From: Acidiferrobacteraceae bacterium
GTDB lineage: Bacteria; Pseudomonadota; Gammaproteobacteria; Arenicellales; UBA868
Assembly: GCA_002721105.1 (NCBI GenBank)
Contig: PBJL01000033.1
Location: forward strand, 53,831 to 117,830
DNA: 64,000 nucleotides
Direction of reading: 5' to 3'
Part shown: one piece after another, positions 1 through 64,000 of the stretch
Numbering within the stretch: position 1 is the stretch's first letter
Layout of the letters: every line of letters starts with the position of its first letter
Notes under the pieces: model-generated
Seen by the model: the letters and a program-made list of their open reading frames with translations, nothing else
Told to the model about the DNA's origin: nothing
The model's database searches: none
Program-made: the position numbers and the translations under genes

Positions 1-938
1 TTGGGGTAGACCGTTTGAGTATTTAGTCCCTCTGGCTCGAGGAATATTTGATGTCCTGTGCGCTCAGAAAAACGCACTACTTTATCCTCGATTGAGGGGC
101 AGTAGCGAGGGCCCGGGCCCTCAATCAAGCCGCTGTATATTGGCGAAAGACTCAAGTTTTTTTGGATTATTTCGTGGGTATTTTCATTTGTCTCGGTTAT
201 GTGACAACTGACTTGTTGTGGGTGTTCCGATGAGGCGCCCATAAAAGAAAAAACCGGTACCGGCTGGTCTCCTTTTTGTTCAACAAGCTGGCTATAGTTA
301 ATAGTGCGGCCATCAATGCGTGGCGGTGTGCCTGTTTTCAGACGGCCTCTGCGAAATGATAGCGCCCTCATGTTCTCGGCTAGCCGACGAGACGAAGGGT
401 CTCCCACTCGCCCTCCTGGCTGGCTGCTTAGGCCAACATGAATTCTCCCATCGAGAAAAGTTCCCGTTGTCAATACAACGGTAGTTGAGTCGATCTTCTG
501 GCCACCAACTATTCTTACGCCAGAGATGACGTCTTTATTAAAGGTTAGTTCTTCAACCGAGCCCTCTAAAATTGAAAGGTTGTGCTGCCCCGAAAGAATT
601 CTGCGGACCGCTTGTCGATAAAGCGCGCGATCTGCTTGGGCGCGCGTTGCTCTTACTGCCGGCCCTTTGCTAGCATTAAGCGTTCGAAACTGAATTCCTG
701 CCTGATCAATTGCGCTCGCCATCAGGCCCCCTAAGGCGTCGATCTCCTTCACGATGTGGCCCTTTCCAATTCCTCCAATTGCCGGATTACAAGACATCTG
801 GCCGATGGTGTCGAGGCGATTCGTAATTAGAAGGGTGTTTGCGCCAATCCTGGCAGCGGCAAGCGCAGCCTCAACACCGGCGTGACCCCCACCAATTACG
901 ATGACATCCATGCGGCTTTCTTTCAGTCGTTTTTGCAT
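1..938 (-). CDS. mnmG: tRNA U34 carboxymethylaminomethyl-modifying enzyme, FAD subunit (partial)
   Basis: MnmG (GidA) works with MnmE to install the carboxymethylaminomethyl group on wobble U34 of tRNAs, using FAD, NADH, methylene-THF and glycine. Translating the minus strand from an ATG at 938 gives about 312 codons that run off the left edge, so the C-terminal half is missing. Visible family blocks are the FAD dinucleotide motif [12 protein letters not shown] at residues 13-24, the cysteine block [45 protein letters not shown] and [15 protein letters not shown] second ATG at 911 begins nine residues later, directly before the FAD motif, and could be the true start. It lies 9 bp downstream of the MotB-like gene in the same direction. 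Its usual partner mnmE is about 3 kb away instead of close by. Confidence 0.97.
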
Positions 939-947
939 CGTCTCAGC

Positions 948-2627
948 TCAATCTGAATAATAATAGTCATATTGTGAAACAATTGCCCTCTCGAACAGGT
1001 AAGCCTCTTCTTGTGAAATGTTTCTTCCTTTTGGAAAAATTACATGCGTATAAAGTTGGCCCGGATAAACTTGTTTCAGTTTGCTCAACCGCTCGTGTAA
1101 ATTATCCTTTGTAACTTCTAGTGCTTTTTTTTGATCTGGCTCCCTTATGGAATAAAAAAGCTCACCATTATCCTTCCAGTGCCGTATTTCTACCCTATGT
1201 CGCCCGACCTCGTTTCGTGCAGGCCTCACCATCCGATTGTAATCCATTTCCAGTTCGCCATAATCTCTCTGCAAAAGCTTGAGCGCCTCTTCGTTCTTGA
1301 TTAAGAGCGCTTTCTGATCTTGAAATTCCGCTATTTCTTTAGCGTGTTTTGAGACCAAGTAATCAAGCTCAGATTTGGTTAACTCATAACGTTGCTTGCT
1401 TTCTTTCAAATCGTCTAAAAGCTTTGCGCGTTGATTCTCGCTCAAGTCTTTTTGTTCAATAACCAGATTTCTCTCGGCTTTTATGAGGTCGATTTCGGCC
1501 TGAAATATATTTTTTTGTTCAGTCATCTTTACTTCAAGCGATTGGGTTTGATCGAGAAGCCCCGCCTTTTCTTGCTCCAAAGTTAATCTCTTCTGGACAA
1601 GTCGGCTTATTTCTTGTTCAAAATTTTTTCTTTCGGTCTCTAATATTAATCTTTTCTCTTCGGTCTCGCTGAGATTTGCGGCTAATATTTTCTTTTCTTT
1701 TTCGAGGGCCTGTTTAAGCTCTAACAGCTCTCCCAACCATGCTGTGGTAGAGTTATTTTCCGATGTCAAGGCATTCTTTTCCTCACGAAGGCGGGAAACT
1801 AGCAACCCAAGGTCTAAAACCTGCTTTTCTAGTTTCAGCTGAAAGTTTGTCAGCGCTGAAAGCTTATTTGCGAGGCTAGCGCTCTTTGCGCTCAGCAGCT
1901 CTCGCTCTTGCTCTAATTGTTTTTTGTCAAGGTCAAGATTTTCGATACGCTTTTCAAGAACGCTCTTTAAAGTTATTAAGTCAACTAGTTGTTGCTCTAG
2001 GCCCAAATTTTCTGATTGCAAAACTTCGGTTTCAGCTTTATGCCTGTCTATTAAAGAAGCGTTTTGCTCGACGAGTAAAGTTTTTTCTTCTAACAGGAGG
2101 TCTTTTTCTAGCGCAAGCACTGCTACTTCATCCCGCAAACCTCTTTCAACATTTTCTAGCAAGCTTTGTTGTTTTTCTGCCGAAAGTAGCTCGGCTTTTA
2201 GGGTTTTGTTTGTCGAGCCTAAAAGATTATTTTTGCTTGTCAGCTCATTTCTTATCTTTTCTAGCGCCATGACGTTATTTAAGAGCTGGCGCATTTTTCC
2301 TTGTCGATCCTCGGCCTTAGACTCAGCCAGATCTCTGAGGGCATTAGTCTCGCCGAGGCGCAACTGCAGTCTCGCCACTTCATCTGCTAGAGTTGCGACC
2401 CTAAGCTCCAAAGTATCGCTCTGAGTGGCAGATTCCTGCTCAAGCTGTATGGTCTGCCTTAGTTGTCTGACTAGATCCACATTTCGAATCAAAATCACTA
2501 CTAGCGCCATAAGGAAAATCATTACGATCACAGTCATTATGTCAGTAAAGGAAGGCCATACGCTGTCTTCCTCGGTTCGCGTTCGCCCTTCCGACCTTAG
2601 GTCTACAAAGCCGCCGAGCTGTATCAC
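948..2627 (-). CDS. MotB/ExbD-like protein with very long coiled coil, function unknown
   Basis: This 559-residue protein has a short N-terminus, one membrane helix at about residues 28-48 and then about 430 residues of almost unbroken E/K/L/Q-rich heptad sequence (about 50-470). A compact C-terminal domain of about 85 residues follows, rich in aromatics and ending in a YDYYY block. The helix starts PSFTDIMTVIVM, with Asp29 near its N-terminal end. This is the MotB/ExbD/TolR arrangement in which a membrane Asp carries protons. By that analogy the coiled coil lies in the periplasm. I see no OmpA-type peptidoglycan-binding domain. The GTG start overlaps the stop of the MotA-like gene as GTGA, so the two are translationally coupled and presumably form one complex. 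What it moves or pulls is unknown. I do not recognise the C-terminal domain. Confidence 0.88.
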   Translation of the reverse strand: MIQLGGFVDLRSEGRTRTEEDSVWPSFTDIMTVIVMIFLMALVVILIRNVDLVRQLRQTIQLEQESATQSDTLELRVATLADEVARLQLRLGETNALRDLAESKAEDRQGKMRQLLNNVMALEKIRNELTSKNNLLGSTNKTLKAELLSAEKQQSLLENVERGLRDEVAVLALEKDLLLEEKTLLVEQNASLIDRHKAETEVLQSENLGLEQQLVDLITLKSVLEKRIENLDLDKKQLEQERELLSAKSASLANKLSALTNFQLKLEKQVLDLGLLVSRLREEKNALTSENNSTTAWLGELLELKQALEKEKKILAANLSETEEKRLILETERKNFEQEISRLVQKRLTLEQEKAGLLDQTQSLEVKMTEQKNIFQAEIDLIKAERNLVIEQKDLSENQRAKLLDDLKESKQRYELTKSELDYLVSKHAKEIAEFQDQKALLIKNEEALKLLQRDYGELEMDYNRMVRPARNEVGRHRVEIRHWKDNGELFYSIREPDQKKALEVTKDNLHERLSKLKQVYPGQLYTHVIFPKGRNISQEEAYLFERAIVSQYDYYYSD

Positions 2628-3565
2628 CGATCTATATCTCTTAAGCGAAACCCGTCTCTTAAAAGCTCAGTTATTTCTGACAGGCCCTTGCTGTGCTGCC
2701 GCATCTCGTCCCGATATGCGGCTAGCACTTCGTTCAGTTGGTTCGCTGTCTCAGCGTATTGGCCTTGCGAGGCATCAAGCCTTTTGACTAAAGCCCCGGC
2801 TGCTCGAATAATGTCTGAGAAGTCCTCGATTAGCGTTTCTTCCTTAACTTGGAAGCGCGGCAAAAGCAATGTAGTGGTGGCGTGCTCGACTCGTCCAATA
2901 ATTTGGGTCTGAGCATCAGCGAGCCTTAGGTAAAAATAACCCAGAAAAAAGTATGCGAGAATCGCTGTCATTGTTGTGGAGAGCGCTGTTGACATTCCAT
3001 GAACAACTAGGCCTAAGCTGCTAATTTGAGTATTTCCGACTATCATCTCTGATGCGCCCAACAACGCGATCGATAGTGACACGATCGTTCCGAACACGCC
3101 TGTTAGAATCATCACATTGTGAGCAAATCTGGGAAAGCTTGCACGGCTAGACTCTTTCGCTATCAAGGTTGCGGCGAGCGCGCTATGATCGATCCTGGTG
3201 CGTTTTTGATTTAAATCTCTAAGGGCTCTATAGCGATCAGCAATTATTGTATCGCCCGCTATGCCTTGTACAATCTCGCCTTTCTCGCTTACTTGGTCTA
3301 AGAAATGATTCAAGGCCTGCTCCTCTGCGTCGTACCTTAAAAATGACTGTACTAAACGAATTATGGCCGCCAAGAAGAGGATTACGATGCCACCATTAAT
3401 TGTCCAGCTTACGGTGGTCAGCTGATTTCTTACATACACTTCTGACAAAAATTCTCGTTGCAACAAGCCCACCAATAACAACAGCCCTGCCGCTATCACT
3501 AGCTGCATCAGAGCATTGCGAGCAATTCTGGGGCGCACAGCCTGACCCATCTTTCTTTTTTTCAA
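2624..3565 (-). CDS. MotA/TolQ/ExbB-family proton channel protein
   Basis: This is the channel-forming partner of the coiled-coil MotB-like protein. From the start chosen here it has 313 residues. Four hydrophobic segments can be seen: two near the N-terminus (about 14-34 and 52-75), then a cytoplasmic stretch of about 85 residues, then two more (about 148-170 and 185-215). The last pair carries GVFGTIVSLSIALLG and GMSTALSTTMTAILAYF, the TM3/TM4 pattern of the MotA/TolQ/ExbB family. A hydrophilic, probably helical tail of about 75 residues follows. I place the start at TTG 3565 because a perfect GGAGG (3573-3577) sits 7 nt upstream. An upstream ATG (3628) and a downstream ATG (3550) lack such a site. 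The family is solid; the biological role is not known. Confidence 0.88.
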   Translation of the reverse strand: MKKRKMGQAVRPRIARNALMQLVIAAGLLLLVGLLQREFLSEVYVRNQLTTVSWTINGGIVILFLAAIIRLVQSFLRYDAEEQALNHFLDQVSEKGEIVQGIAGDTIIADRYRALRDLNQKRTRIDHSALAATLIAKESSRASFPRFAHNVMILTGVFGTIVSLSIALLGASEMIVGNTQISSLGLVVHGMSTALSTTMTAILAYFFLGYFYLRLADAQTQIIGRVEHATTTLLLPRFQVKEETLIEDFSDIIRAAGALVKRLDASQGQYAETANQLNEVLAAYRDEMRQHSKGLSEITELLRDGFRLRDIDR

Positions 3566-3760
3566 GTTAAATCCTCCGTAACACCCTAATTTGAGCCCCA
3601 AAACCGCCAACCTCTTCGCCGCTAGCATTCAATTTCCCAACTATTTTAAAACACTGTACAAAATTGTTGGGCCCTGAGGCCATTAAATTGCAAAACACCC
3701 GAACTTTCAAGCCTATTTTATTTGATTTTAATACTACATCGTAGTACATTACTCGACAGA

Positions 3761-3991
3761 ATGTCAGCACCACGAAAAGTGCCGCCCGGTTGGTGGCTTC
3801 TCGGCTATCTTGCGCAATACCAAAGGCGGGCGCTCCTTGACGCTTTGGGTGAAGCGGGCGTCTCTAGCGACTCTGTTTATCAAATAGTTACAAAAGCCGC
3901 GCAGAATTTGCCTAATGACGAATACAGGCGGCTTTCTAAAAGCTGGGCGGTGCGGCAGCACCGAAATCGATCCTCGAGCCGCTCTTTTTAA
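3761..3991 (+). CDS. possible small protein, unknown
   Basis: A 76-codon plus-strand reading frame fills most of the 395 bp between the MotA-like gene and mnmE, both of which are on the minus strand. From ATG 3761 the product starts MSAPRKVPPGWWLLGYLAQ and contains predicted helical, Arg/Leu/Tyr-rich sequence with no membrane segment or lipobox. A TTG 39 bp upstream (3722) is in frame. No strong ribosome site precedes the ATG. The product looks protein-like (few rare residues, a balanced charge pattern, a Pro-Gly-Trp-Trp turn), whereas the overlapping minus-strand frame looks random. I recognise no family. It may be a genuine small gene or a chance frame. Confidence 0.4.
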   Translation: MSAPRKVPPGWWLLGYLAQYQRRALLDALGEAGVSSDSVYQIVTKAAQNLPNDEYRRLSKSWAVRQHRNRSSSRSF

Positions 3992-4023
3992 GTATATATG
4001 TATATCTATGTAGTACAATAAGT

Positions 4024-5394
4024 TCATTTTCCTATACAAAAGCGAGAAAAAATCTGGCCCAACAGCTCTTCAGTGCTGCCACGCCCTGTTATTTCTCCTA
4101 AGATGTTTTGTGCTAGCCTCAGCTCCTCAGCGAGCAGCTCGATGGCGCTTGACGTTACCCCGCTGTTAGTAGCGTCTAAACAGTGTTTGGCGCGCTGTAT
4201 AGCATCTAGGTGCCTTCGGCGCGCAGCGAACGGGGCTTCTGCGCCGCCTGTTTTACCGAAAACACCTTCCATAGCATCTTGCAACTCTTCTAATCCCTCT
4301 TGTTGGGTGGCGCTTATTGCGAATGAGCGGTTCGATTTGGCCGGCTTTAATATTTCTCCATATGGTTGACCTGTTAAATCACATTTGTTTATCAAAATAA
4401 AAACCGGCGTTTCGGTGTTTTCCAACATATTAAGGTCATATGTTTCGGTCGAAGCATCATCGCTTACAACTAACACCAAGTCGGCCTTGGCGATGGCTCT
4501 GTTGGCACGCTTGATTCCTTCCGCTTCTATTGGGTCAGGGCTAGCTCGGTGGCCCGCGGTGTCAATGAGGCGCAAAGGCACGCCATTCAAATTAATGTCT
4601 ACTTCAACTAGGTCTCTTGTTGTCCCCGGGCGGGCACTAACAATTGCTCGGTCTTGTCCTGATAGCGCGTTCAAAACGCTTGATTTCCCAACGTTTGGCG
4701 GCCCTACTAAAACTGCCACTGCCCCTGAGACTAAAAATGATCCAGGGCGAGCACGGTTGAGCAGCTTATCTAGCGCCCCAACAATTCCATCTATCTGGGC
4801 CCTTATTGTTTCTGGCTCAAGTCGGCTTAAATCTTCGTCGGCAAAGTCGATGTCCGCTTCCACCGACGCTCTGAGCTCACCAAGCTTAGAGTCTAACTCA
4901 AATAATTCAGATGAAAACTGGCCAGAAAGCGACCTTAGTGCTGCCTGAGCCGCTGCTTTTGTTCGGCTCTCAATCAAATCCGCTACGGCCTCCGCTTGAG
5001 TAAGATCGACTTTGCCGTTCAAAAATGCTCGCTCGGTGAACTCTCCCGGGCGTGCTGCGCGCGCACCCATGCTCAATATGCGCTCTACGAGCAAGTCCAT
5101 AACCATCGGGCCACCATGCCCATATAATTCTAGCGTGTCCTCGCCGGTGTATGACTGAGGCCCTTTGAACAACAACGCTACACCTTCATCGATAAATCCT
5201 TGTTGGCCGTCTCGAAAACGACAAACCTTGGCGATACGGTGTCTAGGTACATCGCCGAGCAAGGTTAATGCTATCTGTTCGGCGCCCTGACCTGAAACCC
5301 GCACTATTCCTATCCCGCCGAAGCCGGGCGGCGTCGAAATCGCGACAACTGTGTCGCTATGCTCACTCAGCTGAGTTTTTTCAGGTGACTCCAC
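4024..5394 (-). CDS. mnmE: tRNA modification GTPase MnmE
   Basis: MnmE (TrmE) is the potassium-stimulated GTPase partner of MnmG in modification of tRNA wobble U34. The protein shows the N-terminal folate-binding domain (STPPGFGGIGIVRVSG; GYGGP-type block YGHGGPMVMD), a central helical domain, an inserted G domain with P-loop GPPNVGKSSVLNALSG, DTAGHR and NKCD, and the diagnostic C-terminal FCIGK with its catalytic cysteine. The frame is open up to ATG 5481, but that start would overlap yidC by 62 bp. GTG 5394 gives 456 residues, close to the usual 450-460, and leaves 25 bp after the yidC stop, so I prefer it. The codons before the conserved core are not decisive. Confidence 0.95.
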   Translation of the reverse strand: MESPEKTQLSEHSDTVVAISTPPGFGGIGIVRVSGQGAEQIALTLLGDVPRHRIAKVCRFRDGQQGFIDEGVALLFKGPQSYTGEDTLELYGHGGPMVMDLLVERILSMGARAARPGEFTERAFLNGKVDLTQAEAVADLIESRTKAAAQAALRSLSGQFSSELFELDSKLGELRASVEADIDFADEDLSRLEPETIRAQIDGIVGALDKLLNRARPGSFLVSGAVAVLVGPPNVGKSSVLNALSGQDRAIVSARPGTTRDLVEVDINLNGVPLRLIDTAGHRASPDPIEAEGIKRANRAIAKADLVLVVSDDASTETYDLNMLENTETPVFILINKCDLTGQPYGEILKPAKSNRSFAISATQQEGLEELQDAMEGVFGKTGGAEAPFAARRRHLDAIQRAKHCLDATNSGVTSSAIELLAEELRLAQNILGEITGRGSTEELLGQIFSRFCIGK

Positions 5395-5419
5395 AGTAGA
5401 AGGGCCCAGGTTTTTGGTC

Positions 5420-7132
5420 TTAATTTTGCGCGGCGTTGATCTTTCTGGTGATATACCACTGCTGTGCAATGGATAGAACATTGTTTGCTAGCCAATAAAG
5501 CACTAGCCCTGCTGGAAACCAAAGGAAAAATACTGTGAACACTACCGGGAGCGCCATCATTATTTTTTGCTGCAGCGGATCAGGAGGCGTTGGATTCAAA
5601 AACTGCTGCCCGAACATGGAAACGCCCATTAATATCGGCAACACATAGAAGGGGTCTGGTATGGAAAGGTCTTGTATCCATAAAGCCAGAGGAGCCTGCC
5701 TTAGTTCAACGCTCTCCAATAACACCCAATATAAGGCAATAAAAACCGGTATTTGAATTACGATCGGCAAGCAGCCGCCCAACGGGTTGACTTTTTCTTT
5801 TTTATAGATGGCCATCATTTCTTGTTGAAACTTCTGCCGATCATCTGGATAACGCTCCTTCAAAGTCTTCATTCTTGGGCCCAGCTTTTTCATTCGAGCC
5901 ATTGACTTGTAGCTTGCTGCGGATAAAGGATAAAAGGCAAGTTTCACTAGCAATGTCAACAAAAGAATTGAGACGCCCCAGTTCGGAAATATCTTATTTA
6001 TGTAGGTCATTAGCCAAAATAAAGGCGACGAAATTGGGGTTAGCCATCCATAATCGACGGTGAGCTCGAGCCTTTGGTCCGCGGTAACCATTCGTCTTTG
6101 TTCTTTAGGCCCTACATACATTCGGGTTGTAGCAACCCCTTTTTCGCCCGCCGCTACGACCGTTGGCTCGAGGTGCTTGAAGCCTAAATGATACCGCGGG
6201 TCATTGTTCTTCTCGGTCACTCTCGAATAAAACTCGTAACTTGATTCTTCAGCCATAAGAAAGGCGCCAACAAAATAGTGTTGAAGCATTGCTACCCATC
6301 CACCGGCTGTCGTTGCGGCGAGGTTTTTTTCCCTCATGTCAGCGAACTTGACTTTGTCGTATTTGTTCTCTGGGGTGTAGATTGCCCCGCCACTATAGCT
6401 AGGTAGGCGCCCTATGAACCCCAACTTGCCTTGTTCTGGTTTAATTTCGGTGCGCGATAATTGCCCGTACAAAAAGCCCGCCCACTCGGCATTGCTTGCG
6501 TTGTCTATTTCGAACTCGATATCGAAAAAATAGCTATTCTTGTAGAATTTATAGTGTTTTTTGTACTTCACACCATCGCCGTCATTCCATATTAGGCTCG
6601 CCGTAACGGTCTCGTCGTCGCCCATCACATACGATGTCGATTCTGGCTCAAACAGCGTGTGGTGGTTTGGTAATAAGCCCTCAAGACCCAAAAGACCGCT
6701 TTGTATGTAGAACAAATCTTTGCCGTTATCACTTAATAACTGAAACGGTTTATCTGGCTGATCTACCGCAATCGGATAGGTCAGCAAATCCAAAACCCTC
6801 AAATCTCCACCATGACTATCCAATTCTGCCCTAAGAAGATCTGTTTCAATTACTATTCTGTTCCCACGCCCAACGCGCCCCTTTTCAGCGATTTTCTGTT
6901 GGTTAGCAACGTTAGGGGTGGTTTTGTTCTGGGCGCTTGGCACGCTTGGTAAATCATCGTTACCGATGTTCGATGAAGAGGTTCTGCTTTCTTGATTTCC
7001 GCTATTGGAAGAGGCGACTTCTTGTGTTGTGGGAGCTATAGTTTGGGGCGACGTATACTCAATCCAGGCTTGCCAGATCAACATAAGAACTAGGGCCAAG
7101 CCAGACAATAACAGGAGCCTCTGAAAGTCCAT
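5420..7132 (-). CDS. yidC: membrane protein insertase YidC
   Basis: YidC inserts and folds inner-membrane proteins, alone or with SecYEG, including subunits such as AtpE and AtpB encoded in this window. The 570-residue protein has the Gram-negative layout. An N-terminal anchor spans residues 4-24, then a large periplasmic domain of about 300 residues (roughly 60-350). The conserved insertase core follows with hydrophobic segments around 370-395, 445-470, 490-510 and 525-550. Family blocks include WGVSILLLTLLVKLAFYPL, the positively charged C1 hairpin (KSMARMKKLGPRMKTLKERY) and LGGCLPIVIQIPVFIALYWV. It sits in the standard order rnpA-yidD-yidC-mnmE, 18 bp downstream of yidD, and is probably co-transcribed from the rpmH side. 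Confidence 0.97.
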   Translation of the reverse strand: MDFQRLLLLSGLALVLMLIWQAWIEYTSPQTIAPTTQEVASSNSGNQESRTSSSNIGNDDLPSVPSAQNKTTPNVANQQKIAEKGRVGRGNRIVIETDLLRAELDSHGGDLRVLDLLTYPIAVDQPDKPFQLLSDNGKDLFYIQSGLLGLEGLLPNHHTLFEPESTSYVMGDDETVTASLIWNDGDGVKYKKHYKFYKNSYFFDIEFEIDNASNAEWAGFLYGQLSRTEIKPEQGKLGFIGRLPSYSGGAIYTPENKYDKVKFADMREKNLAATTAGGWVAMLQHYFVGAFLMAEESSYEFYSRVTEKNNDPRYHLGFKHLEPTVVAAGEKGVATTRMYVGPKEQRRMVTADQRLELTVDYGWLTPISSPLFWLMTYINKIFPNWGVSILLLTLLVKLAFYPLSAASYKSMARMKKLGPRMKTLKERYPDDRQKFQQEMMAIYKKEKVNPLGGCLPIVIQIPVFIALYWVLLESVELRQAPLALWIQDLSIPDPFYVLPILMGVSMFGQQFLNPTPPDPLQQKIMMALPVVFTVFFLWFPAGLVLYWLANNVLSIAQQWYITRKINAAQN

Positions 7133-7150
7133 TCCTATCTCCGGCCTCTT

Positions 7151-7375
7151 TTATCCAATCTTGCTGTCTGGAACTGTGTCTATACCGCCGCCGCCCCAAG
7201 GATTGCAACGAGCAACACGCTTAACAGACAACCACAGGCCTTTAACTGGCCCGTGTTTTTCAACAGCTTCAATGGAATATGCTGAACAATTAGGCCAAAA
7301 CCTACAAGATGGAGGAAAAAGGGGGCTGATGAGATACTGATAGCCTCGCAACAAAAAAATTGTTAGTCTGCGCAT
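7151..7375 (-). CDS. yidD: membrane protein insertion efficiency factor YidD
   Basis: YidD is a small, membrane-associated protein that helps YidC-dependent insertion. The 74-residue product from ATG 7375 has the family pattern: a basic amphipathic N-terminus ([19 protein letters not shown]), the cysteine block [19 protein letters not shown], then the [13 protein letters not shown] segment. The frame is open nine codons further upstream (ATG 7402), but the conserved family start is MRRL. With this start the gene overlaps the end of rnpA by 13 bp, the usual tight arrangement. It precedes yidC by 18 bp, which fits their joint role. Confidence 0.93.
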
Positions 7376-7749
7376 TCTGTTTTCCGCATGACATCTTGCC
7401 AATGGCGCGCTAGGCTATCAAACATCGTGGTGTTTTCTGAGTTGCTAGCCCCGGATTTTGCCACAGCAACTAAATCTAGGCCCAAAAGATCTTCTTGTTT
7501 TTTTCGAAATGACTCTCTTACAACCCTCTTTATGCGATTTCGGTTAACGGCCCGCTTTGCTATTCTTTTGGAAACTGAAATCCCTAGGCGGCTAGGCTCT
7601 CCGCCATTCTTTAAAGCAACAACACTAAAAAGATCATCATAGCTGCGAAATTTTGATGGGAGCACTGAAGAAAATTGAGCCGGACAGCTCAAACGCCGGT
7701 TTTTTCTTAACCGGCCGCCACCCTCTGTTGCGGACAACAAATTTGACAC
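7363..7749 (-). CDS. rnpA: ribonuclease P protein component
   Basis: RnpA is the basic protein subunit of RNase P, which removes 5' leaders from tRNA precursors together with the RnpB RNA. The 128-residue product carries the signature RNR block at about residues 64-79 ([16 protein letters not shown]), preceded by [14 protein letters not shown], and the usual short, positively charged alpha/beta fold. It starts at GTG 7749, 15 bp after the rpmH stop, as in almost all bacteria. The C-terminus is typical in length. It is transcribed with rpmH away from the origin. Confidence 0.96.
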
Positions 7750-7764
7750 GACTAACTTAGGTGC

Positions 7765-7899
7765 TCAAGCGCTAAGTCGCGCCCGACCTCGGGCCCGTCT
7801 GGCGTTGATAACCGCGCGACCGCCGCGGCTACGCATACGGGCGCGAAACCCGTGGGTTCGCTTTCTTTTGATCTCGCTTGGTTGAAATGTTCGCTTCAT
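7765..7899 (-). CDS. rpmH: 50S ribosomal protein L34
   Basis: L34 is a short, very basic protein of the large ribosomal subunit. Reading the minus strand from ATG 7899 to the TGA at 7765-7767 gives 44 residues. It starts [18 protein letters not shown] and continues with [20 protein letters not shown], matching the family along its whole length. It lies divergently from dnaA across the origin region and starts the rpmH-rnpA-yidD-yidC-mnmE series. The product is rich in Arg and Lys throughout, as expected for an rRNA-binding protein. Confidence 0.98.
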
Positions 7900-8121
7900 T
7901 TTAATCTAGTTCTTAACTAAAAACGCTAAGCTTAGGTCGGGGGTGCCGACTCTAAGGTCTACTCACTGTTTTTGTCAAGATTTAAGGGCAATTTGTAAAT
8001 TTTGTGGATAACTATTTTTTGTCGATCTTCTGTGGATAACATTACGATCTTAACGTATACTGGCGACTGTTGGTCTTTGACCTTAATACAACTAAACTAA
8101 ACAGGCAGGGCAGGCGCCGAT
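7900..8121 (+). other. probable origin of replication, left part, with dnaA promoter
   Basis: This is the AT-rich rpmH-dnaA intergenic region. It holds two perfect DnaA boxes in the same orientation, TGTGGATAA at 8003-8011 and 8031-8039 (reverse of TTATCCACA), separated by a T-rich run. A -10-like TATACT at 8056-8061 lies 17 nt downstream of TGGATA (8033-8038). The second box therefore overlaps the -35 of a plausible dnaA promoter, which would allow DnaA autorepression. The position between rpmH and dnaA is the classic oriC location in pseudomonads. Which of the two box-bearing regions unwinds cannot be told from sequence alone. Confidence 0.75.
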
Positions 8122-9450
8122 TTGACTTCAGCATCATCATTGTGGGCTCTGTGCTTAGGCAGGCTTGAGCACGAATTGCCGGAAAATCAATTCAACACCT
8201 GGATCCGCCCTCTTCAAGCTGTTCTGGAGAGCGGCCAATTGACCCTACTAGCCCCAAACCGGTTCGTTAAAGATAGAATTGAAAAAGACTATCTTGATGA
8301 TATCGTTAGGCTAGTAAAAACGCTTGCAACCGGCAAGGTAGCAATCAGTGTTGGTGTTGGCGGAGAACAATTATCTTCTCCTCGCTCAAACTTAACTGCG
8401 CAGAAAACAAACCCTCAGCAGCCTCGTTTCGACGGTCGCTTGAACCCCGCTTTCTCTTTTGAAACTCACGTAGAAGGAAAGTCCAATCAATTAGCTAGGG
8501 CGGCCGCAAAACAAGTGGGCGAGAATCCTGGTCGTGCATACAACCCTCTCTTCCTTTATGGTGGCGTAGGATTAGGGAAAACCCACTTAATGCAGGCGGC
8601 CGGCAACTTAATTAAAGAGTCCGACCCCACTTCTAAAGTGGTCTATGTTCACTCGGAAAGGTTTGTCGCTGACATGGTTAAGGCGTTGCAGCACAATGCT
8701 ATTAATGATTTTAAGCGTTATTACCGATCTCTTGATGCCTTACTAATTGATGATATCCAATTTTTTGCTGGCAAAAGCCACTCGCAAGAGGAGTTTTTCC
8801 ATACTTTCAACACCTTGTTAGATGGTCAACGGCAGGTAGTTATTACTAGCGATCGCTTTCCAAGGGAGATTGGAGGGGTTCAAGAAAGGCTGATTTCACG
8901 ATTCGGAAGCGGTTTAACGGTTCCCATTGACCCGCCGGAGCTAGAGACTAGGGTTGCTATATTAAAGAACAAGGCGGAACAGAAAGCAGTGGATCTGCCG
9001 GAAGAAGTGGCTTTTTTTGTGGCAAGGCAGATTAGATCCAATGTTAGGGAGTTAGAGGGCGCCCTACACCGCATAGTAGCTAGCGCAGGATTTACTGGGC
9101 GACCGATTGATTTAGTTTTGGTGAGAGAAGCTCTGCGCGATCTGTTGGTGTTTCAAGAGCGCCAGGTCACGGTCCAAAATATTCAAAAAACTGTAGCAGA
9201 ATACTTTAAGATACGGGTTTCCGACCTTCACTCTCGGCAGCGGACGAGACGGATTGTGCGACCACGCCAAATAGCAATGTCGCTCACAAAGGAGCTGACC
9301 TCGATGAGCCTGCCAGAGATTGGTGATGCGTTTGGCGGCAGGGATCACACCACCGTGCTCCACGCGCAACGAAAGGTTGAAGGGTTGGTCGGAACTGACA
9401 GCAAGACAAAAGAAGACTATTTAAACCTGCAAAGGTTATTAGGGGGATAA
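8122..9450 (+). CDS. dnaA: chromosomal replication initiator protein DnaA
   Basis: DnaA binds DnaA boxes, melts the origin with ATP and loads the DnaB helicase. The 442-residue protein has the four-domain layout. Domain I (about 1-80) starts [22 protein letters not shown] short linker follows to about 110. The AAA+ domain has Walker [10 protein letters not shown], Walker [10 protein letters not shown] and sensor segments. The C-terminal DNA-binding helix-turn-helix includes the signature [11 protein letters not shown]. The TTG start at 8122 is chosen because it matches the family N-terminus and no ATG lies nearby upstream. At 442 residues it is slightly shorter than the E. coli protein (467), mainly in the linker. 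DnaA boxes lie on both sides of the gene. Confidence 0.98.
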
Positions 9451-9634
9451 TTTGTGTATAAAATACGCTGTTCGTGGGCTTGCCCTGCCGATCTTATTGT
9501 TATCCCCGCCCGTCAACAGATAATTACTTTTTTTATCCACAACGAGAGACGCCACATATAACTGAAAAAAATGATTTTTTTGCTTTTTTTTGCTTATCCA
9601 CAGGACTAGTTAACACTATAAAACTTTATTACTT
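9451..9634 (+). other. dnaA-dnaN intergenic region with DnaA boxes, possible second origin element
   Basis: The 184 bp between dnaA and dnaN hold two perfect DnaA boxes, TTATCCACA at 9533-9541 and 9594-9602. They are opposite in orientation to the pair upstream of dnaA. A weaker TTATCCCCG lies at about 9499-9507. Between the two perfect boxes is a very AT-rich tract with long A and T runs (about 9565-9593), a good candidate for an unwinding element. Boxes on both sides of dnaA suggest a bipartite origin of the kind known in several bacteria. Confidence 0.65.
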
Positions 9635-10747
9635 ATGAAATTTCAACTTAAACGAGATGACGCCATAAATCCGTTGGCCCTAACAACGGGCGTGGTGGAG
9701 CGAAGACAAACACTCCCTATTTTATCCAACATTCTTTTAGAAACCATAGACACCGGGGTCTTGCGGCTAATTGGCACAGACTTAGAGGTAGAAACGCAAA
9801 TCGAAATACCCGTCGATATGGATGGCCTGATCGCCGGCAAATCGACCGTAAGCGCCCGTAAACTGTTAGATATTTGTCGCGCCCTTCCGGAGGGGTCTCT
9901 TTTGAAAATATCTCAGCAACAGAGCAAAGTGAACATCCAGTGTGGCAACAGCCGATTCAGCTTGCAATCACTGCCGGCAGAGGACTTTCCTCGGTTAGAT
10001 GACACAGAGCGATGGGAAGAAAGAGTGAGGCTCAACCAAGGCGCACTACGAGCACTACTTGATAAAACCTCTTTTTCAATGGCCCACCAAGACGTGCGGT
10101 TTTTCTTGAACGGCGTTTTGCTCGAACTGAGCGAAACCGAACTTGCGGCAGTAGCGACCGATGGCCACCGCTTAGCGCGCAGCGCGATGTTGTTGAGCGA
10201 GCCCATAACGTCTTCACGCCAAGCTATTGTTCCAAGAAAGGCGGCCCAAGAGCTTAACAGGTTTTTGGACAACACAGATGACCCAGTAACGGTAGAAATG
10301 AACCCCAGCCACCTTAGGTTTAGCCGAGCAGGGGCGGTATTAACCACTAAAGTAATAGATGGGAAATTCCCTGACTATCGCTCGGTAGTAGAGCAAAACC
10401 TCACAAGAACCGTGCTGGCAGATCGGGTGGAGCTTTATGAGGTGTTGGCTCGAACGGCGGTTCTAACCAACGAAAAATACCGAGGAATTCGTATGGAGGT
10501 TGAAAGCGGAGGCCTTAAGGTTACCGCGCACAACCCGGACCAAGAAGAGGCTAGTGATCAAATAGCAGTCGACTATAGTGGCGAGAAAATAGAAATCGGG
10601 TTTAATGTGGCTTATTTAATGGACGCTATTCGGGCAATTCACGAAGAAAAAATAGAGATTCTTTTGGAGGACGAAAATAGCGGGTGTCTTTTAAGGGGCC
10701 CCGGGGTTGAAAATACCCAATACTTGATTATGCCGATGCGCCTTTAG
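9635..10747 (+). CDS. dnaN: DNA polymerase III beta sliding clamp
   Basis: DnaN is the ring-shaped processivity clamp of the replicative polymerase and a docking site for other repair and replication proteins. The 370-residue product starts MKFQLKRDDAINPLALTTGVV and has the three repeated clamp domains of about 120 residues. Typical blocks are RRQTLPILSNILLE, AVATDGHRLARS at the domain 1/2 boundary and the C-terminal YLIMPMRL. Length is typical (366 in E. coli). It follows dnaA after the second box-bearing region. In most relatives recF comes next; here a parS site and gyrB follow directly. Confidence 0.98.
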   Translation: MKFQLKRDDAINPLALTTGVVERRQTLPILSNILLETIDTGVLRLIGTDLEVETQIEIPVDMDGLIAGKSTVSARKLLDICRALPEGSLLKISQQQSKVNIQCGNSRFSLQSLPAEDFPRLDDTERWEERVRLNQGALRALLDKTSFSMAHQDVRFFLNGVLLELSETELAAVATDGHRLARSAMLLSEPITSSRQAIVPRKAAQELNRFLDNTDDPVTVEMNPSHLRFSRAGAVLTTKVIDGKFPDYRSVVEQNLTRTVLADRVELYEVLARTAVLTNEKYRGIRMEVESGGLKVTAHNPDQEEASDQIAVDYSGEKIEIGFNVAYLMDAIRAIHEEKIEILLEDENSGCLLRGPGVENTQYLIMPMRL

Positions 10748-10777
10748 TGCCCATAACGCGCCACAGGTTAACGAAAG

Positions 10778-10793
10778 TGTTCCACGTGGAACA
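10778..10793. promoter_or_regulatory. parS centromere site (ParB binding)
   Basis: The 16-bp perfect palindrome TGTTCCACGTGGAACA lies 31 bp after dnaN and about 80 bp before gyrB. It matches the chromosomal parS consensus, in the form used in Pseudomonas. ParB loads here and spreads, directing origin segregation with ParA. parA and parB commonly lie just beyond mnmG and rsmG, outside the left edge of this window. I did not notice a second perfect copy elsewhere in the 64 kb, but I could not search exhaustively. Confidence 0.93.
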
Positions 10794-10875
10794 CCAGACC
10801 CCCCGCAACTCAATAAATGCCGAAAAACCGCGAAAAATGCTATAATTAAAGCAATCTCCCCACATAGGTTACTAA

Positions 10876-13287
<2,412 letters not shown>

Positions 13288-13308
13288 TAAGCATTATTTA
13301 TCAAATAC

Positions 13309-13695
13309 TTAATGAAGGGTTCGAGGCGCCGATAAAACGAACTCCGGAATAGTCGTATCAAACTCTTGACCGTCTTCAGCAATCATTTGGTAGCTGCCGT
13401 GCATAGTTCCAACAGGGGTTTCAATGACTGCGCCACTTGTGTAACGAAAACCCTCGCCGGGCTTCAAGACTGGCTGTTCCCCCACCACGCCCTCACCGCG
13501 AACCTCCTCGATCTGGCTATCGGCGTTTGTAATCACCCAATGCCTAGATAGAAGTTGCGCGGATATTGATCCGCGATTAAAAAGGGTTATTGTATAAGCA
13601 AAAACAAACCTATCTTCGTCCGGCTCGGAGTGTTCGGCGACGTAGGTCGTTTCGACTGAAACCTCTATATCATAGGCGTTTGTCAATGAGCTCAT
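13309..13695 (-). CDS. apaG: ApaG family protein (Co2+/Mg2+ efflux-linked domain)
   Basis: ApaG is a small beta-sandwich protein whose biochemical role is still unclear; mutants affect divalent-cation phenotypes. The 128-residue product matches the family across its length, with [50 protein letters not shown] and [15 protein letters not shown] chose ATG 13695 because a GGGGA lies 3-7 nt upstream and the length then matches relatives (about 125). The frame continues to 13767 but those residues do not look conserved. In E. coli apaG lies beside ksgA; here it is convergent with gyrB, while pdxA-ksgA sit 22 kb away without it. Confidence 0.95.
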
Positions 13696-13812
13696 AATTC
13701 CCCGGTCAATCAATTTGCCAAGCAGTATAAAGCGTAGGCTTATTTTAATCGACCGGTAGTGTAGCAAATTTGAACAATGAGTTTTTAAAATGGGTTCAAT
13801 CTTTTGTATTAA

Positions 13813-14601
13813 TTAATCACTAAAAAGCACATCTTCTTCCCTAACAGAGAGCTGATTTGATTTCTCCTCCATGTCGTGAATTTGATTCAACCGGTTTTGT
13901 CTAAATGTTGCTTTCAGAAACGAGTAAGAGTCTACTTGTAGGCTCATCAACGAATCCAAAGGAAGCAGCTGTGCCCTTAAATCAATAGCATGTAGGGTGC
14001 GGAAGCTTGCGTGTAGCAGACCATAACGTCCGCCGCCTAAATAGGGCTCGTCAGACACAAGAAGAAGAGGATCTGTGATGAATAGCGCGGGCAGTTTGCC
14101 AAACGTGTCGCGGAGCGTGCTCGGCCCTAGAATTGGTAGAACCAAGTATGGCCCGCTTGGCATGCCCCAAAGAGCGAGAGTTTGGCCATAATCTTCAGTG
14201 TGATATGGCAGCCCCAGCGGAGTTGCCAAATCAAGCAAACCCAACAGGCCTAGCGTTGTGTTTATCGCAAAACGGGCCCCATCATTTACTGCCTGCTTCC
14301 CTTTTCCTTGTAAAATATCATTTACAATGGTGGTGGGCTCGCCGAGATTCCTGAAAAAATTGTTAATACTAAGTCGAACTGGCAACGGCAACCTTTTTCG
14401 ATAAATCTTGGCAATAGGCTTGAAGGTGGTTTGATCAATTGCTTGATTGAAGCCATGCAATGCTCTGTTTGTGCTTTCCAGAGGGTCGTTTAGAGGCTCA
14501 GCGGCAAGGCCGCCGCCTGCTAACTTTGGAGCACAGCCTGTAGTGGTTAGGCTAACGGAAAGCGCCAAAACGAAATAGCAGAATCGAAGATTAGAGGCCA
14601 T
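13813..14601 (-). CDS. mlaA: MlaA family phospholipid-transport lipoprotein
   Basis: MlaA (VacJ) sits in the outer membrane and removes misplaced phospholipids from the outer leaflet, handing them to the Mla pathway. The 262-residue product has a lipoprotein signal with lipobox TTGC (Cys23). The conserved VacJ domain follows: DPLESTNRALHGFNQAID, the FFRNLGEPTTIVNDILQGK block, NTTLGLLGLLDLA, YHTEDYGQTLALWGMPSGPYLVLPILGPSTLRD (in two adjacent blocks) and a C-terminal tail of about 60 residues. The other mla genes are not next to it, as is common. It is divergent from the Omp85 barrel gene across about 200 bp, which may carry promoters for both. Confidence 0.95.
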   Translation of the reverse strand: MASNLRFCYFVLALSVSLTTTGCAPKLAGGGLAAEPLNDPLESTNRALHGFNQAIDQTTFKPIAKIYRKRLPLPVRLSINNFFRNLGEPTTIVNDILQGKGKQAVNDGARFAINTTLGLLGLLDLATPLGLPYHTEDYGQTLALWGMPSGPYLVLPILGPSTLRDTFGKLPALFITDPLLLVSDEPYLGGGRYGLLHASFRTLHAIDLRAQLLPLDSLMSLQVDSYSFLKATFRQNRLNQIHDMEEKSNQLSVREEDVLFSD

Positions 14602-14797
14602 TATTGATGTCCTGGAAGAGCTCTTTCGAGACGCCTGTGTTTAAAAACAAAACGAATGCTTCTGGGACAACTTCAGAGCGGGCACGATATTGGGTCGAAA
14701 ATTTGCCAATAGATTACACCCCTGACTCGACCATCCGGGCTGCCCCGTTAACACACACGCAACTCGCCCGAAACCGGCTTCGAGAAGACGCTTCCCT

Positions 14798-16078
14798 GTG
14801 ATGAAGAGCGGCCAGGGTGTTCTTGTCGTTTTGTTGTGGCTCATCAGCTTACCAGCTTTAGCTATAACCTACAAACTAGAGCAGATTTCAATATCGGGGA
14901 ATGATACCACGCACGCTGAGGTTATCTTGAAAGAGCTGGGCTTTTCAGCCGGTGAAACGATTGACCATAACGATATAGCCCTAGCAAGAAAAATGCTTAT
15001 GTCGCTAGGGCTATTCCGTTCGGTGAAAACAAGCCTTTATCCGGCCGGCGATGCCTATAGGTTGCTGATTAAGGTAAAAGAAAAGATATTTTTTGTTCCT
15101 GTTCCCATCATGAATATCAGCGGTGATGGAGACCGGACATATGGAATTACCGCTAGAAATGATAATTTTCTCGGCCTCAACCAAGAGTTTAAGGCGTCGT
15201 TACGGCGCAAGGATTACCATAAGGCGGATATAGAATACGAAAATCGCCTTGAGTTGCTATATCGGGCGCCTAAGGCTTTGGTCCAAACGGCTGACATTGA
15301 GCTAGGTTTTTACTCGGAACGCGTTCGCTTGGATGAGCGTCGTGGCCGACTGAGCGGGCAATATCAAAGAGCCCTCACCAGTAGCCGTTTTTTGGTATCA
15401 GCCCCAATACCGCGAGAGACTATGATCGCCGAAACATGGTCGGTTTCGTTGGGCTTTGAGCGCCAAACATATGACCACTGGCTAATTTCGGGTGACCCAG
15501 GCTTATTTTTTGACACTGAGGCGCTTACATTGATAGTCGGCGTTAGGAACAGCAATCTTGAACTGTTGTCAGGCTGGCGAAAAGGCTGGGAATACGGCTA
15601 TGACATAAGGCGGACTGTAAGCGATGGTAACGAAACTTATCAAAGCCAAGGCTTTTTTAAAAATTACCGTCATGGGTTTCTTCTAGATTTCTTACAAGTT
15701 AACAGCCGCGCTCACTTTGGCTGGTGCTCAGGTTCAATTTTCGGTGATCCCTGTTTTGGTTTGGGCGGTGACTCGACGATCCGGGGCGTTACAAGGAGCT
15801 CAGTAGAGGGCAATTCTTTCATATTAGGCAACATACAGCTTTTAACCCCTCTGCAGCCAGGCAATAAACTAATCAAAGGAACCGTTTTTGCAGACCTCGG
15901 AATGACCACGCCGGAAAAAGCCGAAAATCGTAAAGACAATTTAGTGGTTGGTTTTGGGGTTGGGTTGGTGTGGAAGTTGCGGTGGTTTGTGCGAACAGAC
16001 ATTCGACTGGAAGTAGCTAGAGGCGTCCGCAAGCAGGACAAAACCCGCCTATACGGCGCGACATCGCTGTTATTTTAG
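14798..16078 (+). CDS. small Omp85 family barrel protein with one POTRA domain
   Basis: The 426-residue product has a signal peptide (residues 1-22, ending LPALA). A single POTRA-like domain follows at about 23-97 (YKLEQISISGNDTTHAEVIL... GLFRSVKTSLYP). The rest, about 320 residues, alternates as transmembrane beta strands. It contains a loop resembling the family VRGY/F motif (GGDSTIRGVTRSS) and ends with the aromatic signature GATSLLF typical of barrels recognised by BamA. BamA has five POTRA domains and TamA three, so this is neither. It could secrete or insert a specific partner, or act with the neighbouring MlaA and TolC-like proteins, but nothing in the sequence identifies a substrate. 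The only cysteine pair (WCSGSIFGDPCF) could form an extracellular disulfide. Confidence 0.8.
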   Translation: MMKSGQGVLVVLLWLISLPALAITYKLEQISISGNDTTHAEVILKELGFSAGETIDHNDIALARKMLMSLGLFRSVKTSLYPAGDAYRLLIKVKEKIFFVPVPIMNISGDGDRTYGITARNDNFLGLNQEFKASLRRKDYHKADIEYENRLELLYRAPKALVQTADIELGFYSERVRLDERRGRLSGQYQRALTSSRFLVSAPIPRETMIAETWSVSLGFERQTYDHWLISGDPGLFFDTEALTLIVGVRNSNLELLSGWRKGWEYGYDIRRTVSDGNETYQSQGFFKNYRHGFLLDFLQVNSRAHFGWCSGSIFGDPCFGLGGDSTIRGVTRSSVEGNSFILGNIQLLTPLQPGNKLIKGTVFADLGMTTPEKAENRKDNLVVGFGVGLVWKLRWFVRTDIRLEVARGVRKQDKTRLYGATSLLF

Positions 16079-16135
16079 AAAGGCAAACGTAAAAATAACA
16101 TGTTGCTTGCTTCAGCCGCCAATTTTGTTGTTGCG

Positions 16136-17731
16136 CTATTCTAGTAGCGCACTAATTCGGCGAATGTCATCGGCGGTTAGGTCGCCGACCAATGCTTCTA
16201 GCTCAAGAGTTTCTAGGATAAAGTCGTATCGTTCTTTGAGGTGATTAAATTGGGCTAGAAATAAATCTCGCCGACCATCTAAAACCTCAGTAACTGTATT
16301 GATGCCGGCCGCTAGCCCACCTTCTTTAGCTTGCAAAGCGCTTTGTTTTGACCTAACTGCGCCAGCTAACGCGTCAATTCTTCGAAGACGGCTGTTGATG
16401 GACAAGAAGGCGCCCCGAGCTTGAATTTGAATTTCCCGCCGACTAGCTTCGAAATTGGCATACGCAGCCTCGAGATTCAAATCCGCCTCTTTTATTTGAG
16501 ATCTCATCAACCCTCCCTTCAAAAGGGGCACCGAGAGCCGCAAAGTCAGCGCTGTTTGTGTAGTATTTTTTTTCTCAGTATCCGTAAAAGAGGTTGTTAG
16601 CGATGCCCCTAATGTAGGAAAGCGAGCCGCTCTTTTTTTCTCGGCCTCAAGCCTCACAACCGACAGATTGTGTTTCTCGGCCAAAAGCTTGAAATTATTA
16701 GCAAGCGCTGCCTCAACCCAGGCACCCGGATTATTTGGCAAAGGCTGGCCTAAGCTCGTTTTTGATCCTAGCCTCAAGAGTCGCCCAGTTTCATTGCCAG
16801 TCAAAAGCGTTAGAGCTTGTTTGACATCATCTAAAAGCTTAGTCGCCTCAATTCCATCGGCAATGGCGCCTTCATACATCGCTTCCGCATCAAAAAGGTC
16901 AGTCCGTGTCCCAATTCCGGCATTAAGCCGCTCTGTAGCCAGGCCAAGCCGCCTGCTTGCTAGCTCCTGAGTTTTCTCAGATAAAATTAAGTTGTCAGCC
17001 ATGCTAAGCACAGAAAAATAAGCCCTGGCGGCCCGAAGAATTAGATCTTGTTCTGAGGCGCGATAATCGGCATCAGCCATAGAGACCCGGTATTTGGCTT
17101 GATCGAGGGCAATAGAGGCCGAGGAATTGTATAGGCTCTGAGTTGCCGATATAGAAGTGCGCAACGAATCACTATCTTTGAAGTCATCGTCGTATGTGCG
17201 GGTCAAATCGCTCCCGAAGGTAAGTTGGGGTCGCAGCGTAGCGCGGGCCTGAGGAACTGCTTGCGCTGCTGCGGTATGGCGTATTCGTTGAGCCGCGAAA
17301 ACGGGGTCGTTGGCCCGCGCTTCGGAAAAGACAGCCCAGAGGTCAGCCCCTTTTAAAGCCTCCAAGTCATCGAACTCGTCGTTAAGGTCTACGGTTGGGG
17401 GCGGCTCCTCAATATCCTGAACAATTGAAGTTTCCGTCGGCGAAGCGATAGGCCCAGGCTCTACGACTACTTGTTTTAGTACGGGCGCCGAAGAGACAGG
17501 TATTTGCAGTGTTTGACCGACGACTATTAGCGCATCACTTCCTAGATTATTTAGGTTTATTAGGCCCTTACAGGCCACGGAAAACTTTTGGGCGATTTCG
17601 CAGGCTGTGTCGCCGGCGACAACCGTATACTCTTGATCAGCGAAAGCCGCGGAACCCCAAGGCAGCGCTATCAAAGCAGCTGCAACCAAAACCGAGGCCA
17701 CAAAGCTTGTCAATGTTGAAGAAGCTCTCAA
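16136..17731 (-). CDS. TolC-family outer membrane efflux protein with N-terminal LysM domain
   Basis: TolC proteins form the outer-membrane duct of type I secretion and drug efflux machines. This 531-residue protein has a signal peptide (to about residue 31) and then a LysM domain at about 34-79 (EYTVVAGDTACEIAQKF... NNLGSDALIVVGQTLQIP), a peptidoglycan-binding module that normal TolC proteins lack. An acidic Pro/Glu linker follows, and then two TolC repeats. TolC features include FSEARANDPVFAAQR, SLYNSSASIALDQAKYRVS, TRTDLFDAEAMYEGAIADGIEAT and TEVLDGRRDLFLAQFNHLKERYDFI. The efflux part looks complete. No membrane-fusion or pump genes lie beside it, so it may serve several pumps. It lies 16 bp downstream of a Pcm-like gene, an arrangement seen for TolC in other Proteobacteria. 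Confidence 0.9.
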   Translation of the reverse strand: MRASSTLTSFVASVLVAAALIALPWGSAAFADQEYTVVAGDTACEIAQKFSVACKGLINLNNLGSDALIVVGQTLQIPVSSAPVLKQVVVEPGPIASPTETSIVQDIEEPPPTVDLNDEFDDLEALKGADLWAVFSEARANDPVFAAQRIRHTAAAQAVPQARATLRPQLTFGSDLTRTYDDDFKDSDSLRTSISATQSLYNSSASIALDQAKYRVSMADADYRASEQDLILRAARAYFSVLSMADNLILSEKTQELASRRLGLATERLNAGIGTRTDLFDAEAMYEGAIADGIEATKLLDDVKQALTLLTGNETGRLLRLGSKTSLGQPLPNNPGAWVEAALANNFKLLAEKHNLSVVRLEAEKKRAARFPTLGASLTTSFTDTEKKNTTQTALTLRLSVPLLKGGLMRSQIKEADLNLEAAYANFEASRREIQIQARGAFLSINSRLRRIDALAGAVRSKQSALQAKEGGLAAGINTVTEVLDGRRDLFLAQFNHLKERYDFILETLELEALVGDLTADDIRRISALLE

Positions 17732-17747
17732 AACTTTAATCTATCAA

Positions 17748-18401
17748 TCAAAAGCTAAATTTGCTTGGTTGTTCCGAGTTAGTTAGTGGGCGAACCACCG
17801 TGTCAAATAGAGACTTTATAACCCAGCCTTCGTTACTGTTATGTGAAAACATTTGTGCCTCCATCACTGGTTCTTGCCCAACTATAGCAATAAGCCTTCC
17901 TTTTGGTGCAAGGGCCTCAAGGTAGCTGTTAGGCAAACAGGCAACAGCGCCGGTCAAAACTATAACATCCCACTGATTTGCTGAAGGCCAACCTAGCCCT
18001 CCGTCGCCCTCGATTAGGCCTATGTTATTGATTTTATGGGAATTTAATCGGACGGTTGCTTGCTCAATGAACTCGGGATAGATATCAACGCTAGTAACAT
18101 GTTGTGAGCAACTAGCCAACAAGGCAGTAAAGTATCCGCTCCCAGTGCCAATCTCAAGAACTCGTTCCGTTTTTTGAGGAGACAGGGCTTGCAGAATTCG
18201 CGCTTCTATTTTTGGCTGCCACATTGTTTCATTTTTGCCAATTGGTAGATTTAGATCAGCAAAAGCCAATGCTCGTTGATTGGCAGACACAAAAAGGTCT
18301 CTAGGTATTGCTTCAAAAAGTTCCAGAACCCAGTTATCGGTTACGCCCCACGGGCGAATTTGTTGTTCAATCATATTGAAACGAGCCAGCTCAAGATCCA
18401 T
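17748..18401 (-). CDS. protein-L-isoaspartate O-methyltransferase-like protein
   Basis: The 217-residue product belongs to the Pcm family of SAM-dependent methyltransferases that repair isoaspartyl residues. It starts MDLELARFNMIEQQIRPWGV, a start common to the group encoded beside tolC in Proteobacteria. It has the family block FADLNLPIGKNETMWQPKIEARILQ (split here by the conserved P-I-G) and the SAM motif VLEIGTGSGYFTALLA, followed by VTSVDIYPEF and GDGGLGWPS. It is probably co-transcribed with the LysM-TolC gene. Whether this subgroup truly repairs isoaspartate is not established, so I leave the symbol empty. Confidence 0.88.
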   Translation of the reverse strand: MDLELARFNMIEQQIRPWGVTDNWVLELFEAIPRDLFVSANQRALAFADLNLPIGKNETMWQPKIEARILQALSPQKTERVLEIGTGSGYFTALLASCSQHVTSVDIYPEFIEQATVRLNSHKINNIGLIEGDGGLGWPSANQWDVIVLTGAVACLPNSYLEALAPKGRLIAIVGQEPVMEAQMFSHNSNEGWVIKSLFDTVVRPLTNSEQPSKFSF

Positions 18402-18712
18402 GGGTATAATGTCTTGGGGTGAGAGTGGAGCAGCAGTTTAGCACGCGTGAATTGCTCGTTGAGGGGGATTAGACAAATATTATTTTTAGGCAGGATAAAC
18501 TAGGCTTAACTAAACAGTCTTTATTAGTTATACCTAAGTCAATTATAATTCTTAGTGACGAATTTGGGGCAAACATAAATTGTGGAACATTGACCGTTTT
18601 GTGGGGTTTACCCTATACTGCGCGGCCGTTGGTCGTAAACCCAAAACAACGGCGCCGATGGGTGTTACGCTTCTGGCCTAAGGCGCCTAATCGAAGGTGG
18701 CGGATCGACCGA
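18402..18712 (+). promoter_or_regulatory. intergenic region with probable atp operon promoter
   Basis: This 311-bp region separates the Pcm-like gene (minus) from atpI (plus). A strong sigma-70-like promoter is visible, with -35 TTGACC at 18590-18595, an 18-bp spacer and -10 TATACT at 18614-18619. Transcription would start near 18626, giving an untranslated leader of about 85 nt before atpI. The part from 18460 to 18560 is AT-rich and may carry the promoter for the leftward pcm-tolC pair. An upstream in-frame extension of atpI into this leader does not resemble the family. Confidence 0.7.
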
Positions 18713-19977
<1,265 letters not shown>

Positions 19978-20039
19978 ATATAGGTGAAAATATTGTTAAC
20001 GATTTCAAGCTGATGTTTTTCTAAATATAGGAGAAAGTT

Positions 20040-20279
20040 ATGGGTATGGATATTGCTTTGCTGTACGTCGCTGGTGCAGCACTTCTTGGTATAGCAGGCT
20101 TTAGTATAGCGATAGGGGTCGGTATGTTGGGGGCTCGATTCTTGGAAGGAATTGCTAGACAGCCCGAGCTCTTGCCGATGTTGCGCAGCCAGTTCTTTAT
20201 CATCATGGGCTTGGTAGACGCAATACCAATTATTGGTGTGGCGATATCTCTTTATATTATGTTCGCCATTGTCGGCTGA
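20040..20279 (+). CDS. atpE: ATP synthase subunit c
   Basis: Subunit c forms the rotor ring of Fo. The 79-residue hairpin has two membrane helices (about 9-31 and 52-76) joined by the polar loop ARQPE. The ion-carrying carboxylate is Asp60 in GLVDAIPII, equivalent to Asp61 of E. coli. I see none of the extra polar ligands of sodium-type c subunits, which suggests a proton-driven enzyme. A good ribosome site (aggag) lies about 8 nt before ATG 20040, fitting the high expression this subunit needs. Confidence 0.97.
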
Positions 20280-20312
20280 GGCGCCTTATTCCACTTAACA
20301 TAAAAGATAATT

Positions 20313-20783
20313 ATGAATATAAACGCGACCCTTATTGGACAAAGCATTGCTTTCGCGGTGTTTGTGTGGTTTTGTATGAAGTTTGTATGGCCCCCAATTA
20401 TTGGAGCGCTCAATGAGAGGAAGGCTCGTATTGCAGACGGCTTGGCCGCAGCAGACGAGGGGCGAAAGGAAAAAGCACAAGCGGAGGAAAACGCGACTAA
20501 GGTAATTGAAGAGGCAAAGGGCCAAGCTCAAGAAATTATTCGTAGAGCAGAGCGGCGCGAAACAGAAATGATTGAAGAGGCCAAGACTACGGCGCGCGCA
20601 GAGGGTGAGAGGATTCTGGTAGCGGCGCGTGGCGAAATTGACAAGGAGACAAATCATGCTCGTGAAGAGCTGCGCCAACAGGTGGCAGGTTTGGCGGTGG
20701 CAGGCGCAAGCCAGATTCTCGAGCGTGAGGTTGATGCTAGCGCCCACTCCAAGATGCTAGATGACTTAGCCAAAGGACTATAG
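20313..20783 (+). CDS. atpF: ATP synthase subunit b
   Basis: Subunit b is the peripheral stalk that holds F1 against Fo. The 156-residue product starts [20 protein letters not shown], with one membrane helix (about 5-25). A long charged helix follows, rich in Glu, Lys and Ala, that dimerises along the enzyme, including [20 protein letters not shown]. Length matches E. coli (156) exactly. It lies 33 bp after atpE and 2 bp before atpH. Only one b gene is present, so the stalk is a homodimer. Confidence 0.97.
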
Positions 20784-20785
20784 AT

Positions 20786-21331
20786 TTGGCAGAGAACGCT
20801 AACATTGCTCGACCTTACGCACAGGCAATATTTGAGTTGGCTAATGCAGCCGGCAAGCTCAGCCAATGGTCTAACTCGCTTCTTTTAATGGCAACGGTTT
20901 CCGCTAATCGTGACATGAAGGCACTATGTATTAACCCAAAGATCTCAAAAAAGGATCTTGGTAAGATTCTGCTTGAGGTATGTGGCGGTCAGGTTGATGT
21001 TGAGGCAGCAAATCTCGTCCGGCTACTAGCGCAGAATCGGCGGTTGCTTGTTTTGCCTGAAATAGCACACCAGTATGAAGAATTAAAAGCAGAGGCTGAA
21101 CGAACTGTGCGAGCAGAGCTAGAGTCGGCTTTGCCTGTTTCTGATCAAGAGCAGCAGCGTATTTCCAAAGCCCTGAAGCAGCGCCTAGGCCGCAATGTAG
21201 AGCTTGTGTGTAGAATCAATAAAAAGCTTGTCGGAGGGGCGGTAATTCGTGCCGGTGATCTAGTTATTGACGGCTCTGTTCAAGCCCGGCTAAACAAGCT
21301 CGCTGCGATAATAGGGGCAAGCCCCCCTTAA
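20786..21331 (+). CDS. atpH: ATP synthase subunit delta
   Basis: Subunit delta joins the b stalk to the top of the alpha3-beta3 head. The 181-residue product starts ENANIARPYAQAIFELA, the family N-terminus, and has the C-terminal VCRINKKLVGGAVIRAGDLVIDGS block. The start is TTG 20786, just 2 bp after the atpF stop. No better start codon lies close by, and the conserved region begins within a few residues, so TTG is convincing. Length is typical (177 in E. coli). Confidence 0.96.
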   Translation: MAENANIARPYAQAIFELANAAGKLSQWSNSLLLMATVSANRDMKALCINPKISKKDLGKILLEVCGGQVDVEAANLVRLLAQNRRLLVLPEIAHQYEELKAEAERTVRAELESALPVSDQEQQRISKALKQRLGRNVELVCRINKKLVGGAVIRAGDLVIDGSVQARLNKLAAIIGASPP

Positions 21332-21358
21332 ACCCCGTAATTAAAAGGAATAAGACAT

Positions 21359-22906
21359 ATGGCTATGCAGTTAAACCCATCTGAGATTAGCGAACTGATC
21401 AAAGAAAGAATCAAAGATTTTGATGCAAGCACAGAGGCTCGCACTGAAGGGACCGTAGTTAGCCTAACGGATGGGATCTCGAGAGTCCATGGCCTTGCAG
21501 ACGCTATGCAGGGTGAGATGTTGGAATTTCCGGGAGACACGTTTGGGTTAGCATTAAACTTAGAACAAGATTCTGTGGGCGCAGTTGTGCTTGGTGATTA
21601 TCAACATATAGTCGAGGGGGATACGGTTAAATGCACCGGACGAATTTTAGAGGTTCCAGTGGGAGATGGCCTTTTAGGTCGAGTGGTAGATGCGCTAGGA
21701 AACCCCATAGATGGCAAAGGCGCTGTAAAAACGGATGGGACATCTCCTATTGAAAAAGTGGCGCCAGGAGTAATCAGCCGCCAATCTGTATCGGAGCCAG
21801 TGCAAACCGGCCTCAAGTCAATCGACTCAATGGTTCCGATCGGCCGAGGCCAACGTGAATTGATAATTGGGGACAGGCAAACAGGGAAGACGGCAGTTGC
21901 AATTGACACCATCATAAATCAAAAAGACACAGGAATAAAATGTATTTATGTTGCTATCGGCCAAAAAGCATCATCGGTTGCGACTGTGGTTGCTAAATTA
22001 GAGGAGCATGGTGCTATGGAGCACACCATTGTTGTTGCAGCCTCAGCATCGGAATCAGCCGCAATGCAATACATAGCTCCATACTCAGGCTGCAGTATGG
22101 GAGAATATTTTCGCGATAAAGGCGAAGACGCGTTGATTATTTACGATGATTTGACCAAACAGGCGTGGGCCTATCGCCAAGTTAGCCTTTTACTGCGGAG
22201 GCCGCCGGGTCGAGAGGCTTACCCTGGAGACGTTTTCTATTTGCATTCGCGACTCTTGGAGCGGGCTGCCAGAATTAACGCTGATGAGGTTGAAAGACTT
22301 ACGGGCGGAAAAGTAACCGGCAAAACGGGGTCTTTGACCGCGCTACCTATTATTGAAACACAGGCCGGAGACGTTTCAGCCTTTGTTCCTACAAATGTGA
22401 TTTCTATTACAGACGGGCAAATTTTTTTAGAGACAGACCTGTTTAACGCCGGAATACGGCCAGCTATTAATGCAGGACTGTCTGTGTCGCGTGTGGGCGG
22501 CGCTGCCCAGACCAACCTAATAAAAAAATTGGGTGGCGGCATTCGTTTGGCACTAGCCCAATTCCGAGAACTTGCTGCTTTTTCACAATTTGCATCTGAT
22601 CTCGATGAGGCCACAAGAAAGCAGTTGGAGCGTGGCGAACGCAGCACAGAAGTGATGAAGCAAAAACAATATGCTCCAATGTCGGTTGGCGCGATGGCGG
22701 TTAGTTTGTTTGCGACCAATGAAGGCTACCTTGATGACGTGGAAGCTAACAAAACGGTGGATTTTGAGGAAGCACTTCAAGGCTATGTTAAGGCCCAGCA
22801 TGGCCAGCTTCTTGATGAGCTAAATCAAAAAAAGTCTTACGATGAAGACGTCGCAGCTAAGTTGCATGAGGCACTAAAAGATTTTAAAGAGAACGGCGCT
22901 TGGTAA
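21359..22906 (+). CDS. atpA: ATP synthase subunit alpha
   Basis: Subunit alpha forms the non-catalytic nucleotide sites of the F1 head. The 515-residue protein starts [16 protein letters not shown] and has the beta-barrel N-terminus, Walker [12 protein letters not shown] (about residues 169-179), the block [13 protein letters not shown] and [20 protein letters not shown], and the C-terminal helical bundle. Length equals typical gammaproteobacterial AtpA (513). A short 27-bp gap with AAAAGGAATAAG precedes it, giving a reasonable ribosome site. Confidence 0.98.
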
Positions 22907-22945
22907 GGGCCGTACGGCCACCAATTTAGAGACAAGGAACCCCCC

Positions 22946-23809
22946 ATGGCTGTTGGAAAGGAAATTCGAACAAAGATCAAGAGTATTCAAAACACTCAGA
23001 AGATCACCAAAGCAATGGAGATGGTCGCAGCGAGCAAGATGCGTCGAGCGCAAGAAAGAATGCGCCAGGCCCGACCTTACGCCGAAAAGATGCGGAGTGT
23101 GGTCGCCCATCTTTCGCAAGCCAGTTTGGAATATAAGCACAGTTTTACCAAGTCTCGAGACGTAAAGCGCGTTGGCTTTATTATCGTTTCAACCGACCGA
23201 GGGCTGTGTGGCGGATTAAACATTAATCTTTTTCGGGAAGCTGTTAACGCCCTGTCTGAATGGCAATCAGAAAACGTCGAGATCGATGTGGCAGCAATTG
23301 GCAACAAGGGCCTTAGCTTTTTCAAAAGGATCGGCGCGAATATAGTTTCAGAGGCCACTAAGCTCGGTGACGCCCCCCAACTTACAGACTTAATTGGGGC
23401 AATGAAAGTCATGCTAGATGCTTACTCGGAGGGCCGTATCGACAAACTATATGTTGTTCATAACCAATTTGTGTCAGCTATGTCACAAGTGCCAAGTGTT
23501 GAGCAGCTTTTGCCAATACATGCGGACCAACCAGATGAGAAGCTCCCCCAGCATTGGGATTATTTGTATGAGCCCGATGCCCATGAAGTAGTCGACGCCT
23601 TGATGACGCGATATATCGAATCTCTGATTTACCAAAGCGTCACCGAAAATATCGCTTGTGAGATGGCGGCCCGCATGGTGGCCATGAAATCTGCATCAGA
23701 TAATGCTGGTACGTTAATTGACGAACTCCAACTCGTTTACAACAAAGCCAGGCAGGCTGCGATCACTCAAGAAATTGCAGAAATAGTGGGGGGCGCAGCG
23801 GCTGTATAG
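22946..23809 (+). CDS. atpG: ATP synthase subunit gamma
   Basis: Subunit gamma is the central shaft that turns inside the alpha3-beta3 head and couples proton flow to ATP synthesis. The 287-residue product shows the N-terminal coiled-coil helix ([36 protein letters not shown]), the Rossmann-like middle with [11 protein letters not shown], and the C-terminal helix [19 protein letters not shown] followed by [20 protein letters not shown]. The start ATG 22946 is preceded by an AAGGAACC ribosome site. Length matches E. coli (287). Confidence 0.98.
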
Positions 23810-23848
23810 CCCGCCCTAAAACAAAGTCGCGTAATTAAGAGGAATTAA

Positions 23849-25231
<1,383 letters not shown>

Positions 25232-25243
25232 AGCCGAAAGCTA

Positions 25244-25666
25244 ATGAGCAAAACGATTCAGATCGACATTGTTAGTGCCGAAGAGGAAATTTGGTCCGGC
25301 CAGGGAACCATGATTTTTGCACCGGCAGAGATGGGGGAGATGGGCATAGCCCCAGAGCACGCACCACTGCTTACTAGGCTTAAGCCGGGAGAGGTCAGGG
25401 TTCAGCAAGAATCTGGCGAAGAACAGTTTTTCTATGTTTCTGGTGGTATGCTTGAAGTGCAAGGCCACGTAGTAACCATCCTGTCCGACACAGCGCTTAG
25501 AGCTGCGGATCTTGACGAAGCCGCCGCCTTGGAGGCACAGCGACGGGCTGAGCAAGCCCTATCAGATCAATCTAGCGAACTCGAATTAGCTAAGGCCAAG
25601 GCCGAACTAATCCAAGCGGCCGCTCAGATAAGGGCGATTCAGAAATTACGGTCGAAAAGGGGCTGA
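25244..25666 (+). CDS. atpC: ATP synthase subunit epsilon
   Basis: Subunit epsilon binds the foot of gamma and can inhibit ATP hydrolysis through its C-terminal helices. The 140-residue product shows the N-terminal beta-sandwich (QIDIVSAEEEIWSG, EMGEMGIAPEHAPLLTRLKPG, FYVSGGMLEVQGHVVTILSD) and a two-helix C-terminus rich in Ala, Glu and Gln. It is the last gene of the operon, 12 bp after atpD. A short imperfect hairpin follows at about 25667-25690 but without a T run, so I do not call a terminator. Confidence 0.96.
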   Translation: MSKTIQIDIVSAEEEIWSGQGTMIFAPAEMGEMGIAPEHAPLLTRLKPGEVRVQQESGEEQFFYVSGGMLEVQGHVVTILSDTALRAADLDEAAALEAQRRAEQALSDQSSELELAKAKAELIQAAAQIRAIQKLRSKRG

Positions 25667-25843
25667 TAGCGCTCGCCGGTAGCGAACTTTGAATCGTAAG
25701 GCGCTTTAAAAAAGCAATAAATCCGTCTTAAATTCATATCTCAAGCCGGCTTGGAGCTCACAAAATGACTAACGCGCAGGATGCAAGCCCTTTTAACCCC
25801 CAGGATCAAGCGCGAAATCCCTAGTTGGCGTACTATTCTGCAA

Positions 25844-27220
25844 ATGAAAAATAAAACGGAAGTGATTGTTCTTGCTGCCGGAAAAGGCAGGAGGATGCAT
25901 TCGGACACGCCTAAGGTGCTACAAAAAGTGGGTGGCCGGCCACTACTTCAACATGTGCTAGACAGTGTGCGAGCTATCAAGCCAGTGAAAATTCATGTGG
26001 TTTACGGCTTCGGCGGACAACAGGTGCGAGAGGCAATGTCTGGTCAGGAGCTCAATTGGGTTGAACAGGAATCCCAGCTAGGAACGGGTGATGCGGTGGC
26101 AAAGGCGATCCCATTTGTTGATGACAAATCAAACGTGCTCGTACTGTACGGAGACGTTCCACTCATCCGTTCGGAAACTTTAATTCGGTTGGTTGAAATG
26201 ACACATTCTGAACGCCTAGCGCTATTAACCGCTGTGGCCACAGATGCCTCGGGATATGGTCGGATTGTAAGAGACGCGAACGGAAGATTAGAGCGAATTG
26301 TAGAAGATCTTGACGCTAGCGAAGAAGAAAAAATGATTCGCGAGATCAATGTTGGCCTAATTGCTGCACCGGCTAGCTTGTTAGAAAGTTGGCTTGGTCG
26401 CCTTGACGACAATTCAAACGCCCAGGGCGAACGCTACTTAACAGATGTGGTCGAGTTTGCAGCCGCGTCTTCACCGCCGGCGGTTACGTGCCCAACTACC
26501 GACCTAGATGAGGCAGCCGGCATTAACAGCCGAACTGAATTGGCAAAGGCAGAACGAATTTTTCAAAGGCGGCAGGCCATTGATTTGATGGCTAATGGGC
26601 TGACGCTACATGATCCTGCTCGATTTGATTTGCGCGGGACTTTGTTCGTGGGTGAGAACAGCGTTATTGATATCAATGTCATCATAGAGGGCGAAGTGCG
26701 GTTCGGTAATCGAGTCAAGGTGGGCCCTAACTGTGTCATTCGCGATAGCATTATTGGTGACGACGTTATTATAGAAGCGAACTGTGTGATTGACGGCGCT
26801 AGGATCGAAGAAGGCTGTAATGTCGGACCGTTTGCACGAGTCCGCCCGGATACTGAACTGGCACCAAGATCAAAGCTAGGTAATTTTGTGGAAATAAAAA
26901 AAACTCGACTGGGCCCTGGAACTAAAGTAAATCATCTCGCATATTTGGGCGACACCACTGTTGGTAAAGAGGTGAATGTCGGGGCGGGTGTAATTACATG
27001 TAACTATGATGGTGTCAATAAACATCGTACTATAATAGAGGATGGGGCCTTTATTGGGTCTGATAGCCAGTTAGTCGCGCCTGTTACCGTCGGCAAAGAT
27101 GCCACAATTGGTGCTGGTTCAACCATTCGCAATGATGCTCCCCCCGGTAAATTAACAATAACTCGCGCTAGGGCTAAAACATTACAAAACTGGCGACGAC
27201 CGAAAAAAAGGAGCACGTAG
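25844..27220 (+). CDS. glmU: bifunctional GlcNAc-1-P uridyltransferase / GlcN-1-P acetyltransferase
   Basis: GlmU makes UDP-GlcNAc, the precursor of peptidoglycan and lipid A, by acetylating glucosamine-1-phosphate and then transferring UMP. The N-terminal pyrophosphorylase domain (about 1-230) shows VIVLAAGKGRRM, a variant of the usual GTRM, then DTPKVLQ and VLYGDVPLI. The C-terminal left-handed beta helix (about 250-458) shows hexapeptide repeats and GPFARVRPDTEL, KLGNFVEIKK, NHLAYLGD, GAGVITCNYDG and GSDSQLVAPVTVG. I place the start at ATG 25844 (458 residues; E. coli has 456). An ATG at 25781 is in frame but its 21 extra residues do not fit the family. glmS follows 55 bp later. Confidence 0.96.
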   Translation: MKNKTEVIVLAAGKGRRMHSDTPKVLQKVGGRPLLQHVLDSVRAIKPVKIHVVYGFGGQQVREAMSGQELNWVEQESQLGTGDAVAKAIPFVDDKSNVLVLYGDVPLIRSETLIRLVEMTHSERLALLTAVATDASGYGRIVRDANGRLERIVEDLDASEEEKMIREINVGLIAAPASLLESWLGRLDDNSNAQGERYLTDVVEFAAASSPPAVTCPTTDLDEAAGINSRTELAKAERIFQRRQAIDLMANGLTLHDPARFDLRGTLFVGENSVIDINVIIEGEVRFGNRVKVGPNCVIRDSIIGDDVIIEANCVIDGARIEEGCNVGPFARVRPDTELAPRSKLGNFVEIKKTRLGPGTKVNHLAYLGDTTVGKEVNVGAGVITCNYDGVNKHRTIIEDGAFIGSDSQLVAPVTVGKDATIGAGSTIRNDAPPGKLTITRARAKTLQNWRRPKKRST

Positions 27221-27275
27221 GCCTCATAGTGCTGAAGCTATAGACACGATGCTTAATCAATAGGTAGCGCAAACC

Positions 27276-29141
27276 ATGTGCGGAATTGTTGGGGCTGTTT
27301 CAAAAGAAAATATCGCTCCTTATCTGGTTGACGGGTTGAGGCGGCTAGAATATCGAGGTTATGATTCTGCCGGCGTAGCCGTTGTGGAAGATGGAGGTGG
27401 ACTAAAACGTTCGCGGGCGGTTGGTCGCGTTAAGGCGCTCGAGGAAGTTTTAGCTGAACGGCCTTTGTCCGGGAAAGTCGGGCTAGGACATACCCGTTGG
27501 GCAACACATGGTGGCGTTACTGAGCCTAATGCACACCCACATATTTGCCAAAACACGCTTGCTTTGGTATGCAACGGAATTGTCGAGAACCATGCAACCC
27601 TAAGACGCTCTCAGCATGAGGCCGGCCTATCTTTCACCTCGGAAACTGATACAGAGGTTGTTGTGCATCAGGTATATCTTCATTTATCAGGCGGCCTTGA
27701 CTTGCTGCAAGCCGTGCAAAAGACCCTAGGAGAACTCGAGGGTAGTTTTGCATTTGTGGTCATGCACAGCAGTGAGCCGAATCGTTTGGTGGTCGCACGA
27801 CAGGGGCCACCCCTGTTGGTGGGGGTAGGTGATGACGCGTTTTTTGTAGCTTCTGATATTTCAGCGCTCCTGCCAGTCACTCGTACATATCAAGTGCTCG
27901 AGAACGGCGACGTAGCTGATCTGAGAGAAGACGGATGCACGATCATTAATCATGAAGGAAATGAAGTGGAAAGACCAACCCTTCACAGCCATCAAAGCGG
28001 TGATGCGGCAGAGTTAGGTGAGTTCCGGCACTTCATGCAGAAAGAAATACATGAACAGCCACGCGCAGTTGCGGATACACTTGAAGGCCGAATTAGTGGT
28101 GATCGCGTGCTTGAAGACGCCTTTGGTCACAAGGCAGCCAAACTTTTCAGCGAAACTCAGCGCGTTCAAATAATTGCGTGTGGCACTAGTTATCACGCCG
28201 GACTAGTAGCTAAGAACTGGCTAGAGTACGTGGGGGTTCCCTGTGATGTTGAGATCGCAAGCGAGTACCGTTACCGTCGCCACCCGAAAAGAAGCGGTAC
28301 GTTGGCCGTAACTATCTCTCAGTCAGGCGAGACCGCTGACACCTTGGCGGCTCTTCAAGAAGCTAAGCACCAGAATATTTTAGGGTCCATGGTGATTTGT
28401 AATGTTCCCGAATCCTCGTTGGTTCGCGAGTCAGACCTAAGATTTATGACGCATGCAGGGCCTGAGGTGGGCGTTGCTTCAACGAAAACATTTACCACAG
28501 CGATGACTGGCTTAATGCTTCTTGCGTTGGCTCTCTCGCGAAAATATGGGTTTGATCGGGGGTTTGAGGCCCATATTGTTAAACAGTTGCGCGCCCTACC
28601 CTCTGCGTTAGAAGACGTGTTGGCAATGGAGCCCCGGATTGCTGAAGTGTCTCGCCAGTTCGGTGACAAACAGCACGCACTTTTTTTGGGCAGAGGCGCA
28701 CACTATCCAATAGCATTGGAGGGCGCGTTGAAACTAAAGGAGATTTCTTACGTGCATGCAGAAGCCTATCCGGCTGGTGAACTGAAGCACGGCCCATTGG
28801 CGCTTGTGGATGAAGATATGCCAGTCGTGGTTGTGGCGCCCAATGATCAATTGTTGGAAAAGTTGAAATCGAATATGGAAGAAGTGCGTGCTCGCGGAGG
28901 GCGGCTCTATGTCTTTTCAGGCCCAGGAACGGAGTTTGAGCCTCAGGACGGGGTAGAGATCATTCGGATAACCCAACCAAACGATCTAAATGGCAGTATC
29001 AGCAATCGAGCAGTTGACAGCGCTATAGCACCGATTCTATATACTGTGCCACTGCAACTTTTGGCCTATCACGTTGCTTTGATCAAGGGCACCGATGTCG
29101 ATAAACCTCGAAATCTAGCAAAATCGGTGACCGTGGAATAG
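27276..29141 (+). CDS. glmS: glutamine--fructose-6-phosphate aminotransferase (isomerizing)
   Basis: GlmS makes glucosamine-6-phosphate from fructose-6-phosphate and glutamine, the first step toward UDP-GlcNAc. The 621-residue enzyme starts with the processed MCGIVGAVS, exposing the nucleophile Cys2. It has the class II glutaminase domain (YRGYDSAGVAV, GHTRWATHG, CNGIVEN) to about 240, followed by two SIS domains with GTSYHAGLVAKNWLE, SQSGETADTLAALQ and GRGAHYPIALEGALKLKE. The C-terminus ends DKPRNLAKSVTVE as in the family. It is about 12 residues longer than the E. coli enzyme. No glmS-type regulatory leader can be recognised in the 55 bp before it. Confidence 0.97.
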   Translation: MCGIVGAVSKENIAPYLVDGLRRLEYRGYDSAGVAVVEDGGGLKRSRAVGRVKALEEVLAERPLSGKVGLGHTRWATHGGVTEPNAHPHICQNTLALVCNGIVENHATLRRSQHEAGLSFTSETDTEVVVHQVYLHLSGGLDLLQAVQKTLGELEGSFAFVVMHSSEPNRLVVARQGPPLLVGVGDDAFFVASDISALLPVTRTYQVLENGDVADLREDGCTIINHEGNEVERPTLHSHQSGDAAELGEFRHFMQKEIHEQPRAVADTLEGRISGDRVLEDAFGHKAAKLFSETQRVQIIACGTSYHAGLVAKNWLEYVGVPCDVEIASEYRYRRHPKRSGTLAVTISQSGETADTLAALQEAKHQNILGSMVICNVPESSLVRESDLRFMTHAGPEVGVASTKTFTTAMTGLMLLALALSRKYGFDRGFEAHIVKQLRALPSALEDVLAMEPRIAEVSRQFGDKQHALFLGRGAHYPIALEGALKLKEISYVHAEAYPAGELKHGPLALVDEDMPVVVVAPNDQLLEKLKSNMEEVRARGGRLYVFSGPGTEFEPQDGVEIIRITQPNDLNGSISNRAVDSAIAPILYTVPLQLLAYHVALIKGTDVDKPRNLAKSVTVE

Positions 29142-29299
29142 ATTTGCTCGGTAGCAAGAAACCTACCAATCCTAACACTACTGACGTATTTTTTTACCTT
29201 CACAGTTACTTGTCGTTTCTCCAATCTCTGGGTTGTACACTAGCCAAGTGTCAACAGTAACTTTCATGAACGAATAATTGTTGTTGGGAAATAATTCTT
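29142..29299. other. intergenic spacer at the composition boundary
   Basis: This 158-bp stretch lies between the ends of two convergent genes. It contains a T-rich run near 29186-29196 and no clear GC-rich hairpin, tRNA or transposon end. Base composition changes close to here, from about 52-60% GC in hand-counted samples to the left to mostly 35-47% to the right. Confidence 0.5.
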
Positions 29300-30070
29300 T
29301 TAGTATTTTTGTACTAATTCATCATTTGCCAATAGTTGCTCTACTTTTAGTACGTCATCAGGGCAATCAATTGAATAGCTCGGGCGGTATTTACATTGAG
29401 CGATGTACTGATGATAGCCATGATCGAGAAGACGATTTGAGTCGCAGTTTTCGGTTTTCTCAAGGTGCGAAGGCGCCAACTCAGTGAACAGTCGGAGAAA
29501 TTTGAGGCGGAAGCCAAAAATGCCGAAGATGCGTTTTGCGCCAAGAGCTAAAGTAAATTCTCCAGGCTCGCAAAAAGGTAGCGGAGCACGCGACGTATAG
29601 AGCACCCGCCCCTCATGGTCGTGGATGATCTTCAGTATGTTGGGATCTCGGTATTGAGACTCCTCAATAATATCTATCGCAACAATCGTCCCCCCAGTAT
29701 GATTTTGTTTGAGCAATGGTTGGACCGCTGCCTCAATCATTTCCGGGTGCAACATGGGTTCATCACCCTGTACATTCAAGACGATATCGTTTTCATCTAG
29801 ATCAAGACCACAGTTTTCCGCCGCTTCGGCTACTCGATCAAGAGCTCGAACATGTGTATTTGATGTCCAGATGATTGGATATCCCTTGGATTTTCCAAAT
29901 TCCTCAATTTCTTTGTCACAAGTAGCTAGGAAAAGACCATCCCAACTAGGGAAAAGGCGAGCGCGTTCGAAACAGTGTTCTATTAACGGGCGCCCATTAA
30001 TTGGTGCCAGAGGCTTACCTGGAAACCGACTTGCAGCCATGCGGGCCGGCACTATGCCTATAATTTTCAT
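29300..30070 (-). CDS. KdsB-like CMP-sugar synthetase (cytidylyltransferase)
   Basis: KdsB transfers CMP to Kdo before its use in lipid A-core synthesis. This 256-residue protein has the same fold and motifs: IGIVPARMAASRFPGKPLAPI at the nucleotide site, VLNVQGDEPMLHPEMI with the catalytic acidic residues, and VLYTSRAPLPF. Other parts differ from housekeeping KdsB. The substrate-side block reads THVRALDRVAEAA where E. coli KdsB has a QSGTERLAE pattern, and the C-terminal helix block SPLEHIEMLEQLR is replaced by SHLEKTENCDSNRLL. Its place at the end of a sugar-modification cassette suggests it activates Kdo or a related acidic sugar made by the neighbouring oxidoreductases. It could still be the only kdsB of the genome. 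Confidence 0.78.
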   Translation of the reverse strand: MKIIGIVPARMAASRFPGKPLAPINGRPLIEHCFERARLFPSWDGLFLATCDKEIEEFGKSKGYPIIWTSNTHVRALDRVAEAAENCGLDLDENDIVLNVQGDEPMLHPEMIEAAVQPLLKQNHTGGTIVAIDIIEESQYRDPNILKIIHDHEGRVLYTSRAPLPFCEPGEFTLALGAKRIFGIFGFRLKFLRLFTELAPSHLEKTENCDSNRLLDHGYHQYIAQCKYRPSYSIDCPDDVLKVEQLLANDELVQKY

Positions 30071-30135
30071 TCTTTAGATTTGTTCCTTAACTTCTAGGAG
30101 GCTAGAATTTTGTCAGAAAGATCATAGAGCTCTCG

Positions 30136-31145
30136 CTATTTGGAATCCGCGCAGTAAATCTTGTACACGAGCTGCATCGTACATAGAGCTTCATTCGAAG
30201 AGCCATTAACAATTTCCCTGTGATGGAGACTACAGCATCTGCAAACTCATCGATTTCACGGGCCCACGAAGGGTCAGTAGTGTAGCGCTGAGCGATTTCC
30301 ATCGGAATGCCATCCCCTTGATCAGACTTATGCACTGTGGTGATCGTTTCTGCGCCATAACTCCTTGTTTCTGTTAGAAGTCCAGATAGGATAATGGAAC
30401 CCTCCTCCAAAGCAATTTCTAGTCTAAAACGGTGCTGCCACTATGTCGCTGAAGAATGAAGCATGGCAACAACACCATCTTTGTTGCGCATAATAGCATA
30501 TGCATTATCTTCAACATCCTTGACCCCCAACGCTTATTGGAAATAAAGCTCAAAACTTCGCTAAATTCACCGGAGAATAATCGCATTAGATCCACCATAT
30601 GGATCCCCCGATCAAGGAGGATTCCGCCGCCTGCAAATTTGCGCTCGGTTCTCCACTCAGAAGTAAAATTAATGATCGATGACTTACCATACACACCACG
30701 CATATTTAGAATTTTTCCAAGAGATCCGTCGCGGATCATTTTGATCGCCTCAACAATAGAATCATGGCAGCGGTGATTGAACCCATACTTGAGTTTTAAA
30801 CTGGGGTGATATTTCTCACATTCGATCACTCGGCTTATATCATTTAAGTCTTAGCCCGGTGGTTTTTCACAGAATACGTGGAGTTCTTTGTTTAACCCGG
30901 CGATAGTTGCATCGGCGGCTATATCGTTAATTAGACAGACGAAAAGAACGTCTAAATTTTTTTGTAGGAGATTTTCGTAACTTGAAAAGCATTTTACTTT
31001 ATCATCGAAGGTCCCTTGACCATCAAAAGTTCTATCAGATACTCCAACTGTATGGAGGGATGGATGGAGATCGATGAAGTGTCTCCTTAGTTTTCCAACA
31101 ACACCATACCTAGCGAATCCAACACGCAGGGAATTTCCATTATTT
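30136..31145 (-). pseudogene. decayed Gfo/Idh/MocA family oxidoreductase
   Basis: Reading the minus strand in shifting frames recovers an almost full-length NAD(P)-dependent sugar oxidoreductase, broken by at least five lesions. An ATG just after the upstream gene leads within a few codons to a frameshift (near 31130). The Rossmann part then reads LRVGFARYGVVGKLRRH, down to FCEKPPG, which stops at a TAA (about 30854) where the family has Lys (EKP-type motif). The frame continues through YGFNHRCHDSIVEA and GGGILLDRGIHMVDLM. A frameshift near 30525 is followed by a TAG in place of Gln near 30434. A last frameshift near 30225 precedes HREIVNGSSNEALCT and the natural stop at 30136. It directly follows an intact paralogue, so the cassette once had two such enzymes. 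Confidence 0.85.
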
Positions 31146-32238
31146 AATTGTCCTCGGCGAGGCGATAGAATTTGCTGATCTCGTCAGAGGGTCGACCAAG
31201 ACGACTAGATTGTTCAGGAGTGTCTACTACAGCCCAGTCACGAATTTCGTCAGAGCGATAAAATGAGTGGAGCAGTCGAATCGTCATCAAAGCGTCATCA
31301 CGCGATATCGGGTAGGTTGCCCCAGTTTGGAAATGTTCGACAATATCGGAATACATGGCCTGATGTCCGAAGCCATAGGCGTCTGGAAATTCTTCAGAAT
31401 GCTGCCCGCAATCTGTTGGCGCGGGCGTAAAAATCTGCAGCTCATTGGCTGCAATTCCGCCAATTTGTGCGAGACCTTTGGAAGCAACAATGCTGAGCGA
31501 TGCTTCGAAATCGTTAGGCCGTGCTGCCGTTGTGACCTCTAGAGAACCAATCGCGTTTCCGGAATATTTAAACATGGCGATTGCTGTGTCTTCGACTTCC
31601 ACGCTCGACCCTAGGGTACGCATGGTCGTATTAACCGATTCGATCTCTCCACCTAGATGTCTCAATAGATCAACATGATGAATACCTTGGTTCGTTAGCG
31701 CCCCGCCGTCATGAGAAAAAGTGCCACGCCAGGGCGCAAGATCATAGTAGCGCTGTGGTCTACACCACCGAGTGCGCACATTCATTATGTAGATCTCACC
31801 CAATTCACCCGAGATGATCGAATCCCTAACACGTTTGACAGCTTTGTTGTAACGGTTTTGGAACACAGGGAAGACTTGCAGTCCCTTTCGGTCTGCAGAG
31901 GAATAGGCGGTGAGTAGTTGGTCTGGTTTAAGGAACGTAGGTTTCTCAATAATGACATGTTTGCCCCAACGCTCGATTACCTCCATACCATGCTCGAAAT
32001 GCATCCCTGACGGAGTGTTAATCGAAACAATTTCGAGATCTGGGCAATCGAGAAACATTTTCCGGTAATTGGTGTACCACGGTACATTGAATTCTCGCCC
32101 ATAGGTTGCAGCTCGTTCTTCTACAAGATCGCACACTGCTGCAAGCTTTGCCCCGTTTACCTCAGAGATTGACCGGGCATGGTGTCCGGCAATACGCCCA
32201 CACCCTATTAGGCCAACTAATTTATCTGACGAAGTCAT
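31144..32238 (-). CDS. Gfo/Idh/MocA family oxidoreductase
   Basis: This 364-residue protein is an NAD(P)-dependent dehydrogenase of the glucose-fructose oxidoreductase/inositol dehydrogenase family, which often oxidises sugar rings in surface-glycan pathways. The N-terminal Rossmann fold shows VGLIGCGRIAGHHARSI and the catalytic-lysine motif IIEKPTFL (about residues 94-101). The C-terminal alpha/beta domain shows RTRWCRPQRYYDLAPWRGT, GGALTNQGIHHVDLLRHLGG with the conserved histidines, and VEDTAIAMFKYSGNAIGSLEVTTAARP. The frame is intact and of normal length, unlike the decayed copy immediately downstream. Substrate cannot be told from sequence. UDP-HexNAc or a ring-opened derivative would fit the neighbours. 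Confidence 0.85.
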   Translation of the reverse strand: MTSSDKLVGLIGCGRIAGHHARSISEVNGAKLAAVCDLVEERAATYGREFNVPWYTNYRKMFLDCPDLEIVSINTPSGMHFEHGMEVIERWGKHVIIEKPTFLKPDQLLTAYSSADRKGLQVFPVFQNRYNKAVKRVRDSIISGELGEIYIMNVRTRWCRPQRYYDLAPWRGTFSHDGGALTNQGIHHVDLLRHLGGEIESVNTTMRTLGSSVEVEDTAIAMFKYSGNAIGSLEVTTAARPNDFEASLSIVASKGLAQIGGIAANELQIFTPAPTDCGQHSEEFPDAYGFGHQAMYSDIVEHFQTGATYPISRDDALMTIRLLHSFYRSDEIRDWAVVDTPEQSSRLGRPSDEISKFYRLAEDN

Positions 32239-32344
32239 TGTTTGATCGATAAAAGTCGGTAAACATCAGTAGATATTTGGTCCGGTGCGTTAAACCCAAA
32301 GCATTAAAGATATATACCGTGTTGAAAAGCTTATGCAACCGGCA

Positions 32345-33145
32345 TTAAAGCCAATCTCCGCCAGTAATAGAAAACATCTGGCCGCTGATAAATTTGCTCC
32401 ACCCAGACAACAGGTATGTGAATAATGCAGCCGCTTCTTCTGGTTCACCACCTCTTTTCATGGGGATCATTTTGGCTCGGGCTTCCAGGGTAGGAGTATC
32501 CTTACCTGCCCACCGTTCGTGAAAACCGCTTTTGATATACCCCATTCGCACACCATTCACCCGGATACCGTAGGGTGCTCCTTCACGTGCCAGACCCTGA
32601 ACTAGCGCCTCGGTTCCACGTTTGGCAATGGCATAAGCAAACGATTGAGCGCTACCACCATGTAATGCAGATTCGGTACCATTTAAGATAATATTGCCAC
32701 CAGTTTCCTGCCTTTTCATATAGCGAAGGGCGGCGCGGGCCAAAAAAAATGGCGTGTTCAGATTGTCTTGGATGTCGTCTTCCCACTCTTTCCCGCTTAG
32801 TGTGTCCCAATGATCCGTTTTTGTGAGCCTACCGTTCAGACACACCAACGCGTCGATACCACCTACTTTTTCAACGAAGGCGTCCACCGTACTAATACAA
32901 TCTTGTTCTGTTCGTAATCTTCGAACAAATCCAATAATGTTTTTTGCTCCAGAAGTATCAAAATCTTTGGAGCCTCCATGGGCGCCAACAACTACATCGG
33001 AACCTTTCTGTAGCATCGCGACTAAAGCGCGCCCTAGCCCTCCTGTTGCTCCGGTAATCAAGATCCTCGTATTTTTTTCTACTATCGGAACCCAACAAGG
33101 ATCCAAAAACCCATTTAGCCGCGCAGTTTTTTCTGGTGAAATCAA
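32345..33145 (-). CDS. short-chain dehydrogenase/reductase
   Basis: The 266-residue product is a classical SDR with the nucleotide motif LITGATGGLGRAL (about residues 28-40), an NG motif (LVCLNGRL), and the active-site pattern with NGTES followed by YAIAK (Tyr-x-x-x-Lys). It ends with the oligomerisation segment FISGQMFSITGGDWL. The TTG start overlaps the stop of the upstream TIM-barrel gene (TTGA), indicating coupled translation. About 25 residues precede the fold, slightly longer than usual, and the true start may lie a little further in. It probably reduces or oxidises a sugar intermediate in this cassette. Confidence 0.82.
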   Translation of the reverse strand: MISPEKTARLNGFLDPCWVPIVEKNTRILITGATGGLGRALVAMLQKGSDVVVGAHGGSKDFDTSGAKNIIGFVRRLRTEQDCISTVDAFVEKVGGIDALVCLNGRLTKTDHWDTLSGKEWEDDIQDNLNTPFFLARAALRYMKRQETGGNIILNGTESALHGGSAQSFAYAIAKRGTEALVQGLAREGAPYGIRVNGVRMGYIKSGFHERWAGKDTPTLEARAKMIPMKRGGEPEEAAALFTYLLSGWSKFISGQMFSITGGDWL

Positions 33146-33951
33146 CGGTAATTCTCTATCAATACTTTTGCGCTTTGTGCTACAGCTTCAAGTGCGTGAT
33201 CGCGATCGATCATGCGTTGTTCTGCCGATACATAAGCATCATATCCAATGTTTGACAGTAGTTCTCCAATTCTAGCGTGATTTATTGTGTTCGAGGTACC
33301 AAGTATGCCTAGATCAGGCTCGTTAGCGTGGACGTGGACTAGGTATGATCTAGCTTTCTCAAAAACATCTTCTTTTAGTTCATCATTTTGTACTAAAGCC
33401 TTGGCATCAACTTGAATGCGCAGCGCCGGATGACCGATTTCTTTAACTAGCCCCAAAGTCTCTTCGACTGAATTGAGAAAGTCAGTATCCTCAGGCCCGA
33501 GAGGCTCAAAACATAAAATCGTACCGTGATTTTCGATGCGTGGTATGAGCTTATCCATGAACCGAAGCGCCTCTGATCTGGCGTGATTTGCAGGGAGCTC
33601 ATTGCGTCGCCGGCCAGCGCCATAGATGAGGGTTTTTCCGCCGAGATCACGGCAGACTCCAGAGAGATGTACAAGAAAATTGATTGATCTGTCCCGCTGA
33701 TCTGGATCTTTAAAAAGGCCCAGATCTGGTTGGTCAAAGAATAACGAATGCAGGCCAACAATTCTGAGTTGTGCTTTTTCAGCCTGAAGCCGATAGTCAT
33801 TAACTTGCCGATTTGTTAGTCCGCCATAGGTGTCCTTCCAGATTCTACTAGGCGCCACTTCTAGACCGGTTAGCCCCATTGACGATAAAGCATGCAGCTC
33901 CTGTATATGATTATAAGCAGGTAAAGCAATGTTGGAAATCGCGTGTTCCAT
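33142..33951 (-). CDS. xylose isomerase-like TIM-barrel protein (sugar phosphate isomerase/epimerase family)
   Basis: The 269-residue product belongs to the AP endonuclease 2/xylose isomerase-like TIM barrels, which isomerise or epimerise sugars using a divalent metal. Visible barrel strands include GLTGLEVAPS, LRIVGLHSLFF, TLIYGAGRRR, GTILCFEPLGPEDTDF with a likely metal-binding Glu, LRIQVDAKAL with Asp, VHVHANEPD with His, and YVSAEQRM with the last Glu. This set of acidic and His ligands suggests an active enzyme. It lies upstream of, and is translationally coupled to, the SDR. Together with the Gfo/Idh/MocA gene they look like a short pathway for an unusual sugar. The substrate is unknown. 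Confidence 0.78.
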   Translation of the reverse strand: MEHAISNIALPAYNHIQELHALSSMGLTGLEVAPSRIWKDTYGGLTNRQVNDYRLQAEKAQLRIVGLHSLFFDQPDLGLFKDPDQRDRSINFLVHLSGVCRDLGGKTLIYGAGRRRNELPANHARSEALRFMDKLIPRIENHGTILCFEPLGPEDTDFLNSVEETLGLVKEIGHPALRIQVDAKALVQNDELKEDVFEKARSYLVHVHANEPDLGILGTSNTINHARIGELLSNIGYDAYVSAEQRMIDRDHALEAVAQSAKVLIENYR

Positions 33952-34046
33952 GAATGATTAATTGTTAAATCTTGGAAACCGAATTTTGATATCCTACCCT
34001 CGTCTTTTTATACTACGAGGCATTAGTTGTTAAGGATTTCATCTAT

Positions 34047-34064
34047 GCGTGATAGTCATCACGC
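34047..34064. repeat. short perfect inverted repeat
   Basis: Between the glycosyltransferase and TIM-barrel genes, GCGTGAT and ATCACGC form a perfect 7-bp stem around the loop AGTC. No T run follows on either strand, so it is a weak candidate for a terminator. It could be an operator or mRNA stem within the minus-strand cassette. Confidence 0.35.
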
Positions 34065-34100
34065 TGAAATTATAGCATTGGAATCTTCCCTTTCGAGGAG

Positions 34101-35294
34101 TTATTGGGTAATTAATTCTAGGTACCTAGTTAGTGTTCCGCCTTCTGGCCATCCCCCGTAAACATGCTTTTTGAGAAATATATCTCGCATGGCATCAGTT
34201 ATTTTCTTTTCCTCTTGGTCAACAATCTGTTGAATGTTCTGGATTACTTCTTCATGAGTGAATGCATCGTATGCTACCTCGCTTTCGTCAAATACAGTAA
34301 TGTTGCTATGAAGGTACCGTGGATTGGAAATCGGTTTGTTTTGTAGTACTGCTTCATAACCGATGCTAGACCCAAAATTGATCACAATGTCTGACCAACT
34401 AATAATTAACGGGGAAGGTGTGTCGTTTGCAGCAAACTCTATTACCCCCGATTCAGTTAATTTCTGGTTTTGAATTTCGCCGAAAGATTCTAGTGTTCTT
34501 GTGCTAGTTTTCACAATGACTTTCAATGTTGGTACGTGCGCTAAGGTTTGCAGCAGTGCAAGACACCCATCCTGATCGACATTGTAATTCCATTGAGGAA
34601 GAAAAAATACCACCTTGCAATGCGATGTATCGGGAATCTCTGGCCAGATGTCCCGTATGAGATCAAGATTTTGTTGTTGCCACGATCGGCAAAATCTCGC
34701 ACTGCCTAGAATTTGGACTCGGTCCGACTGTAAGCCAAGCGACTCTACAAAGTTTTTCGTAATTGCATTTGGTACTACATATCGAAGATATAAACTTCTA
34801 CTGTGGAAACTTGCTAAAACCCCTTGGTTTTTTTGTTGTTCCCTCATAGCTCTAGTAATATCGGAATTGATTGTGATAGGACAACCATGGGGAATAGAGT
34901 AGACATGCAGGTTAATTTTTCTAGCGGCATTAATAAAGTATCGCGCCATAACCCGGCCACTTGGTCCTGACCACTCATTAACAACAATATCGATATTATG
35001 TTTTTTAAGGAAAGACACGCCAAATGTTATTTCAACCAGATAATCGAAGATGGCGGTGAAGTAGGACCTTGGTAAACGACGCCGAAATTTGTTGTAGTAA
35101 AAGAGAATGAGTTTACTCTCCAATTTAACGGCACCAGCACGTTGAATGAACTGAATACGATAGTCATTAGTATGGTCAATATCGACAAATAAGAAGACGG
35201 GATAAAGTCCGGATGATGCAGCCTTCCAGATCACCGGAGCAATATGGTCGATATCATTAAAGGCGCGAAGGAGGAACAGAATTTTTTTTGTCAT
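34101..35294 (-). CDS. putative glycosyltransferase, GT-B / CDP-glycerol transferase-like
   Basis: The 397-residue product is soluble or peripherally bound and rich in Ile, Asn and Lys. It has a GT-B look: an N-terminal half with a KKILFLLRAF strand and YSIPHGCPI (an HG motif like that of CDP-glycerol glycerophosphotransferases), and a C-terminal nucleotide-binding half with VVFFLPQWNYN, VKTSTRTLE and ISWSDIVINFGSSIGYEAVLQNKPI. The last is the family's serine/Glu donor-binding segment. It is the first gene of the minus-strand sugar cassette and likely adds the cassette's sugar or a phospho-alditol to LPS or capsule. I cannot assign a specific acceptor. Confidence 0.65.
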   Translation of the reverse strand: MTKKILFLLRAFNDIDHIAPVIWKAASSGLYPVFLFVDIDHTNDYRIQFIQRAGAVKLESKLILFYYNKFRRRLPRSYFTAIFDYLVEITFGVSFLKKHNIDIVVNEWSGPSGRVMARYFINAARKINLHVYSIPHGCPITINSDITRAMREQQKNQGVLASFHSRSLYLRYVVPNAITKNFVESLGLQSDRVQILGSARFCRSWQQQNLDLIRDIWPEIPDTSHCKVVFFLPQWNYNVDQDGCLALLQTLAHVPTLKVIVKTSTRTLESFGEIQNQKLTESGVIEFAANDTPSPLIISWSDIVINFGSSIGYEAVLQNKPISNPRYLHSNITVFDESEVAYDAFTHEEVIQNIQQIVDQEEKKITDAMRDIFLKKHVYGGWPEGGTLTRYLELITQ

Positions 35295-35527
35295 ATGTGG
35301 TTGTTATTAAACATCCGTTTGGTATAAATTTTCAAAAGAGGTGATATTAGGAAGTAGATTGGGAAAGATTGCAAGAGCTAAACAAGGATTTTGGTACGGT
35401 GCACCACCTACATCATAGTCAAGGGTAAGAAGAAAACATCAATGGTTATTAATTCTGGCAGAAAAGAACAGGTAAAAAAAATGAACCGACTTGCCACCAA
35501 ACCAAAACGCTTTATGACGGTGGAATA
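35295..35527. other. divergent intergenic region before pdxA
   Basis: These 233 bp separate the glycosyltransferase (minus) from pdxA (plus). They are AT-rich and presumably hold both promoters, though I see no convincing -35/-10 pair. surA, which usually precedes pdxA, is not here. Short open stretches on the plus strand at about 35340-35420 and 35442-35528 have no clear start or family, and could be remnants. Confidence 0.4.
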
Positions 35528-36559
35528 GTGGCGCACAATGTTGACGCACTTTCCATAGCAACAAAGATGAGATCAGAACGCGATACAGAAAACAGCGCTC
35601 CAATTTTAATCACTACTGGAGAACCAGCTGGTATTGGGCCTGAACTTGTTGTTCAAGTTTTGCAGCACTCGTTTGAGTTTCCTCTCGCCGTAGTAGGAGA
35701 CGCAGAGCTTCTTCTGCACCGAGCAAAACTATTGGGCGTTGATCTTATCTGTAGTGACGACAAATTAGTTGGCCCTGGCGGAACCGCAACTTTGAACCAC
35801 GTTTCAATGGCTACCCCAAGCGTGCCCGGTAAGCCAGACTCGAGAAATGCCGACTATGTCATCGAAATGCTGAACAATGCATACGAGAGTTGTAGGTCTG
35901 GTGAATCAGCAGCTATCGTCACTGGGCCTGTACAAAAGAGCGTGATACGAGAAGCGGGGCATGATTTTGTCGGGCACACTGAATTTTTTGCTGAAAAAGC
36001 TAGAGTTAAAACTCCAGTGATGATGCTAGTGAATGATAAACTTCGTGTAGCCTTGGCAACAAGTCATTTGCCTCTTTTAGAAGTTGCATCTGCTTTAACT
36101 CAAGTGCATCTTGAGAGCGTGCTAAGAGTAATCAACGGGAGTTTGCAAGACCGTTTCGGCATCGCTAAGCCAGCTATTGGTGTATGCGGGTTGAATCCAC
36201 ATGCGGGTGAATCCGGACACCTCGGAAAGGAAGAAAACGAGGTTATAGAGCCGGTGCTAGGGAGGTTAATAGCTGAGGGCATTATTTTGGAAGGCCCTTT
36301 GCCAGCAGACGCCGCGTTTCGGAAAACGATCTATTCTAAATTCGATGTCATTGTTGCGATGTATCACGATCAAGGTCTTCCTGTTGTTAAGCACCATGGA
36401 GATGGCTTTTCGGTGAATGTTACGCTCGGACTACCCTTTATTCGCACATCAGTTGATCATGGTACCGCGCTCGATATTGCCGGCACGGGGCGCGCGAAGA
36501 TAGAAAGCTTAGTTGCGGCGATGAAATTCGCGGAGACCATGTCCTATGGCAAAAACTAG
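35528..36559 (+). CDS. pdxA: 4-hydroxythreonine-4-phosphate dehydrogenase
   Basis: PdxA oxidises 4-phosphohydroxy-L-threonine in the pyridoxal-5'-phosphate pathway of Gammaproteobacteria. The 343-residue enzyme has the N-terminal ITTGEPAGIGPELVVQVL, the substrate block AAIVTGPVQKSVIREAGHDFVGHTEF with a metal-binding His, CGLNPHAGESGHLGKEE, and VAMYHDQGLPVVKHHG with further metal-ligand histidines, then GLPFIRTSVDHGTALDIAGTG. It starts at GTG 35528; the first 20 residues are poorly conserved and the start could be slightly internal. It overlaps ksgA by 14 bp, the common pdxA-ksgA pair. Confidence 0.95.
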   Translation: MAHNVDALSIATKMRSERDTENSAPILITTGEPAGIGPELVVQVLQHSFEFPLAVVGDAELLLHRAKLLGVDLICSDDKLVGPGGTATLNHVSMATPSVPGKPDSRNADYVIEMLNNAYESCRSGESAAIVTGPVQKSVIREAGHDFVGHTEFFAEKARVKTPVMMLVNDKLRVALATSHLPLLEVASALTQVHLESVLRVINGSLQDRFGIAKPAIGVCGLNPHAGESGHLGKEENEVIEPVLGRLIAEGIILEGPLPADAAFRKTIYSKFDVIVAMYHDQGLPVVKHHGDGFSVNVTLGLPFIRTSVDHGTALDIAGTGRAKIESLVAAMKFAETMSYGKN

Positions 36560-37337
36560 GCCGATTGCTAGAAGGCGTTTTGGTCAACATTTTCTTCGGC
36601 ATAAGCAGATTATCCGGAGAATAATTGACAATATTGATGACAGCTCTTGCGATCTCATTGTAGAGATTGGTCCTGGGCGCGGAGCACTGACAGATCTTTT
36701 AGTTGAAAGATACAAAAAAATTGAACTTATTGAAATTGATAGAGACCTTGTTGCGATACTGTCCCAACGTTATGCGGACCGCCCCTCTATAACGATCCGC
36801 CAGTGTGATGTGCTAGATTTTGATTTTTCGGCGCTAGCCAAAGAGGTGGGACATAGGCTTCTAATTGTTGGAAATCTTCCATATAACATATCATCACCAT
36901 TATTAATTCATCTGTTGTTACATGTGAAATCAATTCGGGAGATGACTTTTATGCTTCAGCGTGAGATAGCGGAGCGACTCATCGCCGAGCCAGGCAACGG
37001 CAGTTACGGGCGCTTAACGGTAAACGTTGCTCGTTCTTATTCAGTTGAGAAACTTTTCGAGGTTAGTCCGGACGCTTTCCACCCAGCACCTAAGGTATGG
37101 TCTTCGGTGGTTAGATTTCGCCCGAGACAGCAGCCTATTGGTCCAAGTGTAGACCCCGAATTTTTCTCAAGATTGGTGCGTGATGCCTTTTCGCATCGAA
37201 GAAAAACCCTGCGAAATTCTTTAAAAAATTATAAAGCAGATGAAGTTCTAACTAAACTCGGCATCGATCCGAAACTCAGGGCGGAAAACTTGTCCATCGA
37301 ACAGTTCGCACAAATGGCTTCATCCCTTAAGCCTTAA
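36546..37337 (+). CDS. ksgA: 16S rRNA (adenine1518/1519-N6) dimethyltransferase
   Basis: KsgA dimethylates two adjacent adenines near the 3' end of 16S rRNA and acts as a late checkpoint in small-subunit assembly. The 263-residue product has RRFGQHFLRHKQIIRRII, the SAM-binding EIGPGRGALTDLLVE, an acidic strand ELIEIDRDL, and the catalytic NLPYNISSPLLIHLL. Its C-terminal lobe has SVVRFRPRQQP and DAFSHRRKTLRNSL. It starts inside the end of pdxA, so translation is coupled. It overlaps the convergent plsC gene by 4 bp at their 3' ends. apaG, its usual next gene, lies beside gyrB instead. Confidence 0.96.
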   Translation: MAKTRPIARRRFGQHFLRHKQIIRRIIDNIDDSSCDLIVEIGPGRGALTDLLVERYKKIELIEIDRDLVAILSQRYADRPSITIRQCDVLDFDFSALAKEVGHRLLIVGNLPYNISSPLLIHLLLHVKSIREMTFMLQREIAERLIAEPGNGSYGRLTVNVARSYSVEKLFEVSPDAFHPAPKVWSSVVRFRPRQQPIGPSVDPEFFSRLVRDAFSHRRKTLRNSLKNYKADEVLTKLGIDPKLRAENLSIEQFAQMASSLKP

Positions 37338-38092
37338 ATTTGTCTGGCCAACGTTTTCATTTTATTCTCGATCCAAGTCTCGGCCTCCCTATTGACCTCA
37401 CGAATATTTTTCCCTTTCGTCTCAATTACAGGCCCGATACATACTGAGATCGTCCCGGGGTACTTCACAAATTTTCGCCTCCCCCAATATACTCCCGCAT
37501 TTTGGGCAATTGGTATGATCGGAACACCTGCTTTAATTGCGAGCATTGCCCCGCCTGGAGAATAACTACCTTGCTGCCCCGGAGCCATGCGACTACCCTC
37601 GGGAAAGATTACAACCCAGCGACCCTCGGCCAATCGTTCGGCGCCTTGACTAATTAGCTGATCCAGAGCCCTGTGGCGTTTTCTTCGATTAATAGCAATG
37701 GGTTTTGTGGCCGCGAGGCCCCAGCCAAAAAATGGGATCCAGAGAGCTTCTTTTTTTAAAGCCCAAGTATGTGGTGGTAAAATAATTTGAAAAACTATTG
37801 TTTCCCATGCGGACTGGTGTTTTGAAAGAACAACAGTTGGCGAATGTGGTAAATGACCCAAACCATCCACCTCATAATTGATTTTGCAGGCTATTCGAAG
37901 CCACATAGATATGAATTTTGCCCAGAGGCTAATAAAACGCATCCTAGGAATGATTGGTAAAAAGCCGCTCATTATCGCAAAGGGGCTGAATATAATTGCA
38001 GAGATCACCATTCCCAGGAAGAACAACAGTGATCTAAGCCAGATAGCTTTGGGCGCCGTCTGGGAAAGATGATTATACGTTTTCACTGTCAA
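37334..38092 (-). CDS. plsC: 1-acyl-sn-glycerol-3-phosphate acyltransferase
   Basis: PlsC adds the second fatty acid to lysophosphatidic acid in phospholipid synthesis at the inner membrane. The 252-residue protein has an N-terminal hydrophobic region (about 15-65). The acyltransferase motif I is VVLSKHQSAWET, the His-x4-Glu variant seen in a proteobacterial subgroup rather than His-x4-Asp. Motif III appears as FPEGSRMAPGQ and motif IV as VPIIPIAQNAG. It follows gmhB by 5 bp on the minus strand, the plsC-gmhB-glyS-glyQ order that in Pseudomonas lies next to gyrB. Confidence 0.92.
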   Translation of the reverse strand: MTVKTYNHLSQTAPKAIWLRSLLFFLGMVISAIIFSPFAIMSGFLPIIPRMRFISLWAKFISMWLRIACKINYEVDGLGHLPHSPTVVLSKHQSAWETIVFQIILPPHTWALKKEALWIPFFGWGLAATKPIAINRRKRHRALDQLISQGAERLAEGRWVVIFPEGSRMAPGQQGSYSPGGAMLAIKAGVPIIPIAQNAGVYWGRRKFVKYPGTISVCIGPVIETKGKNIREVNREAETWIENKMKTLARQI

Positions 38093-38097
38093 CTGGT

Positions 38098-38661
38098 CTA
38101 ATTTTTGTGTTCAGAGACTATAAAGTCGTCGACGAAATCTAATAGATTCTCGAAAGTGTCAGACACATCAAAAGTCCTTTTTTTCTTGCGCATTAGTTCC
38201 GTATAGGTGGATAGGCCATTACCTGTTTTTACGAGAATCGGTCGAGCCCCTGCATTTTTAGCTGCTGTTATGTCGGACATTGAATCTCCTACGAACGGAA
38301 TACCGGATAGTGGCTCTCCCAATCGGTTGCTAGCATCAAGCAATAAACCCGGCTTCGGTTTCCGACAATCACATCTCACATCAGGTGCATGCGGACAGAA
38401 GAATATTGCGTCTATTTTGCCGCCTCGTTCTAGAGTCTGACGGATCAATTTTTTGTGAATACGGTTGAGCGCGTCAATATCAAATAAGCCCCTCCCTATT
38501 CCAGATTGGTTCGTTGCAATCACAACCCGAATGCCGGCACGACAGAGTCGCGCTATGGCTTCAAGACTCCCGGGTATAGCCTCCCATTCATCTGGCGACT
38601 TGACGTAATTTTTAGTTTCAAAATTAATAACACCATCTCTGTCAAGTATCACAAATGGCAT
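38098..38661 (-). CDS. gmhB: D-glycero-beta-D-manno-heptose 1,7-bisphosphate 7-phosphatase
   Basis: GmhB removes a phosphate from heptose bisphosphate on the way to ADP-heptose for the LPS inner core. From ATG 38661 it has 187 residues. The HAD motif I is VILDRDGVIN, motif II ATNQSGIGRG, the zinc site CPHAPDVRCDCRKPKPG, and motif III GIPFVGDSMSDITAAKNAG. The frame extends to an ATG at 38727 inside glyS, but family members begin right at the first strand (MPFVILDRDG), so I chose 38661. A HAD phosphatase for histidinol is a related alternative; the zinc site and the neighbours favour GmhB. Confidence 0.92.
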   Translation of the reverse strand: MPFVILDRDGVINFETKNYVKSPDEWEAIPGSLEAIARLCRAGIRVVIATNQSGIGRGLFDIDALNRIHKKLIRQTLERGGKIDAIFFCPHAPDVRCDCRKPKPGLLLDASNRLGEPLSGIPFVGDSMSDITAAKNAGARPILVKTGNGLSTYTELMRKKKRTFDVSDTFENLLDFVDDFIVSEHKN

Positions 38662-38683
38662 ATCGGATTTTCCAACGTTTGCC

Positions 38684-40798
38684 TCAACCTTTGGGGGTTT
38701 TAGGTTGTAGCTTAGAAATGTCTGCAACTGAATTTAGCAATTGACGCAATTGATTTAGCAAGGCCAACCTGTTTTTTCGCAGGGGCACATCATCAGTTAG
38801 CACCATGACATCGGCGAAGAATTGATCAATGGGCTTACGTAGCATAGCGAGCTGTTTTAAAGCCTTTTTATACTCTCCTCTTTGAATAAGTGGTGATAAC
38901 GTTGTTGTAGTTTCAACTAGTGATCTAGCAAGAGATGTCTCTGCCTCATGCCTGAAAAGAGTGTCGTCAATATCTAAGAATAGATCTATATCAGCTTTTC
39001 GCAAGATATTACCAATTCGTTTGTTTGCCTCTAAAAGACTAGCGGCAGATGGATTGTTCCGAAAGCTAGATATCGCATCGAGACGTTTATAAAAATCCAT
39101 CGGCGCAACTGTACCAGCTGCGAGTACAGAATTGATTTCATCTTTTGTAAATCCAGAAGCGTCGAAATAACTGTAATATCTGTCTGTAATGAATTGCAAA
39201 ACTGCCAAAGTCTTAGTTTTATCTATATCATAATCGCTTTCTGAGAAAGTTGAGTAGCTCAGGCTGATTAGTTCAACCAAATCAAGAGCCAATCTTTTTT
39301 CGATCAAGATTCTAATAACACCAAAAGCAGCCCGCCGTAAAGCATAGGGATCGCGCTCTCCAGTTGGTTCTTCTCCAGCAGCAAAGATTCCCGTAAGCGT
39401 GTCGATTCGGTCTGCAATTGCCAAGATTTTTCCGGCGCGAGAAGCTGGGAGCTTATCTCCCGCATGTTTGGGCAGGTAATGTTCGGCTATGGCCGTTGAT
39501 ATCTCCTTAAGTTCGCCGTTCTCACGAGAATAATGATAGCCCATTGTTCCCTGAAGTTCCGGAAATTCAGCGACCATTTGACTCGCTAAATCGGCTTTAC
39601 ATAGCAAAGCCGATCGTGCAATACGATCTTGGTTCCACCCAAGCTTTTTTGCTATCAAAACAGAAAGCTTTTCTATGCGTTTTGTTTTTTGGTAAAGCGT
39701 TCCAAGACGCGCATGAAAACTAATTTCACGTAGTTGTTCGACCCAGTCAGTCAAAGGTATTTTTCGGTCTTCGTCCCAAAAAAATTTCGCGTCCGACAAG
39801 CGCGCTCCTAGCACCCGTTCATTTCCCGCCCGCACTCTACCGATCTTCTTGCTCTTAATGTTAGATACCGCAATAAATTTTGGCAGTAAATTACCTTGTT
39901 GATTAGTAAGGTGGAAAAATTTCTGATGATCCTTCATAGATGAAATAAGAACTTCCGAGGGAATTTTCAAAAATTGTGGATCAAATTTTCCGATCAGCGA
40001 GTGGGGCCACTCCACCAAACCCGTAACGGTTTGAAGCAATGCGTCATCGATTACTGGTTGTGCCTCTGCCCTATTACTTAGCGTAATAATTTGACGACGA
40101 ATCATTGTGCGACGTTCTTCAAAATCAGCGATGACAAACCCCTGCCTCTTTAATGTTTCAGCATAAGTTTCGGCACTTTTTATTTGGACCAGGTTTTTAC
40201 ATAGAAATCGATGTCCTTGACTTTTTGTTTGTGAGTCGACACCTAGCACTTGACATGGAATATTAGAAATGCCATGCATTACTACGACCCAATGTATCGG
40301 GCGCACAAACTCCGCGCTTTCGTACCCCCAACGCATCCGTTTTGCAACCGGGATAGTCGATACAGCTTCATTAATACATTGCGGCACAAGCACTGTCGCT
40401 TTTTCGCCAGGTTTTTGAGCCCGAAAAACAAGCCGGCTTTCGCCGCCGTCGATTTTTTTGAGCTTGTCTAAGGCAACGCCACAGGATTTTGCGAAACCCA
40501 AAGCAGCCTTAGTGGGAACTCCATCGACAGTAAATGCTGCAGAAAGCGCAGGGCCGCGTTTTTCGCTTATTGTATTTGGTTGCTTTAGTGATACCTCTGG
40601 GATCAAGATGGCTAATCGCCTAGGTGTCGCGAACCATTTCGGTTTTCGATCACACAAACCAACGTTCGAAAGTAAAGAAGATAGTGATTCGGCGAATGAT
40701 TCAGCAAGATGACAAAGCGAAACCGGTGGGAGCTCTTCGGTGCCGAGCTCGACCAATAGGGTTGCAGAAGATAGCACATCCTTACGCTTATTTCTCAT
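38684..40798 (-). CDS. glyS: glycine--tRNA ligase beta subunit
   Basis: GlyS is the large subunit of the bacterial alpha2-beta2 glycyl-tRNA synthetase and binds the tRNA. The 704-residue product starts (after a short lead) LLVELGTEELPPVSLCHLAE. It includes ATPRRLAILIPEVS, KRMRWGYESAEFVRPIHWVV, VTGLVEWPHSLIGKFD, HQKFFHLTNQQGNLLPKFI and the C-terminal anticodon-binding region with FFADVMVLTDDVPLRKNRLAL. Length is normal (689 in E. coli). It lies 12 bp downstream of glyQ and ends just before gmhB. Confidence 0.97.
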   Translation of the reverse strand: MRNKRKDVLSSATLLVELGTEELPPVSLCHLAESFAESLSSLLSNVGLCDRKPKWFATPRRLAILIPEVSLKQPNTISEKRGPALSAAFTVDGVPTKAALGFAKSCGVALDKLKKIDGGESRLVFRAQKPGEKATVLVPQCINEAVSTIPVAKRMRWGYESAEFVRPIHWVVVMHGISNIPCQVLGVDSQTKSQGHRFLCKNLVQIKSAETYAETLKRQGFVIADFEERRTMIRRQIITLSNRAEAQPVIDDALLQTVTGLVEWPHSLIGKFDPQFLKIPSEVLISSMKDHQKFFHLTNQQGNLLPKFIAVSNIKSKKIGRVRAGNERVLGARLSDAKFFWDEDRKIPLTDWVEQLREISFHARLGTLYQKTKRIEKLSVLIAKKLGWNQDRIARSALLCKADLASQMVAEFPELQGTMGYHYSRENGELKEISTAIAEHYLPKHAGDKLPASRAGKILAIADRIDTLTGIFAAGEEPTGERDPYALRRAAFGVIRILIEKRLALDLVELISLSYSTFSESDYDIDKTKTLAVLQFITDRYYSYFDASGFTKDEINSVLAAGTVAPMDFYKRLDAISSFRNNPSAASLLEANKRIGNILRKADIDLFLDIDDTLFRHEAETSLARSLVETTTTLSPLIQRGEYKKALKQLAMLRKPIDQFFADVMVLTDDVPLRKNRLALLNQLRQLLNSVADISKLQPKTPKG

Positions 40799-40810
40799 GG
40801 TTTGAAGCCT

Positions 40811-41677
40811 CTAACCTTTCCCTGGAAAGCCTAATCGTTCGCGGCTTGCATGATAAGCACTTGCTGTGTCGCGAGCTAAATCTCTTACTCTTCCTATGTA
40901 ACGAGAGCGCTCGGTTACTCCAATTGCTCTACGAGCGTCTAATAGATTGAATGTATGGGATGCTTTTAAAACATGCTCATAGGCAGGTAGCGGTAGCTCG
41001 AGGAGTATTAGTTTTTTTGCTGCCCGCTCACAGGCTTCAAATTGCGAGATGAGCTCGCCAACATCAGCATGCTTGAAGTTATAAGCTGACTGCTCTACTT
41101 CACTATTTTTATAAAGATCCCCGTAAGAGTGTTCATCGTTCCACTGAAGATCAAACACGCTATCAACGCCTTGAAGGTAAAGCGCTATACGTTCTAAGCC
41201 ATAAGTAATTTCACCGGTTACTGGCCGACAATCGAGCCCACCCACTTGTTGAAAGTACGTAAACTGTGATATCTCCATGCCATTTAGCCAAATTTCCCAA
41301 CCAAGACCCCATGCTCCCAAAGTCGGTGATTCCCAGTCGTCTTCAACGAATCGGATGTCGTCAATTTGCCCATCAATTCCTAGCGTCTCAAGAGATTTAA
41401 GGTAAAGATCCTGAAAGTTGTCCGGCGATGGCTTTAGTATGACTTGATATTGGAAATATCGTTGAAGGCGGTTAGGGTTCTGGGCATATCTACCATCCGT
41501 CGGACGCCTCGATGGCTGGACATAGGCCGCCATCATAGGTTCCGGTCCGATAGCACCCAAAAAGGTGGCCGGATGAAATGTGCCAGCCCCCACCTCCATA
41601 TCGTGCGGCTGCAGGATCAGGCAACCCTGATCTGCCCAATAGTGGTGTAGGCTCAATATTATCCTTTGAAATTGCAA
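40811..41677 (-). CDS. glyQ: glycine--tRNA ligase alpha subunit
   Basis: GlyQ holds the catalytic class II site that activates glycine. The 288-residue product matches the family throughout, with [31 protein letters not shown] (read as consecutive blocks), [49 protein letters not shown], and LEIALGI-type segment [13 protein letters not shown]. Its presence with glyS shows that this organism uses the heterotetrameric enzyme rather than the eukaryote-like single-chain form. It is divergent from the PP-loop gene; about 100 bp lie between. Confidence 0.97.
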
Positions 41678-41777
41678 GGATAAGCGTTCATTAAGTTAGT
41701 GAGTGATCCTAAATTATAGCCGTTTGTAAGACTTGCTAGAATACTATGATGAGGAACTACATTTTTAGTGGCTGATT

Positions 41778-42818
41778 ATGGTATATAGCAACAAAAAAGC
41801 GGTAGCACTTATTTCTGGAGGGCTCGACTCCATGCTTGCTGCCCAGCTAGTAAAAGATCAAGGTATTTATGTTGAAGGACTTAACTTTTTTACTGGTTTT
41901 TGTGTTGAGGGCCACACTCATGCGATTCGAAAAAATAAAAAAGGGAGGCGAAATAACGCGCTTTGGGTGGCGGAAAAACTGGGTATTCGCCTACACATCA
42001 TAGATGTTATTGAAGAATACAAGAGCGTTGTAATTAATCCGCGCCATGGTTATGGTGCCCATCTAAATCCTTGCCTTGATTGCAAATCATTTATGGTTGG
42101 CAAAGCTAAGCAGTGGATGGAACAAAATAATTTCGATTTCATTGTTACCGGAGAAGTTTTGGGTCAACGACCGATGTCTCAGCGGCGCGCGACCTTTCCT
42201 ATTGTGCAAAAGGAATCTGGCGCTAATAATCTATTGTTAAGGCCTCTTTCAGCAAAAACCCAGTCGCCATCAAAACCAGAATTGGAGGGGTGGGTTGACC
42301 GAGAAAAGCTTTTGAGTTTTAGTGGACGTAGCCGAAAACCTCAGATTAGTCTCGCTAATAAATTAAATATTAAGGAATTTTCCCAGCCAGCCGGAGGTTG
42401 TTGTTTTCTGACCGATTCAAGCTACAGTTCAAAGATGAGAGATCTATGGCAAAGTCGCGGCGAAAAAGACTATGATCTAGATGATATTATGTTGTTAAAG
42501 GTTGGCAGACATTTGAGACCGAATGAGCATTTAAAGATGATTATTTCGCGGGATAAAGGCGAAACAAACTATCTAATGGGTTACAGGAAGAAGTTTCATC
42601 ATTTGTTGATGGTCAGTCACAAAGGCCCAATTACCCTACTCCAGGGAAATGTTAGTAAAATCGATTTTTCTTTTGCTGCTAAAATAGCGGCCCGGTTTGG
42701 TCAAGGTAAAGATGCGAAGGCTGTGTCTTTCGTCGCAGCGAATGCTGACGGTTTGGAAAAGCACATAACAGTTTCGCCTTTTAAGGCTGCTCAAATTAAA
42801 GAGGAATGGTATTTGTGA
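41778..42818 (+). CDS. PP-loop ATPase, ThiI/MnmA-like sulfurtransferase
   Basis: The 346-residue protein has the PP-loop VALISGGLDSMLAAQLV (SGGxDS), which adenylates a substrate before sulfur or nitrogen transfer, as in MnmA, ThiI and TtcA. Conserved cysteines occur in the NPCLDCKSFM block (about residues 95-104) and in GGCCFLTDSSYS (about 210-221), both near expected active sites. The C-terminal third (DIMLLKVGRHLRPNEHLKMI...) looks like a small RNA- or substrate-binding module rather than the THUMP or MnmA C-domain. It is coupled to a TusA-like gene, which would supply the sulfur. It is therefore probably a tRNA-thiolation enzyme of a type distinct from MnmA and ThiI; substrate unknown. Confidence 0.8.
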   Translation: MVYSNKKAVALISGGLDSMLAAQLVKDQGIYVEGLNFFTGFCVEGHTHAIRKNKKGRRNNALWVAEKLGIRLHIIDVIEEYKSVVINPRHGYGAHLNPCLDCKSFMVGKAKQWMEQNNFDFIVTGEVLGQRPMSQRRATFPIVQKESGANNLLLRPLSAKTQSPSKPELEGWVDREKLLSFSGRSRKPQISLANKLNIKEFSQPAGGCCFLTDSSYSSKMRDLWQSRGEKDYDLDDIMLLKVGRHLRPNEHLKMIISRDKGETNYLMGYRKKFHHLLMVSHKGPITLLQGNVSKIDFSFAAKIAARFGQGKDAKAVSFVAANADGLEKHITVSPFKAAQIKEEWYL

Positions 42819-43042
42819 CCTTATATCAACTAGACGCTCGAAACTTACTGTGTCCAATGCCTGTGATTAACACACAGAAAAGGGTAGCCACCCTCTCTCC
42901 TGGGGATGAGCTTGAGATTTGTTGTACCGATCCTGGTGCGCTATCTGATATTCCGGCATGGTGTAAGCTAGAAGGCCATGAGGTTGTTTCTCTTGCGGAA
43001 GCTGAAAACGGAGAGTGTTTGATTCACATTCGAGTTCATTAG
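42815..43042 (+). CDS. TusA/SirA-like sulfur carrier protein
   Basis: TusA-family proteins pass persulfide sulfur through one conserved cysteine. The roughly 75-residue product has the signature LDARNLLCPMPVINTQKR with the CPxP cysteine, then the strand LEICCTDPGALSDIPAWCK and a final beta strand. I prefer GTG 42815, which forms a GTGA overlap with the stop of the PP-loop gene; ATG 42806 is an in-frame alternative. The tight coupling suggests that it is the dedicated sulfur donor of the PP-loop enzyme. It differs from E. coli TusA in having extra cysteines near the middle. Confidence 0.9.
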   Translation: MTLYQLDARNLLCPMPVINTQKRVATLSPGDELEICCTDPGALSDIPAWCKLEGHEVVSLAEAENGECLIHIRVH

Positions 43043-43062
43043 TCTGATCGGATAGTGCTAGA

Positions 43063-43109
43063 TGCCCCTTATTTGTGCATAATCTAGAAGTATGCTCTAT
43101 AATAGTGCA
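43063..43109 (+). promoter_or_regulatory. two NtrC enhancer sites upstream of glnA
   Basis: Two 17-bp sites with the NtrC dyad TGC-N9-GTGCA pattern are present, TGCCCCTTATTTGTGCA at 43063-43079 and TGCTCTATAATAGTGCA at 43093-43109. The second differs at two positions from the TGCACTATAATGGTGCA type of enteric site. Their centres are 30 bp apart, about three helical turns, so NtrC dimers would sit on the same face. They lie about 64 and 94 bp before the predicted start of the sigma-54 transcript. Confidence 0.8.
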
Positions 43110-43138
43110 TATTGGGCTTAATCCTGATGATTTTTGTG

Positions 43139-43154
43139 TGGCATAGAAATTGCT
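43139..43154 (+). promoter_or_regulatory. sigma-54 promoter of glnA
   Basis: TGGCATAGAAATTGCT matches the sigma-54 consensus TGGCAC-N5-TTGCT, with the invariant GG (43140-43141) and GC (43152-43153) exactly 10 bp apart. The transcript would start near 43165, about 100 nt before the glnA start. Two NtrC sites upstream and the ntrBC genes downstream support nitrogen-regulated expression of glnA. Confidence 0.88.
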
Positions 43155-43267
43155 ACCTATGTTATTGGGTGATTAAGGTTTTTGATAGAGGTTTCACACT
43201 GCGTTCGCCGTAAATATCAATAGCTAATTACACAATAATCAATATTTAACCAATTGGGAGGTGGCAA

Positions 43268-44677
43268 ATGTCATTCCAAGATGTCCTGGATATGGTTCAG
43301 GAGAAAAAAGTGAAGTTTGTCGATTTTCGGTTCACCGACACGAAGGGAAAAGAACAACATGTGTCAATACCGGCAAGCGCACTTGATAATGATACGTTTG
43401 TGGAGGGTAAGATGTTTGATGGCTCCTCTATAGCGGGCTGGAAGGGAATAAATGAGTCCGACATGATTTTAATGCCGGATTCTAGTTCTGCTGTGTTGGA
43501 TCCCTTTCTACAAGATACTACCTTGTTATTGCGTTGTGATGTTATTGAGCCCAATACCATGCAAGGCTATGACCGCGACCCCCGATCAATAGCAAAAAAA
43601 GCCGAAGTTTATCTAAAATCAACCGGCATTGGTGATGCTGCTTATTTCGGTCCTGAGGCAGAGTTTTTTGTTTTTGATTCAGTAACATGGGCCAATGATA
43701 TCAGTGGAGCGTCGTATAACATCGAATCAAATGAGGCCGCTTGGAGTTCTTCGCGGGATCATGAAGATGGCAATATTGGGCATCGGCCAGCGGTTAAGGG
43801 GGGCTATTTCCCAGTTCCGCCGGTTGATTCACTTCAGGATGTGAGATCAGCGATGTGCTTGGCTATGGCAGACATGGGGCTAGATGTTGAGGTACATCAT
43901 CACGAGGTTGGAACGGCGGGTCAAGGAGAAATTGGCACTCGATTTGATACATTGGTCGCTAAAGCCGATCAGCTGCAAACATACAAATATTGTGTTCATA
44001 ACGTTGCTCATAATTATGGCCTTACCGCGACATTTATGCCAAAGCCTCTGGTTGGTGATAATGGTAGCGGGATGCATGTTCATCAATCTATATTTGATGG
44101 CCCTAAAGCAGTGTTCTCAGGCAATGAATATGGTGGGCTTTCCACTACAGCTCTGCACTATATAGGAGGCATATTCAAGCACGCAAAAGCTTTGAATGCT
44201 TTTACAAATGCTAGTACCAACAGCTACAAGCGGCTTGTGCCGGGATTCGAAGCTCCGGTATTATTGGCCTATTCAGCTCGAAACAGATCCGCTTCGTGTC
44301 GTATACCTTATGTGTCAAATCCCAAGGCTAGACGCATCGAAATTCGTTTCCCTGATTCAACAGCAAATCCCTATCTCGCATTCACAGCGTTACTTATGGC
44401 GGGTCTCGATGGAATACAGAACAGAATTCATCCTGGTGACCCAATGGAGCAGGATTTATATGATTTAACCCCGGAAGAAGAAGCGAAAGTTCCTACCGTC
44501 TGCCATGCCTTGGATCAAGCACTGGAATCATTAGACAACGATAGAGATTTCCTAAAAGCTGGCGGCGTAATGACCGATGACATGATTAGTTCATACATAG
44601 CTCTCAAGATGGATGAGGTACAAAGTCTCCGACAAGCCACTCATCCCTTGGAGTTCTCTATGTATTACAGCGTTTGA
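43268..44677 (+). CDS. glnA: glutamine synthetase, type I
   Basis: GlnA makes glutamine from glutamate, ammonia and ATP. The 469-residue subunit (the E. coli length) starts [20 protein letters not shown] and has the [18 protein letters not shown] latch region, the metal-binding [10 protein letters not shown] and [29 protein letters not shown], and the arginine-bearing [20 protein letters not shown]. Tyr398 counted with Met, within DLYDLTPEE, corresponds to the adenylylation site Tyr397 of E. coli, so activity is probably controlled by GlnE. GGGAGG precedes the ATG by about 8 nt. Transcription is likely sigma-54/NtrC dependent. Confidence 0.98.
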
Positions 44678-44734
44678 TTTTTTACGAAACGTTGGTGTTG
44701 ACAGTTTGGCCAACCCAGTTGTTAGACGTTTACT

Positions 44735-45826
44735 ATGCTAGTTGATGTTAATAGCCAATCTGTTGCCGGATTATCTGGACTGGAATTGTTAGATGGTTTA
44801 GCCACTGGGGTTTTGCTGCTAGATAAGAAAGGTCGCTTGCTTTATATGAATAATGCGGCAGAAGGGTTTTTTGATGTAAGCGCTAAGCGATTTTTAGGAC
44901 GCTCAGCCAAAGAATTTTTAGGAATGGAAACAGTGTTGCAAGGCGCCGTGATGGCGGCAATCGAAGGTCACACTACGACGTTTCGTGAAGTTGAAATTAG
45001 AAAATCATTCCTACATGAGAATGATGAGACTATCAGAATTAATTGTACCATATCTCCTTTTTTCGCTAGGCCTAAAATTTCTTGGGCGGTAGCCGAGATA
45101 GCGACAGCTGAACCCTTGGGAAGAGAGTCGGAGTGGCGAGAGCAAAAATCGGCCACGCACGAGATTGTCCGAGCTTTAGCTCACGAGATTAAAAATCCAC
45201 TCGGCGGGTTACGTGGCGCGGCCCAATTGCTTGATCGGCAATTAGATGCACCAGGGCTTAGAGACTATACCAAAATCATAATTGATGAGGCAGATCGTCT
45301 TGCTAAACTTGTTGACCGGATGGTAAGTCCTAGAAAATCGCTTGTGTCGAAAGAATTTAATTTGCACGAAGCGCTTGAACGAGTTCGTTATTTAATAGAA
45401 GTCGAATTTGGAAATGGACTGAAAGTTACACGTGACTATGATCCAAGCATACCAGCCCTGAGGGGCCAAAAAGAGTATTTAATTCAAGCTTTTTTGAATG
45501 TAGCCCGCAACGCTGCCCAATCAATTAATGGAGCAGGAGAGATAAAATTTCGTACTCGAGTGCAACGACAGTTAACGGTTGCTGGGCAACGTTACCGACA
45601 CGTTCTTGAAACCACTATTACGGATTTTGGGCCAGGGATACCAAAAGAACTACAAGACAAAATATTTTTGCCGATGATTACAGGCCGTATCGGTGGCACT
45701 GGGTTAGGGCTAACTTTATCGCAGGAAATAGTCGACAATCAAGGCGGCACTATTGCATGTGTGAGTAATCCTGGCGAAACTAGATTTACGTTTTTGTTGC
45801 CGGTGTATCAGCCTGATGACAAATAG
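44735..45826 (+). CDS. glnL: nitrogen regulation sensor kinase NtrB
   Basis: NtrB (GlnL) senses nitrogen state through PII and phosphorylates or dephosphorylates NtrC. The 363-residue cytoplasmic protein has an N-terminal PAS domain (about 16-130; GVLLLDKKGRLLYMNNAAE) and no membrane segment. The dimerisation/phosphoacceptor motif is ALAHEIKNPLGGLRGAAQLLDRQL, read in two pieces, with the phosphorylated His in HEIKNP. The ATPase boxes are FLNVARNAAQSI, TDFGPGIP and GGTGLGLTLSQEI. It overlaps ntrC by 11 bp. It is 57 bp downstream of glnA and may be read both from the glnA promoter and from its own. Confidence 0.96.
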   Translation: MLVDVNSQSVAGLSGLELLDGLATGVLLLDKKGRLLYMNNAAEGFFDVSAKRFLGRSAKEFLGMETVLQGAVMAAIEGHTTTFREVEIRKSFLHENDETIRINCTISPFFARPKISWAVAEIATAEPLGRESEWREQKSATHEIVRALAHEIKNPLGGLRGAAQLLDRQLDAPGLRDYTKIIIDEADRLAKLVDRMVSPRKSLVSKEFNLHEALERVRYLIEVEFGNGLKVTRDYDPSIPALRGQKEYLIQAFLNVARNAAQSINGAGEIKFRTRVQRQLTVAGQRYRHVLETTITDFGPGIPKELQDKIFLPMITGRIGGTGLGLTLSQEIVDNQGGTIACVSNPGETRFTFLLPVYQPDDK

Positions 45827-47228
45827 TAGTCAAGTATGGGTAGTCGATGATGATGCATCTATCAGATGGGTCTTGAGGCGGACATTTACCGACGCTGGTT
45901 TGTCGGTTCAGCAGTTTAGCAACGCTGACGAAGCGCTTGAAAGAGTAGTTGTGGAGCAACCAAAGGTTATCCTCACAGACGTTCGAATGCAGGGAACCGA
46001 TGGGATACGTTTTCTGGAAACCCTTCGTGTTAAATTCCCAGACATTCAAGTCATTATCATGACAGCTTTTAGTGATTTGGAAAGCACCATATCTGCTTAT
46101 CGTTCGGGTGCTTTTGAGTATCTATCGAAACCTTTTGACCTCGATGAGGCAACGATTATAGTCAAGCGAGCTTTAGTTGGTGATATCGGTAAAAATTTAA
46201 GCTTACTAGTAGACTCAAAAGAAAAGCTAATTGGTTCGGCGCCGGCTATGCAGGAAGTTTATCGGTTAATCGGTCGTCTCTCGAATACAACTATGAATGT
46301 TTTGATTACGGGGGAATCCGGAACCGGGAAAGAATTAGTCGCTCGGGCTATTCATAGGAGCAGCCCACGCTTTGATCATGATTTAGTGGCAATAAATACA
46401 GCTGCAATACCATCAGAATTACTCGAGACAGAACTTTTTGGACACGAGAAAGGAGCTTTTACTGGCGCTGAGGCGCAAAGAATTGGACGCTTCGAACAAG
46501 CAGAGGGCGGAACTTTATTCCTTGATGAAATTGGTGACATGCCGCTAGCATTGCAGACAAGATTATTGCGCGTATTATCCGATGGTTCATTTTATAGAGT
46601 GGGTGGTCGGCAACAGAGAGTGGCCGATGTTAGAATTATTGCAGCCACTAATCAAAACCTAATGATACAAGTAAAGCAAGGTAAATTTCGTGAAGATCTT
46701 TTTCATCGCCTAAACGTGATTGAGATTCCTTTGCCACCGTTGAGAGAACGCAGGGAAGATATATTAGAACTAGCACGATCTTTTTTGAATCAAGTATCGA
46801 TTGAGTCAGGGTCTGAAACTAAAATTCTCGATCCATTTTGTGAGGAAATTTTTATCAATTTCGATTGGCCTGGTAATGTGCGCCAGCTTGAAAATCTTTG
46901 TCGTCGCTTGACAGTAGTGGCGCCGGGAAGACTGATAACCAAAGAGGATTTACCGGGAGATTTTTCGGCATATACAGTTAGCGCTGAAACACTAGCAATT
47001 GATTGGAAAGTCGCGCTTAATATGTTGGTGACAAAAAAATTGGGTGATGGGCAAGTGAACCTAATTGATCAGCTTGGCCCAGAATTCGAGCGCGTCCTGC
47101 TACAGACAACATTGGAGTTTACTGATGGTAGGAAGCAAGTAGCCGCGCAACGCATTGGTTGGGGCCGAAATACTCTTGCCCGAAAGCTTAAGGAGTTATT
47201 TGATGAGTCTTCTGAGCAGATAGAGTGA
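45816..47228 (+). CDS. glnG: nitrogen regulation response regulator NtrC
   Basis: NtrC activates sigma-54 promoters when nitrogen is short. The 470-residue protein has the receiver domain (1-120) with phospho-acceptor Asp in [12 protein letters not shown] and the switch Lys in LSKPFD. The AAA+ domain (about 140-380) has [15 protein letters not shown], the sigma-54 contact loop [19 protein letters not shown] and [14 protein letters not shown] Fis-like helix-turn-helix follows at the C-terminus ([19 protein letters not shown]). Length matches E. coli (469). Its probable binding sites precede glnA, 2.7 kb upstream. Confidence 0.97.
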
Positions 47229-47553
47229 ATTTCAGATATTTCACTCACAGGTTTTAAGGGTTATGGCTAAATTAATACTAAGGCCAAGGGAAATTAAATC
47301 GATAAAATAGTTTTAGTTGGAGTTATTCATCGGAAACATGAATCAAGAAGGCTACTACAGCTAAAGACGAGCGACTTTTCGTTTGTTCGTAATTATGATG
47401 GCACATAAAAAAGCATAATTAATTCACACCCCTTCTTAAAAATTTGGTAGCTAGTCGTTTGTTCACCCAGAATTCATTTGCAATTCGTAGGATTCGGAGG
47501 TTCGAAAATTAGTAGGTATAACTATAGCCTACGTTTTAGTAGCGCATAACTAA
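47229..47553. other. intergenic region after ntrC
   Basis: The 325 bp after ntrC are AT-rich. A short translatable stretch at about 47270-47400 (plus strand) has no convincing start, and GGAGGTTCGAA near 47497 only superficially resembles a tRNA T-arm. I see no complete gene, tRNA or clear terminator. The last 60 bp probably hold the promoter of the following gene. Confidence 0.4.
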
Positions 47554-48450
47554 ATGAAACACAAAAAGATACTGATATTTGGGGCTAGCGGGTTCATAGG
47601 AACCAATTTACTAAAGGCGCTTTTAAGGCAGGGTCACTTAGTGACTGCAATCGGCAGGAGCAAGACTGGACTTGAAAAGCTCAAACCTTTTTCCTTACGA
47701 ACAGCATTGTGTGATCATACAAATCGCGAGAAGCTAAAACCTTTTTTTAAGGAGCAAGATGTTGTGATTAACCTCATAGGAATTTTGAATGAGACTCCAA
47801 TGGAGAAATTCAAGGACGTGCATCAAGACATACCGCTCCGTTTATTGGATTTATGTCGAAGTGAAGGTGTGGACCAGTACATACACATGAGCGCTTTACC
47901 AGCGAACGGCGATCACTCACCAAGTCGATATTTAAGAAGCCGTGGCCTTGGGGAGGAGATGGTTCATGAGAATTCCGGATCTGTATCTGTAAGTAGTATT
48001 AGGCCGTCGGTAGTTTTTGGCCCGGGCGATCATTTTTTTTCCAATTTCAACTCCTTTCTGAGGTGGATGCCAGTTTTTCCTCTGCCGTGCCCAAGCACAC
48101 TATTTGCTCCTGTTTTTGTAGGAGATGTTGTAGGGGCAATCATGCGAATAGTTTTAGAACCTAATCGTTTTGAAGGCCATCGTTTTGATCTTTGTGGCCC
48201 TGAAATTTATACATTTCGCGAACTAATCGAACTTTTGGTTGTGGCAGGTAAGCATAATTGTCAAATCGTAAATCTACCCAATTGGGCTGCAAGACTACAA
48301 GCGCTAGTTCTAGGACCAATTCCACCTCGGATCTTCACAACGGATAATTATTTATCGCTACAGGTGGATAATGTTTCCGATCATAATGGGTTGTTAAATC
48401 TCGGCATTACCCCCCATTCAATTAACGCAAGTCCACTCGTTACTGGATAA
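47554..48450 (+). CDS. NAD(P)-binding epimerase-like protein (NDUFA9-like atypical SDR)
   Basis: The 298-residue protein has the extended-SDR Rossmann motif ILIFGASGFIGTNLLKAL at its N-terminus. The block DVVINLIGILNETP, then YIHMSALPAN, SIRPSVVFGPGDHFF and FAPVFVGDVVGAI, are typical of the group related to the complex I accessory subunit NDUFA9 and to NAD-dependent epimerases. The usual Tyr-x-x-x-Lys catalytic pair is not obvious (a Tyr lies at YLRSRG, with Arg in place of Lys). It may therefore bind NAD(P) structurally instead of acting as an epimerase. It is flanked by long spacers and stands alone. Function not known. Confidence 0.75.
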   Translation: MKHKKILIFGASGFIGTNLLKALLRQGHLVTAIGRSKTGLEKLKPFSLRTALCDHTNREKLKPFFKEQDVVINLIGILNETPMEKFKDVHQDIPLRLLDLCRSEGVDQYIHMSALPANGDHSPSRYLRSRGLGEEMVHENSGSVSVSSIRPSVVFGPGDHFFSNFNSFLRWMPVFPLPCPSTLFAPVFVGDVVGAIMRIVLEPNRFEGHRFDLCGPEIYTFRELIELLVVAGKHNCQIVNLPNWAARLQALVLGPIPPRIFTTDNYLSLQVDNVSDHNGLLNLGITPHSINASPLVTG

Positions 48451-48498
48451 ATAATCGAAAAGTAAGTCGCAATGCAGTAATTTGATTGTCGGCTTTTA

Positions 48499-49515
48499 TT
48501 AATTTTCTGGCTGCGGTTCACGATCGAGTAAATTTTGGACCGCAGTCATTGGGTTGGTTCCCTCAAATAGAATCCGGTAGATCTGCTCGGTTATTGGCAA
48601 CTCAATACGAAGTGCAATACTTTTGTCAAATAGTGCTCGAGCGCTATTGATACCTTCTGCCTCTTGATTAATTTCTTTAAGAACTTCAGGCAAACTTCTC
48701 CCTTCTCCTAAGCCGATCCCTAATCGCCGGTTTCTAGATTGGTTGTCCGTGCATGTTAGTACTATGTCACCAATACCAGCTAGCCCCATGAATGTCTCGA
48801 TTTGCCCGCCTAGCGCGATACCAATACGAACCATCTCTGCTAGCCCTCGAGTAATGAGAGCGGAGCGTGCATTTACACCGAGTTGAAGGCCGTCGCTAAT
48901 GCCGGCCGCTATTGCAACAATATTTTTGATTGCTCCCCCAAGCTGCACTCCAACGAGATCAGTAGTGGTGTAAATACGAATTGGATGGGTTCGAAACCAT
49001 GACGCAAACTGATTAGCGATCTGTATTTTTGCCGAAGCTAACGTCAGAGCAGCGGGGAGTTGGGCGACGATTTCGTTAGCAAAACTTGGACCAGATAAGA
49101 CGCCATAAAGAGGGGACTGTCCCATTATTTGCCTGAAAATTTCATGCAAGAATTCTCCGTTTGTTGAATCTATTCCTTTAGTACCACAACAAAAATATAA
49201 GGTCTTATCAGACAAGGGAATTTCATTTTTTAATGTGACTAGTGTAGAACTAAAAGCGTGGCTCGGCACAGCAATGACAAATTTAGAGGCACGATTGGCT
49301 ACTAAATTTAAATCAGTTGTTGGGATGATATTGTTGGATAAACTGAGTCCTGACAGGTATCTGGAGTTGTAATTTGTTTGTATTATTGATGCGATATGTT
49401 CGGCATTCCTCCCCCAAAGAAACACAGTTTGATGTTTTTTGGCCAGATGCATTGCCAATGCGGTTCCCCAGGAACCTGCACCAAGGACAACCAATGCATC
49501 TGGACTTGAGGCCAT
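48499..49515 (-). CDS. gpsA: glycerol-3-phosphate dehydrogenase [NAD(P)+]
   Basis: GpsA reduces dihydroxyacetone phosphate to glycerol-3-phosphate, the backbone of phospholipids. The 338-residue product has VVLGAGSWGTALAMHLAKK, FLWGRN, VIAVPSHAF, CGTKGIDSTNGEF, the catalytic GVLSGPSFANEI, and GVQLGGAIKNIVAIAAGISDGL with the active-site Lys, then TRGLAEMVRIGIALGG. It lies 31 bp downstream of secB, in the common secB-gpsA order. Length is normal (339 in E. coli). Confidence 0.97.
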   Translation of the reverse strand: MASSPDALVVLGAGSWGTALAMHLAKKHQTVFLWGRNAEHIASIIQTNYNSRYLSGLSLSNNIIPTTDLNLVANRASKFVIAVPSHAFSSTLVTLKNEIPLSDKTLYFCCGTKGIDSTNGEFLHEIFRQIMGQSPLYGVLSGPSFANEIVAQLPAALTLASAKIQIANQFASWFRTHPIRIYTTTDLVGVQLGGAIKNIVAIAAGISDGLQLGVNARSALITRGLAEMVRIGIALGGQIETFMGLAGIGDIVLTCTDNQSRNRRLGIGLGEGRSLPEVLKEINQEAEGINSARALFDKSIALRIELPITEQIYRILFEGTNPMTAVQNLLDREPQPEN

Positions 49516-49546
49516 TCGGATTCGCCAGTTTATATGCTATATATTT

Positions 49547-50014
49547 CTAATTAATGCTGTCACTTACGATGTGATCAGAAGCTTTTTTGTGTTCGTACAT
49601 AGCGTAAAAATTAATAGGTTCTAATAAAAAGATTGGAAACCCACCTCGAGATATTAATTGTCCTACTTGCTCGCGCAAAAACGGGAATAAAGCATTAGGG
49701 CAGTCTGCTCCCAGTACTCTTTCTAGCTCTTGATCTCTGATGCCCTTGATAGTGAAAGTACCTGCCTGCTGCACTTCAGCGATAAAGGATGTTTCGTTTT
49801 CAATAGTCGCCTTTACGGTCCCTTTTAGAACAACTTCATAAATATTGTGGGATTCGTTAAGTAGTTGATAAGCGATGTTTAAGTCGAAATCGATTTTAGG
49901 GTGGTAATCAGAAATATTTATGTTCGAAAAAATTTCTGGCGCACGAGGAGACTCAAAAGAGGCATCCTTGAGATAGATACCGTTAATGTGGAAGATTATC
50001 GTTTCGTCTTCCAT
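49547..50014 (-). CDS. secB: protein-export chaperone SecB
   Basis: SecB is a tetrameric chaperone that keeps preproteins unfolded and hands them to SecA. The 155-residue product shows FHINGIYLKDASFESPRAPEIF, YEVVLKGTVKATIENETSFIAEVQQAGTF (in two blocks) and the highly conserved CPNALFPFLREQV and SRGGFPIFLLEPINF. The length equals E. coli SecB (155). It is encoded between the rhodanese gene and gpsA. grxC, normally next to secB, is absent here. Confidence 0.96.
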   Translation of the reverse strand: MEDETIIFHINGIYLKDASFESPRAPEIFSNINISDYHPKIDFDLNIAYQLLNESHNIYEVVLKGTVKATIENETSFIAEVQQAGTFTIKGIRDQELERVLGADCPNALFPFLREQVGQLISRGGFPIFLLEPINFYAMYEHKKASDHIVSDSIN

Positions 50015-50050
50015 GAGCGTTAGAGTTCCGATATTTTCTTATTCATTTGT

Positions 50051-50473
50051 TTAGCGCTCAAGGGGGAGGTTCTCTTTTTCCCAGGAACCTAGCCCCCCAG
50101 TTAAAGTGCAGAGATTAGAGAAACCATTCTTTTTTAAAATCGTGGCAGCTTGATTACTTTTTTGTGGGGCTCGACTTGAAAGAACGATAGGCACCCCTTT
50201 TTTGCGATATTTCTCCAGTCGCCCAAGATCTTTTTGCAACTGGCCAATAGGAAGATTTATTGCTTTAGGGATATGACCTTTTTTGAATTGTGCCGGTTCC
50301 CCGACGTCTAACACTAGTGCACCTTCATGATTCATGAGTTGCGGTAGCTCTAATGCGCTAATGGGTTTGATTCCTGTACTTTTTCGGCGCAGCGGCTCAA
50401 GTGATAACAGGGCTATGATCGCAATTAATGCGGCGAATAAATACCAATTTTGTGTGAAAAATTCTAGATCCAT
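50051..50473 (-). CDS. rhodanese-like domain protein (YibN-like), membrane-anchored
   Basis: The 140-residue protein has one N-terminal membrane helix (about 8-26; LFAALIAIIALLSLEPL) and a single rhodanese domain. Family features are ALVLDVGEPAQFKKGHIPKAINLPIGQL and GGLGSWEKENLP. The active-site position of catalytic rhodaneses (Cys) reads VLSSRAPQKS, so the nucleophile appears to be Ser instead of Cys, and persulfide transfer activity is doubtful. Position upstream of secB and gpsA matches yibN of Gammaproteobacteria. Confidence 0.88.
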   Translation of the reverse strand: MDLEFFTQNWYLFAALIAIIALLSLEPLRRKSTGIKPISALELPQLMNHEGALVLDVGEPAQFKKGHIPKAINLPIGQLQKDLGRLEKYRKKGVPIVLSSRAPQKSNQAATILKKNGFSNLCTLTGGLGSWEKENLPLER

Positions 50474-51187
50474 GCGAAGGCTTATCGTGTTCGTTACATA
50501 ATTTAGGATAGTTTACGGCATTATTTGGGAGTTAGTCCTTTGAACCGACGAATTTTCTAACATTTATTTCCTAGGAAAAAGTGCCCCCCATTATTTTCAT
50601 TGATTAAAAAATACCTAGATTGTTAACGCGATAATGAATTTTGTTGGCGTACTTACGTTAAGCAAGGATTTGTTTGTTCCTAAGAGCCGAGAGATATTGA
50701 AAATATATTGTTTCGCTAAGTTTCTAATTGGTCAACTAGACCCTGCACGGTGGTTTCCTTAGTGGTAGTTATATCCAGAATCCCCAAGCGAAGGGGTCGC
50801 CCGATTACCTTAAGCTCTCGCGAGACTTTCCCCAGGTCGCCTTCACCTTCATCGAAACGACTTATCTTTTTTTCAGCAATTTCTTGGGATTTTGAAGTGA
50901 TTGCTACTATTAGAATACAGTTATTTGATATATTGGAAAATCCTTTTGTAACATATATATTATACGATAATATTAGAATTTGCCTTAAATTTTATGAAAC
51001 CTGTGCTCAGGTTCACTAATTGCTTTGGAATGTGGTTATTTTCTGCCTGATCAGGTTAACAAACGTCTTAAGCATTTTTATGTTACCGTCAAGCTAACCA
51101 TGCTATTTTTAATTAGTTTAGCGTGAGGCTTCACATCTGTTTTGTTTACTAAGAACATCTAAGGATGGATACGGCTCCATTATCATT
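50474..51187. other. 714-bp AT-rich gap with possible gene remnant
   Basis: This long spacer lies between the divergent rhodanese and ctpA genes, where many relatives carry gpmI and envC. A minus-strand frame stays open for about 90 codons (about 50716-50990). It reads like protein in part (SKSQEIAEKKISRFDEGEGD; PLRLGILDITTTKETTVQGL) but has no ATG, GTG or TTG start. A plus-strand frame at 50750-51019 is rich in Ser, Arg and Ile and looks like its shadow. I recognise no family. The rest is AT-rich and probably contains the two promoters. Confidence 0.4.
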
Positions 51188-52507
51188 ATGACAAAAATTT
51201 CCCTTTTCCCAAATGGCCGTCGATGGCTTTTGGTATTCTCCGTTGGGTTTGCTATAGCAATACCCAGTTCCATTGTGCCGGCATCAGATGTTGAAAATCT
51301 ACCGATCGAAGATCTTCGATTATTTTCGGAGGTGTTTTCTAGGATTAAGTCTGAATATTTCGAAGATATTGGAGATACCAGGCTTCTTGAAGGTGCAATA
51401 AACGGCATGCTTGAGGCGCTAGACCCACATTCAGTGTATCTCGATCCAACAACTTATCGTGAACTAAATATTGATACCCAAGGTGAGTTTGGGGGGCTAG
51501 GAATCGAAATTTCTATTGAAGATAATGCCATAAAAGTTGTCTCTCCTATTGATGGTACGCCCGCATACGAAGCAGGAATTCTAGCCGGAGATCGTATTAT
51601 CAAATTGGATGATGTTTTGGTGAGCGGGATGTCTGTTGACGAGGCAGTGGGGATGATGCGGGGGGAGCCGGGCACAGAGATTCGGTTGCTGATCTTAAGA
51701 GAGAACGAGACTGAACCTCTTGAAATCGAATTAAAAAGAGCGATTATTCGACTAGATAGCGTGTCGAGCAGGTTATTAAATCCAGAGTTTGGTTACTTAA
51801 GAGTTTCCCAGTTTCAACCCGGGACGTCCGAGGAGATTAGATCGCAATTGGATTTGTTAAGAAATAACTCACAAAATCAATTGGACGGTCTGGTTCTGGA
51901 CCTTCGCGATAATCCAGGAGGTATTTTAGGTAGTGCAGTTGCTGTAACCGACCTGTTCCTTAGAAAAGGCCGAATTGTTACCACTCGCGGCCGGAGTGAG
52001 AAGTCTGAGGTCACCTACAACGCCACCCCAATTGACATATTGGGTGGGAAACCGATGGTAGTGATCGTAAATGGCGGTTCAGCATCTGCTTCAGAAATCG
52101 TTGCCGGTGCCCTACAGGATCATAAGAGAGCAGTGATTATGGGCGAAAGGACATTTGGCAAGGGTTCAGTTCAGACAATTTTGCCAATGGAAAATCGTGG
52201 CGCTTTAAAATTAACAACTGCTCTATACTATACGCCGAATAATCGGTCGATTCAGGCGAGCGGCATCGTTCCTGATGTTGTGACGAACTCGCTCACCTTC
52301 GTCTCAAATGATATGGGTAGTCTCGATTTTAGAGAACGTGATTTGCCAGGATATATAAAAAATGAAGGTGGTGACGAAGTATTGGATAGTGAGGATGGCG
52401 GTATCGGCGCACTAACTTCGACTCAAAATGATAGTCAAATTCAGCAAGCGGTGAATTTGCTGAAGAGCATGGTTATTGCTCGAGGATTCAGCAATCTAAC
52501 TAATTAG
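51188..52507 (+). CDS. C-terminal processing peptidase, S41 family
   Basis: CtpA-type proteases trim or degrade envelope proteins in the periplasm. The 439-residue protein has a signal peptide (to about residue 32), a helical N-terminal region with EALDPHSVYLD, and a PDZ domain at about 90-175 (GEFGGLGIEISIEDNAIKVV; AGDRIIKLDDV). The S41 core carries the catalytic Ser in NGGSASASEIVAGAL and Lys in GERTFGKGSVQ, and GLVLDLRDNPGG. In many Gammaproteobacteria it follows envC, which is absent here. The C-terminus has an acidic tail of about 60 residues. Confidence 0.93.
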   Translation: MTKISLFPNGRRWLLVFSVGFAIAIPSSIVPASDVENLPIEDLRLFSEVFSRIKSEYFEDIGDTRLLEGAINGMLEALDPHSVYLDPTTYRELNIDTQGEFGGLGIEISIEDNAIKVVSPIDGTPAYEAGILAGDRIIKLDDVLVSGMSVDEAVGMMRGEPGTEIRLLILRENETEPLEIELKRAIIRLDSVSSRLLNPEFGYLRVSQFQPGTSEEIRSQLDLLRNNSQNQLDGLVLDLRDNPGGILGSAVAVTDLFLRKGRIVTTRGRSEKSEVTYNATPIDILGGKPMVVIVNGGSASASEIVAGALQDHKRAVIMGERTFGKGSVQTILPMENRGALKLTTALYYTPNNRSIQASGIVPDVVTNSLTFVSNDMGSLDFRERDLPGYIKNEGGDEVLDSEDGGIGALTSTQNDSQIQQAVNLLKSMVIARGFSNLTN

Positions 52508-52559
52508 TGGGTCAACTATCGCCACAAATTTAGTTCCCACGCATAAAGCAAGATAGTTT

Positions 52560-53036
52560 TTATTGTGTTTGACAGAGCCATGAACTTAATTGAGCCTCAG
52601 TAGGGCCATCAAACAACCATCTAGCGCCAGGAGTAATTTTTGTGGTTGGTAACATTACCTGAGAATCGTTTTCAGGCCCAATCCACTTCATCACATGTTG
52701 GTTGCCAGGAGCGCAGTTTTTTTCTGAAAATACTTCGCAGAATTCAAAACCAACTTGTGCCACCCTATATACAGATTGTTTCAGTGGTAGATTGTGGCAT
52801 CCGGGTTGTGTGGTTCCCATTAAAAACAACAGCTCTCTTTCTTGATTTTTCTCGTTAATGCTGTAAAAGCGAATACCAGATTCTTTTGGCGATATAAAAA
52901 GCGCTCCTCGTTGACCGCAACCAGTTAGCAAAAGGAAAAAAGATATAACAATCACCGCGGTTGATGCTTCTTTTCGGCCGCAGCAAAATCTGAGACCATA
53001 ATTCTTATTACACTGAAAACTGTATGGTGAATTCAC
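52560..53036 (-). CDS. LptM-like lipoprotein with C-terminal extension
   Basis: The 158-residue product has a basic N-terminus, a hydrophobic signal (about 25-38) and lipobox LLTGC with acceptor Cys40. It is followed by GQRGALFIS, the pattern of the short lipoprotein LptM/YifL (CGxKGxLxxP), which helps mature the LPS translocon LptDE. LptM normally ends soon after. Here about 110 residues follow with two pairs of cysteines (GCHNLP, EFCEVF, NCAPGN, WLCQTQ) and a compact, Trp-ending tail. It starts 4 bp after argH and is probably co-transcribed with it. In Pseudomonas the lppL-lysA genes lie beside argH, so the neighbourhood partly agrees. The role of the extra domain is unknown. Confidence 0.7.
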   Translation of the reverse strand: MNSPYSFQCNKNYGLRFCCGRKEASTAVIVISFFLLLTGCGQRGALFISPKESGIRFYSINEKNQERELLFLMGTTQPGCHNLPLKQSVYRVAQVGFEFCEVFSEKNCAPGNQHVMKWIGPENDSQVMLPTTKITPGARWLFDGPTEAQLSSWLCQTQ

Positions 53037-53039
53037 GGC

Positions 53040-54428
53040 CTATTTGCGCTCTTTAAGTCGACCGCGCGCTTGTTTAATTTGTTGAATAACCTGCGCAGGC
53101 GCAGTTCCGCCGATGTGATTTCTTGACTTTACTGAGCCATCGACGGTCAAGATATCAAAAACATCGATCTTGATGTCACCACAGAGCTCTTGCAGAGATT
53201 TTAAGGATAGCTCTGATAGTTGGAGGTTATTTTTCTCAGCAGTAGCTACTGCACGACCCACTAAAGCGTGCGCATCACGAAAGGTTAGTCCCTTCAAAAC
53301 AAGATAATCTGCCAAATCTGTTGCCGTAGTATGGCCCTTGATGGCGGCCTCCCTCATTTTGTCATAATGGAATACTATATGTGGAATTATATTTCTTAGT
53401 ATTCTCAAGCAAGAAAGTACAGTATCGATACTGTCAAAGAGAGGTTCTTTATCCTCTTGATTATCACGGTTATAAGTTAAAGCTTGCCCCTTCATCAAAA
53501 CTAGAATTGCATTTAGATTCCCGATCACTCTTGCAGTTTTGCCTCTTATTAGCTCAACGACATCAGGATTTTTCTTTTGCGGCATAATGCTTGACCCAGT
53601 ACAAAATGCATCATCAATATCAATGAAATCAAAGGGCTGGGATGCCCATAGCGAAAGATCTTCGCAAATGCGTGATAAATGTATTGAAAGCATTGCTGAA
53701 GTAGATTGGAATTCTATTATGAAGTCTCGATCTGCTACAGCGTCCAGGGAGTTTCGAGAAACTTCGGGAAAACCCAGTTCTTTTGCAGTCATGTGTCGAT
53801 CAATAGGAAAGCTAGTACCCGCCAAAGCCCCTGATCCCAATGGCGAAACGTTAACTCGTTTTAGGCAATCATTATATCGGAGCCAATCTCGTTCTAGCAT
53901 TTCGGCCCACGCCATCAGGTGATGTCCGAGCGTCACAGGCTGCGCGTTTTGCAAGTGAGTCAAACCGGGTATTATCGTCTCATTTTCTCGTTCAGCAACG
54001 TTTATAAGTTCAGTTTGAAGAGCAATAATCTCTTGACCAATTTCACCTATAGCTTTACGTACATAAAGGCGTAAATCAGTTGCAATCTGATCATTTCTTG
54101 AACGAGCTGTATGAAGTTTTTTCCCGCTATCACCGATAAGGTCAATTAGCCGTGCTTCGACATTCATGTGTACGTCTTCATGATCATTTGACCAAGGAAA
54201 TTGATTGCTCTTAACTTCCTCCCATATTGTTTTAAGGCCGCTAATTATGGAGTCGCATTCTTTTTTTGTTAGTATTCCGCAATGTAGTAACATCTTTGCA
54301 TGAGCGCAAGACCCTAAAATATCTTGTTCAACTAATCGACGATCGAACGAATGAGACGCAGTAAAAGCTTCCGCTTCAGCGTCCACAGATTCGCTAAATC
54401 GCCCACTCCAAAGCTTGTCGATTACCAT
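53040..54428 (-). CDS. argH: argininosuccinate lyase
   Basis: ArgH splits argininosuccinate to arginine and fumarate, the last step of arginine synthesis. The 462-residue enzyme starts MVIDKLWSGRFSES. It includes HEDVHMNVEARLIDLIGDSG, KLHTARSRNDQIATDLRLYVR, GLTHLQNAQPVTLGHHLMAW, the signature loop GSSIMPQKKNPDVVELIRGK with the catalytic Ser, and KGQALTYNRDNQEDKEPLFD. Length is normal. It is followed 3 bp later by the extended lipoprotein gene. Confidence 0.97.
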   Translation of the reverse strand: MVIDKLWSGRFSESVDAEAEAFTASHSFDRRLVEQDILGSCAHAKMLLHCGILTKKECDSIISGLKTIWEEVKSNQFPWSNDHEDVHMNVEARLIDLIGDSGKKLHTARSRNDQIATDLRLYVRKAIGEIGQEIIALQTELINVAERENETIIPGLTHLQNAQPVTLGHHLMAWAEMLERDWLRYNDCLKRVNVSPLGSGALAGTSFPIDRHMTAKELGFPEVSRNSLDAVADRDFIIEFQSTSAMLSIHLSRICEDLSLWASQPFDFIDIDDAFCTGSSIMPQKKNPDVVELIRGKTARVIGNLNAILVLMKGQALTYNRDNQEDKEPLFDSIDTVLSCLRILRNIIPHIVFHYDKMREAAIKGHTTATDLADYLVLKGLTFRDAHALVGRAVATAEKNNLQLSELSLKSLQELCGDIKIDVFDILTVDGSVKSRNHIGGTAPAQVIQQIKQARGRLKERK

Positions 54429-54494
54429 TTCTTAGATAGAGTTTATTTAATAATTTGCTTAGTTTTTATAATATCGTTCAAAGAAATCAAAAAA

Positions 54495-55100
54495 TTAGCG
54501 CAGAACAGATAAATATAGAGACAGTGCTCGAATTTGTTCTGGTGATAATCTAAAAGCAATTGGACTCATAATTTGACTCCATCGCTTTTTAGATTTGAAC
54601 GCAATGAGCTGTTTTTCTGTATATTCAGGATGTTGACCTCCTACACGAGGAAATTTTGTTGGGATGCCAGCGCCGGTAGGCCCATGGCAACCCATACATG
54701 AAGGCACTTCCATGAGTTTAAATCCGCTTCGATATAGTTCTTCGCCCAATTTAACCATGTCGATTTCTTCATTTTTTAATGTCGATATGTGAATTTTTTG
54801 AGAAGAGTACCATGCATCCAAATCTGCCATGTCGTCATCTGTGAGGGTTTGGGCCAGGCCCATCATGATGGGGTTTTGCCGAATCCCCAATTTGAAATTC
54901 GCAAGTTGCTGAGCGATATAGCCGGGAACTTGCCCTGCCAATGATGGGAAATCACTATTATCGCTATTTCCATCGATTCCATGGCAAGCGCTACACACAA
55001 TAGACTTCTCTTGGCCGGTAGTTGGATCTCCCGCCGTGAAACCAACAGAGGGGATCATATACAGGTAAGATGCTATGACAATTAGTATTAGGCGGTTCAT
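54495..55100 (-). CDS. cytochrome c4 (di-heme)
   Basis: Cytochrome c4 is a periplasmic di-heme electron carrier that can feed terminal oxidases. The product from ATG 55100 has 201 residues, a signal peptide (about 1-22) and two similar class I domains. Heme sites are CSACHG in the first half and CMGCHG in the second, with methionines (MMGLAQTL and IMSPIAFRLS) as probable sixth ligands. AGGA lies 9 nt before the ATG, whereas the upstream TTG 55121 has no such site. In Pseudomonas and relatives a c4 gene lies divergent from engB and near polA, exactly as here. Confidence 0.93.
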   Translation of the reverse strand: MNRLILIVIASYLYMIPSVGFTAGDPTTGQEKSIVCSACHGIDGNSDNSDFPSLAGQVPGYIAQQLANFKLGIRQNPIMMGLAQTLTDDDMADLDAWYSSQKIHISTLKNEEIDMVKLGEELYRSGFKLMEVPSCMGCHGPTGAGIPTKFPRVGGQHPEYTEKQLIAFKSKKRWSQIMSPIAFRLSPEQIRALSLYLSVLR

Positions 55101-55256
55101 TAGAAAATATCCTTGATGCAATATAATCCTATTCTGGTCTTTTGATTCTAAAGATTAGCTAGTATAAAGTTGATTAGCCCTACTGAGCCGATTAAATGGG
55201 GCATCCTAATTTACTCGACATGTCGAGCTAAACCAAACACATGGTAATTATAACTC

Positions 55257-55931
55257 GTGACCCAAATTGTTACTGAACTTAAAGATCTTAGCTTAGCTCA
55301 CTTTATATCTAGCGCCCATCTGCCCCAACAATGGCCCGAAGATATAGGGGTAGAGGTGGCTTTTGCTGGCCGTTCTAACGTGGGTAAATCTAGCGCTATA
55401 AATGCAATAACTGGCCAATCTCGTTTAGCTCGTACCAGTAAAACCCCCGGAAGAACCCAACAAATTGTCTTTTTTGGCATCGATGATTTGAGAAGAATAG
55501 TGGATTTGCCGGGTTACGGTTATGCAAAAGTTCCCAAAGAGTTGCAAAGGCACTGGGGGAAAATGGTGCGTCTCTATCTCGAAAGTCGAAGATCTCTAAA
55601 GGCTTTGATTTTACCCATCGATATACGTCGTGGTGTAACTAATCTTGATCAACAGTTACTTGATTGGTGTAATGAGAGGAAACTAAGCGTCCATATATTG
55701 CTTACTAAAAGCGATAAACTGAGTCGCAGTAATGGAAAAAGAGCACTATTCGATATCGATAACGAAATTAAATCCAAGTTGGTTACTGTTCAGTTGTTTT
55801 CCGTCACGCGAAAAGTTGGCATTGTCGACGCTCGAATTAGATTATTAGCATGGCTGAAAGAACCACCTTCAACTATGAGCATCCGCCCAATTTTGACCAA
55901 CTCCAACGTCAACTCTGAGGGGAACGAGTAA
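55257..55931 (+). CDS. engB: ribosome biogenesis GTP-binding protein EngB (YsxC/YihA)
   Basis: EngB is an essential GTPase that acts in assembly of the 50S subunit. The 224-residue product has the P-loop FAGRSNVGKSSAINAI, G2 TSKTPGRTQQIVFF, G3 VDLPGYGYAKVPKE and G4 LLTKSDKLSR. The GTG start at 55257 gives the family N-terminus with AHFISSAHLPQQWPED. The last 25 residues, past the family core, overlap the 3' end of the convergent polA gene by 63 bp. engB-polA adjacency is standard in Gammaproteobacteria. Confidence 0.95.
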   Translation: MTQIVTELKDLSLAHFISSAHLPQQWPEDIGVEVAFAGRSNVGKSSAINAITGQSRLARTSKTPGRTQQIVFFGIDDLRRIVDLPGYGYAKVPKELQRHWGKMVRLYLESRRSLKALILPIDIRRGVTNLDQQLLDWCNERKLSVHILLTKSDKLSRSNGKRALFDIDNEIKSKLVTVQLFSVTRKVGIVDARIRLLAWLKEPPSTMSIRPILTNSNVNSEGNE

Positions 55932-58568
55932 TTTGATGACCCCACACATTAGTTTAGGAACACTCTTGCTAACTTTATTGATTTCGTTATCTGGTATCTC
56001 AAACACTAGTTCATCATGTACTTGCAAGATCATGCGGGTTCCGAGAGCTTCATCAGAAATCCAGCTATCAATAGCTAGCATCGATAATTTAATAATGTCG
56101 GCTGCAGTTCCTTGCATCGGAGCATTGATGGCGGCACGTTCGGCTGCTTGTCGACGATTGTGATTGCTGGCATTAATTTCATTGAGATATAGTCTTCTGC
56201 CCAAAAGAGTTTCGACATATTTTTGTTCCCTAGCGAGTTCCCGTGTCTGCGTCATAAATATCCTAACTCCAGGATACCGCTCAAAGTAAAGATCGATATA
56301 TTGTTGGGCTTCTTTTAGATCAATACCTAGTTGTTTCGAAAGTCCAAACGAAGACATACCATATATTAGGCCAAAATTAATGGATTTCGCGCTACGCCGC
56401 TGATCTTGGGTGACTTGATCTAGAGGACAGTCAAATACTTCTGAGGCAGTCGCTGAGTGAATATCCTTTTCAGCATTGAAAGCATTAATTAATCCTTCAT
56501 CACCTGATAGATGCGCCATAATTCGTAACTCTATTTGTGAATAGTCGGCAGAAAGAAATGTTTTTCCTTCTTCCGGTTCAAATGCCTCCCTGATTCGTCG
56601 GCCTTCCAGTGTCCTGATGGGTATGTTTTGGAGATTTGGATCAGTAGAGGAGAGGCGGCCAGTGCCAACTGCCGCTTGGTGGTAAGAGGTATGAACTCTC
56701 CCGGTTTTGGTGTCTACTAATTGGGGAAGTTTATCAGTATAGGTAGATCTAAGTTTGCTAAAACCCCTGTGTTCTAGGATCAAGCGCGGTAATTCATGTT
56801 CTTCTGCTAATTCCTGAAGAACACCTTCAGCTGTTGATGGCTGTCCTTTGGGTGTCTTGCTGATTACTGGCAGGTTAAGTTTATCGAATAGCACGGTTTG
56901 AATTTGTTTTGGTGACGCAATATTAAAGCGTGATTTGGCAATTTCATAAGCTCTTTCTTCTATATCCAGAATTCGTTCGCTTAGTTCCCTACTTTGGACT
57001 CCAAGCATTTCTGTATTTACTCGAACGCCGGTTCGCTCTATGTTTGACAGCACTGGCACTAATGGCATCTCAATGGCGGTAAAAAGCTTTAAAAGATCAG
57101 GCTCGAGCTGTAATTTAGGCATTAGGTGTTCATGCAGGCGCAAGGTAATTTCAGCATCTTCGGCTGCGTAGACCCCGGCGTTTTCTAGCTGTACTTGATT
57201 AAAGGTTACTTGTGATTTTCCTTTGCCAGCCACATCTTCAAATTTGATAGTTGTATGATTTAAATGTGTTAGGGCAAGAGTATCCATGTCATGGCGCGAT
57301 CCTGTGCTATTCAATATATAGGATTCAAGCATTGTGTCGAAACGAATTCCACGTAAATTGATCCCATAATTCAGCAAGATGCTACGATCGTATTTAAGGT
57401 TTTGACCTATTTTAATCACATGATCATTTTCTAAAAGTGGACGCAGTCTTTCAAGAACAAGATCAAGCTTAAGTTGTTTAGGTGCGCCCACATAATCGTG
57501 AGCGAAAGGCACATAGGCGGCCCGTCCCATTTGATCAGAAAAAGATATGCCCACAAGCTCAGCCTGCATAATGTTTAGTGAAGTTGTTTCTGAGTCGAAC
57601 GAAAAATATGGCGCAGCCTCTAGCCGTTTGATCCAGGTTTCAAGCATTTCGTCATTTAAAATGACATCATATTCCGGGGGTTTTTCAGCATGTTCGTTGG
57701 TAGATTTTGTTTCTTCACTTAGCTCCACTAGCCAGGTATTAAATTCAAGATGAAAATATAATTTGCGCAGTTCTTCTAAGTTTGGCTGATTTGGCTTAAG
57801 ATCTTTTGGGGTTAGTTTTAGCGGCACATCGCACTTAATTGTGACCAATTGGCGTACTAGTGTCAGTTGATCTAAAGAATCTTTAAGATTAGATCCGACC
57901 TTGCCAGGGATGTCGTTAAGATACTTAATGATATGTTCTATAGAACTGTATTCTTGCAATAACTTGCACGCTGTTTTCGGTCCGACTTTGGGGACACCTG
58001 GGACGTTATCTGAGGTGTCTCCTACTAATGAAAGATAATCAACGATCTGGTTAGGCGAAACTCCAAATTTTTTTATAACTTCATCGTGGTCGTAAGTGAT
58101 ATCTTTCATCGTGTCAATCATGGTTATGTTTTTCGTTACTAACTGAGTCAAATCTTTATCGCCACTTATAATGAAAACTTCCATATTAGAAGTAGCTGCT
58201 TTGGTTGCTAGTGTTCCAATGACATCATCGGCTTCCACACCCTTAACGCTCATGATGCATAGCCCTAAAGCATTAATTAAGCTATTTATTTGGGGAATTT
58301 GATTTCGCAATTCTTCTGGCATTGGTGGGCGATTAGCTTTATATTCAGAATAAAGTGAGTTTCGAAAAGTCGGCCCTGGGGCATCAAATACAACGCAACA
58401 ATAGTCAGGGTTGAAGTCGATAATTAAACGACGCAACATATTCACGATTCCATAGGTTGCGCCTGTTGGTTCTCCACGTGTGTTCATTAGTTTCGGCATA
58501 GCATGGAAAGCTCTGTACAAGTATGAAGAACCGTCTACTAATAATATTGTTTCTGACATGCTTTCCAC
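55869..58568 (-). CDS. polA: DNA polymerase I
   Basis: PolA fills gaps and removes RNA primers. The 899-residue enzyme has all three modules. The 5' nuclease (1-290) shows ILLVDGSSYLYRAFHAMP and IISGDKDLTQLV. The 3'-5' proofreading domain (about 300-490) shows FSFDSETTSLN with the two catalytic carboxylates, GQNLKYDRSILL and YAAEDAEITLRL. The polymerase shows SADYSQIELRIMAHLSGDE, RRSAKSINFGLIYGMSSFGL with Phe at the ddNTP-discriminating site, and LQVHDELVFEI. The start at 58568 is close to a second ATG (58559, MSETILLVDG). It shares its last 63 bp with the end of engB on the other strand. Confidence 0.97.
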   Translation of the reverse strand: MESMSETILLVDGSSYLYRAFHAMPKLMNTRGEPTGATYGIVNMLRRLIIDFNPDYCCVVFDAPGPTFRNSLYSEYKANRPPMPEELRNQIPQINSLINALGLCIMSVKGVEADDVIGTLATKAATSNMEVFIISGDKDLTQLVTKNITMIDTMKDITYDHDEVIKKFGVSPNQIVDYLSLVGDTSDNVPGVPKVGPKTACKLLQEYSSIEHIIKYLNDIPGKVGSNLKDSLDQLTLVRQLVTIKCDVPLKLTPKDLKPNQPNLEELRKLYFHLEFNTWLVELSEETKSTNEHAEKPPEYDVILNDEMLETWIKRLEAAPYFSFDSETTSLNIMQAELVGISFSDQMGRAAYVPFAHDYVGAPKQLKLDLVLERLRPLLENDHVIKIGQNLKYDRSILLNYGINLRGIRFDTMLESYILNSTGSRHDMDTLALTHLNHTTIKFEDVAGKGKSQVTFNQVQLENAGVYAAEDAEITLRLHEHLMPKLQLEPDLLKLFTAIEMPLVPVLSNIERTGVRVNTEMLGVQSRELSERILDIEERAYEIAKSRFNIASPKQIQTVLFDKLNLPVISKTPKGQPSTAEGVLQELAEEHELPRLILEHRGFSKLRSTYTDKLPQLVDTKTGRVHTSYHQAAVGTGRLSSTDPNLQNIPIRTLEGRRIREAFEPEEGKTFLSADYSQIELRIMAHLSGDEGLINAFNAEKDIHSATASEVFDCPLDQVTQDQRRSAKSINFGLIYGMSSFGLSKQLGIDLKEAQQYIDLYFERYPGVRIFMTQTRELAREQKYVETLLGRRLYLNEINASNHNRRQAAERAAINAPMQGTAADIIKLSMLAIDSWISDEALGTRMILQVHDELVFEIPDNEINKVSKSVPKLMCGVIKLLVPLRVDVGVGQNWADAHS

Positions 58569-58889
58569 TTTTCTTTGAGATTAGTTGGCGCTAATGTTCT
58601 CGAATCTAGTTGAGATCTTACATTTTCTAATATCTGAGCACTGAGTATACGGTTCGTGTTGCCCGTTGTAATGGCAATTCTCATATTGAAGATCGCGAGA
58701 TAATTAAGAAACCTTTACAATCGATGTTTTGTCGATCGACATAATTGTATTATTGCACTAAAAATTGCTCTGATCTGAGGCATTTAGATGGGCGCTAGGT
58801 TTGGTAGAGCGCACAACAAAGTGACCGGGTGATTTTAAACATTAATTGTTTTATGGAGTTCTTAAAAAGCTAAGTAGGGGTAAGGATTT
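58569..58889. other. divergent intergenic region polA-lysA
   Basis: The 321 bp between polA (minus) and lysA (plus) are AT-rich. I looked for the short lipoprotein gene that usually precedes lysA and found none in any frame. CGATGTTTTGTCGATCG near 58728 forms a small imperfect dyad. No convincing sigma-70 promoter stands out, though both genes must be transcribed from here. Confidence 0.4.
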
Positions 58890-60146
58890 GTGGACTACTT
58901 TCGTTATTTAAATAATGCTTATGTTGTTGAGGATGTGCCACTAGCAAATATCGCCGAGCTAGTAGGCACTCCTTGTTATGTTTATTCTAGAGCTACAATC
59001 GAGAGGAATTGGCGCGTTTTCGATTCAGCTTTTGGTAAATATCCACACCATATTTGTTATGCTGTAAAAGCAAATTCGAATTTAGCAGTTCTGGACCTTC
59101 TCGTGCGTTTAGGCTCCCACTTTGATATCGTATCTGTAGGTGAACTAGAGCGAGTAATTAGGGCCGGTGGGAGCGCATCGAACGTAATATTCTCGGGAGT
59201 TGGAAAAGGAGAATCTGAGATTAAACGTGCCATCGATCTGGGCATCGGTTGCATTAACCTAGAATCTGAATCAGAGTTGGAAAGAGTGGCAAGAATGGCC
59301 GTTGAGCTAGGCAAGAAAGTGCCAATAGGAGTCCGAATAAACCCTGAAGTTGATGCAAAAACACATCCATATATTACGACCGGTCTTCGTGACAATAAGT
59401 TTGGAGTCGAAATAAATAAAGCAACAGAAATGTTTCGTCGTGCGGCTGATATTGAAAGTGTCAGAATAAAAGGTGTTGCCTGCCACATAGGCTCCCAGAT
59501 GTTAGAAATACAACCTTTTTTGGATGCAATTAGAAAAGTGGTAGATTTTTTGGAACACTTATTAACTGATGGTATTCAGATAGATCACTTGGACATTGGG
59601 GGCGGTTTTGGCATTAGGTATCAAAACGAAAATCCACCCTCACCGGCTGATTATGTAAATGCTGTTGTCGATATGATGGAGAGCCGTAGACTGCGTTTAC
59701 CTGTTATGATCGAGCCTGGTCGTTCAATAATTGGGAACGCTGGGGTGCTGATAACAAAAGTTGAATATTTGAAACATAACGACCATCGTGACTTCGCTGT
59801 TGTTGATGCGGGAATGAATGATTTAATGCGCCCTGCCCTCTATGGGAGTTACCATGAAATTTTGCCAGCGAGGCTTGGCTCAAACTCTGCCGCTCACAAT
59901 TATTCTGTTGTCGGCCCAATTTGTGAAAGTGCAGATTTTTTGGGCCACGAAAGGAATTTGGCATTAGCAGAAACGGATTTGCTAGTGATTCGATCTGTTG
60001 GTGCCTATGGATTTGTAATGAGCTCTAACTATAACTCCAAACCGAGACCGCCTGAAGTCATGGTTGATCAAGATCGATTTTATATTGTTCGAAGAAGAGA
60101 GACACTGAATCAACTAATGGAGGGCGAGTGTTTATTCCCCAGATGA
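58890..60146 (+). CDS. lysA: diaminopimelate decarboxylase
   Basis: LysA decarboxylates meso-diaminopimelate to lysine using PLP. The 418-residue enzyme has the PLP-Lys motif ICYAVKANSNLAVLDLL (Lys about residue 57), FDIVSVGELERVIRAG, PIGVRINPEVDAKTHPYI, GVACHIGSQM, HLDIGGGFGI, IEPGRSIIGNAGVLITKV and the second active-site block VGPICESADFLG. It starts at TTG 58890, with GTAAGGAT upstream as a ribosome site; the residues fit the family start. dapF, which usually follows lysA, is not present here. Confidence 0.96.
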   Translation: MDYFRYLNNAYVVEDVPLANIAELVGTPCYVYSRATIERNWRVFDSAFGKYPHHICYAVKANSNLAVLDLLVRLGSHFDIVSVGELERVIRAGGSASNVIFSGVGKGESEIKRAIDLGIGCINLESESELERVARMAVELGKKVPIGVRINPEVDAKTHPYITTGLRDNKFGVEINKATEMFRRAADIESVRIKGVACHIGSQMLEIQPFLDAIRKVVDFLEHLLTDGIQIDHLDIGGGFGIRYQNENPPSPADYVNAVVDMMESRRLRLPVMIEPGRSIIGNAGVLITKVEYLKHNDHRDFAVVDAGMNDLMRPALYGSYHEILPARLGSNSAAHNYSVVGPICESADFLGHERNLALAETDLLVIRSVGAYGFVMSSNYNSKPRPPEVMVDQDRFYIVRRRETLNQLMEGECLFPR

Positions 60147-60183
60147 ACTGATATTTTTTGAGTTCCGTGCTCCCACTCCAATT

Positions 60184-61734
60184 GTGAAGATGCTAAATCT
60201 ATCGATTCCCGCTAGCCGTCTTTTTGTTTTCATGACGTTGTTGATAGGTGTTATGGCGAGTATTTTGTTTTCGATCTGGAGCATAGCCATCGACGATGTG
60301 ATTAATAATGATGGTATTGTTTATATTGAGGCAGCGGAATTTTGGTCTCGTGGGGATTGGCAAGGTGCCCTAGGTGTCTACAAATGGCCTTTTTATCCCT
60401 GGTTGATCATGGTGTTTAGCGATACGCTAGGAATATCATTTAAAACAGCAGGGCATGTATTAAATACAACTTTCTTTTCTCTCGTGGTAGTATTTTTTGT
60501 GCAGACTGTCCACGCTTTTGGCGGTCGATCAAGGATGGCCATAATCATCGCCATGTTAATCGCGCTACTTCACCCCGCGTTTAACGAATATCGAGCTTTT
60601 TTAATCAGGGATCCGGGATATCTGGCAGCTTATTTGCTCGGAATATATAGCCTAGTGTGTTATCGATGGTCACTACGATTACGCTATTCTTTTTTTGCTA
60701 TATTGAGTTTTCTTATCGCGAGTTTATTTCGTGTTGAAGGACTAGTTTTTCTATTTGCAGTGCCTATCTTGTTGTTGGCGAGTTATTCGGGACCAACGAA
60801 ATGGTTATGGTTACGTTATATATTTAGTTTGTCGTTAATCCTAGTGTTGGGTTGTGTGCTAGGAGGTTGGTTCATTGTGACAGAGGATGGCCCTGTTGGG
60901 CTTTTATTGACGCAAGATCCATTGGCTGTTTTTGTGGAAGGGTGGAGCCAAATTCGGATAGGCATCGATGAAAAGTTATTAATTTTTGAGGAACAATTTT
61001 TAGGCCCCTACTCTACTGGTTATGCATATTTGTTGTTTATGTTTACCGCAGTAAAGGTTATTTTATCTTCTATAGTTTTTGAGTTAGAAATTCCATATTT
61101 AGTATTAATGGGCTATGGTTTGTATTCACATTCTCTAGTTAAAGATCAAAGGTTAAAGAGGTTATGGACAAGTTTTATTGTAATCAATCTTGGAATACTG
61201 ACAGTATTTGTTTTAATTATGCTATTTCTTGCGCCTCGTTACCCGCTAGCGATGACCATAACCATCTTAATTGCAGCGCCATTAATTCTAGAGAAGCTAA
61301 TTTCAGACATCAGGCATCAGCAGATTAAAAAAACGGGAAAGATTTTTTTAATACTTCTTGCGATATGGGCACTTGGTGAAAGTTACAGTGGATTGTCAAA
61401 TTTTACTAGAGCTGGGCACCTACGCGATGCTGGATATTGGTTATATGATAGAACAGCCAAAACATCGGGTCCAATTTTGACCAATAATCGAAAAATTGCT
61501 TTTTATGCCAGTCAAAAAGGTAGCAGAGAGGTACTCACAATTAATAGCGGCACACAAGTTGCCGAAATTACTAACCTAGTTAAAGAGCTTGGTTGCGATT
61601 TCGCCGGAATACGTATTAGGCGAGATGATATTCTTCTGGAATCAGAGTTAACGAGAGTGATTAAGCGTAAACCGATAAGTGTCATTGAAAATGAACATGG
61701 CGACAGAGTCTTATTGTATGATTTGAGAGATTAA
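60184..61734 (+). CDS. multi-pass membrane protein, GT-C glycosyltransferase-like
   Basis: The 516-residue product has about 10-11 membrane helices and a soluble C-terminal part of about 115 residues. The first external loop holds DDVINNDGIVYIEAAEFW (about residues 35-52), an acidic loop like the Asp-bearing first loop of GT-C enzymes (ArnT/PMT type) that use lipid-linked sugars. A later EYRAFLIRDPGYLAAYLL block resembles the conserved Arg-Asp loop of that fold. The C-terminal soluble half has no recognisable domain. It may add a sugar to lipid A or to proteins at the outer face of the inner membrane. It follows lysA by 37 bp and may be co-transcribed with it. Assignment is by fold only. Confidence 0.6.
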   Translation: MKMLNLSIPASRLFVFMTLLIGVMASILFSIWSIAIDDVINNDGIVYIEAAEFWSRGDWQGALGVYKWPFYPWLIMVFSDTLGISFKTAGHVLNTTFFSLVVVFFVQTVHAFGGRSRMAIIIAMLIALLHPAFNEYRAFLIRDPGYLAAYLLGIYSLVCYRWSLRLRYSFFAILSFLIASLFRVEGLVFLFAVPILLLASYSGPTKWLWLRYIFSLSLILVLGCVLGGWFIVTEDGPVGLLLTQDPLAVFVEGWSQIRIGIDEKLLIFEEQFLGPYSTGYAYLLFMFTAVKVILSSIVFELEIPYLVLMGYGLYSHSLVKDQRLKRLWTSFIVINLGILTVFVLIMLFLAPRYPLAMTITILIAAPLILEKLISDIRHQQIKKTGKIFLILLAIWALGESYSGLSNFTRAGHLRDAGYWLYDRTAKTSGPILTNNRKIAFYASQKGSREVLTINSGTQVAEITNLVKELGCDFAGIRIRRDDILLESELTRVIKRKPISVIENEHGDRVLLYDLRD

Positions 61735-61747
61735 ACGGAATAATCTA

Positions 61748-63235
61748 TCAGCCAATAGCAGGGATTTCTCTTTTTTTACGTTGAGGGGAAATGCGAAGGT
61801 TTGAAGTCAGTGGTTCATTTCCCTTGTTGCTGTTTTTAGAATGCTTGTGCGAGTTGTTGCTGGTGTTCCCATGATCTTTTCTGTCGAGTTCAACAGGTTT
61901 TGTTTTAAATTTCTCGCCCCCCTTTTTCTCGCCCCAATTTTTTTGTTTCTTTTTATTCTGATTAGAATTGTCCTGTTGCTTTCCTAACTTCTTTTTCGAT
62001 TGATGTGAAGGGATATCAGGCATTTGTGTCCGATGCAAGAGATTTTCAGAAATCTCCATTTTTTCTAAGCTGTGCCCGATGAATGACTCAATATCCAATA
62101 GGGATAGGGCATGTTCCTCGCAAGCAAAACTAATAGCGTAACCGCTCTCCCCAGCTCGCGCTGTTCGCCCGATGCGGTGGACATAGTCTTCTGGGTCTTG
62201 TGGTAAGTCATAATTGAAAACATGACTGACACGAGGTATGTGAAGGCCGCGAGCAGCAACATCTGTCGCTACTAATATCCGCTTCTGTCCATTTTTAAAA
62301 TCAGAAAGTAATTTTTCTCTCTTTCTTTGTGGAACATCTCCTGAAAGCACGCCAACAGCGTAATTATGCCCATTTAACCATTGACCTAATTGTTCACAGG
62401 TATTTCGAGTATTGGCGAATATCAATACACGATCACCACTGATTTGGTTCATTACCCCTAGCAATAGAGAGAACTTTTCATTGTTTGCAGGGTAGTAAAT
62501 TTGTTCAATCAGTCGATCAGCTACAGGAGTTGTAGATTCGATTATGACTGTTTTTGGGTCATTCATATGTTCATAGGCTAATTCTTTTATGCGGTAAGAT
62601 AGTGTCGCGGAGAACAGCATATTTAGACGTTTGTTTGGTGGCGGCATCCTGCGAAGGATGTATCGTATATCTCTGATAAAGCCGAGATCGAACATCCGAT
62701 CTGCTTCATCTAAGACAATTACTTCAACGTTTTTCAAATGGAAAATGCCTTGTTTGAAATAATCAATCAATCGGCCAGGTGTTCCAATAAGTATGTCAAC
62801 GCCCTCAGCAAGCCTCAATCGTTGGTTTTGGTAAGCAGTTCCGCCATAAACTAGGCCTAACCGTAAATTAGTATATGCACCAAGAGTTTTTGCATCTTCA
62901 TGTATTTGTATTGCTAATTCTCTGGTCGGAGCAAGCACTATAGCTCGAACCGATTTTTCCGATTCGCTGTTTAGAGCCTGCCCAATTAGAAGTCGTTGAT
63001 AAATTGCGAGCAAAAATGTGGCAGTTTTTCCAGTTCCAGTATGTGCCTGCCCTGCAATATCTGTGCCTTCTAAAACAAGAGGCAACGCCTGAGCCTGAAT
63101 TTCAGTACAGTAGCGAAAGCCAGTAGCAACAATGCCTTTTAATAACTCTGGTCGCAAATCAAATTGATCGAACCTTTTATCTGTTAAGTGAGTTAAATTC
63201 TCTTTTTTTGGTTTAATAATGGAAGGTTGGTTCAT
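61748..63235 (-). CDS. rhlB: DEAD-box ATP-dependent RNA helicase RhlB-like
   Basis: RhlB unwinds RNA as part of the RNA degradosome. The 495-residue protein has the DEAD-box order: Q motif FDQFDLRPELLKGIVATGF to EIQAQALPLVL, AHTGTGKTATFLLAI, PTRELAIQI, GTPGRLIDYF, VLDEADRMFDLGF, FSATL, IFANT, VLSGDVPQRKR, ATDVAARGLHI and HRIGRTARAG. The last 90 residues form a Lys/Asn/His-rich, low-complexity tail that probably binds RNA. The gene is divergent from trxA, the standard rhlB-trxA arrangement, which supports RhlB over RhlE. Confidence 0.92.
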   Translation of the reverse strand: MNQPSIIKPKKENLTHLTDKRFDQFDLRPELLKGIVATGFRYCTEIQAQALPLVLEGTDIAGQAHTGTGKTATFLLAIYQRLLIGQALNSESEKSVRAIVLAPTRELAIQIHEDAKTLGAYTNLRLGLVYGGTAYQNQRLRLAEGVDILIGTPGRLIDYFKQGIFHLKNVEVIVLDEADRMFDLGFIRDIRYILRRMPPPNKRLNMLFSATLSYRIKELAYEHMNDPKTVIIESTTPVADRLIEQIYYPANNEKFSLLLGVMNQISGDRVLIFANTRNTCEQLGQWLNGHNYAVGVLSGDVPQRKREKLLSDFKNGQKRILVATDVAARGLHIPRVSHVFNYDLPQDPEDYVHRIGRTARAGESGYAISFACEEHALSLLDIESFIGHSLEKMEISENLLHRTQMPDIPSHQSKKKLGKQQDNSNQNKKKQKNWGEKKGGEKFKTKPVELDRKDHGNTSNNSHKHSKNSNKGNEPLTSNLRISPQRKKREIPAIG

Positions 63236-63569
63236 AATAATCGTTTACTGATGAATATTTGCTTCTAATGTCGTAATTCGACATCTGACAAGCTTTTTGG
63301 AAGCAAAATTTTTTAGTGATAGAATAAAGTGCGAAGCCTGATGTTCAGTTGCTACAAAAATTTTTCGTTACTTTTGAAAAAAATATCCTTGTTAAGTAGA
63401 ATAGGGGCTCGTTAAAAATTTTACTAATTGAAGTTAGGCGCTTTTAACAAGCGCCGAGAAATTGCAGTCTAGTTTTATCGTAAAGGACTATCACACAATA
63501 ATAACATAACTGGGCTAAAGTCGCTTCTTCATTCATACATTTAGATTAAAGCATTCAAGGTGATATTAC
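63236..63569. other. divergent intergenic region rhlB-trxA with hairpin
   Basis: These 334 bp are AT-rich and carry the promoters of rhlB and trxA. A perfect hairpin GGCGCTT-TTAAC-AAGCGCC occurs at 63437-63455, about 115 bp before trxA and probably within its leader. No T run follows, so it does not look like a terminator; a role in mRNA stability or as an operator is possible. I see no gene here. Confidence 0.5.
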
Positions 63570-63896
63570 ATGTCTGATAATATTTTGCATATTAGTGATG
63601 AATCATTCGAAACAGAAGTATTACAATCAGAAAAGCCAGTGTTGATCGACTATTGGGCCGAGTGGTGCGGGCCATGTAAGATGATCGCCCCGGTCTTGGA
63701 TGAAATAGCTACCGAGTATTCTGACCGATTAAAAGTTGTAAAATTAAATATAGATGATAACCCTCAAACACCCCCTAAATATGGCATTCGTGGTATCCCA
63801 ACCCTTATGGTCTTTAAGGCCGGCCAGGTTGAGGCTACTAAAGTCGGAGCAGTTTCTAAAGCCCAACTAACAGCATTTCTTGATGATAATCTGTAA
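63570..63896 (+). CDS. trxA: thioredoxin
   Basis: Thioredoxin is the small cytoplasmic disulfide reductase that serves ribonucleotide reductase and many other enzymes. The 108-residue product has the active site [18 protein letters not shown] (Cys-Gly-Pro-Cys), the buried Asp in VLIDYWAEW, and the cis-Pro loop [12 protein letters not shown]. Length equals E. coli TrxA (109). The rho gene usually follows; the last 104 bp of the window would be its leader. Confidence 0.97.
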
Positions 63897-64000
63897 TTTC
63901 GGGGTATTGTTTTTATTAAATAACAAATTACTGGACTTTCGGGTGTCGCTGGTGGTACTCTTTCGACAGAGCTTATAGGAAGTAACGAGCTCGAAGTCTG
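63897..64000 (+). other. start of trxA-downstream region, probable rho leader
   Basis: The last 104 bp contain no complete gene. By the usual trxA-rho order this is expected to be the leader of rho, but the coding start lies beyond the window, so the assignment is inference only. Confidence 0.3.

Follow-up and report, generated by a model that had tools for sequence, protein, structure and literature searches.

A MotA/ExbB-type gene pair with a coiled coil of heptad-quantised length in its B subunit: a probable ion-driven motor of the bacterial envelope

The A/B gene pair located between mnmE and mnmG in the window (the whole stretch of 64,000 nucleotides analysed here) probably encodes an ion-driven inner-membrane motor, in which the coil of a parallel B dimer would form a rod or shaft leading from an A5B2 motor to a TolR/ExbD-like tip in the periplasm. 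The observations underlying this reading are a conserved pair, a conserved membrane Asp, a coil length quantised in heptads, a 3.5-residue periodicity, and a similarity in fold at the tip. If the reading holds, the pair is a widespread new member of the Tol/Ton/flagellar motor class, and the B coil is, to our knowledge, the longest axle extension known for this class. The features of the locus are as follows.

2624..3550, minus strand: A subunit, 308 aa from the ATG at 3550; MotA/TolQ/ExbB-type; tail ends GFRL
948..2627, minus strand: B subunit, 559 aa, GTG start; MotB/TolR-type, with a short N-terminus, one transmembrane helix with Asp29, a coiled coil and a TolR-like tip
2484..2558, minus strand: membrane helix of B (W24-R48); homology places Asp29 at its cytoplasmic end, with the topology suggested by MotB/ZorB similarity
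1239..2462, minus strand: B coiled coil, approximately residues 56-463; heptad pattern interrupted by about two shifts of phase; length in modulo-7 class 1
951..1202, minus strand: B C-terminal domain, approximately residues 476-559; arrangement of strands and two helices resembling that of TolR/ExbD; ends YDYY
2624..2627, minus strand: GTGA start/stop overlap coupling A and B
3761..3988, plus strand: small gene of 76 aa, conserved, divergent from A
4024..5481, minus strand: mnmE, the upstream neighbour; true start probably within the ORF
1..911, minus strand: mnmG, truncated by the window edge; its translation matches the full-length frames of 393-847 aa found there in relatives

On the minus strand beside dnaA, the genes run in the order yidC, mnmE, A, B and mnmG. 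The GTGA overlap noted in the preliminary description was found to be real, with B at 948-2627 and A ending at 2624, and an ATGA overlap joins the two genes in three relatives (L042, L050 and L071). An alternative start of A lies at 3565; this start, adopted earlier, fits, since the database copy of A has 313 aa. Searches with phmmer returned 2297 homologues of A and 314 of B at E ≤ 1e-3, in each case among approximately 8000 scored candidates, so that the pair is not a chance arrangement, and a profile built from 11 mostly short B proteins gave 2131 matches, likewise among approximately 8000 scored candidates. The assignment as a MotA/MotB-type pair without a named family was thereby upheld. 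As had been anticipated, the position beside mnmE and mnmG was observed to be kept in relatives, with mnmE close to A in 25 and mnmG close to B in 26 of 117 loci (those with a called A among 132 examined, some contigs being present twice). The pair is located away from mnmE/mnmG in other relatives, among them Sedimenticola and Thiodiazotropha. Neighbours, labelled by eye, vary by lineage and include Slp-like lipoprotein, glycerate-kinase-like, hemH-like and his genes; no third partner gene was recognised among them across lineages. In several loci of the Thiodiazotropha group (L053-L076), genes resembling Slp-type outer-membrane lipoproteins, again named by eye, lie directly 3' of B.

Channels of the MotA/TolQ/ExbB type have two conserved pore helices with small or polar residues, located after a cytoplasmic loop, and this feature is present in A. 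Four membrane helices were read by eye, the fourth carrying the motif HGMSTALSTTMTAI, and the runs T-G-V-F-G-T and S-T-A-L-S-T-T-x-T-A-I are invariant or nearly so across relatives. The Pfam family PF01618 (MotA_ExbB) scored 18.2 bits on the window copy, below its cut-off of 22.9; in the genomes of 13 relatives, A was matched in nine, over the cut-off in seven (three only with neighbouring pieces in frame), and missed in four (G001, G004, G011 and G031). A search by sequence for solved relatives, up to E 1, returned a single match at 0.54 for A and, for B, the MotB-related structure 8vvn (E 0.006) plus four chance-like matches (E ≥ 0.19).

In B, the run W-P-S-F-T-D29 opens the only evident membrane helix. 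No Pfam family was found in B up to E 1, and the first 85 residues were found to be ZorB/MotB-like by PADLOC and NCBIfam; B thus begins like a protein of the MotB class. The NCBIfam models PRK09039 and PRK09040 match the N-terminus weakly, the former also the start of the coil, with scores far below their cut-offs (18.2 against 305 and 27.9 against 194). The membrane Asp, singled out in the preliminary description, is indeed conserved, being D in 236 of 241 B proteins found by homology, and the remaining entries are one with His and four that start after this position. The His occurs in a metagenomic B (P0124), either a sequencing error or a dead copy. Asp was also found in all 38 B proteins detected by the membrane profile in the last 40 loci, and a larger count of 364/369 is partly circular because 128 of the locus sequences were chosen by a motif containing D. 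Two further B proteins (L266 and L267) have a WPGFTD membrane motif and no recognised TolR-like tip, possibly a sub-family, and no B was found beside the A relative in L270 and L271.

Buried Asn at an a position is a mark of parallel dimers. When the coil register was extended into the membrane helix, Asp29 came to lie outward, at b, and the a/d positions were taken by Met31, Val35, Phe38, Leu42, Ile45, Asn49, Leu52 and Leu56. Asn49 is nearly invariant (263 distinct rows), as is the pair Arg48-Asn49 directly after the membrane helix. Just beyond the membrane, the a/d positions from 59 to 77 are mostly polar, as are those near 105-108 and 126; the stretch 59-77 may be a hinge or plug.

The C-terminal domain of about 85 residues had been called novel, a view that was not supported: a fold search with the tip ranked TolR and ExbD as the closest solved folds. 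The statement that B has no OmpA-like domain agrees with the absence of Pfam matches. The companion statement, that it has no ExbD-like domain, is correct for sequence profiles, with PF02472 (ExbD/TolR) not listed for B at any of the pair's loci, and is probably wrong for the fold: the tip probably adopts an ExbD/TolR-like fold. A fold search with the full B model gave nothing at E ≤ 1e-3. Matches of the tip to ribosomal proteins, integrase cores and CoaA were taken as common arrangements and set aside.

In the coil of the window B, hydrophobic periodicity peaks at 3.5 residues with a power of 2.70, followed by 0.87 at 3.2 (ten periods tested), and in 193 coils the mean power was 3.58 at 3.5 and at most 0.32 at the nine other periods. 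The window coil comprises 408 residues, or approximately 60.6 nm at 0.1485 nm per residue, close to the 430 residues and 60 nm estimated previously. The phase along the coil was followed in six proteins: it is single throughout in L042 and L057; in L001 (652 residues), P0186 and L020 one phase dominates, and the few shifted windows lie mainly towards the end; at least two phase shifts occur in the window copy.

The length of the coil was found to change in whole heptads. Profile anchors were used to measure the length between the membrane Trp and the tip domain in 241 of 249 sequences (eight with an absent or incomplete tip were dropped), a procedure that replaced motif-anchored scans, which had left out 13/200 and 19/249. 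The first set of 196 unique sequences contained 51 distinct lengths from 179 to 721, whose modulo-7 classes were populated as 0:19, 1:17, 2:1, 3:0, 4:13, 5:1 and 6:0 (p ~2e-11), and no structure was detected in the same 51 lengths at moduli 4, 5, 6 and 8 to 12. Among close pairs, whose ends are at least 90% identical and which share members, the difference was a multiple of seven in 265 of 268. On a tree of 193 sequences, parsimony gave 86 length changes and 14 class changes, against 57-76 class changes in 200 randomisations of the offsets on the same tree. Two later sets were then measured as tests. One comprised 120 additional database proteins, all of which fell in class 0, although most are closely related to loci of the first set and together they represent just five lengths, of which one was new. 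The other consisted of 40 additional loci, in part from genomes sampled before; of the 36 that were measured, 35 fell in class 0 or 4 and one in class 6, adding 12 new lengths of which 11 are in class 0 or 4. Pooling the sets yields 64 distinct lengths between 175 and 805 residues, of which 61 belong to class 0, 1 or 4. Classes 0, 4, 1, 5, 2 and 6 can be read as zero to five stutters of +4. The coil proper spans approximately 140-770 residues, corresponding to 21-115 nm if extended; in short relatives it has between 141 and about 211 residues (21-31 nm). Since phase is kept and length is not, the coil would be a continuous rod rather than a ruler. The longest B seen (L283) has 805 residues between the membrane Trp and the tip, in class 0 modulo 7, and its rod would measure approximately 115 nm.

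Related behaviour is known from other coiled coils. Coiled linkers with lengths in multiples of seven are described for PadC proteins in the part of PMC9587094 that was consulted, and periodic arm lengths together with force transmission for Smc in that of PMC5344682; both resemble B in their quantised or periodic lengths, but they are signalling linkers or SMC arms and not the axle of an ion-driven motor. Here, the heptad rule holds in a motor subunit over a more than fourfold range of length. As summarised in the consulted portion of PMC5082667, length variation in coiled coils is on average lower than elsewhere, and the variation in B runs opposite to that average. Smc has nearly fixed arms (28 of 30 loci measured: 504-505 from Walker A to the hinge and 439-448 from the hinge to a downstream head anchor) and, as the only coil family compared, gives a contrast and not a test of the heptad rule. 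Charge pairing from g to e' (754 attractive, 412 repulsive) has the direction expected for a parallel dimer and was left unused, other positions giving similar values.

It is possible, if on the unlikely side, that the heptad steps are mutational rather than selected, with duplication or recombination between coil repeats adding or removing whole repeats. That whole heptads can be duplicated is evident from exact internal duplications in P0163 (periods 35 and 42) and P0175 (period 70 over 88 residues), which is why the steps could have this origin, and 21, 35, 63 and 70 are among the common differences between close pairs. However, repeats of this kind are absent from the window copy, close pairs commonly differ by a single heptad (30 of the 268), and the rule holds in diverged lineages. 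Under repeat gain and loss, multiples of seven would arise by themselves and would say little about mechanics, but an in-phase coil results under this explanation too.

The preliminary description had concluded that the coil must fold back. An intrachain antiparallel hairpin returning the tip to the membrane would account for a length of 60 nm, greater than a typical periplasm, and the AF2 monomer of B shows a low-confidence break at 250-259 between helices 28-249 and 260-467, which are similar in length. The arms of a hairpin must grow together, so that even heptad steps are expected; yet an odd number of heptads accounts for at least 154 of the 265 differences (7, 21, 35, 49, 63, 91 and 105, counted among the 14 commonest differences), a step that such a hairpin could take only if one arm were shifted. 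In addition, a single phase prevails along the 652 residues of L001, and the short relatives of 21-31 nm need no folding. Fold-back is therefore improbable, and the earlier conclusion is disfavoured by the quantised lengths.

A reversed insertion of B, which would place the long coil in the cytoplasm like the tail of ZorA, is very unlikely: the nearly invariant Arg48-Asn49 directly after the membrane helix would suit it, and the cytoplasm easily holds a rod of 60-115 nm, but the N-terminus of B is similar to ZorB/MotB, the Asp lies where the helix begins, as it does in MotB, and the tip most resembles the periplasmic domains of TolR/ExbD. Least credible of all is a Zorya-like phage-defence motor, for although ZorB is the best named profile for B, this match is partial (residues ~13-85), B has no OmpA-type wall domain, no defence genes, zorC/D/E included, were recognised by eye among the neighbours, the mnmE/mnmG locus is stable in part of the family, and full-length ZorB-like matches (E 1.5e-108 to 1.7e-76) occur in three of 114 genomes at other loci; membership was rejected, in line with the earlier view that a Zorya role is unsupported, except that a partial likeness to ZorB does exist.

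In the preferred reading of an ion-driven motor with a rod-like B dimer, a ring of A would surround a B dimer as in the A5B2 class, presumably at 5:2 stoichiometry, and ions would pass at Asp29 between ring and dimer, as homology suggests. The two B helices would leave the membrane as one continuous two-stranded coiled coil, presumably parallel, and because the dimer axis continues as the coil, the coil would be mechanically one with the axle. It would end in the TolR/ExbD-like domain, putatively on the periplasmic side, and would act as a stiff rod or drive shaft carrying tension or torque to a distant partner of the tip, presumably in the peptidoglycan or outer membrane, its length being free to change provided that the heptad phase is kept. 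The coil may transmit torque or tension, or may merely tether the tip. The short versions could just span the periplasm, whereas the rods of the window (60 nm) and of L283 (~115 nm) are too long to stand radially and would have to tilt or run along the wall. It is doubtful whether B2 acts as a genuine drive shaft, rotary or torsional, that is turned or twisted by the ion-driven motor, runs along the wall for tens of nanometres (about 115 nm at most) and works a TolR-like tip at a distant site, with its length free to evolve and its phase fixed. If the preferred reading holds, the natural series of shafts from approximately 21 to 115 nm, in few phase classes, offers a test of torque against tension against neither, and also a probe of how the cell accommodates a rod that exceeds the periplasm in length.

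How does the pair compare with known ion-driven systems? TolQR and ExbBD share with it a MotA/ExbB-type A, a single-pass B with Asp and, probably, the TolR/ExbD-like tip fold. In the part of PMC12905483 consulted, the ExbD/TolR linker is unstructured and of approximately 20 residues, whereas B has a coiled coil of approximately 140-770 residues and no PF02472 match; no TolA/TonB-like gene was recognised by eye beside the pair. In the MotAB stator, the A subunit has four helices and an Asp lies at the start of the MotB membrane helix. Both features are shared here, but B has neither an OmpA-like domain nor a MotB_plug match. ZorAB shares the best N-terminal profile match for B and a very long tail on one subunit; according to the portion of PMC11890865 consulted, however, the Zorya rod is formed by the C-terminal part of ZorA in the cytoplasm, and ZorB carries a terminal Pal-like domain that binds the wall; in the present pair, B bears the rod and has a TolR-like tip. 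GldLM of type IX secretion and gliding likewise has a dimeric B-type subunit extended as a shaft, which in the consulted part of PMC9389320 measures 18 nm and consists of four periplasmic domains, in place of the coiled coil of 21-115 nm (if extended) found here. For generic transporters of this kind, the portion of PMC12505986 consulted describes B subunits with a compact wall-binding fold and plug-linkers of variable length, and the word 'coiled' is absent from its main text. A replacement of TolR was rejected, as PF02472 proteins are present in 11 of 12 pair-bearing genomes (the miss being G007, a genome of 1.6 Mb). A flagellar link was rejected as well: a MotB_plug protein is present in seven of 13 pair-bearing genomes and none was found in the other six. 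Given these counts, the pair replaces neither Tol/Ton nor flagellar stators. Its job is most likely envelope maintenance beside Tol-Pal.

The pair is common, not universal. A first genome scan, with a single A protein as the query, returned no loci; a second returned 310, of which 80 were kept, with the strict B motif in 76 and a BLAST label of B in three more. In the class of G001 (taken as Gammaproteobacteria), A was found in 63 of 369 sampled genomes, 55 of them at E < 1e-60; in its phylum in 29 of 299 (28 strong), in its order in 74 of 147 (73 strong) and in the order of G005 in 65 of 109 (63 strong), the centre genome being counted in each drawn sample. The designation as a housekeeping motor is thus no more than plausible, strong A relatives in 63/109 and 73/147 genomes of two orders falling short of universality. 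Strong A relatives occur in approximately one in seven of the genomes sampled from the class (55/369), yet B proteins, where named, are called hypothetical, MotB, Smc and similar. The B names among the matches listed include hypothetical, Flagellar motor protein MotB, Smc, 'chromosome segregation ATPase' and 'myosin heavy subunit', probably misnamings caused by the coiled coil. No paper describing the A/B pair was recognised in the literature searched, a scope outside which lie bioRxiv and most subscription articles.

The 76-aa frame at 3761-3988 (+) lies between mnmE and A on the opposite strand. It begins MSAPRKVPPGWWLLGY, and the related proteins begin MPAKRKPPPEWWLLGYLAQYQP and end near YRRLSKAWAVRQHR. 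Its codon-position differences (0.383/0.254/0.601) are as expected of a coding sequence, and neither Pfam nor NCBIfam gave a match to the protein up to E 1. Of 285 loci, 16 have the frame, all of them belonging to the closest relatives: they are 16 of the 23 loci within L001-L025 that have at least 700 bases upstream of A. In L002-L005, A is not directly preceded by mnmE and the small gene is still upstream of A, indicating that it goes with A/B and not with mnmE. Within this group, L003/L004 and L002/L020 share assemblies; the two A/B loci per assembly are either paralogues or binning mixtures.
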